This document shows, in pieces, positions 1-64,000 of a stretch of 64,000 nt of DNA. The notes under the pieces are model-generated. The model did no database searches. It was not told the origin of the DNA and was given only the letters and a program-made list of their open reading frames with translations. Each line of letters starts with the position of its first letter. The stretch's first letter is position 1. The DNA comes from Misgurnus anguillicaudatus. Lineage: Eukaryota; Chordata; Actinopteri; Cypriniformes; Cobitidae. Made by a program: the position numbers and the translations under genes. The stretch is taken from contig NC_073361.2 of assembly GCF_027580225.2 (NCBI RefSeq), forward strand, positions 20,531,001 to 20,595,000, given 5' to 3'.

Positions 1-167
1 GCTCAGTTCATTCAATGGTACCAAACAGAGATGAAGTTAGAAATGACCAAACACATCAACATTTTCCCTATTTGAAACGAGTAGATCAAATATGGTGGCA
101 CAAAATAAAACGTGGCGCTTTTAAAAGTGGGTTCAAAAGGGTAACTATAATGTATGGCAGAATAGCA

Positions 168-285
168 CTTTTGGGAGTACTTCGACTCGGTGCAGTAAAA
201 AGTCACGCCTGAAAAATCCGCTCCCCTTCTCCGTCTCATAATGAGAGGAGTTTTACTGCGCCGAGTTGAAGTACTACCAAAAGTG
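168..285. repeat. Imperfect hairpin with ~33-bp arms
   Basis: The arms at 168-200 and 251-285 are near-complementary: the left ends ctcggtgcagtaaaa and the right begins ttttactgcgccgag. They enclose about 50 bases. This looks like the terminal or central part of a small foldback transposon. No transposase is visible and no target duplication could be fixed. Confidence 0.6.
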
Positions 286-385
286 TTTACTCATTTATTT
301 ATTTGTTAATTTTTTACTTATTTATGACAAGTCACTTGATTGGTGGACAAAAAAAGAAGCAAGGGCAAAATCCATCTGCGTCATT

Positions 386-1121
386 AGAGGAACACGCCCG
401 CATTTTGGGAATTTGGCTTGTTCATCGTATCCCCCGGAGTTGGATGGGTCCATGCGTACCTTTCTCATCTCCGTGCGTGCTGTGACTCTGTCTGACGCGG
501 CCCCCGCTGGCTTGGCTTGGCGCGGGGACTGGAGGTGGGTGGCTCCGGCTAGCACACTGCTCCCAATAATTGACAAAATAATGCGAACATTTTCCTATTT
601 ATATGTTGTGATTTGTATAGTCACAGCATGTACAAATAACAAGGTCATATGAGACACAACCAACCATTTAACCATATACATACTGGGAACTATACTCTCA
701 GAAAGCGAAGCACTGCTGCTGGGCGGATTGATTTGCTCGCAGCACCCGAGAAGCCCCCTGGTGAGGAGCAGAGAGTTCGGTCAGAGTTGTGCAAATCACT
801 CCGCCCAAGTAGCAGTGCTTTGCCTTCTGAGAATATAGTTCCCAGTATGTATACTGTTGAAAGATGTCTGTGTCTCATATGACCTTGTGATTTGTACCTG
901 CTGTGACTATACAAATCACAACACATAAATAGGAAAAATTGGGAGCAGTTTGCTGGCTGGAGCCATTCACTTCCAGTCTTTGTGCTAAGCTAAGCTAGCG
1001 GGTGCTGCGTCAGACAGAGTTACAGCACGCACAGAGATGAGAAAGGGTATGTATGGACTTATTTAACTCTGGGGGGTATAGTGAATAAGCTAAATTCCCA
1101 AAATGTGTGCATGTTCCTTTA
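386..1121. mobile_element. Long foldback element (~735 bp)
   Basis: The left half (386 to about 745) and right half (about 760 to 1121) are inverted copies of each other over nearly their whole length. Terminal stretches ggaacacgcccgcattttgg and its partner near 1095-1121 mark the ends. The right arm lacks a short segment present in the left arm around 565-585. Open frames inside it are by-products of the repeat. It has the form of a non-autonomous cyprinid foldback transposon; I assign no family name. Confidence 0.75.
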
Positions 1122-2570
1122 AGTCCAGGCGCTCTAATATTTTCTGGGTGCCGTGCCAGAGAGTGGGAACAACAAACTCGCTGGTTTTAACCCTCTGCTC
1201 GCCTAACAAGCTCTCTAGTGCAAGGAAAGGTCAGAGCCGTGCGCATTCAGGCCGAGCAAGAGTCCAAGACGCGTGCATTGAGTCCATGTGTGTGCGAGAA
1301 GGAATCTGCGCGCATTACAAGCTCTCTCGCGGAAAGTGAAGCCCGCAAACCCTCTCATGCGAGAAAAAGCATGCAATGTGCATGTTAATGTAAAACTATG
1401 ATAATAATAACGATTGCCAACATCATCGTGAAAGACTGGTATTAGCGATATGACAATCCTAAAATGTGAAACAGATTACCCAGGATTTTAATAACCTGGG
1501 GTTAACTGTTCTGGATCATTGCGTATCCATCCCTGATTCATCAAACCTTTGTAAACAATAACATGGAGACAGAGTTGCAAGCTTTGCAGAGTTTCATCAG
1601 TTTAAATGTGTTTTTTTGGTAACACTTTATTTTACGACCCGCAAAGTACCGCGTAATTAAACCGAATTTACAGCGTACCTATTTGTAACAACAGGGTACC
1701 TCTACAGTACGTACTTGTAGGTATAAGGGAATAATATTTTAAGTTTGGGGTAATAAGGGGGTAAGAATTATAAATTATTTATACTCTAAGTATTTTATAA
1801 CTACAGAGTACCTATTATAATATTACATGGTATGTATGACTTAGTCAAGTCTATGGGGAAATTATGTTTTATTTTAATGATTTTATTGTGAATTTTTCAT
1901 ATTGCCTACTGAATGTTGTATACAGTCGATGTCTACGAGCCACATCGGCAAATAAATATAACAGCACATCACTTTTATTTTAGAAGCCTATTACTTGCTT
2001 TTAAAAACAAAAGTCCAGCTGATTTAAAGTGGTTATCTTTTCTTTAAGGTAAGTACAATAAAGATAGCAACTTGTTCCCTATTTACCGGGAAACTCTTAA
2101 ATTTGCGGGCGCTTTGCAATTTATTTACTTTTATTTCAAATGACACAATAATGACCACAAAGCAGCACGCTATTTGTTTATTTTTAATAGGTGTTATCAT
2201 TGGTAGAATAAAACTTTGCAACATGTGTAAAGACAATTATTTTAGCCAAATATAATTATGCAATGGCAAACCAGAATGAAACAACAGCAGATATCAGCTC
2301 CCGCTAAAGCAAAAGACGACTACATGCGTAGGCTACTGCGCAGGTGTAGAGCGCGCGGCCGTCTGCAGGTTTGCTGGAACGCGATCCTGAGGTGAAATTT
2401 CTTTAAGAGGTTTTAAAAACTTTCTTCACTTTAATTTACAGCCCGCAAATGTGAGAGTTACTTGGTAACTCCTGTGTACATATACAGATCAAAGAGGTAC
2501 AAGTTGCTATTATTTTTATTGTGCTGTTATATTTTATTTGCCGACGTGGCTTGTAGACATCAACTGTAGC

Positions 2571-2712
2571 TATACAATACACTTCATCAGCAAATATGAA
2601 AAAAAAAACATATTAAACATAGACCATATTACCCATAGACGTATACAATACACTTCATCAGCAAATATGAAAAAAAAAACATATTAAACATAGACCATAT
2701 TACCCATAGACG
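2571..2712. repeat. 71-bp tandem duplication inside the TIR element
   Basis: Two almost identical 71-bp units lie head to tail. Both contain acttcatcagcaaatatg followed by an A-run. The related copy at 6131-7354 has only one unit, so this is a local duplication in copy 1. Confidence 0.8.
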
Positions 2713-2715
2713 TAA

Positions 2716-3071
2716 GCAACGCAGTCTCACACCCATGGCGTCAATATTTGACGACACTTGGCCCTTTCGCGTCATTTTTTGACGAACTAGGGACTTCAAT
2801 ACTATGAGGTACGCGAAATTCTCTTTCCTATTTTCTTACCATTTTCTACCATTTTCGCGTCAGTTTAGGGTTAGATTTACATAATGACATCCCTACCCAA
2901 ACCTATCCCTAACCCCAATGTCAGGTGACAACTGTTTAATTTCGCGAACCTAATAGTATTGAAGTCCCTAGTTCGTCAAAAAGTGACGCGAAAGGGGTAC
3001 CCTCCGCGTCAACATATTCACGCATGGTCAAGTGTCGTCAAATACTGACGCCATGGGTGTGAGACTGTGTT
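2716..3071. mobile_element. Nested MITE with 7-bp target duplication
   Basis: Inverted ends read cagtctcacacccatggcg on the left and its complement on the right, with further inverted homology inward. The 7-mer gacgtaa flanks both sides (2709-2715 and 3072-3078). The same site is uninterrupted in the copy at 6131-7354, which supports insertion here. Non-coding. Confidence 0.75.
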
Positions 3072-3301
3072 GACGTAAGTCATACATACCACGTAATATT
3101 ACAATAGGTACCCTGTAGTTATGAAATACTTAGAGAATAATTTCCCATATATTCTTACCCCCTTATTACCCCAAACTTAAAATATTGTTCCCTTATACCT
3201 ACAAGTATGTACTGTAGAGGTACTCTGTTGTTACAAATAGGTACGCTGTAAATTCGGTTTAATTACGCGGTACTTTGCGGGTCGTAAAATAAAGTGTTAC
3301 C

Positions 3302-4638
3302 GAAACATTTAATGGAAAAATAAAAAATGCTAAACAATGAACTTTTTTCCATACAGATTTATTGCCAGCATTTTAATATGAAAGTAGAAAAGTTGCTGAC
3401 AATTACTTTTTTATATACAGATTTATTGCCAGCATTTTAATTCATGAAATGAGAGTGGGAGGTGGAGGGACTCACGCGAGTCACTGCGCAACCAACATTA
3501 GGCTACCTATGGCAACGAAATGAACAAATTTTTCCTAGTATACATTTAAAAGTCTGGCAATAAAACATTTAAACAAACGCAGCAAACATTCACATCTATC
3601 TATGGACGTTTCTTTCTATGTGACTACAACTGAAAAATAAAGAAATAATATAAAAAAGCTAGCTGACTTTTTAAGTGCTTCTAAAGTTCATGGCTGTCAG
3701 AAAATAACAGGGCGTACTCGGTCATGGTCACGTGAAAAAGTGACGTCAATGCATACCCTCTATTAGGTATGTTCAATGTTACGCAGCGCTGCGCAGACAA
3801 AGTGGAAGATGACATCACAGTAGCGCGGGAGCGATTCAAAAGCACAGTTAAATTGATGATAACAATTTCAAAAGAAATCCACACGTCAGTGTTGTCAGGC
3901 TCGTATTCATCCATCCCTATGCTTTATGAGACAATATCGAGACAGCTTACTAAAACGGTAAGCCTGTACTTTTAGTCAGTTAGCATGATGACAGGTGGCG
4001 TCAACTTAGATGACAGATATGCCATTATAGCTTACATTGAAGTAGCCATAAATTAGAGGAAATACTATTAAAATAGTTAAATTATAGTGTAAGAAAATTA
4101 TAAAGATTAGCAAATTGTACATTTACAAATTTGCATTTACAATGATTTAGTTTTTGCGATATACTAGAATATGTTTTTCACATATTTTACATTATTGCAG
4201 CACCTCTTTTCCCAGTCTGTAATGCTGTTACTTCCAAACTCTATAAAGCCCCCCTTCTGAAACCGTTAACTTCTTCTGATTGGTCAGAGTAAGAGTGTTT
4301 TAAAATGCTTTGTCCTTCTGGTGCTTCGGAGCTTCAGATTTTCAGGTGTTATCCATGGTGTTATGTTTGGTGACTTTCACTTGAAAAGTGTATTTTTAAT
4401 TGAGTACACGAAAGTAAATGTACACAATTGTTATATTATACCAATCTTTTTAATACAGTGGAATTGCTTAGTATTAGGTTAGTATTGTTCAAAGTCTAAA
4501 ATTCAAAAATTATATAAAACCTAGAATCACCCCTGCATTTAGTTGTCATATAGTTATAAGTAATGATCAATTTCCTTCAGAGTTTTCAGCGCTTCATGTT
4601 TGAACTTGTTTGAAAAAAAATTAAGCTTGTTTTAGTTA
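3302..4638. other. Non-coding stretch; one weak exon-like frame
   Basis: No gene is recognised. A plus-strand frame from about 3769 ends at a good-looking donor (aaaacg then gtaagc, near 3958). Its ~63 residues match nothing I know, and a partner exon was not found. The right end probably includes the 3' untranslated region of the minus-strand membrane-protein gene. Confidence 0.35.
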
Positions 4639-5976
4639 TCATTGCTGTGCCATCTGAAAAACATGTTTCCGACTCCAGATGCAAAAGAATGAGCTGTAAA
4701 AGAGTCCTCCGTAGAATTCAAAATCACATAAGATCTGAGGGACCAAAGGCCACAGCAGCACAACGAGGAACACAAGAAGCATATCCCAAAAAAGCCTCAT
4801 AGGGAGGGTGCTGAAATATAATCACAAACACACAGAATATTTAACTTGTAACTGTTGAATATAAATAGATTTTTTCAATCTGATGTGTTTATGAAATCAT
4901 TAGATATGTGTCAGGTGACCTTATTGCAAGTGGTCACTGTTAGCAATAATAACAACATCTAAACATTCGAAAATTTTGTGATCGAATCACGCAACCACAT
5001 TTTGTTTATGTACATGTATATATAATGAATGTATGAGTATACCTCATCTGTTTTCTTCTCCATAGTGTCCAAATATAAAATAACTCAAATACTGCCATTA
5101 TTATGGAGTTAACAATGACACTCCATACTATCCAATAATGAACACTCAGCCAATTCCACGCAAAGTCAATCAGTAGCAGATAGGGCATCAGACAGACCTT
5201 CACCCAAAACTTCATCCACTGACGCAAGCTTGGCTCCTGCTACATACACACAATTACTCTGTGTTCTTACATTTTAGCTGTTATTTGTTAACAATGAGAA
5301 AGATCTCAGATACAAACCAGTATGTTGTCGGGCGGGACATCCTGCACTAAATTGTTTGTGTGTGCAGGGTAGATCATGTGAATGAAAGGTAGAAAAGTGT
5401 CTTCATAATCAAACAGGTACAAGTAGAGAAAAGTGATGCGTGGAAATGCTCTCAGACCAAACTGTAGAAACAAGCTTTTTCCAGGATTTTTGGCCTTGGG
5501 CAGGAAAGAAAATTACACAAACTCATGAGAGAAATACAATGGTTATTGTTAATTTCAAAAGTAGACAGGAAACTAAAGACTGCACTACAAAAACATATGA
5601 AAACTCGTCCATTTTTGACCCAACCATGGTTTAAAAATAACCCAGCATTTTTTAGAGTGATGATTATGGTTGCACCAAACACCAATTCACCAATGCTTGG
5701 TTCAACCTGATACAATAGAAATTATAGGGTGAAGGTGGTGTATAAATAATGGCCCATTTCTATTGATTACCATTTGTGGGAAAGTTCATTGGTGGTGAAT
5801 CTGAAACTGGGCTCTTTACAGACATCATTTATCAGAGAAAACACAACATACACACCTTGTACTCCCAGAGATTCTGTTGCAGTTTGAGCTCTTTGATTTT
5901 TTGGATTTCGTTCAGCATGACTTGTCTGTGTGATGGATTTTCAATTCTGAATGGAGCAGCAGACAGTTCTTCATCT
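4639..5976 (-). CDS. Last three exons of an unrecognised multi-pass membrane protein
   Basis: Minus-strand exons at 5856-5976, 5043-5236 (or 5239) and 4639-4810 have canonical splice sites and matching phases, ending in TGA at 4639-4641. Together they give about 160 C-terminal residues. The first exon encodes a polar helix (LNEIQKIKELKLQQNLWEYK). The next two encode about four hydrophobic segments, including MPYLLLIDFAWNWL, WSVIVNSIIMAVFELFYIW and LLVFLVVLLWPLVPQI, and the protein ends HVFQMAQQ. I do not recognise the family. Upstream exons should lie beyond 5976; the intron there is occupied by the element at 6131-7354, and I could not identify the 5' exons with confidence. The frame agreement over three exons makes a real gene likely; function is unknown. 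Confidence 0.65.
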
Positions 5977-6130
5977 CTAACACGAGACAACAAACTGACA
6001 AACACATACAGATCAAATAAAGCCTGCTGTAACATTCATTGGTGGCAAAAACCTTTTCGTAAGTACTTATGCACTTGTTTTAGGTGTTTGTCACACAAAC
6101 ATGAACAAACACATAATGTGAAAAAAAAAC

Positions 6131-7354
6131 GGTAACACTTTATTTTACGACCCGCAAAGTACCGCGTAATTAAACCGAATTTACAGCGTACCTATTTGTA
6201 ACAACAGAGTACCTCTACAGTACATACTTGTAGGTATAAGGGAACAATATGTTAAGTTTGGGGTAATGGGGTAAGAATATATGGAAAATTATTCTCTAAG
6301 TATTTCATAACTACAGGGTACCTATTGTAATATTACGTGGTATGTATGACTTACGTCTATGGGTAATATGGTTTATGTTTAATATGTTTTTTTTTTCATA
6401 TTTGCTACTTACCTGATGAAGTGTATTGTATAGCCTACAGTTGATGTCTACAAGCTACGTCGGCAAATAAAATAGAACAGCACAATAAAATTAATAGCAA
6501 CTTGTACCTCTTTGATCTGTATATGTATACAGGACTTACCAAGTAACTCTTATATTTGCGGGCTGTAAATTAAAGTGAAGAAAGTTTTTAAAACCTTTTA
6601 AAGAAATTTCGCGCTCTACACCTGCGCAGTAGCCTACGCATGTAGTCGTCTTTTGCTTTAGCGGGAGCTGATATCTGCTGTTGTTTCATTCTGGTTTGCC
6701 ATTGCATAATTATATTTGGCTAAAATACTTGTGTTTACACATGTTGCAAAGTTTTATTCTACCAATGATAACACCTATTAAAAATAAACAAATAGCGTGC
6801 TGCTTTGTGGTCATTATTGTGTCATTTGAAATAAAAGTAAATAAATTGCAAAGCACCCGCAAATGTAAGAGTTTCCTGGTAAATAGGGAATAAGTTGCTA
6901 TTTTTATTGTACTTACCTTAAAGAAAAGATAACCACATTAAATCAGCTGGACTTTTGTTTTTAAAAGCAAGTAATAGGCTTCTAAAATAAAAGTGATGTG
7001 CTGTTATATTTATTTGCCGATGTGGCTCGTAGATATCGACTGTATACAACATTCAGTAGTCAATATGAAAAATTCACAATAAAATCATAAAAAAAACATA
7101 ATTTCCCCATAGACTTGACTAAGTCATACATACCATATAATATTATAATATGTACTCTGTAGTTATAAAATACTTAGAGTATAAATAATTTATAATTCTT
7201 CATATTCTTACCCCCTTATTACCCCAAACTTAAAATATTATTACCTTATACCTACAAGTACGTACTGTAGAGGTACCCTGTTGTTACAAATAGGTACGCT
7301 GTAAATTCGGTTTAGTTACGCGGTACTTTGCGGGTCGTAAAATAAAGTGTTACC
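6131..7354. mobile_element. Terminal-inverted-repeat DNA element, copy 2
   Basis: It begins and ends with the same ggtaacactttattttacg terminus as 1618-3301 and carries the same core in the opposite orientation. It is shorter because it lacks the nested insert. It sits upstream of the last visible exon group of the membrane-protein gene, probably in an intron. Non-coding. Confidence 0.8.
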
Positions 7355-8798
7355 AAATATTTTTATTGAGGAGCTAAATTAGTTTAAAAACAATTTATAT
7401 TATTTGTGTCTAACATTTAGTTAAAAAAATTAAGTCAAACAATTAAGATGAAATGATTACAATAATTAAAGCACATAACTTACATGTGTCTCGCAACACC
7501 TGTTTTCTGCACCTTTACTGTTCTGATACTTACCATAGAATGATAAAAGAATCCCGTTCTTACCACGCTTGAGTGAACGTTCTATATGACGTCATAATGG
7601 GGAATTATTAGGGTATGCGTCCCTAACAACTTGCCTAACAACCAGTAGTGGACATGGCATATGGCCAGATATTGCTTTTCCTGACATATGTTTGTCTTGC
7701 CTAACAAACCATCCCACCTTACTGGCAAGGCTCATCATAATGGATGTTTTTAATGAATGCTCACTGACAAAACTTTGCAATTACACAGAATAAGAGTATT
7801 AATTAATGTATACTTCGTGTATTTTTTTATCACAACAGTCTACATACCTGACATATGGCTCTTGCTACTGATTTACTTCTCTTTTGAGTGGCAAAACATT
7901 CAACAAAATGGCTGGCTGTTTTAGCGGCGGCCGCAAAAATGTCAGTTTAACTGACAATTACCAGTAAAAATCTAATTTAGTTGCACTTGATAGTGACCCT
8001 AGCAACTTGTCAACCACCTGTGGTCAGTGGACATGGACGATCCATTTACTTCTCCTTTCTGTGTTTCTTTGCAGTCTGTAAAACGATAGCTCCGAATTTT
8101 TGTTAAATCAGTTAGTACAGTCCATCGCACAACAGCCTTTTCCCCATTTAGAAGCGTTTTCCCCCTGTTTTTGCTGATTTCACACTGTACACAAATGCTG
8201 CCGCTGTCTTTTGGCACTCAGTGGGCGTAACCGCAGTCACTTTCGTCGAAGGTGACGTCACGTGCTCTATCCTTAGCTCCACCTGCAGGGCTTGATGCAC
8301 TTTACACGCCCAGAATTCAAATCATAAGTTTCAAATAATGGTATTTAAATTATTTTAATTTTATTTCCAACTTTAAAATGTGTATGTTTACACAAGTTTG
8401 GTTCGTATTATTGTAAGTATTGTTGTTAAATTATAAATGTAAAAACACCGTTGACTCATACTTGGAGTTTTCGGGTGCCTCACTACTTCCGGGAAGTATC
8501 ACATTGCGACGAACTAATCGAAGCACTATGAGTAAATAAGTTATGACATAGAGCTGCATTAAACTCGTGTTAAGCATACTTTTAGTAACGATTTGTCAAC
8601 GTCGATCGGCTTCTAACGTTACAGTCTCCGCGTGCGAGTTTTCTATCAGTTGAATGGACATGGATTACAAAAGTGAAACATGAACAGCTCTGCGATGCAA
8701 CTTTTGAATGAACAGCATGTCATATTTTGAAGTTTACCCTAAATCATGTCAAAATAATATTGTGATGGCATTCTCACCTGAGAGACTTCGTGATTTAC
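7355..8798. other. Intergenic or 5' region, possible shared promoter
   Basis: No coding exon is supported. A minus-strand frame at 7999-8217 matches nothing I know. Features of a promoter cluster near 8230-8660: a CRE/E-box, an ETS-like acttccggg near 8485, and locally more CpG. A donor-like sequence (tgatttac then gtaagt) at 8798/8799 could end a 5' untranslated exon of the plus-strand CARD gene. This is inference. Confidence 0.35.
8253..8264. promoter_or_regulatory. Palindromic CRE overlapping an E-box
   Basis: TGACGTCA (8253-8260) is a perfect cAMP-response-element palindrome and overlaps CACGTG (8259-8264), a perfect E-box. It lies between a minus-strand gene to its left and a plus-strand gene to its right, the place expected for a bidirectional promoter. 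Activity is inferred from motif and position only. Confidence 0.4.
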
Positions 8799-8849
8799 GT
8801 AAGTAATATAACGTTACGTAAGATAATATTCCAATAAAAGTCCGTTAAG

Positions 8850-9190
8850 GTAAAATAGTTGACAATGTATGATGTAAACTACATGAAACAATACCTTAAG
8901 TATACTTTAGTATGTACTATAGATAACTGTAGTAACATTTCTAGTAACGTTAGTGTTTTTGAACTTTACCATAATAAATATAAAAGTATACTATATTATA
9001 TACCATACACTATACTTATCTGTAGTATAGGCTACTATATTTTACTACAGTTAATAAGTTAATACTATAAAATATTGCAGTATACATTAACAAAGGATAG
9101 TAACAATATATTATAATATATAACAGTTACAGTATACTGTTTACAAAGTAAATACTAAAGTATACTACAGTATTTTTTCACGTATAGGAA
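8850..9190. repeat. AT-rich dispersed repeat
   Basis: The stretch is built from variants of tatactatagtaac and tactacagta. A similar stretch occurs at 28741-28940 in the shisa2 intron. It is non-coding and probably an old dispersed repeat. Confidence 0.45.
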
Positions 9191-9216
9191 AGATGACATG
9201 ATCTAAAAAAACACAT

Positions 9217-9452
9217 GGGGTGGTTTCCCGGACAGGGATTATTTTAAGCCAGGACTAGACCTTAGTTTAATTAGGAAATATAACTAGTTTTAACAAACAT
9301 GCCTTACTAAAAACATTACTTGTGTGCAATTTGAGGCAAAATAAAGGGCACTGATGTCTTTTAAGATATGTCAGTGCAAGTAGTTTTCAGTTTGGACAGC
9401 TCTTATTATTTTAGTCTAGGACTAGTCTAATCCCTGTCCAGGAAACCGCCCC
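9217..9452. mobile_element. Small palindromic-ended repeat (ggtttcccgg family)
   Basis: The ends ggtttcccggacagggatta and taatccctgtccaggaaacc are inverted copies. Related copies lie at 29938-30175 and 42713-43167, with a fragment near 38543-38665. It is about 235 bp and non-coding, in MITE style. Confidence 0.7.
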
Positions 9453-9510
9453 TATATAATTTTTTTCCCAAGTGTCACGGCTAACCATACATATGATATA
9501 AGTTATAACA

Positions 9511-10060
9511 TACCCTCACCTAAAGGATTATAAGGAACACCATACTAATACTGTGTTTGACCCCCTTTCGCCTTCAGAACTGCATTAATTCTTCGTGGCA
9601 TTGATTCAACAAGGTGCTGAAAGCATTCTTAAGAAATGTTGGCCCATATTGATAGGATAGCATCTTGTGGTTGCAGATTTGTGAGATGCACATCCAGGGC
9701 ACGAAGCTCCCGTTCCACCACATCCCAAAGATGCTTTATTGGGTTGAGATCTGGTGACTGTGGGGGCCATTTAGTACAGTGAACTCATTGTCATGTTTAA
9801 GAAAACAATTTGAAATGATTTGAGCTTTGTGACATGTTGCATTATCCTGCTGAAAGTAGTCATCAGAGGATGGGTACATGGGGCTCATAAAGGGATGGAT
9901 ATGGTCAGAAACAATGCTCAGGTAGGCCGTGGCATTTAAATGATGCCCAATTGGCACTAAGGGGCCTAAAGTGTGCCAAGAAAACACCCCCCACACCATT
10001 ACACCATTGCATTAATAAGAAATTGAACAGGTGCTCCTAATAATCCTTTAGGTGAGTGTA
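9511..10060 (-). mobile_element. Tc1/mariner-like remnant, ~550 bp
   Basis: The terminal sequence tcacctaaaggatta and its inverse near 10035-10060 are bounded by TA on both sides, the usual Tc1/mariner target. Only the C-terminal half of the transposase remains, on the minus strand. A second copy with the same ends and about the same internal deletion is at 32583-33119. Confidence 0.85.
9736..9999 (-). pseudogene. Tc1-like transposase C-terminal fragment
   Basis: The minus-strand frame contains the QQDNATCH-type motif of the DDE transposase catalytic region, preceded by VFSWHTLGPL. The frame is then lost near 9760. The expected SPDLNPI-type motif continues in another frame. It has no N-terminal DNA-binding domain. 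It is a dead remnant. Confidence 0.8.
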
Positions 10061-10147
10061 TAAGCATCATTATGGAATGTAGTGCAACTTACCCCATTTT
10101 CCCCTCCACCCTGTTATTTTATATCTTTAGGAGCAGAGAGCAACCAA

Positions 10148-13100
10148 ATGGTGAAGGCTCGTCTTCTGTCTTCAAGGCAGCTTCTGGTGGAGGCCCTTTA
10201 TCAACTGGGCCCTCTGCTAGACCGCGCTATTTCTGTAGGCTTGCTTACTACAGAAGACTGTTATGAGATTAATGCTGAAGCGACGCCAACTAAAAAAGCC
10301 CGAAAACTTCTAGAAATCGTTGATGCTCAGATGGATGAGAGCAGCGCCTCAAGCTTCATGGAGTGTCTGAGGAGCTGCAAAAAAAATTACCCGCGCTTGC
10401 GATCCTGGCTGTCTTCAGAAGAAGGTATACAATAACCTAATGTATGAAAACATATACAGTTAAAGCAGTAGAATGATGTGATACTGAAAACTTGTTGTTG
10501 TCTTTAAATATTAGACATTTCCACTTTGCCAAGTATTCAGCAAGGTCCAACAGGTAAGACTTAAGTTTAAACATGAAAAATGATCTTGTTTTAGAATATC
10601 AAGGAAAAATGTCACTAACAGTAATAACAATATTGTTTCTCTTTGCAGAATCTCATTTACAGGCCAACTTCAGCGTTCTGTGTTCACGCCTGGGTTGTTC
10701 GGTTCTGCCCATCTCCTATGATCTCTTCTCTAAAGAAATTCTGACTCAGCTGGAATTTGAGAAAGTCCAAGCGGTACCTATTCCAACCCAGCAAGCACAA
10801 ACCCTGCTGTCCATCTGCCTGAAGAAAGGAGAAAAGGCTTGCAAGAGCTTTTACACAGCCCTACATGATGAGGATGAGCAACTAGCTGAGGAACTCGATG
10901 GTAGGCGGCACTATGTGATACAGAAGATCACACGCATGACATTCATGAGCTCAGTTGGATAAAATGTGTGATCCTGGACCACAAAACCAGTCATGAGTAG
11001 GACGGGTATATTTGTAGCAAATGCCAAAAATACACTGTATGGGTCAAAATTATACATTTTTCTTTTATGCCAAAAATCATTTGGATTTTATGTAAAGATA
11101 ATGTTCCATGAAGAGATATTGTACACTTCCTACCGTAAATATATATAAAACAATTTTATCACTAGTAATATGTGTTTTTAAAGACAACTTTAAAGAGATT
11201 TTTTGTTTCTCAGCCAAATATTGTCCTACCCTAACAAACCTTATAGAAAGCCCAATTTAGATTATGTATTTATTTACATGATGTATAAATCTCAATTTCA
11301 AAAAATTGCCCCTTATGACTGGTCACATGCCATGCATAACATTCACAGCTAAGTTTGAACATGTGTTCCTGTAACTTAAAGGTGCAGTGTGTAGTTTTTA
11401 GAAGGATCTCTAGACAGAAATGCTAAATAATATATAAAACTATATTATCTGGGGTGTATAAAGACCTTTCATAATAAACCGTTATGTGTTTATTACCTTA
11501 GAACGAGACCTTTTTATCTACATAGAAAGAGGGTCCCCTTACATGGAAGTTGCCATTTTGTGCCGCCATTTTTCTACAGAAGCCTAAACGGATAATTTTT
11601 TTTCACTAAGCTGTCTCCGACGATGACATGTTTGTCCGGTGGCAGCTTCTCTATGTGTTTCAAAAGCAAGGGGTGAGCAGGGGACTAAGCTGTTGGTTGC
11701 AATTCGCAACCTCACCACTAGATGCAGCTAAAATTTACACACTGCACCTTTAACTGGTATAGTGTTAAATTAGTAGAAAAGGTCAAGGGTTTGATCCCAG
11801 AATACAAACTTGCTAATAAAATGTATACGTTGTAATGCACTGTAAGTTGCTTTGGATAAAAATTATTTTGATGCCTCAATCACCTGTTGTTAAAAGTCTC
11901 TTATATTTTTAGTTCCAAACCTTTCATGTATGTCCATTAAAAAAGAGGAGGGGGGCTGCAGTCTACCGATAGCCGTGGAGGAAACAACCGCTCACCCGAG
12001 GGGTCTCTCAGGTGATTTACATTTCAAAGCTAGTACTGTATGCTTTTTATTTGTGCTAATAGTACCTTGAGTCTTTAGCATGGTCTCAGCAAGGCCCAAA
12101 ACCTACATTTTAATTACAGCACATACTGTAATATCATTTATACAGACGACAGTTTTGTTGAATTAACAATAAACAACTGCTAATATATTAAAGGCTGGTA
12201 AATGTTCTTCTAATATTTTAAGCTATGAGCTTACTTAACTGTTATTGAACACCTGCTACATCTTAAACTTGTCTCACTATTATCAGAAGGTCTGCAGCAG
12301 ATCATGGCTCAGCTGGGCATGAGTGCTGGAGATGAGATTCGGTTTAATGTCTGTGAGCTGGGTGTGTTCGTTGGCTTGCCGCGTCGGACAGTCAGAGAGT
12401 GTCTTCTCGAAGGTGTCGGCATTGAAGACCAGGCCCAGCTGGAGGCTCTGGTTTCCCTTTATGTGGAGAAGACACAGGATGCAGAAAGGATGCTGAGCAG
12501 AGTGGCAGACCTCAATCCTCAGGGTAAGTATCCAAGATGTCGGTCCAAACCAAAGAGATCAATATCCAACCTCAGATCCTGTTTAATCTATTAACTCTTT
12601 TATCTCGTCAATTAAGAAAAAAATAGTTGCATAAAACATGTGTTTTTGAATAATTTATGTTAATCTGCAATACCGCAATTATCCACTAGATTACTAGCCT
12701 GGTTAGCCAGACCTACATCAAGATGTAAGGTCTGGCAACTCTTCACACAAACGGCTCAATGCAAGGGGCGGGATATAAGGTTGTCCCTCAAAATGCCTCT
12801 GTACGCAATAGGATAGCGCTATGACCAATCAGAGCAACGAAGAAGGTGATGTATGAGTCCCCTACGTTTCCCCACCAGTGGAGCTAATTGGTATATCAAA
12901 CTTTTACCGTAACCAGTCGGCAAAACTCCAAACACATCTTTCTTGCTTAAAAAGGACTTCAGTAGGGTTATTTGCTCTTCTCTCAAAGAAAAACATAAGT
13001 CTAAGTCCTCCAGAGTCGCGGCCAAAGCCGCTTCAAAAGAAAGCTGTTCGCCAGCAGCAGCAGCCATTCTTTGTTTTCAAGTAGGAACCGTCGCAGGCAG

Positions 13101-15687
13101 CTCTGTCGTCATCATGTTAAGACAGCCCCTCATACGGTACACTCGATGTGATTGTGCTGACCAAATTTTGGTTTTTGGAGCTGTTAAGTGTATTGTGAGT
13201 GCCTAGACTAAACCCTGGCAGCAAATATATTTTGCGGCCGCTAGGGTGCGTCTAGATTTCTAGGCTACTAGATTACCCCATTTATGTAAAAAACTGAAGG
13301 CAAAACGTAATTTAGCTACTTATTTTAATCGCTAATTTCTCATGTAAATGTCTAACTCCATATATGTTGTGATAATCGTTCTGAATCTGATCTATAACAA
13401 AAATCCTTCACAAAATTGCAATTATTTCAGCTTTTTGCTAAAAATTTGCATTTTTGAAGAAAAATACCCATATTTAAAGGCGCAGTGTGTAATTCTTCGA
13501 AGGACCTCTTGACAGAAATGCAAAATAATATATAAAACTATATTATCAGGGGTGTATAAAGACCTTTTTATAATGAAGTGTTATGTTTTTATTACCTTAG
13601 AATGAGACATTTTTATCTACGTGGAAGTCGCCATTTTGTGCCGCCATGTTTCTACAGAAGCCCTTAACAGACAATCTTGTTTTACTAAGTTGTCTACATC
13701 AATTACATATTTTTCCGGTGGCGGCTACCATAGCTTCTCTATTGTTATTTTAATACCTACCAAAAGTATCTATTATTGAGATTTGGTTAAGTCATGTGAT
13801 TTCAAAATGGCTGCCACTGAGCGTTGTAGGGTTGCCCTACCTTATGTTGATTTTATACTTAACTCTTTTCCGGCCAGTGTTAGCATTTTTTCATGATTTT
13901 CACAAAAGTTGAATGCCTTCCAGAAAATGTTCTTCTTTCAAAAACACCAAATTTTGAGCAAAAAGCTGAGATAATTTTATTTTTGTGAAGGATTTTTGAT
14001 AGAGATCAGATTTAGAGCGATCCTCAAAACATTCACGTGAGGCGTTGCTTCCGGGTTGTTTAAGTTGCGGCAGAGCGCCACCTGGTGGATAATAGCGGTC
14101 TTGCGGATTGCCGGAAATACTTGTCATTGGCAGGGAAGCGTTTTCTCTTAATTGACGAGTTAACTCAATGGCGGGAAAAGAGTTAACAGCTCTGCCTAAC
14201 TACTACCGCCTACCTTCATCCATTGACGCTAAAAGTCCTTCTCTGCATTAATAATGATCACTTTAAGCTTAAAAAAAGTATATTCTATGTAATCCTGTAA
14301 AAAAAACACATTAAACTATACCTGGTTTTCATATGTAGCGGTCCAGCTGTCTGAGAGAGGGTATCTGCTGTTGAAGTTACTACAAAAGGCAGAGACTGTG
14401 CTGCGCAGTGGAACACACAGTCACCAGCATGGCTGGGACCACCTGCACGATCAGGACTATTTACAAACATGGGACCACCTACATCCTGGGGAATACACGG
14501 ACCAGCGCACCGTGTGGGCCATCTTCAGCTTTCTGGTATGGGACTGCATGGCAGTCGTTTTGGAAAAACCAGAAGCAAAACCCAGCGGAGGCCTACTGGT
14601 TATGATTAAACAGCTGAGAGCCAGTGGAAGGGTGGAGGCAGCTTTACTGCAGGAGATGGAGCAGTGTTGGACAGACGGTGATGCTGAGAGTCTTCTGCAG
14701 AGCGTGAGAGTACTCGCTCAGGTGCTGAGGGACCTACATCCACGCAAGGAAGGTCTCCAGCTGTCCCCTTCAGTTGAGGGGTTGTTTTTCTGCAAACCCA
14801 GCAGGCTACACAGGGTCACCTTTTTTCAGGGTGTTTCAGCACGGGTCATCCGTAAAGCATTGAGCAGCATGGCTCCATCCTCATCAGATCAGAACTTAAC
14901 AGCTCTAGCTAAACAATACAGGGAAGTGTGTGTTCGCATTGCACGTTTATTAAAAGCAGTGCGGCCAAATAAGGAAAACATTGACTTGTTGAACGCACCC
15001 CTTTCTGCTGTCACTCAACACGTGCGATTCATCTTAGCAGATCCTGCTTTTAGCTCGGAGGCCTTCGATGCGGGAGTTCACCATCGTTTGCTGTCCGTGT
15101 TAGAGTTTAACCCTGCACATTTGGGCCTGGGATCTCTAATGAGGCTCCACCAGGACACTCTTTCAGAATTGGAAAGCTACTTGCAAATAGGAGACCACCA
15201 CAACTTCCAGTTTGTTCTGGAATCGGTACGGATACTCGGGCCTGCAAAGCTGTTGTCGGTCAGAAACGTCCATGGACCCGTCGCCATCGACAGTGGAGTG
15301 GAGGAGGTCCTACATTTTAGAACATCAGAACCCACTTCATTTCTGGTTCGATTGCACTGCCAGTGCTATGAAGAGGGAAAAGGATGCTTCAAGGTGGACT
15401 TTCCACGCTGCATGTGTGTGCCTATGCTTAAGGCAGAGGGGATGATTGAGAATCAATGGGTTGGTGGGAACGTTCTGGCTGAGGCCGGAGGAAAAGTATG
15501 GATCAGAGAGGAGGAAAGGGGTGGGTGGGATGCGCTACAGACTTTGACTCAAAGACACAATGCTCAGATCAGAGATGAAGGCTGCTGCTTTAAAGTTAAG
15601 ACTTCTGGATTAGAATGCGAGGTCAAATTCATATACAGGAGTGAAAGGTTGTGGGCGGAGTCTCATAGGGACTGTGAGGTAAATTGA
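10148..15687 (+). CDS. Tandem-CARD protein with unassigned C-terminal region
   Basis: Six exons: 10148-10424, 10515-10553, 10649-10900, 11913-12011, 12287-12523 and 14339-15687. All junctions are phase 1 with GT-AG sites and the total is 2253 nt (750 residues plus stop). The start is the first ATG after a good acceptor, so a 5' untranslated exon is expected upstream. Residues 1-90 and about 110-188 each read as a CARD helical bundle (for example TKKARKLLEIVDAQM and QQAQTLLSICLKKGEKACKS), an adaptor fold of apoptosis and inflammasome signalling. Residues about 223-300 look like a third small helical domain. The last exon encodes about 450 residues, starting with a His/Asp-rich stretch, that I cannot match to NACHT, ankyrin, caspase or leucine-rich domains. 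A cytosolic innate-immune or death-signalling adaptor is inferred from the CARDs alone. Confidence 0.8.
10967..11328. mobile_element. Cyprinid dispersed repeat (gaccacaaaaccagtc family)
   Basis: Starts tgtgatcctggaccacaaaa and ends near cttatgactggtcacatg, imperfectly inverted ends. It lies in the intron between exons 3 and 4 of the CARD gene. Repeats of this kind are very common in cyprinid genomes. Non-coding. Confidence 0.7.
11376..11753. mobile_element. MITE with ttaaaggtgcagtgtgta ends
   Basis: The left end ttaaaggtgcagtgtgta is matched by tacacactgcacctttaa on the right, about 378 bp apart. It contains no coding frame. A truncated relative is at 13474-13745. TTAA-like ends suggest a TTAA-targeting DNA transposon group. 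Confidence 0.8.
11754..11880 (+). mobile_element. Degenerate tRNA-derived SINE
   Basis: It retains a B-box-like gggtttgatccc segment and the tail tgtaagttgctttggataaa, both typical of a fish tRNA-derived SINE also seen at 32491. The head is decayed. It directly abuts the preceding MITE. Confidence 0.55.
12695..13267 (-). mobile_element. Nested element carrying a RecQ-like gene fragment, 9-bp target duplication
   Basis: The 9-mer ctagattac flanks both sides exactly (12686-12694 and 13268-13276). Ends are tagcctggttagcc and ctaggcta, so the terminal repeats are short and imperfect. The element is 573 bp and carries, on the minus strand, the first ~70 codons of a helicase-like frame. A 9-bp duplication is typical of Mutator-like elements but is not proof of that family. 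Confidence 0.7.
12819..13067 (-). pseudogene. RecQ-like helicase N-terminal fragment
   Basis: The minus-strand frame opens with ATG at 13067 and reads through a helicase motif I (Walker A) at residues 49-58, LPTGYGKSLI. The upstream part, LREEQITLLKSF, resembles the Q-type motif of RecQ helicases. It breaks off after about 70 residues without motifs II-VI, so no working helicase can result. It is cargo or a relic of a mobile element rather than a host exon. Confidence 0.65.
13474..13745. mobile_element. Truncated MITE, relative of 11376-11753
   Basis: Starts tttaaaggcgcagtgtgtaa and follows the same internal order as 11376-11753 up to the ccggtggcggct region. The right terminus is missing. 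It is inserted in the outer element at 12591-14186. Confidence 0.65.
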
Positions 15688-15939
15688 AGGTGTTTGGGGA
15701 TTGGTTATGACATTTCAAACATAGTGATTGGAACACAATAGAGAATAGGAGTTTGATGTGCTGTACTTCATATACATGACGTGACGTTAATTATTTTGTG
15801 TCCGTATGGTTCAATTAAATGTAAAAGGGTTAAAATTTCAAAATAAATTTGCAGATTACTTGCATACATTCTCTTTTTTGATGACCAAGTCTAACATTTC
15901 TGGTTTTATTTTATTTTGAAAGAATATTTGGGGGATAAT

Positions 15940-16500
15940 TGCAAAGATGTCGGTGTGGTGTAACCGGTCTGTGGCAATTGGTGTAACTAGTGTTTTTTAA
16001 ATGAAAATATAAATATATTCATAAAAAATGTGGAATAAAATATAAGCATCTAGTTTAGTGTAATAGGATTTTTTTACATACATTTTTACATCATTTGTCA
16101 AAGATTATTTAGAAAACAGAGCTGTTTTCAGCATATGTCCGGGCAAATATTACAAAAAGACATAAATGTAAAGTTTAATGCGTTTTTTTCACATTTTTTG
16201 TGAATATATTTGTATTTTCATTTAAAAAAATACTGGTTACACCGGTTGACACAGACCGGTTACACCACATTGACATTTTGCAATTAAAAAATGTGAAGTG
16301 AAAACGCATTGAGGTTTACATTTAGAAATAACTAATAAAATTATATTTTGTTGGTTGTTTCTAAATGTAAGCTTTGATGCGTTTTTACTTCACATTTTTC
16401 ATGAATATATTTATATTTTCATTTGAAAAAAAGAAATACTAGTTACACCGGTTGACACAGACCGGTTGCACCACATTGACATTTTTGCAATTATCCCCCC
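15940..16500. repeat. Palindrome and direct-repeat cluster between convergent genes
   Basis: A block containing gttacaccggttgacacag occurs at about 16230-16287 and 16438-16494, with an inverted version near 15955-15995. Around it, acttcacattttt blocks with long AT arms form inverted repeats (for example 16291-16315 with 16378-16400). It lies downstream of the CARD gene and of spice1, which converge here. Function unknown; it may be a decayed foldback element. Confidence 0.6.
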
Positions 16501-17574
16501 CAATTTTTTTTTTTTTTTATGATTGCGCTTACATGCCATCAAGGTGGATAAAATATTTAATATTTCTCATTCTTTGGTGCAATTTGCGGTTACACCATTT
16601 GACATTTTCAGGTCCATTCAGTCTTAACTTTCATAAAATGGTGCAAATGTAATTTTTTTATTGCATAAAATTAACAAATACATTGTGCATTGAAATAAAC
16701 CTGATGCATGCTTTAAAAAGATTTTAGAATTTCTCATCTTGCCAAACCATTTTTGTCACTGACCCACATGCAGTCATAGATTTTATATTTGTTGAGAGGT
16801 TAGATGGCATTTTTGTACTAAAAATGTATTGATTACACAGAAAGATTATTTAGTGATAAAATTGTAAAATAAAAGTATGTCAGATGTAAAGAGATTTGGC
16901 AAGTACAAAACTTTTTAATACCATAAATTTCAACATAAAGACACCTTAAACTACCATCAACAATATGAAATAGTATTGCATTTTTTTTAATACTTATTTT
17001 TGCAGCGGTATTATGAACTGAAAATCAAATGTTCACCACAATTCTGATATTTTAAGCACCAATGTGTCACATTTTGGGCTGTTGATCAAAAAAATTACGC
17101 CAACACAATAAAGCATTTAATTATCTAAAATTTATTGCGGCATTGTGTACTCCCTAAAACAAAGAAACAATACATTACAGTGTGTTTAAGTCAGTCAGTG
17201 TGTTTACATGCACAATGATATTTTGAGTCATATAAACCTTATACTTCATATAAACCTTATACTTCATGTAGAACGTCTGGAAAACAACTCTTTTTGAGTG
17301 AATGTTATTTCTCCAAACAAGATTTTCATTACTATTTTTATTACTAATATTAAATATATGACCATCACAACACACTCCTGATTGTTCATTCTTATAGTTT
17401 GTTGCTTTTGTGAACAAAATGAGATTTACATAAACACACACTAGGGACCCTCATAATCCTGATATTAAAACATGAGCCATATGCTGTGAAGGAGACCTAA
17501 AACATTTAAATGGGGATGCTAAAGTGATTGTTAATGTAACATTTTCTGTAACTTGTCCTTTTGCTGAACTCAAG
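16501..17574. other. AT-rich intergenic stretch between convergent 3' ends
   Basis: No gene is supported. A short tandem duplication of about 17 bp (tataaaccttatacttca) lies at 17232-17270. Part of the right side probably belongs to the spice1 3' untranslated region, which ends on the minus strand. Confidence 0.5.
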
Positions 17575-20500
17575 TTATTTGACATGAGCAGACAACGCAA
17601 ACCAGCCTTCTCTTTTCACCTTGCCCATCTGTCAGAAATGAAAGAGAAATTCTGTCATCGTTTCCTATTAATGTATTTAGTGTAGACAAATAAAGGTTTG
17701 TGTGTAACAATAAGACGATGAATGTGGAATTACGGACCTGATTCTGAATGCTCTGGATTTCCACGCTGTCTAAACTTTGCGGTGAAACTCTTTCAGCTGA
17801 CCTGGGAAAAAGAAAAACATTTGTGTTAGGTTGATTTTAAAAGATTTCGGAGAATTATAAAAACACCTTATGGATGCTTTAGTATTATGGTGGCAGAGCA
17901 GAACCGAATTGTCTATTACAATAACTCACATTCTGCTGCTTTCAGTGGACTGTGGAGAATGGTTCCTCTCAGGACGTGTCAGAAACGGTTCTGGAGTTAA
18001 CCCTTTAACAGCTAAAAAACATTTAACAGTCATGTTATCCTATGAAATCCAGGCTCAAGTCTCTCAAAAATCGCATCAAAGTTGCATTTCACATTGATTT
18101 CAGTCTTTGACATGACCTTAATCAATATTAAAGACATCAAGGTTATATTTTTACAAAATATTCTTTCCATTATGTAGGATGGTTTTATAGAGAACAGTAT
18201 GATTTTAGCTGGGTTTTCACAGGCAGGGTCAAAAATATTATTTAGTCCCATACCAGATACAAGAAGGTGAGCTGAAACAAACTCTATTTATATATCTGCT
18301 TTTAAGATACTTTTCAAGTGGTCAGCACTCATCTTTTTACTCAGGTGTAAACTTGGTTTAAAACATTTTGTGATCCGACCACAAAAAAAGGAGTTTGATT
18401 TGTAGCGTAAACATACTCTGTCCTAACGCAAGAGTTTTACTTTTTATGCACTTAAAGGTACACTGTAAAGATATTTAGCGCCATCTAGCGGTGAAACTGA
18501 ATTGCAACCAATGGCTCAGTCCACACTGTAGAGGTCTTCACGAGTCCACTTAGATTCGAAAACCTGAGGTCCGAGTCTAAAAGTTTTACGTGTGCCTCGA
18601 ACACGGGTCGGGTGTAATATTATCGCGCTCGTGAAATTTAAAATGAATGTGTTTTTGTCAAACAGACCCGAGAAGACGGGAACTCTCTCGCGTTTGTGCA
18701 TCGAGTCCTTTTACAACCCCTCCTCTGTTTGCCAAGAGCGCTTGTGACATGAGGTGCCTGGCGGTAGGTTAATTTTCGTTGAGTGAGACCTGTCAATCAA
18801 TTTTAAATGCACATTTTAGCAGTTACCTTGGTGTTGTCGTCAGAAAACAAATGAAAATAAATGGAGCAGCGGGTCATATTGGTTGCGAGGCTACCGGGGT
18901 TTCTGTCGGAGTGGCACATGAGCCGCATGCGGGACTGCACACTAGGGGTCTTCACGGGTCCACTTAGATCCGAAAACCTGAGGTCCGAGACAATTTTAAA
19001 TGTACATTTTAACGGTTACCTTGGTGTCGTCATCAGATAACAAAGTAAAACAAATGGAGCAGCTCGCCAAATTGGTTGCGAGACCAGCCGGGTTTCTTTC
19101 TGTCTGACTGCTGTGTGCGGGGCTGCAGACTGCACACATGTCTGTTCCGTTTACATTTGGGTCCAGTCGGGTTAAAAAATGCCACTAGTTCGGGTCGGAC
19201 TCGGGTCTAAGTTTCTCGGGTTTGTCTCGGGTCTTTCTTTTTAAAAAAATTATTTATGCATGTCGGGTTCAGGTATAAAGTGATTCGGGTCGGGTACATT
19301 TCTTTGGACCCGAGAAGACCTCTAACTGTACACACGTCCGTGGCATTTGCATTCGGGTCGGACTCGGGTCTAATTTTCTTGGGTTTGTCTCGGGTCGTTC
19401 TTAAAAAAAAAAGTTATGCACGTCGGGCCCTAGAGGATCTCTACTCCACAGCTCACTTCTCCCTTTCTAAACACAAAGTGAAGCTACGGTAGATAAAAAA
19501 AAGTTTACTCTAAGGCAGGGGTGGGCATTCCTGGTCATGGAGGGCCACTGCCCTGCATAGTTTAGCTCCAAGCCTGATTAAACACACCAAAATGTCATTT
19601 CCAAGTCATACTGAAGCCTTTGATTGGGATTTTCAGGTGTGTTTGATTAGGGTTGGAGCTAAACTTTGCAGGACAGTGGCCCTCCAGGACCAGGAATGCC
19701 CAGCCCTGCTCCAAGGTAATAAAAACAAAGTTCATTTTGTAAGGCCTTTATCACCACTGATAATATTGTTATGTATATTATTGCATTTCTATCAAGAGAT
19801 CTACATACATACTTTACCACTGATGTAGTCAATTATTTAAGGGTTTTTTGACTAGTCATAGGAAATGCCAGCATTTGTCTCACCTGACCATATATGATCA
19901 TATTACCCAAACAGATCTTAATACTACAGAAGATATAAGCAGCTGTGTGAGTGCTGATGGAATGAGGTGGCACTGGAGAAATTGCAGGGGAAACTCTGAG
20001 GGACGAGCTCTGTTTTTGTTGCTCAATGAGCTCTAGTAGTTTAGCTCGAGCTTCTGCGCTTTGTCGGTTCAACTCCTGCAGTTTCTGTTCAATCTCTGTC
20101 GTTGAAGATCTCTGTACACAAACAGGCTGAACAAAATGCATGCATAAGTTACAAAACTGCCACATACAAGTGGGTTCAGTTCAAGCTTTATAGATTGCAC
20201 CCCCCCCCTCACATTTTACCTGCTGTCTAAGTGGTTGTTCTGTACAGGGTGGTTCTTGTCTAACTACAGAACTGGTTGTGATCAGATGCGCACTCTGGAC
20301 TCTCGATACTGATGCTCCTGTTGGAGATGGGCGGCTTTGATCCAGCTGGGCCCGAATATCTGCATTATGACGTGTCAAATCTACCACATCTCCTTTCATG
20401 GCATCTTGGGAAAGATAGTCCAGCAGGGAAGTGGGGCGTGGCAAGCTGGCAAAGGAGGAAGGAGAGCAGGGGATGTCCAAGTCCTCAAGTGAACTCTGAC

Positions 20501-23500
20501 TTCCTGCTGCATTGCAGACGCCACTGTAAGTCAGTGGGGATATGAGCGAACGTGGATGAAACACTGGGGGAAGTAAGCAAGATATCGGTGAATCATGCTC
20601 TTGTTCATCCTGAGTCATTCGGATTCAGCAATTTATTTGGCAAAATTTGTATTTGTGAGGACACAAATACACACACTTCAAACAGAGATCATAAAAAACA
20701 AAAAACATAGTAAAAAAATTACTTCATGTTTGAGGGCTGATAAAAAACTACACAGAATCTGTTAAACTTTCCTATCATATTGGTACACGTTTTAGATATA
20801 TAAAGGGATACTCCAGCCAAATATCAAAATTACCCCATGGTTTACTCACCCTTAGCAATCAGAGATACATGTGTTCATCTAAAATATGATGGACATATTT
20901 GGAGTTATTTAGTAAATTTCTTTGTTTTTCCAAGCTTATAATGCTAGAAAACAGGAACCAGGGAACAACTTCTGACTTTAAACCCCAAAAAAGTGCCTCC
21001 TCACTACGCTAAAACTCTCTTGTATATTACCCGAGTCCAAGATGGCGTCTGTTCCGGAAGCTAGTTGTCAACCCTTATGGGTTGTTGAGGCCATTTTTTT
21101 TTATGTTTGTCCACAACTTTCTGTGTGTTTCAGCAAATGGAATGATTTTTGGTGACAAATCTTATATTGACACATATTTTGAATTTTTCCCCCCAAAACA
21201 ATATACCGTGGGCAAATTTACTACCCTCGGGTTGTTTGTGTACAAAAAAAGCCACTTAATTAAACGGCTGTAAAAATTGATCAGATTTATATTTTTTTCA
21301 TAGATCGTTAATCACCCTCAGTACTGATCAAAACTACCAAATGCTTACAAAATTTCCATGATTTTAACTCTTTAATTGCCAAGTTCATAAGTGGTGTCAC
21401 TGATATGATGAAAAATTATTGTGGACTGAATTTTTTTTACCTTTTTCACAGTCTAGGCATGCCAAAGATTGGTAAAACATTGGCTTTGATGCATTTTTAG
21501 TTTTTGTGCAGCATCAATTTTTATTTTTTTTCTCCCTAATTAGTTGTTTGTGGCTTTTTTGTCCCATTGACTTCCATTATAATTACATTTTTTGATTGCA
21601 AAGCCATGACACCATTTAATCATGCATTCTTGATTGTTGGCGTTTTATCCTTTTGCTAAGAGGTAAAATTAAAAAATTAGAAAAAAAATCTGATACATTT
21701 TTACAGCCGTTTAATTTAGTGGCGGTTTTTGTTCATGAACAACCCGAAAGAGTAGTGAATTTGAACAACCCACAAGTGTTAAAGTTTATAAAAGTTTGAA
21801 ATATGCATTTTTTAAACAAAATCACATACCCGCAAAATACCTTTATTAACCAATTGGAGCCGTGTGGATTACCTCTGTGAAGGATGAATGCACTTTTTGG
21901 GGGGGTATAAGGTCAGAAGTTGTTCCCTGATCCGCGTTTTCTACAATTATAAAATAACTCGGATGTGTGTATCTCGGATTGCTTGACAGTGAGAAAATCA
22001 TGGGGTCATTTTGATATTTGGATGAAATCTCACTTTAGACTGACCTGCAGGGGGCAGACCATCTCTTTGCCGAGGAGGAGAGAGTAAAACGGCTGTAGTG
22101 ATGATATCCTGTTGCTTTGCATGTTGATCTTTTTCAATACATCCAGACTCTTGATACCTGCCTTCTAAAGAACACAACATACCCATCTTTATTATCTTCC
22201 TAAGATTTTTAAGCATATAAAACATGAAATCATATCAAACCGGTGGAGACTCTTTAACACAGTTAGCAGTCCTTACTTTGAGCTGTGTTGTCCAAGATCT
22301 TAGTTGCAGAATCTGGTTCTCCCAGAACCAGGACTACAGCATCCAGACGCTGCTCTAGTTTAGACACCTGCTGCTGAAGCCTTGCCTATATGGAGGTGGC
22401 GTATATAAACATTATCAGTAATTATCCATTAACCATAATATTTCCTGAGACTGAATGAAGTCCTGGCTTACCTGTAGGGCAGCGGTCTCCTCTCTGATAG
22501 TGAGTGACTCCACAGTGAGAGCATCAATCAAAGCCCTCTGTTCCTTCACGACCTCCTCTAGCTTTCTTCTCTCCTCTGCCTCCTTCTGAAACTCCTCCTC
22601 TTTCTGTGGTTTATGTCACAGTTCATAATAATACTGACCTCATTTGACAGACTATAAAGACTACAAGAGTGAATTACTTTTACATTAAATCACCCAAATT
22701 ATTTTAAAAGAATAACCCAACTAACTCACTTTTCTGATATGACTTGCCAGGCGCCCAAGTGTAGATACTAAAGCCACAGAGAAGCCGGTCAGGCCCTGTT
22801 TCCCCTGCTGAGGTTCAGCTTCAGAGTTTTGGGGGTTCTGAGGTTCTAGAGAGTCCAGTTCAGTCTCTACTTGCTCTAGCATACTCTGCAGAAGCTCCAG
22901 ACTAGACTGGTTCCCTGCCAAAGAACTCAATCTTGTGCCATTCAGACTAGTGGGATTTCCAGTGTGCCCTCTACTGGTCGATCTAACCTTAGGACCTGAA
23001 AACAAGATGGTTACTATAATTTACGTAATGATAGCTAACAATGTCTATAATAAGATTGTATGTTTACATTCAAGTTATTTACTACAATGCATTTATCTTA
23101 TCTGCTCCTATTGTGTTTATACAATTCCTTTTAATGGTTTAAATATAGAGGACCATACTCAGCCTTCACATCACTTCCCTTCACAATATGTAGTACTGTT
23201 CATATTACTTAACAGGGTTCCCATTCTAGGTCAAATATCCTGACTAAAAAAAATCAGAATTTCCATGACCTATGTCTGGGATGCCGTGAGCATGGAAAAT
23301 GTAGTGTACACCGTAAGTTTATAAAATTAAGCTTAAATGCATGAAATGAATAAACAGTGCAAATAAACAGTTGTTCAAATTGTAGTCTCACTTGAAATCA
23401 GCGGAGACTTGGACCCAGAATGTCACAAGTTAACAAGCAGATTACATTTCGATAAATGTAACCTAAAATTTAAAAAACAAACAAAAATCCCTGATATTCC

Positions 23501-25545
23501 ATGACTTAGAGAAAAAATATATAAAATCCCAGACTTTCAATGTCTGGAAAAGACCTTTTAAAATTCCATGATATTCCAGATATTCTATGACTCGTGGGAA
23601 CCCTGACTTTAGGACTAAGTATCCTGTATTCATATAAAACTCATAACCAGCTACCAAAAGTGTACTAGCATTTTGTTGATTCTGTCAGCAAAGCCTCACC
23701 TGATTTTGAGGGAACCGACTCAGGGTTTAAAACCTGGTTGACCGAAAATGTAGACTGGTTTAAATTAGGCTGATTCTGCCTGGATTTTATCCGTTTTACA
23801 GCCATTGTTGCATTAAGGGCTGCCCAAAAGATATACAGATGTTAAAAAAAATCAAAACCACAACCAGATACAGATTATGACATCACATGTAATCTGGTGT
23901 AAATAGTGTGAGCATCCTACCAGCCTGGTCTTCTGGATGTCTTGTCTTTGGTAGCTTTGGCTCCAGATGTTCTGAGCCACGTGGGAAAGACTTAAACCTA
24001 CATTTATTTCTCTTCCTGAAAAAACATTTACATAAACTTGAACGGCTAGTTGATGACACGAGTCACAGCAAATTTAATTGACACAGGTTTGCCAGAGAAA
24101 AATGGGCATTACTTCATACCTGCGCATTTCAGCTGCATAACTGCGGTGTACTGAGGTATCCTGGACATCTTCATCATCATATTCCTCTTCATATTCCTCC
24201 AATTCATTTAAAGCCTAGAAAAGCAAAGCATATTGAGCCATGTCTTTCCCTTACACATCCATGTCATTGGTCCATAGAGAGTGGTATTGTATAAAATGTC
24301 TTTTTTAATATGATTTGGGTAGTGCTTGTCTGCTTTCAGCCAACTTAAAGAAATATAACATAAAAATATGTGACCCTGCCTGTGAAATCCAAGCTAAGAT
24401 CTCAATCTAATAATGAGATTAGGTGCAAAGTTTGATTTCCCTCATTGATTTCAATCTTTGACATGACCTTACTCAGTCAATATTAAAGATATCAAGGTTA
24501 CATTTTCACTAAATGTTCTCTACATTATGTAGGAAGATTTTATGTATCACTCATTTAATAGAGGCTTTTTGCCAATGACATAATAAGTATAATTTTGGGA
24601 AAACTTATCCTTTACAGCAAGCACATGCATATACATATTTTAATGCACATAAAAAGCAAGGCAGCACCTGTTGATCCATCATAGACTGGCTGAGCAGTGA
24701 CAGTTGTGTTGGAGGATCAGGTCTTTGATGAACAGGAAGCTCAGAGTCAGAGTCACAGTCAGGTGCTATGGTAATGGTGGGAAACCCTATAACACAACAA
24801 TCTGAGTTTGCATATACATACTACTATAACAACAAAAACATCTCTGTTGCACAAGCATGGACTACCTGTACGCCGATGGGGGGCATCCCCAAACAGGTCT
24901 TTCACTACAGCCAAAGCTCTGTCTGACCGTTCAATAACATCCCGCAACTGGCATTGATCAGAAAATACCTTATATAAATAAATATAATATAAATACATGG
25001 ATTTATTCTCAGTGAGTGTGCTTTTATGTGATCATCTTTTAACCAAGCTAAAAACAGGTTGGTATAAACAAATCAGACTGGTTTAAATAAACAAACCTCT
25101 CTGATGATGTTATGTCTGGCTTTATCAAGTCCTGCTGGGCTGGGGGGTTGATTCTTCCTTCTTCTGCGTGATGATGCCTTTTCTCTTAATTCCCACTGCG
25201 CCACTACCCTGTTCTGAGACCTGTGCATCTCACGACGTCTGGCCTGAGTAGGACGAGAAACTATTTATTAATAAATGCATAAGAACACTTAGATATTCAC
25301 AAACTTGTTTTAATCAAACTACTTACCAGTTCCTCTGGTGTGGCTTTATGCACTGAAAGATCATTGACAGTGCTCTAAAAGAAAACATAGACAGGAAAAT
25401 GTAGTTTTGCTAAAAAAAAGAAAGGTAGATTATGTTTAAGTCGGTTTCTTACCACCCATTCTTTTTTGGGTGCAGACACCTTCTTAGTTCGCACAGGTCT
25501 TCTACCCGGACCATACAAATGACGGTTCATCCGCACTAAAGACAT
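17575..25545 (-). CDS. spice1: Spindle and centriole-associated protein 1
   Basis: Sixteen minus-strand exons: 25453-25545, 25327-25374, 25097-25243, 24866-24968, 24668-24786, 24120-24214, 23921-24015, 23700-23819, 22730-22995, 22472-22603, 22277-22385, 22045-22164, 20220-20563, 19907-20111, 17738-17796 and 17575-17628. They sum to 2109 nt, 702 residues plus stop. Matches to the known family include the start MSLVRMNR, TGFPTITIAPD, QGLTGFSVALVSTLGRL, a coiled coil at about 363-435, SPPRQR, ELNRQSAEARAKLLELIEQQ and the end GWFALSAHVK. Family members act in centriole duplication and spindle assembly at centrosomes. It is shorter than the human protein (about 855 residues), mainly near the C terminus. 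The exon 14 donor and exon 15 acceptor are the frame-compatible choice among weak alternatives; the rest is firm. Confidence 0.93.
18038..18235. repeat. Dispersed repeat copy in spice1 intron
   Basis: Contains gatttcagtctttgacatga and a tail with ccattatgtaggatgg. Relatives lie at 24370-24560 and, reversed, at 40705-40935. Non-coding. Confidence 0.6.
18528..19325. mobile_element. Foldback-type element with cgggtc-rich repeats
   Basis: Left end tagaggtcttcacgagtcc and right end ggacccgagaagacctcta are inverted copies. Inside, the left-end motif recurs at about 18948, and cgggtcgg-type motifs occur several times and continue past 19325 to about 19430. Non-coding, in the spice1 intron between exons 14 and 15. 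Confidence 0.65.
19515..19710. mobile_element. Palindromic MITE (~195 bp)
   Basis: gcaggggtgggcattcctgg on the left is matched by ccaggaatgcccagccctgc on the right, and the inner arms also pair. A very common fish repeat type, located in a spice1 intron. Confidence 0.8.
20801..22027. mobile_element. Interrupted foldback element in spice1 intron
   Basis: The left arm (from taaagggatactccagccaa) and the right arm (about 21890-22027) are inverted copies, including aacaacttctgac and its complement. The right terminus is eroded. A second foldback (21068-21781) sits in the centre. Confidence 0.65.
21068..21781. mobile_element. Nested foldback element
   Basis: The left end tcaacccttatgggttgtt pairs with aacaacccacaagtgtta on the right. 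A second inner pair is aattaaacggctgtaaaa with ttttacagccgtttaatt. Non-coding. Confidence 0.65.
23213..23605. mobile_element. hAT-like MITE in spice1 intron
   Basis: Ends cagggttcccat and cgtgggaaccctg are inverted copies about 390 bp apart, with several internal inverted tccatgacct-type segments. CAGGG...CCCTG ends are typical of hAT elements. The 8-bp duplication is not preserved. Confidence 0.65.
24370..24560. repeat. Dispersed repeat copy in spice1 intron
   Basis: Starts gtgaccctgcctgtgaaatc and includes gatttcaatctttgacatga. It is related to 18038-18235 and 40705-40935. Confidence 0.6.
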
Positions 25546-33903
<8,358 letters not shown>

Positions 33904-35110
33904 GTGAGTTAGCGGAGGGTGCGAGTATTATGGGATGCACAAATACCATAATAGTGGTGGTGAGCAATCAGTTCAAATTGAAGTCACAGGAGGAACACAA
34001 ACAATGGATTAGTTCGGAGGAGCAATGACGGGTCATGCCTGCTTGTTGGTGATAAATGTGTTTGCTAGGCCTTCAGAAAACACTGCCTTCGTACACTTTA
34101 TTGTTACACTACTACACAAAGGAGACTCTCAAACTGCTACTTTGTCCAACACAAAGCTGTTTCTGTGACATAATGGACACATTCAACACTTATAAAGGAT
34201 TCAGTGCTGCCAAAAACGTGTAATGTGCCTTGAAACGTGCTAATGGTAATGCACTATGAATGTGTGAGCCTGTAAATGTTCGTGTTGTTGTAAATGAAGT
34301 GTATGTGTGTATATGCATTTGTGTTGTGTAACCATACATGTGCGTGACTGTATAGGTGCGATGCGGTACATGTGAATACGTCTGTGTGTGTGCGCGCAGT
34401 GTGTAATGGAAATCACAGGTGCTTTAATGGGAAAAGCAGTTCTGGCTCCCCGATGGATGCTTGACGTCTAATGAAGTGAACACAGGCAGAAACACACACA
34501 CACATGCACATATACACACTCGCATACCGGGGAATTCATTTTGTGGAACCAAACTCATTTTCAAAGCCTTGTAGAGAAAATACACAAATATAAAAGAGCT
34601 TTGAAACATATTTGGATAGGACTGCGTGTGAAAGTGGATTAAACTGTGTTGCTTTGTGTATAGCTGCGATCAGCGGTTTTCTAAAAGCGGCAGAGTAAAT
34701 TACGCACTAAAAAACTGTTTGCCAACTGTTCTCCTTCAAGTCTCTGACTTGTGAAAGAAGTGTGTGTGTGTGCGTGCGTGTGTGCCACCTTTCCCATTTT
34801 TAGCATAATATAAATTTAAAGAGTATTTTAATTAACAGGTAAACAGGTTTGTCTGACTTGCAGACCCAACGGTGTGTGACATCACAGTCGCGTCAGTATG
34901 TTGATCGTTCTGCGTGGCGCCGCATGAAGTCAAGCAAGCCTTTTATGGAATAGGGCTGATTAGTTAAATTTGGCCTTTTTTATTTAGAGAGACAACAAAA
35001 ACATTCTGCAAGGGGGCTCGTGTGGACTGGAGTTGAGCAACTCTGGGTTGGGAGAAAGGAAAGTTTCTGACTTTTTTAAACAGAAGTTTATCAGACCTTT
35101 CATCTTTTTC
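33904..35110. other. shisa2 3' untranslated region and downstream
   Basis: This follows the shisa2 stop directly and is free of recognised transposons. It has TG/CA-rich tracts near 34295-34400, 34493-34520 and 34755-34790. No clear AATAAA signal was fixed, so the 3' end of the transcript is uncertain. Confidence 0.5.
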
Positions 35111-36001
35111 TTAAAGGATTAGTCAATTTTCTTAAAAAAAAATCCAGATAATTTGCTCACCACCATGTCATCCAAAGTGTTGATGTCTTTCTTTGTTCAG
35201 TCGAGAGGCAGTTGTGTTTTTTGAGGAAAACATTTCAGGATTTTTCTTATTTTAATGGACTTTAATGGACCCCAACACTTAACAGTTTTGGTGCAGTTGA
35301 AAATTGCAGTTTCAAAGGACTCTGGACGATCCCAAACGGGGCATGGGGGTCTTATCTAGCGATGCGATTGTTATTTTTGACAAGAAAAATAAAAATATGC
35401 ACTTTTAAACCACAACTTCTCGCCTATCTCCGGTCCTGTGACGCGCCAGCGCGACCCCACGTAATACGTCATCACGTCAAGAGGATGATGTATCAAAACT
35501 ACGCCCCAGTGTTTACAAGTGTGGAGAAAGAGGACCGTTCCGACGTTTTCGAATGATACTAATTAATGTATTTGTGTCAGTTTATTGTTTGAAATGGTCC
35601 GCAAATGTGCGTTTCATATATGTAACACGTGACTTTTCCACGGCATTACGCAATTACGTGAGGTCGCGCTGGCGCTTCGCAGGACCGGAGATGGATGAGA
35701 GGTTGTGGTTTAGAAGTGCATTTTTTTCTTGCCAAAAATGACAATCGTTTCGCTAGATAAGACCCTTATGCCTCGTTTGGGATCGTTTAGAGCCCTTTGA
35801 AACTACGTTGAAACTGCAATTTTGAACTGCATTAAAACTGTTACGTGTTGGGGTCCACTAAAATGAGAAAAATCCTGGAATGTTTTCCTCGGGGAACATG
35901 GTTTCTTCTCGACTGAACATGGAGGGACATCAACTTTTGGATGACATGTTGGTGAGTAAATTATCTTGGACTAATTAAATTAAAATGGACTAATCCTTTA
36001 A
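35111..36001. mobile_element. Long foldback element (891 bp)
   Basis: Ends ttaaaggattagtcaatttt and ggactaatcctttaa are inverted. The two ~400-bp arms pair over most of their length, for example gacgcgccagcgcgacc in the left with ggtcgcgctggcgcttc in the right. Relatives are at 37075-37866 and 50440-50703. Non-coding. Confidence 0.85.
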
Positions 36002-37074
36002 TGCTGAGGTGGGTAAAGTTAACATGCCATGCAGAATAGCAAAACTAGTGATAAATCAGATGGTCTCCCCTTTAAACTTAAGTCAAAGTTGCTGTGTATG
36101 GCTGGTTGGGATACACAAACAAACAGAGCGATGTTTTGATAGCACCATAGAGCCACACTGTTTACACTTTTTGGTGAAATCAACATACAGATGGCTTATT
36201 TATATGTGCGTATGAAGTGGGATAGACAAAAATATGAAAGCATTGAAAAGTAACACACAACAGCTTTAAAAGCAGAATTATGTTTGTGTGTTTTAACTGT
36301 ATGCCTGTGGGCAACTGTAGGCTACAGTACATGCATGTCACATTTGTGTGTAAGTAAAACTGAATGTGTAATTCAGGTTGAATGTGCCTTTCACCCCAAG
36401 AGCAGGATGCCATTTTTCTTTTACTTAAAAAAATAATTAAGTTTATAATAAATATTTTTAGAAACTGTTCAATGTTTTTGGGTTGTTTGTAAGAGATGCT
36501 GAGTACTGCTGTCAGCAGTATGTGAGGCAGTTTAAAATGAAGACATGCAGGACCTGTTTGCACCTCTACTATGACTAAATTAAACCAGAGTGATCCTGTT
36601 ACACACGGTGGCTGATTCCAGATCAGGTTGAGTGCTTTGACTATCATCACTCTTAGCATTTAAGATGAAACTGAGTCCTGGGGCCTAAACTTGCACGGCA
36701 CTAAATTTTGTGCAGTTTTCATATTAACAATTTGTGTAACTTTACAAATAAATGAATGTGCATTTATAAAACATGTTTCTATGCATGCTAGTAATCTTAA
36801 GGTTTTTAGTAATAATAATAATGTGTTTTATTCAGGCTACAGCGTTTTCACTTTATTTAGACTAAATTCATTTTCTGATATTACTATACTCCCATTGAGT
36901 TATAATGGGGCAGGGAACACGCCCATATAAGGGAATCTTTTTACACAGTGATCCATACTCACTGTCTTTTCCCTCGTCATTTGGAAACCGAAACCTTTTT
37001 ATTTTCCACAATGTATTTGTCCCAGAGGTCAGTTTAGTCGCTAACCAGACTGATAAACAAGCACAGACTAGAAG
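36002..37074. other. Non-coding stretch
   Basis: No gene or repeat family is recognised. A long minus-strand open frame at 36180-36659 has no match or splice context and is not called. Confidence 0.4.
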
Positions 37075-37866
37075 TTAAAGTAATATTCCACTTCCTTAAA
37101 AAAATCCTGATCATTTACTCATCCCCATGTCATCCAAAATGCTGATGTCTTTCTTTGTTTAGTCGAGAAGAAATAAAGTTTTTTGAGAAAAACATGATTT
37201 TTCTCAATTTAATAGACTTGACTAGACTTGAATTGGACCCAAAATGTTCAAATACAGTTTAAATTGCTGTTTCAATAGCTTTATAGCTTCAAAGGGCTCT
37301 AAATGATCCCAACCGAGGCATAATAAGGGTCTTTTTTTTCGGCAATAAAAATAAAAAATAAGCCACAACTTTTTGTCTTGCACTACCATGTGACGCACCA
37401 GCGCAACCTTATGTTTTGCGTGGTGACGTCGAAGGGTCATGTATGTGAGGCGCACATTTGCGGACCATTTTAAACAATGAATGGACACAAAGACATTAAT
37501 TAGTATCATTCCTTATACAACAACATCGGAACAGTCCTCTTTCTCCACACTTGTAAACACTTGGGTGGTAGTTTCGCATACGTCATGTGTGGCCTTTCAA
37601 CGTGCTTACGCAATATGTAAGGCATGTCATGCGGCTAGTGCAAGACGAGAAGTTGTTGTGTAAAAGTGCATATTTTTACAATGACAATTGTTTTGCTATA
37701 AGACCGTTAAAAGGAAAAGGGATCGTTTAGAGCCCTTTGAAGCTGCATTGAAACCCCAATTTTAAACTACACTGCTGTTGAGGTCCAATAAAATCTATTA
37801 AATTGAAAAACATCCTGGAATGTTTTCTTCAAAAAACTTTTTTATGAAAGTGGAGTATTCCTTTAA
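37075..37866. mobile_element. Long foldback element, second copy
   Basis: Starts gttaaagtaatattccactt and ends gtggagtattcctttaac. Arms pair and share gcaacctt, agccctttga and cacttgtaaacac-type segments with 35111-36001. More diverged than that copy. Confidence 0.8.
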
Positions 37867-38542
37867 CGTAACCACGGCAACGCGCATGCGTCTGATGAAA
37901 CTACATATTTGTAGTTTAAAAAGAAAATAATTTCAAGCTATAAAATAGAGGCAGTTTGTCTTCTTTGCAGGTCTCTGTATGCGAGTTGCTGATAAACTAC
38001 AGAATGATGAATGACTGCCATAGCGGCTGTAAACATTTAATCACTGAGATGATGAAAACTTGTCAGATTCTAAAGTTGTTGACAGATGAAGTGCTCCAGT
38101 CCCAATTTTAAATGGCATGTTGCCCTGTTAGTGATGAAATGTCAACAGCCTGTACATGACCTGTGTGCCACAGGAAATCATAAATGACTAGAGTTAAGTT
38201 TATAAATAAATAATAAATCAAGAATGATTTGTCCAATCTCCATACATGACAATTAAATGTCATAAAATGTAATCCTATTCCTAATTTTTAATAAGATGTC
38301 TAGTGTAGAGCTCCTGGATGCACTTTGGTTTGTTGTTCTAGCAAATACAAAAAAATTTAGTTAGGCCTACTGTTTGGAAGTTACATTCAAGATAACAATC
38401 TACATGTATAAACTTAAAATGTTACACAAATAACTTGGAGACAAACCTTTAAAGTAATATTACACTGTTGTAAATAATAATAAAATGGTTCCTAACTGTC
38501 ACTGGGGCGGTATCCTTTCAAAAAGTACGCATTTACACTTAA
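37867..38542. other. Non-coding stretch
   Basis: Nothing recognised apart from AT-rich sequence. Confidence 0.4.
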
Positions 38543-38665
38543 AGGGGCAGGGCCGGGATTAGATTAGTCCTAGACTAAAATAAATGTAAGAGCTGTCCAA
38601 ACTGAAAACAATACATCTGTGCTCTTTGTTTTGCCTTAAAATGCACACAAGTAATGTTTTTTAGT
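38543..38665. repeat. Fragment of ggtttcccgg-family repeat
   Basis: gattagtcctagactaaaat and aagagctgtccaaactgaaa match the inverse of the interior of 9217-9452. Confidence 0.5.
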
Positions 38666-38880
38666 ATGGTATGTTACTAATATATATTTTCTGCCTGCGG
38701 TCCTTTGTCTCTATGTATTCTTAGGCAATGTTACCATTGAGACACATTTTAAGTGTCATGAATGTTAACCCCTCAATAATGTCATGAGGTTTCTCCTACC
38801 TTTTTGGTTGTTGTGTTATTGTGAAATTTCAGAATTTGAGTTTACATTTAAAATTAACAATTGTCTTAAATGATTAATAA

Positions 38881-39037
38881 AATGTACACTGTAGGCAGGC
38901 TATACAATTATATTTGACTTTTGAATTATTATTTTAAATAAGTGACACTGAAATCTTTTTTTTTTTTGCAGGGCAAGTGAAAACCTTGTCCGACTGGGCC
39001 AGTATAAAAAATTATTTGCATTGAGCCCTAAAATGTA
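38881..39037. repeat. 3' fragment of a hAT-like MITE
   Basis: Contains ctgggccagtataaaaaatt and ends ttgcattgagccct, the same as the end of 29456-29875. Confidence 0.55.
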
Positions 39038-39045
39038 TCTGTACC

Positions 39046-39926
39046 CAGGGGCGGTTCTAGGATTTCATTGGGGGCTTTGCCCTCAGTGATGATGTTGTGA
39101 AGAGAGCATTGGGATGTCATTTAAAAAACGTTATCCATCTATAAAAGCAAACAAGTCACTGAATGTTGTTTATAATCTCATTTGTGTGTTTCATATACAA
39201 AATGTGTGAGTGCAGTGGGTATGTTACATGCCAGGTGTATTTGTTTGTGTTTGTGTTGTGTGTCCGTGCGTAGCCTATGTGTGTGATGGCGGTGTTTACA
39301 GAAATTTAGTGGATAAAACTCAAAATGACAAATTTCTCAAATGCACATTCGAATACACAGCTAGTTTTAGGCTACTGTTAACTAGAAAAAGGCAAGCATA
39401 GACATTGTATGTTGTATTGCAAAATGTGTCATGGCGGTAAACTAAAAACGACACGGCTTTAGTTTGCAAAGCAATTTTGAATTATAACAGGGGATAAATT
39501 AGGTCATTTAAGACGGCAAATATTCTTATATATTAAGCAGACATAACTGCACTTATACAGGCTAGCAAACAAATTGAAACATTGGCAAAAATACCTTCTG
39601 AGCTTCCACGATGGATATTTTATGAAACAATGATTTATAAGTTTGCAGCTGCCTCTGCGTGACCTGTAGCACATGCGCTCGCTCTCTCCTCCACTCTTTA
39701 CTTTACTCCACTGGCGGTTACGACGCATGCGCAGAACAGCAAAGCTAATCAAATGCCTCATAAACTCGCAATTCTATAAATGTCCTGCATTTTCCGTTAT
39801 TTTATTTATAATCTTCGATTAATTTGTTTATATAAATAAATTAAACTTCAGAAAAATATATCTGATAGTTTGGTAGAAATATTAAGATTAATTTAAGACC
39901 CTAAAAAGGGTCTAGAACAGCCCTTG
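39046..39926. mobile_element. hAT-like element with perfect 8-bp target duplication
   Basis: The 8-mer tctgtacc occurs directly outside both ends (39038-39045 and 39927-39934). The ends caggggcggttctagga and tctagaacagcccttg are imperfect inverted repeats. An 8-bp duplication and these ends fit the hAT superfamily. A minus-strand frame inside (39504-39761) has no transposase motif. The insertion split an older repeat, whose right part resumes at 39935 (see 42360-42560). Confidence 0.8.
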
Positions 39927-40405
39927 TCTGTACCTAAATTGTATTAGGACCTTTTTAAAGGGTACTGCCCCAGTGACAGCTTGTGGCCATTTTTTATGAC
40001 AATTACTTTGCCTTATCATTATCCCATAACATACAGAAATGTGTTGACATATTAGATTTGGAGTAAAACATAACTTGGAAAATTTATGAAACTTTTTTAC
40101 TAGTGACCTATAATATCAAATCAAATCTGACACTTGACAAATGTCCTCTACAAATGAGTTTTCAACATGTTTCACTTGAGGATGTAAAACTTTTTTTGGC
40201 TCTCATAAGTATAGCCAAATACACACAGACACGCACACAGACACTTAACACTTCACAGTCACACCACAAGTCAAATTTTCCACCCTTACAATTGACTCTA
40301 AATCAACCTACCACTATATACGTACATACGTACATATATGCGCAAACAAAATCACAATTGCACCTAGTTCAGTTTGACTGTTAAAAGTATATTCTTGGCA
40401 TATTT

Positions 40406-40594
40406 CTATGGAAAGTCCAGAGTTGGAGAAAGCAGACTGAAACGTTCAGGGTCGAAGTTCTTGGATGGAGTTGAAATGGATCCATGTGGTTCCTGCTGAG
40501 GTGGAACGGTACGTCTCAGGAATGGATTCCCCATATTGGACGCAGTGGAGCTGGACAGAGATGGCTCAGATACAGAGATGTGGGTGTGGACTTC
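40406..40594 (-). CDS. Exon-like C-terminal frame; possible alternative atp8a2 end
   Basis: Minus strand: an acceptor (ttgctag) at 40595-40600 is followed by 62 codons and TAG at 40406-40408. The peptide is Ser/Pro-rich, with NPFLRRTVPPQQEP and a last stretch NFDPERFSLLSPTLDFP. It starts in phase 0. It lies downstream of the last recognised atp8a2 exon on the same strand, with no other minus-strand gene in between. It could be an alternative final exon of atp8a2, the last exon of an unseen small gene, or chance. The normal join from the preceding atp8a2 exon (phase 1) would hit a stop, so a different donor would be needed. Confidence 0.35.
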   Translation of the reverse strand, partial: EVHTHISVSEPSLSSSTASNMGNPFLRRTVPPQQEPHGSISTPSKNFDPERFSLLSPTLDFP

Positions 40595-40704
40595 CTAGCA
40601 ATGAGGAATCATGAGACTAATTGAGGTTATAGGGTTACACACCCCCACATTAACATTCACAATTAAATGACTTCATATGTAATTATTCTCAATCATTTTT
40701 AATA

Positions 40705-40988
40705 TATGTGACCCAGTCTGTGAAAACAGCGCTAATTTCTTTGTGATTTATAGTTTTCTACATAAAATCATCCTACATAATGTAAAGAACATTCTGTGAA
40801 AAATAAGCTTGATATCTTTAATACTGACTGAGTAGATCATGTGAAAAATTGGAATTAAAATCAACCATTGATGCTCCTAAACTCATAATTAGATTATGAG
40901 ACTTTAGAATGGATTTCACAGATAGCTATAGTTTTAAATATTTGTATTTATTAAAAAAAAATCATTTTTGGGTGAACTATCCCTTTAA
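40705..40988. repeat. Dispersed repeat plus a MITE 3' end
   Basis: 40705-40935 contains tacataaaatcatcctacat and an inverted relative of the repeat at 24370-24560. 40950-40988 ends ttgggtgaactatcccttta, the usual terminus of the family at 30614-30912. A short fragment with the same ctacataaaatcatcctac text is at 46740-46760. Confidence 0.55.
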
Positions 40989-42359
40989 GTGTGCACATGC
41001 ATGTATGCACGCACGCACACACAGTAATTTTAAAGTAAATAGTATAAAGTATAACAAATTAGCCTTTGTTCTCTTGCAAGGACCACCTTAAATGTTCTCA
41101 CAAGTTGCTTTATGTGTTTCATTAAATTTGAGGACAAAAATTTGGCCCTCACAACTAAAGCCAAACCTGTACAGAGACACTTTACACACTGATGTATGTT
41201 ATGTTCTTTGGTCAGCGTTCAAATGAGCGAAAGTTTAAATAAGGTAAGACCTACACATGCTCCAAATGTGTTGGTCCACTACTTTCTTTCCTGTATTTAA
41301 TCTTAAGACAACACCCCACCTCAGCTCATTTCCTAACCTGTAACACTGATTCAGCTCTGAAGTACACTTCAAAGAAACCCGGCTGGACCGAGCACAAATC
41401 AAACTTATAAGGTCTCTAGTAAATGCTGGCTTTTTAAGACTGTATTTCTAACCAAGATCATGTTAAAATCACCTTTTAGTCGGGTAATTTCAAAATGATC
41501 GCTGCCGGTGAGCCCTTTAATGATTTCTCACATCAGCTGCCATGCATACCCAGCAGCCAATTAAAAGCCGACGAACAGTCGTCCAAACATAGTCCAGGCG
41601 CCCAGGCTAAAACAAGGCAAAAAAATTGGGCTGCAGTAAAAATTTAATCGACGTCTAACCATAGCCGAAAAATGTATGAAAATAAATAAATAAATAAATA
41701 AATGAAACCCAAATTCTTACCAGATTAAATATCATACATCTCGCAAGTTATTTTGGCAAAATTATATGTAACCAAATTTAAGTTTATTTTGGCAAAAAGT
41801 GTGCTACTTATTTTGTCTATTGTTAACCTAGATGGTGAAATAAAGGCTATTGGGTGCTTGGTAGTGCAGTAATCCCTTTGAAAACCTGATGGATTTATGC
41901 AGTAAATTCAAAATGAATGACCTGAAGCTGAGTTTTAAATATTATGAATACTCCTGTCAGTTTTATACACAAAGGTAAATATGGTTGACAACTAAAAGTA
42001 AGCCATTCGTAGGTTGGTTTTCCCCAAAACTGTGAACACAACACTGTGAAGCTATCAAAACATTGCTGTTTGTTTAGGCATCTTGTCCAGATTGATAAAA
42101 CACTGTGGGCTTAACCAATTGTAGGAATTTGGAATGGGACTTTCCCATTTGGTGATGCAGAAATGACACACAGCATCATAAATACTTAAAAATGAGAATT
42201 AAGTGTCTTCATAAACTTATCTTCATGTTAAGAGTGTGATGAACTCTCTATAATATCTAGATTAGTTCTCCAAGACATCAAATTGATTAGAAGGAGAGCA
42301 AATGTTAAATGTTATTTCTCCTGAGAACACCATTAGATAAAATGGTCAAAATATCGACC
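40989..42359. other. Non-coding stretch with an (AAAT)n tract
   Basis: No gene is recognised. A short AAAT microsatellite lies at about 41681-41704. Confidence 0.45.
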
Positions 42360-42560
42360 CCAAAAATGGTCATAATATGTACCATTAGGTACAGATATGT
42401 ATACATTTGGTATGCACCTTTGATATGTATCTTTGAGGGACTAATAAGATCACTTCGGCACCAATATGTCCCTCTCAGGTGCTAAAACGAACCCTTTTGG
42501 TGCAAAGCTTTACTTTTTAAAGGGTACAGCCCCAGTGACAGCTGGGGTACATATTTTGAC
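42360..42560. repeat. Dispersed repeat (ggtac-rich)
   Basis: Variants of atatgtacc and gtacagccccagtgacagct. The same tail text occurs at 39955-39985, the repeat split by the hAT-like element at 39046-39926. Confidence 0.5.
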
Positions 42561-42712
42561 AATTTTTCTGACAGTGAAAAAGCACCAAACAACTCACAAA
42601 TGTCTCCATTAGTCTTTCAGTAGAGATTTCAACAATGTCACAAACTGAACCCAAATCCAGAAAGTTTGACCTATACGACATTAATTTTATATCTCCAGAC
42701 TCTTAGGGGAGG

Positions 42713-43167
42713 TGTCCCAGACAGGGATTATTCCAGCCCAAGGCTAAAATGAATGTTTGAAATTTAAAAACGCCTTGTAGGGACATATCTTTACATATAT
42801 TAATACCGTTGTTTCGTGTCAAGATATACACCAGTATTTTTTTTAAGGTTTGTTTGTAAAAAATACTTTAATGTCCTAATACAGTGGTTTTCAAACTGCC
42901 AGGGGGGCCCCAGTTTTATGACATTTTTTAAAATACATTAATTTATCATGAATTCTGTGTAATTAAACCTAAAAAAATAAGGCTACTAACCAAAAGTATT
43001 ACTTTTTTGTATAATTTATTGTTTTTTTAATTAAAATGTTGAGTTTTAGAACAGTTTTGTCACAAATTTTCTTTGGGGGGCCGCGAAGAAATGCACCGTA
43101 CACAAGGGAGGCCACACGCTGAAAAGGTTTGGGAACCACTGTATAACTAAGGCCTGGATTATTTTAA
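42713..43167. mobile_element. ggtttcccgg-family repeat interrupted by another MITE
   Basis: The left part starts ggtgtcccagacagggatta and the right part ends taaggcctggattattt. Between them lies the element at 42882-43141. Confidence 0.55.
42882..43141. mobile_element. hAT-like MITE (cagtggttttcaaact)
   Basis: Ends cagtggttttcaaactg and aaggtttgggaaccactg are inverted copies 260 bp apart. Flanks do not preserve an exact 8-bp duplication. Non-coding. Confidence 0.7.
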
Positions 43168-43620
43168 AGAGCACCAATTTTCAGTTTTTACATTTCCTTT
43201 GGTGTTGTATTAGCACATGTTAAAGATATGCAAAAGGTACAAAGCCCAAAGTAAACGATGATGCAAGTTATCGTCTCTCACGTAAACTCTTTTCTTGGAC
43301 TACAACCAACACACGGATTGTAGGCAACAGTTTACTTCCTGGGATTTGAAAGTAGCAATGCATTGTGAGCGAATCTTTCAAACATGGTAAGGAGCGTCAC
43401 TTTCCGACTGACGTCAGAGGTATTCAAGCCAATCACAACGTACAGATTAGCTGGTCAATCAGGGACACAGCGCTATTCAAATGGATGAGTTTAGTTTTGT
43501 ACAAAATTAATGCGTTTGAGGAAAACAGTATATCTGGAGCTACAAAAATGTACAGTATATGAAACAAAAAGTGTTTTTTGAACAATAAACCACCCAAACA
43601 CATTGTATTATACCAAATAC

Positions 43621-44369
43621 CAGTCCCTCCAGAAAAACACGATTATGCAATCGCTTGATTCAATGCATAATCAGCCAAAGTTCGCATATTTATGCAAGGG
43701 CAGCATTTTTTAAATACGCCGCACTTTCACCGCATAAATTGCAGATTTCTACTCGCAAAATATGCGGGCTTGCATGATTTTATAATCATAGCAAAAAGTC
43801 ATATAGACCGTTTCATCGGGCGCACGTGCGGTGACGCGATAAACGTCTGATCCGAACGTTACTTCCGGTTTCTGTTTGTTTAATGGTCTAACTAGTTGCT
43901 GAAACTGAACTCTTAAACAAATACCTCGTCGAAAATAACAAATGTTTTGGGTTCCTATGTAATCTACGCGTTGTTTATTTTTCTTGTTATATAAATAAAC
44001 TACTTTAAAAGGACTTTGTTGTTATTTATTCTTCGCAGAGTTTACTGGAAGTTACGTGATGACCACAAAAGTGTTTATGTTGTTACTGCTGAAACCGTCT
44101 CTATATCTTAGCAGAAAGTTGAAAAATATTGCATTTACTTCACACATGCGCAGCCATGTACCCTGTTGTCATGGGAATGTTAGGAAGTGACGTAATTATG
44201 CGACGTGAACATCAATGAAAAGCTGCAAACAGTTTTTTGCAAGTTCACACAGTTTTTTCAAGTTCCAGCAATTTTGGCAAGTTCCCGCAATTTCATTACA
44301 TAGAATTGCATAAATATCCTACATATTCCATCACATTTTTTAAGAAAAAGCGTTTTTCTGGAAGGACTG
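43621..44369. mobile_element. hAT-like element (cagtccctccagaaaaac)
   Basis: Ends cagtccctccagaaaaac and gcgtttttctggaaggactg are inverted. The flanks share aaatac (43615-43620 and 44370-44375), at least six bases of a target duplication. No transposase. A second, shorter repeat may be nested inside (the text ttactgctgaaaccgtct recurs near 48710). Confidence 0.75.
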
Positions 44370-44803
44370 AAATACACAAAATAACGTTGTTTTTAAGCAA
44401 TGAAATAGATGCTCTTTAAACAATGTCTGAGAATCTGCCCCATAACAATTGTCTCATTTGTTTCAATGTTATGTCCCCTAAGCAATTTTAGGTGAGTTGA
44501 TCAGAGTTGATAAATAAACGAAACACAACTATGAAATCTACTGAACGATAAAAGAGCAACCAAAAAGTACAATCAAGAATCAAAACGAGAACGATACAGT
44601 GTCACAAGTTCAGTTTATTTGGCAAAACAATCCAGAAACTCAACAGGTTGAGTAAAAGCGGACAAAGCAAAGCTACAGTTGTCCCCCCGAGCATTGAAAC
44701 AGAGAGGGAATTTTAAAGGTTAACTAGTCCAAGACAACAAGGAGACATGGGAATTGCGGATCTGGAGAAAGAGAGAGAATGAAAGAGAGAGAGTAAGCAC
44801 TTA
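44370..44803. other. Non-coding stretch
   Basis: No gene recognised. A purine-rich (GA)n-like run lies near 44766-44794. Confidence 0.4.
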
Positions 44804-45520
44804 GACTTCGTTCACACTGCAAACATTAATGCTCAATTCAGATTTTTTGCTCAGATCTGATTTTTTCTTTGTTCACACTATATGGCTAAAATCAGACAGC
44901 TGTGTGAACTGTTCGTGGTCCTGAACTGCATCACATGCGCAAAAGAACAAAACTACGTCACGGCAAGCACGCGGTAATACGGAAATTAACGTGCAGACTA
45001 CCGAGCGGGTGTTGTGGACTTTATACGGAGCTGCGCAGACCGGCCAGTCGACGCGTTTTATCTCAGTTCCGTGGGAGCGAACGATACGAGCCGAGGCAGT
45101 CTGCTCCCGGGTCACGTGCAGGTCCGTCATCTGGACAACGCTTCAGGAAAGTCAAACACACTTATTTGCGTGTTATCATGTATAAGGCAATGTGCAACAG
45201 AAGCTTAATATTTAATGTCTTTAATGTTTTTAAGTGGTTTTGCAAACATGCCGTCGGTGCATATTTCAGCAATTGTGACGCACATCAATCTAGAATGACG
45301 TAAAAGTCGCCTGAATTCCGATATGACTGTTCAGACTGAGGTCGCATTGCAAAACATCCGACCTGTATCTGATTTAGAACCACATATGCAAGTGGCTCAA
45401 ATCAGAATCGAAAAGATCAGATTCCACGTGGTTTGTGCTGTTCACACGGTCATACAAAGAGACAGACATGGGTCACATATGAGCAGAAAATCGGATTTTG
45501 ATGACAGTGTGAACGTAGTC
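44804..45520. mobile_element. PIF/Harbinger-type element with TTA duplication
   Basis: The ends gacttcgttcacactg and cagtgtgaacgtagtc are inverted. TTA lies outside both ends (44801-44803 and 45521-45523), the usual 3-bp Harbinger target. Inner arms also pair partly. No transposase; several open frames inside are by-products. Confidence 0.8.
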
Positions 45521-46565
45521 TTAGATACAGACCGCCTTTAAGCAGAAGATTAGTGGAAAGGATGAAGTAAGAGAGCGAGGCGGAGGTGTATATGTATGTG
45601 TGTGTGTGTGTGGTATACCAGGGTATCCATGCTGTAGTGTAGTGGGAGAGGCACTGAGGGTTCCGCCTCAGAGGAATCACTGTGTGTTTTGGCAGCTTTG
45701 TTGGATTGGGAGAGGTACGATGCATGTGTATGTGTGTGTGCATACGTGAATGCCTATCTAGCATGTCTGTTGATGGAGAGATGGATCTAAAAGCAAGGCG
45801 TTGCATCTGTAACCCACACATACCCAAAAAAGTACACACACCTCCCTGATCTCAAGCCTGCAATGGGAAGTGTGTATTTGTGTGTTTCGCTGTGTGTGGT
45901 TATTTCGTGTTTATTTAGAGTGGCCTCCCCTCCTCTGCGATGACGGATACGCCATCTCCGATCTCTGGAGACATCGACGTCGAGACTCAACAAAAACACC
46001 AGCCTCTTACAGACACATGCAGACGCACTCGTACGCACAACAGAAGCGAAACAGCTGCCCCGGAAAATCACACGTAAGACAAGGCGCTCTTCAAGTCACA
46101 GATAGGAGCGACAAGGCGTACACACAACAGAATCGAGATCCTTCTCGCTGCATATATACAGTATATGCTGGCATAAACAAACGTGCACCCACGCGATATA
46201 GGTATAACCAGATCCAGACACATGGCGGTTATGAAGCAGTCTTGTGACTCGTGTTAATGATACAGGCAGAGGAACGCTATTGTCTCTGGTTTTCCCCTTC
46301 TGAATGCTACTCGGCTCCTGTTGCCTGTCTGTTCATGTGTAGTGCGTTTTAACTGGCCGTTTCAGTGTGAGAAGATCCCCGCCCGCCCCAACCCTCCATT
46401 TCCGTCAATCCGTTCCCTTCCAGAAAGTCCGGCCTCGTTGCGGGAGGCAATGCGCTATGCAGCTGGGCGGAGTGGTTTGCTAGTTGTGCCCAGTTCAGTT
46501 TTAAGTTCAAAAGGCCACAGCAGGATCACCCAGCACAGGTGTGTCATTGAGGTCTGTACCAACTG
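45521..46565. other. atp8a2 downstream / 3' untranslated stretch
   Basis: Directly follows the atp8a2 stop on the minus strand, so its right part is probably 3' untranslated region. It holds (TG)n tracts near 45595-45613 and 45725-45742. No other gene is supported. Confidence 0.45.
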
Positions 46566-49500
46566 TTACTCCGTCGACAGCTCCAGACTGGGTCGTTGAC
46601 GAGTGGTGTCGTATGAACGCACAACCTGGGACTGAGACACGACACCATGCTCCTCCTGTGAGAACGCATATCCATCTGTGGGAAGAGATTATATAAGAGA
46701 ATCTGTGAAATTTTCTGTCACATTTTATGATTTACTGTTGTCTACATAAAATCATCCTACGGCACTCCTTATAAGCCTTGCTTGAAGTAAAGCACGCACA
46801 ATAAGAATCGATTCAGTAAATATTGGGTTTCATTCACTAATAATTGCGTACGTTTTTCGTATTTATACGCACACTTGAACTTCTCACAAAAACGACAACA
46901 CATGCATATGCACATGAGTTTGTTCTTATAGTTGTTCTTACGTTAGTGGAGTGTCCTACATGAGCGGCCACGTGCACAAGGTTGGTAATTTGCATAAAAC
47001 ACGCCCAAACCAGCTCCATATAAGGGCTTTCCGCAGCACTGGTCCACAGAAAACTTTAGAGCAGTTTGTCAAAGAAGCAAAAGAGCTTGAAAAGAAATCC
47101 ATGATCAAATTTATCATGAGTAAAGTTACGTTTTGCTTTGGATTTTTTATTTGAGAGGTTTTGCTGTCGCTGGAGGAAGCCAGTGCTGTCCACCAACAGA
47201 AGTAACATTAAAGAAGTATTGGATGCGCTAACAAATATGACATTTAATTAATATGACCGAGACACGCATCTGTATCTAAAATAAATAAAAATAAACAGAC
47301 AGGATATCAAGTGATTGACGTTTGGATTTCTCATTACATTTACATAACGTTTACATTAGGCATTAAGCAGACACTTTCATATAGAGATTTAAAAAGTGAG
47401 GAAGGAAAGCGTGAAGATTTGTCATTACGTGCATCTTCTTTATATGTTTAGAAAAAATAAGTAGGCTATAATAATATATATAGATTATGTTTAATAATAT
47501 ATAATACAGAAAATAATGTAATATAAAATATAATCATGTAAATTTTATATATCAACATTATTATAATTATAGCCTAGTATTTGATTATAGTGTACGTGAT
47601 TATTGCGTACGAGTGGTTTTATTTTTTCTTTCATTTTTGCGTACATTTAGAAGACATTTTGATATGAACGTTTTTGTGGAATCACGATTTGTTCGTGAAA
47701 ACATCCGTACGCACATCTCACGCACAAATTTGTGCGTACGCATGCTTAGTGAATGAGACCCATTGTTTCGTTAAATTGAAGATCGAATAAAATTTGAGAA
47801 TCAATATTTTTTACCCAGCCGTATTTTACACAGTAAAGTTAGATCTGTGAAGTTTTTGATACTGTATGCTTTAATCTTGTTATTTATTTTGATTGTTTTC
47901 AGAAATTAAAGGCGCTCTAAGCGAATCTGTGCGACGTCACTTTTTGTTGATGTTTGAACTGTTTTTAAACAAACGGAGCATAGCTAACTCCTCCCCCTCC
48001 CTTCCGTGCTTTCATGAACGCGCTCAAACCCCACCCCCAAATCCTTCTTGTCGTTTATTGGCTGGAACACTTTGTTTTGTGGTGCTAGGTTTTGCCACTG
48101 TGTTGTTATTGCCGTTTGTGGAGCCTGGGCTGTCTACAGAGATCGCGTTTTTTTATGCGGTCAGGTAGCAAGCAGATAGTGAGGAGATGTTTGCTGTATG
48201 TAACAAAAAATGTTTTATGGTCGTAAGCCCGGAATACACTGCACGATTTTTGCCCTCCTATAAGATCATTACCTTATCACACTGTGCGACATGTATCGTT
48301 TAAACTCGGGTACGAAAGGCATGTTGACTGTACGATGATGACACGGAAGCTTCGGCGGGTGTGTCACACGTTGCGCAACGTCACCAGCATGCGCTCGTGG
48401 TAAACAAATACCGGCGCCAGGTCGTAGCAGCAAACTATTGTAGGCTATCTTTGGACACAAGACCGGGAAAACTGCCGTCTTTGAACCTCTCTCATTGTAC
48501 GACATAGGACCACCGATGAAGAGCCACGATCACAGAAACATGACGATTGTTTCACAATAGTAATCTTTCGTCTGGGACAGCCAATAATCGTTCAGTGTAT
48601 TCCGGGCTTTAAACACGTGAATTCACTTAGAGCACCTTTAACACAGGGTTCTGTGTGTGGAAGTTTACCGGAGGTAAAGTTCGTTCCACAAAAGCCGTCT
48701 GTTTATGTTGTTACTGCTGAAACCGTCTATAAACCAGCATTAAAGTTTATGGTGGTCTTAAGCCTGGACTATAGCCCATTTGTTTTTACGTGTACGCAAA
48801 CGTATGCACACAGTCGAACGTGCAGCCTTGCAAAGTATAGTGTATTTGACTTGTACTTTTACACAGATGTTCGACGCAGACGAAATGCAATGCATCTTCT
48901 GGGCACATATTCTACCAGTGATTGGAATAACCGCGTTATAAATAAACATTGTCACTAACGTCGTTACCTTTTTCAGTAACGAGTAATCAAAAAAATTACT
49001 GTTTCCCCCGTTTGTGTATGAACTCTGCCTCTAGTTGGCTTTGAAAGTTATTTGTAATATTTGAACTTTTTTAAGTAACGCAGTAGTTACTTTCCCTGGT
49101 AATTTGTTACTTTTAAAATGATGTAATGCAGTTACTAACTCAATTACTATTTGTGAGAAGTAACTATAACTAATTACTTTTTTAAAGTAACGTTCCCAAC
49201 ACTGTATACCACCCTCACATAGACGTATAAAATTAATCAAAAAAGGAATGGCCTTAAAGGTCACGTTCTTCCTGATCCCATGTGAAACCCTAGTTAGTGT
49301 GTAATGTTGCTATAATAGCATAAATAATACATGTAAAATAAAAAAAATAAAGTTCACTGCCAGGCGATATATTTTCTTTAACAGAATTCCCCTTTCAAAG
49401 CCTACAGCGAACGGCCGGTTTGGACCACAGCCCTCTACTTCCTGCTTTAATGACGTCACTAGAACAGTTTTGACTAAACTCCGCCCACGGGAATATAACA

Positions 49501-52500
49501 CACGTTATATTACGTACTGTAAACACAATCAAAGATTCAAAAACACAGAAAGAACGGGACCTTTAAAGGAATACTCCACTAATTTACTTCGGGAAAAGCT
49601 TCTAAAAAGGACTCTAACTGTGGGTTTACACCAAACGCGAAGCGTGCAATCGCATCGCGTTGCTCGCTCTAGATTACTCGCGGGATTTAACTCCGTGTCA
49701 TGCTAATTTTTCGCTCGAGTTGAAAATTTTCACGGTAAACACGCCGCCCATATCGCGTCATTCGCATCCCCCCACGCGAGGACGCGCCTGATTGGGTCTT
49801 TGCATAGACATTGTATGTAATCTACTCAAATCGCAAATCGTTGAACTTGCATCTGGTGTAAACCCACAGTTGAAGTAGGGCTGTCACGATTATGAAATTT
49901 GGCTAACTGTCAATTGCCTAATAAATTATGGCGATTATGACGATGAATTGCCTTTTTTTAGTGGTTTGACAATTATAATGATTGTCTGTTTTATTGCTTT
50001 GAAATTTAATTCTTATTCATTTTTGTTTGTTCATTAAATAATTTCACACGTTGTGATTATTTAAATGAAATCTTTTGCAAGAATTACCTGGCAGTAAATA
50101 TTAGTACACATAACACATTTAAAAGTATTTATTTAATGAATATATCTTTCAAAAACTGACAATTCTTCACAAGAAATAAACACAATAAAGTGTCTAAAAA
50201 ATACCTGAAAATCAAAATAAACTATACCAGAACAGGCCTAAAGAGTAGCCATCCTGCTAAGGTCATATTAGTACTGGACCACATGCCTGTAGTGGCTGCA
50301 AAAAAAAAAAAATTCCTGCAGCTCCCCCTTGTGTTTTTTAGAGAGATTTGCAATCATTGCGGTGATCTGAAATCATCACGATGAGGACAAACAGTCGCGA
50401 CGAGACGATTATTTAATCATTGTGACAGCCCTAAGTTAAAGATCCCAAACGAGTCATAAGGGTCTTATCTAGCGAAACACTTTTAAACCACAACTTCTCG
50501 TCTTGCACTAGCCATGTGATGCGCCAGCGCGACCTTACGTATTACGTAATCATGTTTATGTCTATTATATTATATTAAATCCTGGAATGTTTTCTTCAAA
50601 AAACATAATTTCTTCTCGACTGAACAAAGAAAGACATAAACTTGGATGACATGGGGTTGAGTAAAAAACCTAGATTTTTTATGAAAGTATAATATTCCTT
50701 TAAGCACTGCACAAACAGGTTTCATATTCTACTGCATGTACCGATTTATGTTTTTTATGCTTTTTTTAATGCTGCAAACTCGAACTTACGTGAAACGGTC
50801 TGCTGCACGGAGTTCGAGCGTCCCACGCTGGAGGGCGTTTTCCTGAAGACCCGTGTGAGAAGGTGGGCACGCTCGTTCAGACTGGACAGATAGAGAAAAA
50901 CGAATTATTCCACCAATCATGGCACACTTACTAACTGATACGCACACACATGAGTGACACTACAGGTCAAATCACATGCTGAGATATATTGACTAATATA
51001 TTTCACAGCCCTATATTTCTATAAAACACAATACTATATTCTGGAAAACAGTATATATACTTAACTAGATAGAAAAGTTTGAAGACAAACTTTATGTTGG
51101 CTTGACAAAGCCTGTCCTGAACGTTTAAAAAAGTTTGAGAGAAACTTAAAACAAGTTTAGTTTAGTAGTCTAACTTTCCGTAAACATGATTCAACAAAAA
51201 GTTAGCATGTTAACATGATTTAGCACTAAGTTAGCATGATGTTAACATGAATTAGCATGAGTAAGCATGATGCTAACATGAATTAGCATGAAGCTAGCAT
51301 GATGCTAACAAGAATTAGCATGATGCTAACAAGAATTAGCATGAAGCTAACAAGAATTAGCATGAAGCTAGCATGATGCTAACATGAATTAGCATGAAGC
51401 TAGCATGATGCTTACATAAATTAGCATGAAGCTAGCATGATGCTAACATGAATTAGCATGAAGCTAACATGAATTAGCGTGAAGCTAGCATGATGCTAAC
51501 ATGAATTAGCATGAAGCTAAAATGAATTAGCATAAAGCTAACATGAATTAGCATGAAGCTAGCATGAAGCTAACATGAATTAGCATGAAGCTAGCATGAT
51601 GCTAACATGAATTAGCATGAAGCTAGCATGATGCTAACATGAATTAGCATGAAGCTAGCATGATGCTAACATGAATTAGCATGAAGCTAGCATGATGCTA
51701 ACATGAATTAGCATGATGCTAACATTATGATAACATGAATTAGCATGAAGCTAACATGAATTAGCATGAAGCTAGCATGATGATAACATGAATTAGCATG
51801 AAGCTAACATGAATTAGCATGAAGCTAACATGATGCTTACATGAATTAGCATGAAGCTAGCATGAAGCTAACATGAATTAGCATGAAGCTAACATGAATT
51901 AGCATGAAGTTAGCATGATGCTAACATGAATTAGCATAAAGCTAGCATGAAGCTAACATGAATTAACATGAAGCTAGCATGATGCTAACATGAATTAGCA
52001 TGAAGCTAGCATGATGCTAACATGAATTAGCATGAAGCTAACTTGAATTAGCATGAAGGTAGCATGATGCTAACATGAATTAGCATGAAGCTAGCATGAA
52101 GCTAACATGAATTAGCATGAAGCTAGCATGATGCTAACATGAATTAGCATGAAGCTAGCATGATGCTAACATTAATTAGCATGAAGCTAACATGAATTAA
52201 CATGAAGCTAGCATGATGCTAACATGAATTAACATGAAGCTAGCATGAAGCTAACATGAATTAGCATGAAGCTAGCATGAAGCTAACATGAATTAGCATG
52301 CAGCTAACATGAATTAGCATGAAGCTAACATGAATTAGCATGAAGCTAGCATGATGTTAACATGAATTAGCATGAAGTTAGCAAGATTTACTATGAAATT
52401 AGCATAAAGCTAGCATGAAACTAGCATGAAGCTAGTATGACTTAGCATGAAGCTAGCATGAAGCTAACATGACCAAAAGACCCAACCCCCATGTCTCTAT

Positions 52501-55500
52501 GATTTTCGGATCCAGAGATATAAGGCTTTGTTTATTATGTTGCTAGGGTGCTCATATTTGGTTGCTAGGGGCGTGGCTTAATACCTCAATAAGAATCCTC
52601 AGAGACTGATTGGATGCCTGAGTAAAATGAGCCCACCCCCATGTCTCTTTGACACTGTGCTGCAAAGATATCCATCTGGGCATTTTATAATGGCAGTCTA
52701 TGGGATATGTTGCTAGGGTGCCCAAAAATGGTTGCTAGGGGCGTGGCTTAATAGCTATGGGACGATCCTGAGAGACTGATTGGATGCCTGAGTAAAATGA
52801 GCCTACCCCCATATCTCTACGACCCTCTAAAGTGAAGATATTCCATCTGGGACGCTTTTATTCCCTTATATGGGCATGTTTCCTGCCCCATTATAAGTCA
52901 ATGGGGAAATTTGGGTGCCTCTTACACCCCAGGGGTGAAACTTACACCCCAATGTGATGTATGTTCTTACAGAGCCTGCCAGCCTCTTCAAATGTGGTAA
53001 CGCACAAGTTTCTACAAACTTCTCGCTTGCAGCTATGACCCGTCAAAGTTTGTCGCAATGTTAAGTCAATGGAAAATTTGGGGTGTTTGAGCGCCCCGTT
53101 TAGGAATTCGGTAGGTCCCATCTGTTAGAAAAGTCATAGCACGCTAAGTCAGACCAGTCTGAAGACTTTTGGAAAGTTTGGTAAATCTAGCTTGAAAGCT
53201 CTAGGAGGAGTTACAGTCAGAAATTTTGGGGATCAGAAGAAAAATAATAACTAGATAGGTACATTTCCTGAAGAAAATGTGAAGTGGTGCTTGCCGTGGC
53301 AAATTTCGGGGGGCAATATATGATTATATGTCCAGTCACGAGTAAAACGATCCAAACCCCGTGTCTCTACGATGTTCTGATGCGGAGATATAAGGCTTTG
53401 TTTATTCTGTTGCTAGGGTACTGTATTTGGTTGCTAGGGAGAAAATTGGTATTCACTAGTGATTACACTCCGACTCACAAGTAAAACGGTCCAACCCCCG
53501 TGTCTCTACGATGTTCTGATGCGGAGATATAAGGCTTTGTTTACTCTGTTGCTAGGGTACTGTATTTGGTTGCTAGGGGAAAAATTGGCATCCACTGTTG
53601 ATTACACTCCGAGTCACAAGTCAAACGGTCCAACCCCCGTGTCTCTACGATTTTCTGATGCGGAGATATAAGGCTTTGTTTACTCTGTTGCTAGGGTACT
53701 GTATTTGGTTGCTAGGGAAAAAAATGGCATCCCATAGTGACTACACTCTGAGTCACGAGTCAAATGGTCCAACCCCCATGTCTCTACGATGTTCTGATGC
53801 GGAGATATAAAGCTTTGTTTACTCTGTTGCTAGGGTACTGTATTTGGTTGCTAGGGAAAAAATTGGCATCCCATAGTGATTACACGCCGAGTCACGAGTA
53901 AAACGGTCCAACCCACGTGTCTCTATGATGTTCTGATGCCGAGATATAAGGCTTTATTTACTCTGTTGCTAGGGTACTGTATTTGGTTGCTAGGGAAAAA
54001 ATTGGCATCCCATAGTGATTACACACTGAGTCACGAGTCAAACGGTCCAACCCCCGTGTCTCTACGATGTTCTGATGCGAAGATATACGGCATTGTTTAC
54101 TCTGTTGCTAGGGTACTGTATTTGGTTGCTAGGGAAAAAAATGGCATCCCATAATGATTACCCTCCGAGTCACGAGTCAAACGGTCCAACCCCCGTGTCT
54201 CTACGATGTTCTGATGCGGAGATATAAGGCTTTGTTTACTCTGTTGCTAGGGTACTGTATTTGGTTGCTAGGGAAAAATTGGCATCCCATAATGATTTCA
54301 CTCTGAGTCACGAGTCAAACGGTCCAACCCCCGTGTCTCTACGATTTTCTGATGCGGAGATATAAGGCTTTGTTTACTCTGTTGCTAGGGTACTGTATTT
54401 GGTTGCTAGGGGAAAAAATGGCATCCCATAGTGACTACACTCTGAGTCACGAGTCAAATGGTCCAACCCCCGTGTCTCTACGATGTTCTGATGCGGAGAT
54501 ATAAAGCTTTGTTTACTCTGTTGCTAGGGTACTGTATTTGGTTGCTAGGGAAAAAATTGGCATCCCATAGTGATTACACGCCGAGTCACGAGTAAAACGG
54601 TCCAACCCACGTGTCTCTATGATGTTCTGATGCCGAGATATAAGGCTTTATTTACTCTGTTGCTAGGGTACTGTATTTGGTTGCTAGGGAAAAAATTGGC
54701 ATCCCATAGTGATTACACACTGAGTCACGAGTCAAACGGTCCAACCCCCGTGTCTCTACGATGTTCTGATGCGAAGATATACGGCTTTGTTTACTCTGTT
54801 GCTAGGGTACTGTATTTGGTTGCTAGGGAAAAAATTGGCATCCCATAATGATTACCCTCCGAGTCACGAGTCAAACGGTCCAACCCCCGTGTCTCTATGA
54901 TGTTCTGATGCGGAGATATAAGGCTTTGTTTACTCTGTTGCTAGGGTACTGTATTTGGTTGCTAGGGAAAAAATTGGCATCCCATAATGATTTCACTCTG
55001 AGTCACGAGTCAAACGGTCCAACCCCCGTGTCTCTACGATGTTCTGATGCGGAGATATAAGGCTTTGTTTACTCTGTTGCTAGGGTACTGTATTTGGTTG
55101 CTAGGGAAAAAATTGGCATCCCATAATGATTACACTCCGAGTCACGAGTCAAATGGTCCAACCCCCGTGTCTCTACGATGTTCTGATGCGGAGATATAAG
55201 GCTTTGTTTACTCTGTTGCTAGGGTACTGTATTTGGTTGCTAGGGAAAAAGTTGGCATCCCATAATGATTACACTCTGAGTCACGAGTCAAAAGGTCCAA
55301 CCCCCGTGTCTCTACGATGTTCGGATGCTGAGATATAACTGTTTGAATTTTATGTTGCTAGGGTGCTCAAAAATGGTTGCTAGGGGCGTGGCTTAGTACC
55401 TATGTAAGGATCCTGAGAGACTGATTGGATGCCTGAGTAAAATGAGCCCACCCCCATGTCTCTATGACACTGTGGTGCAAAGATATCCATCTGGGCATTT

Positions 55501-58500
55501 TATAATGGCAGTCTATGGGAGATGTTGCTAGGGTGCTCAAAAGTGGTTGCTAGGGGCGTGGCTTAATAGCTCTGAGATGATCCTGAGACACTGATTGGAT
55601 GCCCGAGTAAAATGAGCCCACCCACTTATCTCTACGACACTGTAAAGCAAAGATATCCCATCAGGAACGATTTTATTCCCTTATATGGGCATGTTTCCTG
55701 CCCCATTATAAGTCAATGGGGAATTTTGGGTGCCTCTTACACCCCAGGGGTACAACTTACACCCCAATGTGATGTATGTTCTTACAGAGTCTACCACCCT
55801 CTTCAAATGTTGTAACCCACATGTTTTTACAAAATCCTCGAACGGAGATATGACCCGTCAAAAATGGGCGCAATGTTAAGTCAATGGGATTTTTTGGGTG
55901 GTTTTTCGCCCCCCTTTCGAAAATCGTGCACCCGATCCCTTATAAAAGTCATAGCACACCTCTCCTCAATAAACCGGTCAATTTGAGCCCTCATTCATGG
56001 GACTACGGCAAACCGTGCGGGACGAGTTAGGTGCCGAAAAAGTGTCCAGATATAAGAAGAAGAATAACTAGATAGAAAAGTTTGTTGACAAACTTTATGT
56101 TGGCTTGACAAAGCCTGGCCTGAACGTTAAAAACGGTTTGACAGAAGTTTAGTTTAGTAGGCTATCTGGCTTTTAGTATGTTTAAGTATGAAGCTAGCCT
56201 GATTTAACATAAAACTAGCATGATTAGCCTGAAGCTAGCATGAAGCTAACATGATTAGCATGAAGCTAGCATGAAGCTAACATGATTAGCATGAAGCTAG
56301 CATGAAGCTAACATGATTAGCATGAAGCTAGCATGATGCTAACATGAAATAGCATGAAGCTAGCATGATGCTAACATGAATTAGCATGAAGCTAGCATGA
56401 AGCTAACATGATTAGCATGAAGCTAGCATGAAGTTAACATGATTAGCATGAAGCTAGCATGATGCTAACATGTATTAGCATGAAGTTAGCATGATGCTAA
56501 CATGAATTAGCATGAAGCTAGCATGATGCTAACATGAATTAGCATGAAGCTAGCATGATGTTAACATGACTAAGCATGAAGCTAGCATGATGCTAACATG
56601 AATTAGCATGAAGCTAGCATGATGCTAACATGAATTAGCATGAAGCTAACATGATGCTAACATGAATTAGCATGAAGCTAGCATGATGCTAACATGAATT
56701 AGCATGAAGCTAGCATGATGCTAACATGAATTAGCATGAAGCTAGCATGATGCTTACATGAATTAGCATGAAGCTAGCATGATGCTAACATGAATTAGCA
56801 TGAAGTTAGCATGATGCTAACACGAATTAGCATGAAGCTAGCATGATGCTAACATGAATTAGCATGAAGCTAACATGAAGCAAACATGAATTAGCATGAA
56901 GCTAGCATGATGCTAACATGAATTAGCATGAAGCTAGCATGATGCTAACATGAATTAGCATGAAGCTAGCATGATGCTAACATGAATTAGCATGAGGTTA
57001 GCATGATGCTAACATGAATTAGCAGAAGCTAGCATGATGCTAACATGAATTAGCATGAAGCTAGTATGACTTAGCATGAAGCTAGCATGAAGCTAGTATG
57101 ACTTAGCTTGAAGCTAGCATGAAGCTAACATGACCAAAAGACCCAACCCCCATGTCCCTATTATGTTCGGATCCAGAGATATAAGGCTTTATTTATTATG
57201 TTGCTAGGGTGCTCATATTTGGTTGCTAGGGGCGTGGCTTAATAGCTCAATAAGAATCCTTAGAGACTGATTGGATGCCTGAGTAAAATGAGCCCACCCC
57301 CATGTCTCTGTGACACTGTGCTGCAAAGATATTCATCGGGGCATTTTATAATGGCAGTCTATGGGAGATGTTGCTAGGGTGCCCAAAAATGGTTGCTAGG
57401 GGCGTGGCTTAATTGCTATGGGATGATCCAGAGAGACTGATTGGATGTCCGAGTAAAATGAGCCCACCCACTTATCTCTACGACACTGTAAAGCAAAGAT
57501 ATCCCATCTGGAACGTTTTTATTCCCTTATATGGGCGTGTTTCCTGCCCCGTTATAAGTCAATGGGGAATTTTGGGGGCCTCTTACACCCCAGGGGTGAA
57601 ACTTACACCCCAATGTGATGTATGTTCTTACACAGCCTGCCAGCCTCTTCAAATGTGGTAAACCACAAGTTTCTACAAAATTCTCGCTCGCAGCTAGAAC
57701 CCGTCAAAGTTTGTCCAATGTTAAGTCAATGGGACTTTCGGAATTTTTATTTCCCGTTTTAGGAATTCTGTAAGTCGGATCCCTTCAAAAAGTCATAGCA
57801 CACTTCTTCAGACCAGTTAGAATGTCCGTGGAAAATTTGGTGGATGTAGCTTGAAAGCTGTAGGACGAGTTAGCTGCAGAAATTTAGTCTCAGAAGAAAA
57901 ATAATAATAAGTTTAACTACAACTAGATAGAAAAGTTTGTTGACAAACTTTATGTTGGCTTGACAAAGCCTGGCCTGAACGTTAAAAACGGTTTGACAGA
58001 AGTTTAGTTTAGTAGGCTATCTGGCTGTTAGTATGTTTAAGTATGAAGCTAGCCTGATTTAACATAAAGCTAGCATGATTAGCCTGAAGCTAGCATGAAG
58101 CTAACATGATTAGCATGAAGCAAGCATCAAGTTAGCATGATTAACATGAAGCTAGCATGATGCTAACATAAAATAGCATGAAGCTAGCATGATGCTAACA
58201 TGAAATAGCATGAAGCTAGCATGATGCTAACATGAATTAGCATGAAGCTAGCATGAAGCTAACATGATTAGCATGAAGCTAGCATCAAGTTAGCATGATT
58301 AGCATGAAGCTAGCATGATGCTAACATGAATTAGCATGAAGTTAGCATGATGCTAACATGAATTAGCATGAACCTAGCATGATGCTAACATGAATTAGCA
58401 TGAAGCTAGCATGATGCTAACATGAATTAGCATGAAGCTAGCATGATGCTAACATGAATTAACATGAAGCTAGCATGATGCTAACATGAATTAGCATGAA

Positions 58501-61500
58501 GCTAGCATGATGCTAACATGAATTAGCATGATGCTAACATGAATTAGCATGAAGCTAGCATGATGCTAACATGAATTAGCATGAAGCTAGCATGAAGCTA
58601 ACATGAATTAGCATGAAGCTAGCATGAAGCTAGCATGATGCTAACAAGAATTAGCATGAAGCTAGCATGATGCTAACATGAATTAGCATGAAGCTAGCAT
58701 GATGCTAACATGAATTAGCATGAAGCTAGCATGATGCTAACATGAATTAGCATGAAGCTAACATGATGCTAACATGAATTAGCATGAAGCTAGCATGATG
58801 CTAACATTAATTAGCATGAAGCTAGCATGATGCTAACATGAATTAGCATGAAGCTAGCATGATGCTAACATGAATTAGCATGAAGCTAGCATGATGCTAA
58901 CATGAATTAGCATGAAGCTAGCATGATGCTAACATGAATTAGCATGAAGCTAGCATGATGCTAACATGAATTAGCATGAAGCTAGCATGATGCTAACATG
59001 AATTAGCATGAAGCTAGCATGATGCTAACATGAATTAGCATGAAGCTAGCATGATGCTAACATGAATTAGCATGAAGCTAGCATGATGCTAACATGAATT
59101 AGCATGAAGCTAGCATGATGCTAACATGAATTAGCATGAAGCTAGCATGACGCTAACATGAATTAGCATGAAGCTAGCATGATGCTAACAGGAATAAGCA
59201 TGAAGTTAGCAAGATTTATTATGAAATTAGCATAAAGCTAGCATGAAACTAGCATGAAGCTAGTATGACTTAGCTTGAAGCTAGCATGAAGCTAACATGA
59301 CCAAAAGACCCAACCCCCATGTCTCTATGATGTTCGGATCCAGAGATATAAGGCTTTGTTTATTATGTTGCTAGGGTGCTCATATTTGGTTGCTAGGGGC
59401 GTGGCTTAATAGCTCAATAAGAATCCTTAGAGACTGATTGGATGCCTGAGTAAAATGAGCCCACCCCCATGTCTCTGTGACACTGTGCTGCAAAGATATC
59501 CATCTGGGCATTTTATAATGGCAGTCTATGGGAGATGTTGCTAGGGTGCCCAAAAACGGTTGCTAGGGGCGTGGCTTAATTGCTATGGGATGATCCAGAG
59601 AGACTGATTGGATGCCTGAGTAAAATGAGCCCACCCCCATGTCTCTATGACACTGTAAAGCGAAGATATTCCATCTGGAACGTTTTTATTCCCTTATATG
59701 GGCGTGTTTCCTGCCCCGTTATAAGTCAATGAGGAATTTTGGGGGCCTCCTACACCCCAGGGGTGAAACTTACACCCCAATGTGAGGTATGTTCCCACAG
59801 TGCCTGTCAGCCTCCTTAAATATGGTAAGCCACAAGTTTCTACAAATTTCTCACTCGGAGCTATGACCTGTCAAAGTTTGTCGCAATGTTAAGTAAATGG
59901 GACTTTTCGGAAGTTTTATGTCCCGTTTTAGGAATTCTGTAAGTCGGATCCCGTCAAAAAGATATAGCACACTTCTTTAGACCAGTCAGAATGTCCGTGG
60001 AAAATTTCGTGGATGTAGCTTGAAAGCTGTCGGACGAGTTAGCCGCAGAAATTTTAGTCTCAGAAGAAGAAGAAGAAGAAGAAGAAGAAGAAGAAGAAGA
60101 ATAATAATAAGTTTAAATACAATATCAGTATGTTGGCTTTGTCAAGCCAACATAATAACAGTATGTTGGCTTTGTCAAGCCAACATAATAATAACCGAAA
60201 GCAATAATAATAGTGATGCTTTGCATAAATGCAAGCACCACTAATAATAAGCTTAGATCGAAGAACAGTATGTTGGCTTTGTCAAGCCAACATAATAATA
60301 CTCAGTCGAGGGGAACACACATTTACACACACATGGCTTCCCAAACCACTCCTAACCTCAGCCCACCATCCAAAAACATCACATTGAATATTTCAACAGC
60401 ACTAAATCCTCAACATTCAAATCCTTCAAATAAAAACCTATCAATGTGAAGTATTTAACAGTTCACTGTTGTTAAATTATTATGTGTAATACAGAGCTCT
60501 CACTGTACTAAATTAAGTGAATCTATTGGCATTTTGCCCTTTAGTTTTTTTATGAAGAATTTGACTCTACTTTGATAAACAAGTCCTATGGTGTTTTCTC
60601 TGTAAATCAAATAAAAGCAACCCCCCCATCCATAACAGAGACAGTGATTCAAAAACCATCCCTAATGGAGGACGGCCAAACTTCTCAAGGTTACAGCTCA
60701 AACTGTACTGCGCTATGAAGGGGACCGTCTGCACTGTTATCATTGGGAAATACGTGGCATTCATTTGGCTGTGCTGTATTAAAATTCTGCAACAGTGTAT
60801 GAGATATGGCAGAACGTCTGCCAATGAAAACTATGTGTGTAAAACAGATGACCGGTTAAAAGAGGTGGATGATGAATGGATAAATAAAAAATACAAGTAT
60901 AGAATGATGTATTGGATCGGTGGTAATGGAAGCCCTTTTTTCAGAGTGTTTCTCCGGAGCATCGGACAAACCTCGGGATATAATCTGTGGTGTGCACGAC
61001 AGTTGTTTGATTAATCGCAATGGCAACAATTGATGTTTGGACAAGAGGAAAATACATCAGCTGTGTCCAGCAGGGTTGTCTGAGGTCTTCATGGGTCCAC
61101 AAAACCGCAACTTCAAAACTGATGCTTAATCATTTTTTACAAGTCACCCATTTTTACAGCTGGATATTTACTGAAACAAATGAAGTTAAGTGTGTTGCTC
61201 CGGGGTAATAAGGGGGTGTACCCAAACAGGGCTTACGGCCAATATCTCTCTGATTAGAAGTCCGTTCTGTCAACTCCCTGGCCATAAATTAGTGGCCTAA
61301 AGACCACAAAACACTCCAAAAACTGCTTGAGACTACGCATACATCTGCCAAATTCCTGTCTCATATAGGGCCTCGCACCAAACTCGATATGCAATGTAAT
61401 ATTCGGCAATATCTCTGGGCTAAAACCATTAGAAGTAAATCCACGCAATCACTCCATGCAGTCAGCCTCAAAACCACAAACGCAGTATGAAAACAAACAC

Positions 61501-64000
61501 ATGCACTGGGAGATCTCAACTAGATTTCAAGGAAGCTACGCACACCCAGTTCTTATAGCTATGCAAACCTGATCAGCTCATGGCCGCCTGACATTGCAAA
61601 ACATGGAAGTAGAAAAAGAAATAGGAAAAAGTCAAAAGAGGGGATGATGATGTTGAATGAAAAGAAGGTTTTGGGGAGGGAGGAAGGGGAACACAGATCA
61701 CTCTGCAACCCTAATAGGGTCACATTAAGCAGGCTGGCTGGTTCTACCTGCGTGCATGCCTGCATTTGACTATATAGCCAGTCTATTAATCCTCAGCATT
61801 GGGCCTGTGGGTGTTCAGGTAGGTGTTAGATAATCAAAATGCTGTCATTCAGGGATGCATAACGATCAATCATGACCAATCCATAGCAGAATAAACATTT
61901 TTGTTTCATCATAAATGTGTGTGAACTGGATATATAAACTTTGTATAGATAAATGCACACACATGCATGTATATATTTGAGAAATGTTTGTATATTGTGT
62001 ATAAATGTGAATATACATTTGTAAATTTATGTATAATTTATAAAAAAAATCTTAAAATTATACATGCATGTGTGTGTGTGCATATTTTATATATACTTAT
62101 TACACGGCTCTCTGGAATGCTTGATTCTGATTGGTCAGTTGAGACATTTGCAGGTTCGTTCTTTTCAAATAATAACCGCTCCAAAATAATAATGCATAGC
62201 CGGACTACTTGCACGAGTAAAATCGCTCCGCGCCAATAAAGATCAATAAAGATTACTGTCTGTCTGGCGCCATCTTGTGACAAACACTCGACAACCACGA
62301 CAAGACACAGACAGCTTACTGAGACTGAACTTGACAAATAGAGCATGACAGCTACGAAGCCAACACATACAAAAATACAGAATGGGGATTAAAACTTCTC
62401 AAAGACTGGCTAAAAGAGAAAAAATGGAGACAAGTATGAAGCAGCGGATCTTAATAAGGTATTACGATCATTTTATACATCTGTGCAAAGTTTCGCGGAA
62501 GGATAAAAATGTTAATTTAAAACAAATATGCCAATAAAATGTTTCAAATTCATATTCATGTCCAGGTTTTTTTTCTTATGTGGCAAGTAGCCGTGTAATA
62601 AGCGGGATAATGTAGAGGCAGCCGGTAGTTATTGGGAAATAAGCCCCTTCAGTGTGATACAAGACCCTCCGCTTCGCGTCGGGTCCTGATCACACTGTCG
62701 GGGCTTATTTCCCAATAACTACCGGCTGCCTCTACATTATCCCTTACATAATTATTATACACAGTTCACACACATATATGTAAACAAAAACTTTATTCTG
62801 CTATAGATAAATCGTGATTAATCGTTATGCATCCCTAAAAAACACATCTACAAACATGCACAAAAATGAAAAACACAATTTTGACAAATAAAAACTAACA
62901 AAATGTGAGATGAAACTTAGATAAATCAAAAAACACAATCATAAATGATATAATTTTTTAATCCATTCGGATACTTTATAGAAAAACAAATAATTAAAGG
63001 GTGCACGATAAAAAAAAACACTTTGGAAAAGGGAGTCAGTCGAGTACCACAACACACTTGTAGCCAATCAGCAGTAAGGGGCGTGTCTACTAACCAACAT
63101 CGTTGCCTGGGTTGCGTATGTGTGGGGCGGGTCTATCAAAAGAAGGTCCAGATTCTATTGGGCTAGGGGCATGTTTGTTTAGGTGATTTAAAAATGTCAA
63201 CATTGGCTTTCAGAGATCATGCAGCCCGCGTTTAATGTGTGATTAATAAAGTTTGCAATCTGTGTACGGCACAAGTGAAACATATGTATGGATATTTAAA
63301 AAAAAAAATGTAATTATATTTCATGATGCTGTTGGCGCTAACCTGAGGCGGTCACCATTCACTCCCATAAGTAACCAGAAAACCCTTTAAGCTTCAAAAT
63401 GACTCAAAAGTGTTAAATAAGTAAATCCAGTCGACTTGTGTCAAGTGTCCTGAAGTAAGTTACTCCTCTACATTCTTGTTGTTGGTATCACTGTTGTTTC
63501 AGTTGTTACACATTATTGAAAAGTAAACATCCTAAAACTGTCTAAACAACCGTTCAGACAGAGAATGTGCACTGAAAGAGATCTACTTTTGGGTTTTGAA
63601 AAACAAAGAAAGACAATGAGGGTTCCAATGACATGAGGATGCGTAAATCAAATTTTAATTCTATTCCTTTGATCGCACATGTTAATGTGTACAATTTGAC
63701 AGCACTAGTTTATTAAATGGGAAGATTAATTTAAATGGTGTTTAAGCACAAACCTGCGGCCACTGGCATCTCTGAGGACGGCTGCTCCGGGGTCCACGGC
63801 TCGAGCTTCCAGTTCCTGCACTTCCTCCAGGAGAGTCTTCCTCACTGTGCGTCGTCCCCTGCAAACACATACACGCAAGGCAAGATTTTGAAAAATGATC
63901 AGCCTGTATATCTGTGCACCTAATATACATTGCCAAATAACACTGTATTTTACTTATAAATACACTGATGTGTTTATGGTATGTTACTTACGCATTCCAT
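46566..64000 (-). CDS. atp8a2: Phospholipid-transporting P4-ATPase ATP8A2, C-terminal exons (partial)
   Basis: Minus-strand exons 63992-64000 (edge of an exon), 63754-63858, 50790-50881 and 46566-46675, stop TAA at 46566-46568. Phases agree at each junction. The text aligns with the cytosolic C-terminal tail of vertebrate ATP8A2: [38 protein letters not shown], then [15 protein letters not shown] and SYDTT near the end. ATP8A2 with a CDC50 subunit moves phosphatidylserine and phosphatidylethanolamine to the cytosolic leaflet; the GYAFS segment is part of its autoinhibitory tail. The tail after SYDTT ([11 protein letters not shown]) is species-specific. Catalytic domains lie outside the window. 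The 12.9-kb intron between 50881 and 63754 holds the large repeat array. SHISA2 next door in human supports the assignment. Confidence 0.92.
46822..47765. mobile_element. MITE with gtttcattcactaa ends
   Basis: Left tattgggtttcattcactaa and right ttagtgaatgagacccattg are inverted copies, and cgtacg-rich text follows inside both ends. It lies in the last atp8a2 intron. It holds a fragment of SINE tail near 47335-47390. Confidence 0.75.
47906..48641. mobile_element. TIR element with nested insert
   Basis: Ends ttaaaggcgctctaagcgaa and ttcacttagagcacctttaa are inverted. The interior is interrupted by 48224-48612. Confidence 0.7.
48224..48612. mobile_element. Nested MITE (gcccggaatacact)
   Basis: taagcccggaatacactg on the left and cagtgtattccgggcttta on the right are inverted. 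Inner atcgt-type segments also pair. The A/T trinucleotides at the ends suggest a Harbinger-type target. Confidence 0.75.
48950..49204. mobile_element. hAT-like fragment (acgttcccaacactg end)
   Basis: The right end aaagtaacgttcccaacactg-type terminus is a standard fish hAT MITE end, with agtaac repeats inside. The left terminus is decayed or missing. Confidence 0.6.
49254..49567. mobile_element. Foldback fragment (same family as 30920-31201)
   Basis: Starts ttaaaggtcacgttcttcc and ends gaacgggacctttaaag, inverted ends. It shares gcgatatattttctttaaca with the copy in the shisa2 intron. Confidence 0.7.
49617..49870. mobile_element. MITE (ctgtgggtttacacca)
   Basis: actgtgggtttacacca and tggtgtaaacccacagt are perfect inverted ends 254 bp apart. 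The right side abuts the next element. Confidence 0.8.
49876..50433. mobile_element. hAT-like element (agggctgtcacgatta)
   Basis: tagggctgtcacgattat on the left and aatcattgtgacagcccta on the right are inverted. Non-coding; a common fish repeat type. Confidence 0.75.
50440..50703. mobile_element. Right arm of a long foldback element
   Basis: Contains cataagggtcttatctagcg, gatgcgccagcgcgacc and a terminal aatattcctttaa, as in 35111-36001 and 37075-37866. The left arm is probably the aaaggaatactccact text at 49564, pushed away by the two MITEs at 49617 and 49876. Confidence 0.65.
51201..52471. repeat. ~32-bp tandem array 1 (gctagcatg type)
   Basis: About 1.27 kb of diverged tandem units built from related 10-11-mers such as gctagcatgat, gctaacatgaa and ttagcatgaa. 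Order is irregular here, so it is the least homogeneous of the three arrays. Confidence 0.9.
52472..53248. repeat. Conserved block of unit 1
   Basis: Starts accaaaagacccaaccccca. It holds two ggttgctaggggcgtggctt motifs, cttacaccccaggggtgaaa and a tail with AAAATAATAA. Homologous blocks lie at 55346-56065, 57133-57920 and 59301-60061. Confidence 0.85.
53334..55345. repeat. ~139-bp satellite array, about 15 monomers, with 694-bp higher-order repeat
   Basis: Each monomer carries ccgtgtctctacgatgttct, agatataaggctttgtttac and tttggttgctaggg. Copies of the ctctacgat landmark recur every 138-140 bases from about 53361 to 55308. Five-monomer blocks repeat: text from about 53590 recurs 694 bases later, including the rare variants gcgaagatatacgg and gatgccgag. 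The open frames of 70-92 codons are by-products of a 139-bp period. Confidence 0.92.
55346..56065. repeat. Conserved block of unit 2
   Basis: Homologous to 52472-53248, beginning within the last degenerate 139-bp monomer and ending atataagaagaagaataa, directly before the next aactagatag start. Confidence 0.8.
56171..57132. repeat. ~32-bp tandem array 2 (gctagcatg type)
   Basis: About 0.96 kb of units related to array 1. Most units contain gctagcatgatgctaacatg. Confidence 0.9.
57133..57920. repeat. Conserved block of unit 3
   Basis: Homologous to 52472-53248 and 59301-60061. It ends in an AAATAATAATAA tail followed by gtttaactac, just before the start of unit 4. Confidence 0.8.
58031..59300. 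repeat. ~32-bp tandem array 3 (gctagcatg type), most homogeneous
   Basis: About 1.27 kb. From about 58640 to 59190 the 32-bp unit repeats almost without change, suggesting recent expansion. Confidence 0.92.
59301..60061. repeat. Conserved block of unit 4
   Basis: Homologous to the other three blocks; closest to that of unit 3 (shared ggaattctgtaagtcggatc). It runs into the AAG tract. Confidence 0.8.
60062..60101. repeat. (AGA)n microsatellite
   Basis: Uninterrupted AAG/AGA repeats of about 40 bases, followed by AATAATAATAA. It forms the tail of unit 4. Confidence 0.95.
60129..60294. repeat. Cluster of four element 3' ends (hairpins)
   Basis: Three near-perfect hairpins with the text ggctttgtcaagccaacata lie at 60129-60154, 60162-60187 and 60269-60294. 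A different hairpin end, tttgcataaatgcaagcacc, lies at about 60219-60241. Each is followed by AATAAT-like text. They are the 3' termini of the nested elements that start at 57921, 56066, 51063 and 53249. Confidence 0.8.
60295..62095. other. Unassigned intronic stretch, possible conserved element
   Basis: No exon is supported. A plus-strand frame at 60715-61014 (99 codons) matches no family and lacks clear splice sites. The text around 60700-61060 has balanced composition and no internal repeats, unlike its surroundings. Confidence 0.35.
62096..62601. mobile_element. Small TIR element
   Basis: ttattacacggct on the left and agccgtgtaataa on the right are 13-bp inverted ends. Interior includes gcttgattctgattggtcag. 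Non-coding. Confidence 0.6.
62604..62743. repeat. Perfect 44-bp inverted repeat (hairpin)
   Basis: The arms 62604-62647 and 62700-62743 are exact inverse complements, starting gggataatgtagaggcagcc. The 52-base centre itself pairs through cagtgtgat and atcacactg. No open frame. It probably belongs to a young foldback transposon next to, or part of, the element at 62096-62601. Confidence 0.85.
62744..63753. other. Unassigned part of atp8a2 intron
   Basis: No gene or clear repeat recognised between the hairpin and the atp8a2 exon at 63754-63858. Confidence 0.4.

Follow-up and report, generated by a model that had tools for sequence, protein, structure and literature searches.

Four satellite-bearing elements open one after another on the forward strand of the window, by which we mean the whole 64-kb stretch of loach DNA that was analysed, and their ends follow in a compact stack. 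The opening motif AACTAGATAG occurs exactly at 51063, 53249, 56066 and 57921 and has no further occurrence in the window. The terminal hairpins are likewise exact in the sequence, three being of family A (60129-60154, 60162-60187 and 60269-60294) and one of family B (60213-60243). With the A of ACTAG taken as base 1 of an element, the same four positions, given as starts in the earlier note, shift to 51064 (A1), 53250 (B), 56067 (A2) and 57922 (A3); the note's four starts and hairpins are all present, but the first base of the B hairpin is 60213 where the note has 60219. The closings, read from inner to outer, are 60154 (A3), 60187 (A2), 60243 (B) and 60294 (A1).

51064..53249, + strand: layer 1, A1, outermost, from its 5' end to its 3' body, ending at the AAT run entered by B
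51093..51112, + strand: 5' subterminal inverted repeat TATGTTGGCTTGACAAAGCC of A1
51200-52472, + strand: A1 minisatellite, about 32-bp unit
53250..56066, + strand: layer 2, B, with 5' end, minisatellite and 3' body ending at the AAT run entered by A2
53334-55338, + strand: B minisatellite, 139-bp unit, 14.4 copies
56067..57921, + strand: layer 3, A2, from its 5' end to the tail core ...AACTACA, the entry point of A3
57922..60154, + strand: layer 4, A3, innermost and intact, ACTAGATAG...CCAACATA, tail subtype tttaaatacaatatcag
60129..60154, + strand: A3 terminal hairpin
60155..60187, + strand: remainder of the A2 tail (ATAACAG) and hairpin 60162-60187
60188..60243, + strand: remainder of the B tail and hairpin 60213-60243
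60244..60294, + strand: remainder of the A1 tail (gcttagatcgaagaacag) and outermost hairpin 60269-60294

After its 5' end, A1 consists of a short inverted repeat, the subterminal inverted repeat, the minisatellite and a 3' body that matches an intact a1-type copy at 93.5% (the gcttagatcgaagaacag references being nearest), while the 3' body of A2 matches intact copies in L048 and L050 at 99.85% (the tttaactacaataacag references being nearest). The subterminal repeat TATGTTGGCTTGACAAAGCC is also found in A2 (56096-56115) and A3 (57951-57970), and its exact inverse is present in all three A hairpins; in A3, the 3' part of the hairpin (60135-60154) matches the 5' repeat without a mismatch when reverse-complemented. 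No match was obtained with Rfam at the gathering threshold in the window, and the exact A hairpin had 0 matches in collections of viral and prokaryotic contigs.

The order of families alone is weak evidence for nesting, as an A, B, A, A mirror is not very improbable. We accept mirrored nesting in the window because of the tail subtypes, the restored joins and the recurrence of the structure at many unlinked loci. The three A layers differ in tail subtype, and going outward the successive tails are those of A3, A2, B and A1. In leave-one-out prediction, the 3' body gave the correct tail subtype in 12/12 A, 2/2 Ap and 2/2 As copies. B tail subtypes are in general less well predicted, and the body nearest to that of the window B (95.1%) bears a B tail subtype different from the one observed. 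Joining both sides of each insertion yields a normal tail at all three internal joins; for A2, ...AACTACA and ATAACAG combine to AACTACAATAACAG, the exact uninterrupted subtype of L048 and L050. The claim of a real four-element bracket nest is thereby upheld, and the expectation that mirrored nests would occur elsewhere is borne out by like structures at many unlinked loci.

The innermost start-end pairs were family-concordant in 35/35 cases. In a family-level order test, the outer tail matched the last open start in 18/24 cases, compared to 32% in shuffles (P 0.0002), but this test does not discriminate between last-in-first-out (18/24) and first-in-first-out (17/21) closing. The choice between the two was made on subtypes, joins and predicted upstream starts. 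In this test, tails of class tttaaaagc whose loop is TTTGTC were typed as A, which produced a seeming violation in L050. The bodies of L050_4802 and L048_2279 are 99.2% identical and, when parsed last-in-first-out, both close on the tttaaaagc class with tails one base apart, one surplus tail being skipped in the parse of L048_2279. Surplus tails apart, tails close in the reverse of the opening order in the readable clusters, a set that leaves out the L046-L048 cluster and the giant clusters.

Stacks of unmatched tails also specify which starts should lie upstream. In L042, the unmatched tails read B, A, A, A from inner to outer, so that the upstream starts should run A, A, A, B. Those listed there are A at 21903366, 21905844 and 21908016 and B at 21910503, and C2 has no further exact start of the A, Ap or B type upstream back to 10.496 Mb. 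The three A bodies are of the required subtype (98.9, 99.4 and 98.9% to a2, versus 93-94% to a3 and about 90% to a1). The L044 stack requires one upstream A, and one is listed (32806961), a match at the level of presence only. Both requirements follow from earlier tail data and were put in words only after the start lists were known. The finding of these starts strengthens the earlier proposal of repeated self-insertion.

The ends of the elements were fixed by a solo copy in L035 for which a paralogous empty site exists. Its joined flanks align with the uninterrupted paralogue over 116 bp at 92%, with 3 mismatches and 6 gap positions, the latter about 25 bases from the junction; nothing is duplicated at the target. 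By this one empty-site paralogue, the hairpin is the true 3' end and no tail follows it, in agreement with the earlier reading of the terminal hairpins as element ends. Insertion separates an A from the following AT (on the opposite strand, T^T) and leaves no target duplication. A^AT is the reading on the strand of the 3' hairpin and may correspond to the published T^T orientation.

Among 67 starts examined, all preceded by A, 62 fall within another copy's terminal zone (58 assigned by an automatic rule and 4 by eye). By position, 29 are in an AAT run, each after a body end recognisable by eye, 17 abut the 3' end of a resident hairpin, 10 lie in a residue of a few bases past it, 2 are in the tail core and 4 were placed by eye elsewhere in the tail zone, leaving 5 with non-element left flanks. 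Repeated insertion into the terminal zone of a previous copy thus stands, whereas a target restricted to the AAT tail upstream of the hairpin, as first proposed, does not, given the starts at the hairpin 3' end and just after it. The innermost element of the window likewise did not enter an AAT run, as had been thought, but the A2 tail core (TACA^ATAAC), its entry point being separated by 7 bases from the hairpin that starts at 60162.

Genome-wide, there are 1,166 exact A/Ap starts and 1,764 B starts; the latter are nearly equalled by 1,815 B tails, both B counts allowing up to one mismatch and reversed-pattern controls giving 0. In the part of the genome for which both lists are complete, 191/195 exact starts fall into 15 clusters, the largest of 199 kb, and neighbouring pairs share the same strand in 176/176 cases, in keeping with repeated self-insertion. 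Only four of these 195 exact starts are single, one of which (L043) is actually nested in a B element with a degraded start. The complete cluster at C1:17.28 Mb contains 8 starts, 8 bodies and 11 tails, three of them surplus; L039 and L048 have one surplus tail each, and L037 gave no clean parse. Many stack segments of 95-163 bp are common to several loci; as tails recur everywhere, these shared segments speak neither for nor against the movement of multi-tail blocks.

The nesting could be real without any recognition of the resident element, the target being any AAT/ATT run or A-AT step. The 29 starts in AAT runs and the invariant preceding A fit such a target, as does the T-rich site preference described for HINEs in PMC4067079. 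Several observations point the other way. None of the 6 outermost copies with a read left flank lies in an AAT run, the (short) AAT stretches of the window at 36810 and 38472 carry no start, and 27/67 starts are located at or just past the 3' end of a hairpin and not in the AAT run preceding it. The rarity of single starts is also unfavourable, given that AAT microsatellites are common in animal genomes. We consider a generic target possible, but rather unlikely.

Growth of the array by unequal recombination or segmental duplication, or by rolling-circle copying that runs on beyond a first terminator, has a precedent. Tandem Helitron arrays in bat, silkworm and plant centromeres also form clusters, and some loach copies abut directly as well; PMC4067079 and PMC5148889 ascribe such arrays to missed termination (in the former, those of bat and silkworm) or to circular intermediates. 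The surplus tails in some stacks would agree with such growth, as would the nearest relatives of all 58 sampled bodies, which were in the same cluster in 16 cases versus 8.7 expected (P 0.022). Tandem growth would, however, place each end before the next start, as in those arrays, whereas here the starts come first and the ends close in reverse. Mirrored subtypes, restored joins and upstream starts derived from tail stacks are not predicted by it either, and where a sampled body has a relative within 2% (22 cases), that relative lies in a different cluster in 20. Such growth as the source of the array is therefore very improbable.

The structure of the elements is close to that of HINEs, non-autonomous relatives of Helentrons. 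They have subterminal inverted repeats at both ends, a 3' hairpin, central tandem repeats (the minisatellites of about 32 bp and 139 bp) and no target duplication at one empty site and three internal joins. No transposase gene of their own was seen, there being no stop-free stretch of 170 codons or longer in window positions 50000-61500. The genome contains 114 Helitron_like_N matches. One of these, a Rep near a cluster (L058), carries the Helentron signature FYRVEFQQRGSPHIH, in which the S of Rep motif 2 is preceded by F/Y..R, according to the signature given in PMC4067079. A Helentron-type Rep is thus present in the loach genome beside the HINE-like elements. Next to the Rep genes searched, no autonomous element with A or B ends was found: the hairpins nearest to three of these genes, at a distance of about 10 kb, are those of ordinary A elements, and the C3 cluster, probed for partner ends, yielded an Ap copy without a 3' body.

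Canonical Helitrons begin with 5'-TC, end with CTRR-3' and insert between A and T. We rejected this class, as ends of the form ACTAGAT... and ...CCAACATA or ...CACCACTA and insertion at A^AT do not fit it.

Retroposons with short tandem 3' repeats offer another parallel, since their 3' ends resemble the AAT-rich tails. SINE-like elements might accordingly have entered their own tails by target-primed reverse transcription. The tails and the insertion into them are the attraction of this possibility. Against it stand the empty-site paralogue without target duplication and the precise 5' ends of the 67 listed starts, where retroposons would show target duplications and frequent 5' truncation; the list covers copies that have a start, not truncated ones that lack it. 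Paired inverted repeats at the 5' and 3' ends and a 3' end formed by a terminal hairpin with no tail beyond it are equally at odds with a SINE or other non-LTR retroposon, and we give this origin only a very slight chance. Long minisatellite arrays are hard to assemble, but an assembly artefact at 60129-60294 deserves next to no credence, as none of the hairpins is part of a minisatellite, the tails are of different subtypes and become whole again at the joins, and, at the level of the assembly, many unlinked loci in large contigs follow this grammar with other content.

We conclude that the region is likely a four-deep nest of non-autonomous Helentron/HINE-type elements that insert at A^AT beside a resident 3' hairpin. 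Each element begins with ACTAGAT..., followed by short and subterminal inverted repeats, a central minisatellite and an AAT-rich tail, whose closing hairpin carries an inverted copy of the 5' subterminal repeat. A Helentron Rep-helicase, of which genes are present in the genome, may be supplied in trans. The transposase would recognise the 3' hairpin or the tail of a resident copy as the place to land and would nick a neighbouring A^AT, and the polarity of the tail sequence could set the orientation of the insertion. Each new copy would provide a fresh tail and hence the next target, giving a telescoping nest. Surplus tails may reflect later deletions between homologous bodies, in which starts are lost and tails kept. 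Whether the elements have evolved a self-directed specificity, in which the rolling-circle transposase docks at the resident 3' hairpin and new copies land no more than tens of bases away, in one orientation and seldom at other sites, we judge to be evenly balanced. If it is, a cluster would be a push-down stack whose starts and reversed tails form a readable insertion history, and the transposon would multiply in clusters of up to about 200 kb by landing mostly in its own copies.

The layers could not be dated by divergence. In 11/23 parent-child pairs, the parent showed the greater divergence from its closest relative in the sample; this comparison of 3' bodies, in a sample covering part of the copies, gave no dating signal. 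The expectation that the innermost layer is the youngest is not supported, although the outer two layers of the window are the more diverged (A1 6.9% and B 5.3%, compared to 0.2% for A2 and 0.5% for A3).

HINE/DINE-1 elements and Helentrons, as described by Thomas et al. (2014, PMC4067079), share with the loach elements subterminal inverted repeats at the 5' and 3' ends, a 3' palindrome, central tandem repeats, lack of coding capacity, absence of target duplication and a T-rich target; DINE-1 also has a short inverted repeat near its 5' end. The placement of the repeats differs from that published for HINEs, as here they lie about 30 nt from the 5' end and terminally at the 3' end, inside the hairpin. 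Insertion largely into resident terminal zones, uniform polarity and stacked tails are further differences; in the passages of that source consulted, tandem arrays and clusters are mentioned and mirrored nests are not.

FoHeli of Fusarium, of the Helitron2 type, resembles the loach elements in its asymmetric terminal inverted repeats and non-canonical ends, in self-insertion and in composite elements with multiple termini; PMC5148889 reports one nested case, several copies with duplicated 5' termini and one near-tandem case. In contrast, self-insertion is the rule in our sample (62/67), and the multiplied termini are ordered 3' tails. Cg_HINE of the Pacific oyster likewise has satellite-like arrays between conserved flanks and inserts without duplication, into oligo-T targets. 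It is described as dispersed, and nesting into tails goes unmentioned in the passages of PMC7492417 consulted, whereas the loach elements are nested. In the partial literature covered, including sections of PMC6431247 and PMC4778049, we found no report of mirrored Helentron-type nests with tail-directed self-insertion.

Helitron-type elements have been documented to self-insert occasionally; in the loach, self-insertion appears to be the usual way, with a constant polarity and a landing zone centred on the 3' hairpin of the element itself. What guides Helentron-type rolling-circle transposons to their target thereby becomes a testable question. If confirmed, the nests would be a natural case of transposon targeting through recognition of the transposon's own end and a route by which satellite-bearing elements reach large repeat arrays. 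They would also hold a built-in, ordered record of insertions that could be dated against sister species.

The motif AACTAGATAG was found exactly at the four element starts given in the earlier note, window positions 51063, 53249, 56066 and 57921, with no fifth occurrence in the 64-kb window. These open four nested layers of two element families, A1 (outermost), B, A2 and A3 (innermost), each of which closes with an AAT-rich tail and a terminal hairpin. All four hairpins are exact in the sequence.

60129-60154, hairpin of the innermost layer (A3)
60162-60187, hairpin of A2
60213-60243, hairpin of B
60269-60294, hairpin of the outermost layer (A1)

The minisatellite unit measures 139 bp in B and roughly 32 bp in all three A layers. 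The 139-bp units (window 53334-55338) match a 3'-body segment common to A and B at about 85-90%, so that the B satellite seems to have grown from the element's own body. Every A hairpin includes a portion that exactly inverts the 5' subterminal repeat TATGTTGGCTTGACAAAGCC. Among copies of A and the further family Ap, the 3' hairpin loops (TTTGTC, TTTTTC) seem by eye to track the corresponding letters of the 5' subterminal repeat (GACAAA, GAAAAA), a correspondence which suggests co-evolution of the two ends. Elsewhere in the window, positions 2571-2714 hold a perfect 71-bp tandem duplication.

In order to define the element termini, we used a solo A copy (L035) whose locus also contains an insertion-free paralogue of the host sequence. 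The joined flanks align to the empty paralogue over 116 bp at 92%, with 3 mismatches, 6 gap positions (the gap about 25 bases away from the junction) and no duplication. This alignment fixes the termini: judged from this one empty site, the element is ACTAGATAG...CCAACATA, or an indistinguishable version moved along by one A, and it entered between A and AT. The hairpins are true element ends at this site, so that the solo copy does not refute the earlier note's reading in the way the note had allowed for. An A precedes 67 of 67 starts in the sampled loci.

The mirror-image closing claimed for the window was borne out at the level of tail subtypes for the A layers: the tails run A3, A2, B, A1, and the three A layers are distinct in subtype. 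On its own, the order of families (opening A, B, A, A; closing A, A, B, A) gives no strong evidence. Across 20 loci and the window, the innermost start-end pairs agreed in family in 35/35 cases. Leave-one-out prediction of the tail subtype from the 3' body was correct for 12/12 A, 2/2 Ap and 2/2 As copies, and poorer for B. This rule assigns the tttaactacaataacag tail to A2 and the gcttagatcgaagaacag tail to A1; A3 is intact, with tail tttaaatacaatatcag. A3 interrupts the A2 tail within its diagnostic core, 7 bases ahead of the hairpin. Once rejoined, the A2 tail is identical to the unbroken subtype of L048 and L050, two loci whose copies share 99.85% identity with A2 in the 3' body. A rare tail class also closes unlinked copies in these two loci, with bodies 99.2% identical.

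In a family-level shuffle test, the outer tail fitted the last open start in 18/24 cases (32% expected, P 0.0002); first-in-first-out did equally well (17/21), and the test cannot separate the two orders because most cases have a single open start or a single family. At subtype level, the informative closings are those for which the earliest and the latest of the open starts are of unlike type. All of those in the window, L042 and L050 were last-in-first-out, as were those in L039, L048 and the cluster at C1:17.28 Mb after skipping surplus tails, which lack a matching start.

The tail stacks also require starts further upstream. In L042, the outer tails (B, A, A, A from the inside outwards) had no starts in the stretch first read, and the genome search placed A starts at 21903366, 21905844 and 21908016 and a B start at 21910503; going back to 10.496 Mb, C2 has no further exact start of A, Ap or B in the lists. 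The three A bodies match a2, the subtype that their tails call for, at 98.9, 99.4 and 98.9%; their identity is 93-94% to a3 and some 90% to a1. The cluster parses as A(A(A(B(B)(B)))), its 6 starts balanced by 6 tails. L044 requires one upstream A start, which is listed at 32806961, and parses as A((B)A(B)), with 4 of each. Both requirements were fixed by the tail stacks, yet written down only once the start lists were in; the test covers L042 and L044, the clusters of testable size, L046-L048 and the giant clusters lying outside it. The tail stack of L034 calls for As starts.

Insertion sites were surveyed for non-degraded starts in 20 loci anchored on A hairpins on C1 and C2, from 71 regions, a sample biased to loci with A tails. 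Of the 67 starts, 29 lie within an AAT run, each, by eye, behind the recognisable body end of another copy, and 4 more were placed by eye in a tail zone. A further 17 abut the 3' end of another hairpin, 10 sit in residue past a hairpin and 2, A3 among them, in a tail core; 5 have other left flanks. Together with L054, those 5 make up the six outermost copies with a left flank that was read, and 0/6 lie in an AAT run.

Surplus tails are found in the complete cluster C1:17278764-17296513 (8 starts, 8 3' bodies, 11 tails), where the outermost Ap and B close correctly and three tails (B, B, A) are left over. L039 and L048 have one each, and L037 gave no parse. Such tails may stem from deletion between homologous bodies of nested copies, which would remove starts and keep tails, and would leave an outermost surplus tail of the same family as the surviving start. 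This prediction of the deletion model fits C1:17.28 and L048, and L039 with one added assumption. Read-through transfer of multi-tail units, recorded for Helitrons (PMC4778049), is another possible source.

Searches of the genome (61 contigs, 1,120,239,901 bases), whose counts are lower bounds, gave at least 524 + 549 A hairpins (up to 3 mismatches), 571 + 595 exact A/Ap starts, 815 + 949 B starts and 887 + 928 B tails (both up to 1 mismatch); reversed-pattern controls gave 0 for all four patterns. On C1, C2 and C3 up to 13.83 Mb, where both exact-start lists are complete, 195 exact starts fell into 15 clusters (gaps below 40 kb) and 4 singletons, and neighbours shared their strand in 176/176 pairs. 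One singleton, L043, is actually nested within a B whose start is degraded. Two clusters are giants of one orientation.

G000:C2:10296595-10495489, the largest, 62 exact starts in 199 kb
C3:4236438-4389885, 34 exact starts in 153 kb

Among other loci, the L040 stack (8899-9650) has 14 tails in succession. G000:C1:12415350-12436480 has 7 exact B starts and 9 exact B tails, 7 of the tails inside 0.4 kb; the two absent starts could have their place in a 6.7-kb stretch without exact A, Ap or B start. In L031 (9532), the outermost hairpin of a nest is directly followed by ACTAGATACACTCTTTAAC..., perhaps the start of another, unrecognised family with the first eight bases in common. In an Ap element of L059 (700-780), the satellite passes straight to the tail without the shared 3' body.

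The expectation that the innermost layer be youngest found no support: nearest-relative divergence gave no general sign of older outer layers (11/23 pairs). A relative within 2% was found for 22/58 bodies, in a different cluster for 20 of the 22, and the nearest relative lay inside the own cluster for 16/58 (8.7 expected, P 0.022), so that the sampled recent copies appear to have their nearest relatives mostly elsewhere, with some local component.

Helitron_like_N had 114 matches in the genome, many within long open frames, and none in 14 control genomes. Among the A hairpin matches listed, an exact one lies within 25 kb of 8/23 Rep matches (C1, C3-C6), on the same strand for 6 and the opposite for 2; C2 has no Rep match. 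Near three of these Rep matches, the hairpins were those of ordinary A elements, and no ends of an autonomous partner came to light there. On the minus strand of L035 (about 850-4420 in plus coordinates), a neighbouring element has a 1,190-codon open stretch, followed by a stop and 229 open codons in frame. The 1,190-codon stretch contains TVSIIGDGSCYFRA, which we take to be an OTU-protease-like motif, and a partial Helitron_like_N match lies farther on along the same strand. A single Rep was read, on the minus strand at C5:16453733; in it stands FYRVEFQQRGSPHIH, which PMC4067079 describes as the signature of Helentrons (rolling-circle transposons with a Rep-helicase).

Nesting, polarity, insertion site and lack of duplication can be read directly from the sequences of the loci examined. 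We infer the enzyme, the strand transferred and the recognition of the hairpin: Rep would nick and peel an A or B copy, on the model proposed for other rolling-circle transposons, and the copy would enter at A^AT next to a resident 3' hairpin. Tail polarity would fix its orientation, and the fresh tail would become the next target.

Canonical Helitron ends, as generally known, are absent here. As far as the accessible text of these sources goes, the anatomy fits HINEs, the non-autonomous Helentrons (PMC4067079), including oyster Cg_HINE (PMC7492417), and the ends are asymmetric, like those of Helitron2-type elements (PMC5148889). Self-insertion and tandem arrays are already described in the same portions of PMC5148889 and PMC4067079, where self-insertion is neither the standard mode nor in mirrored stacks. 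In the loach loci sampled, by comparison, self-insertion looks like the standard mode, with stacks that are mirrored.
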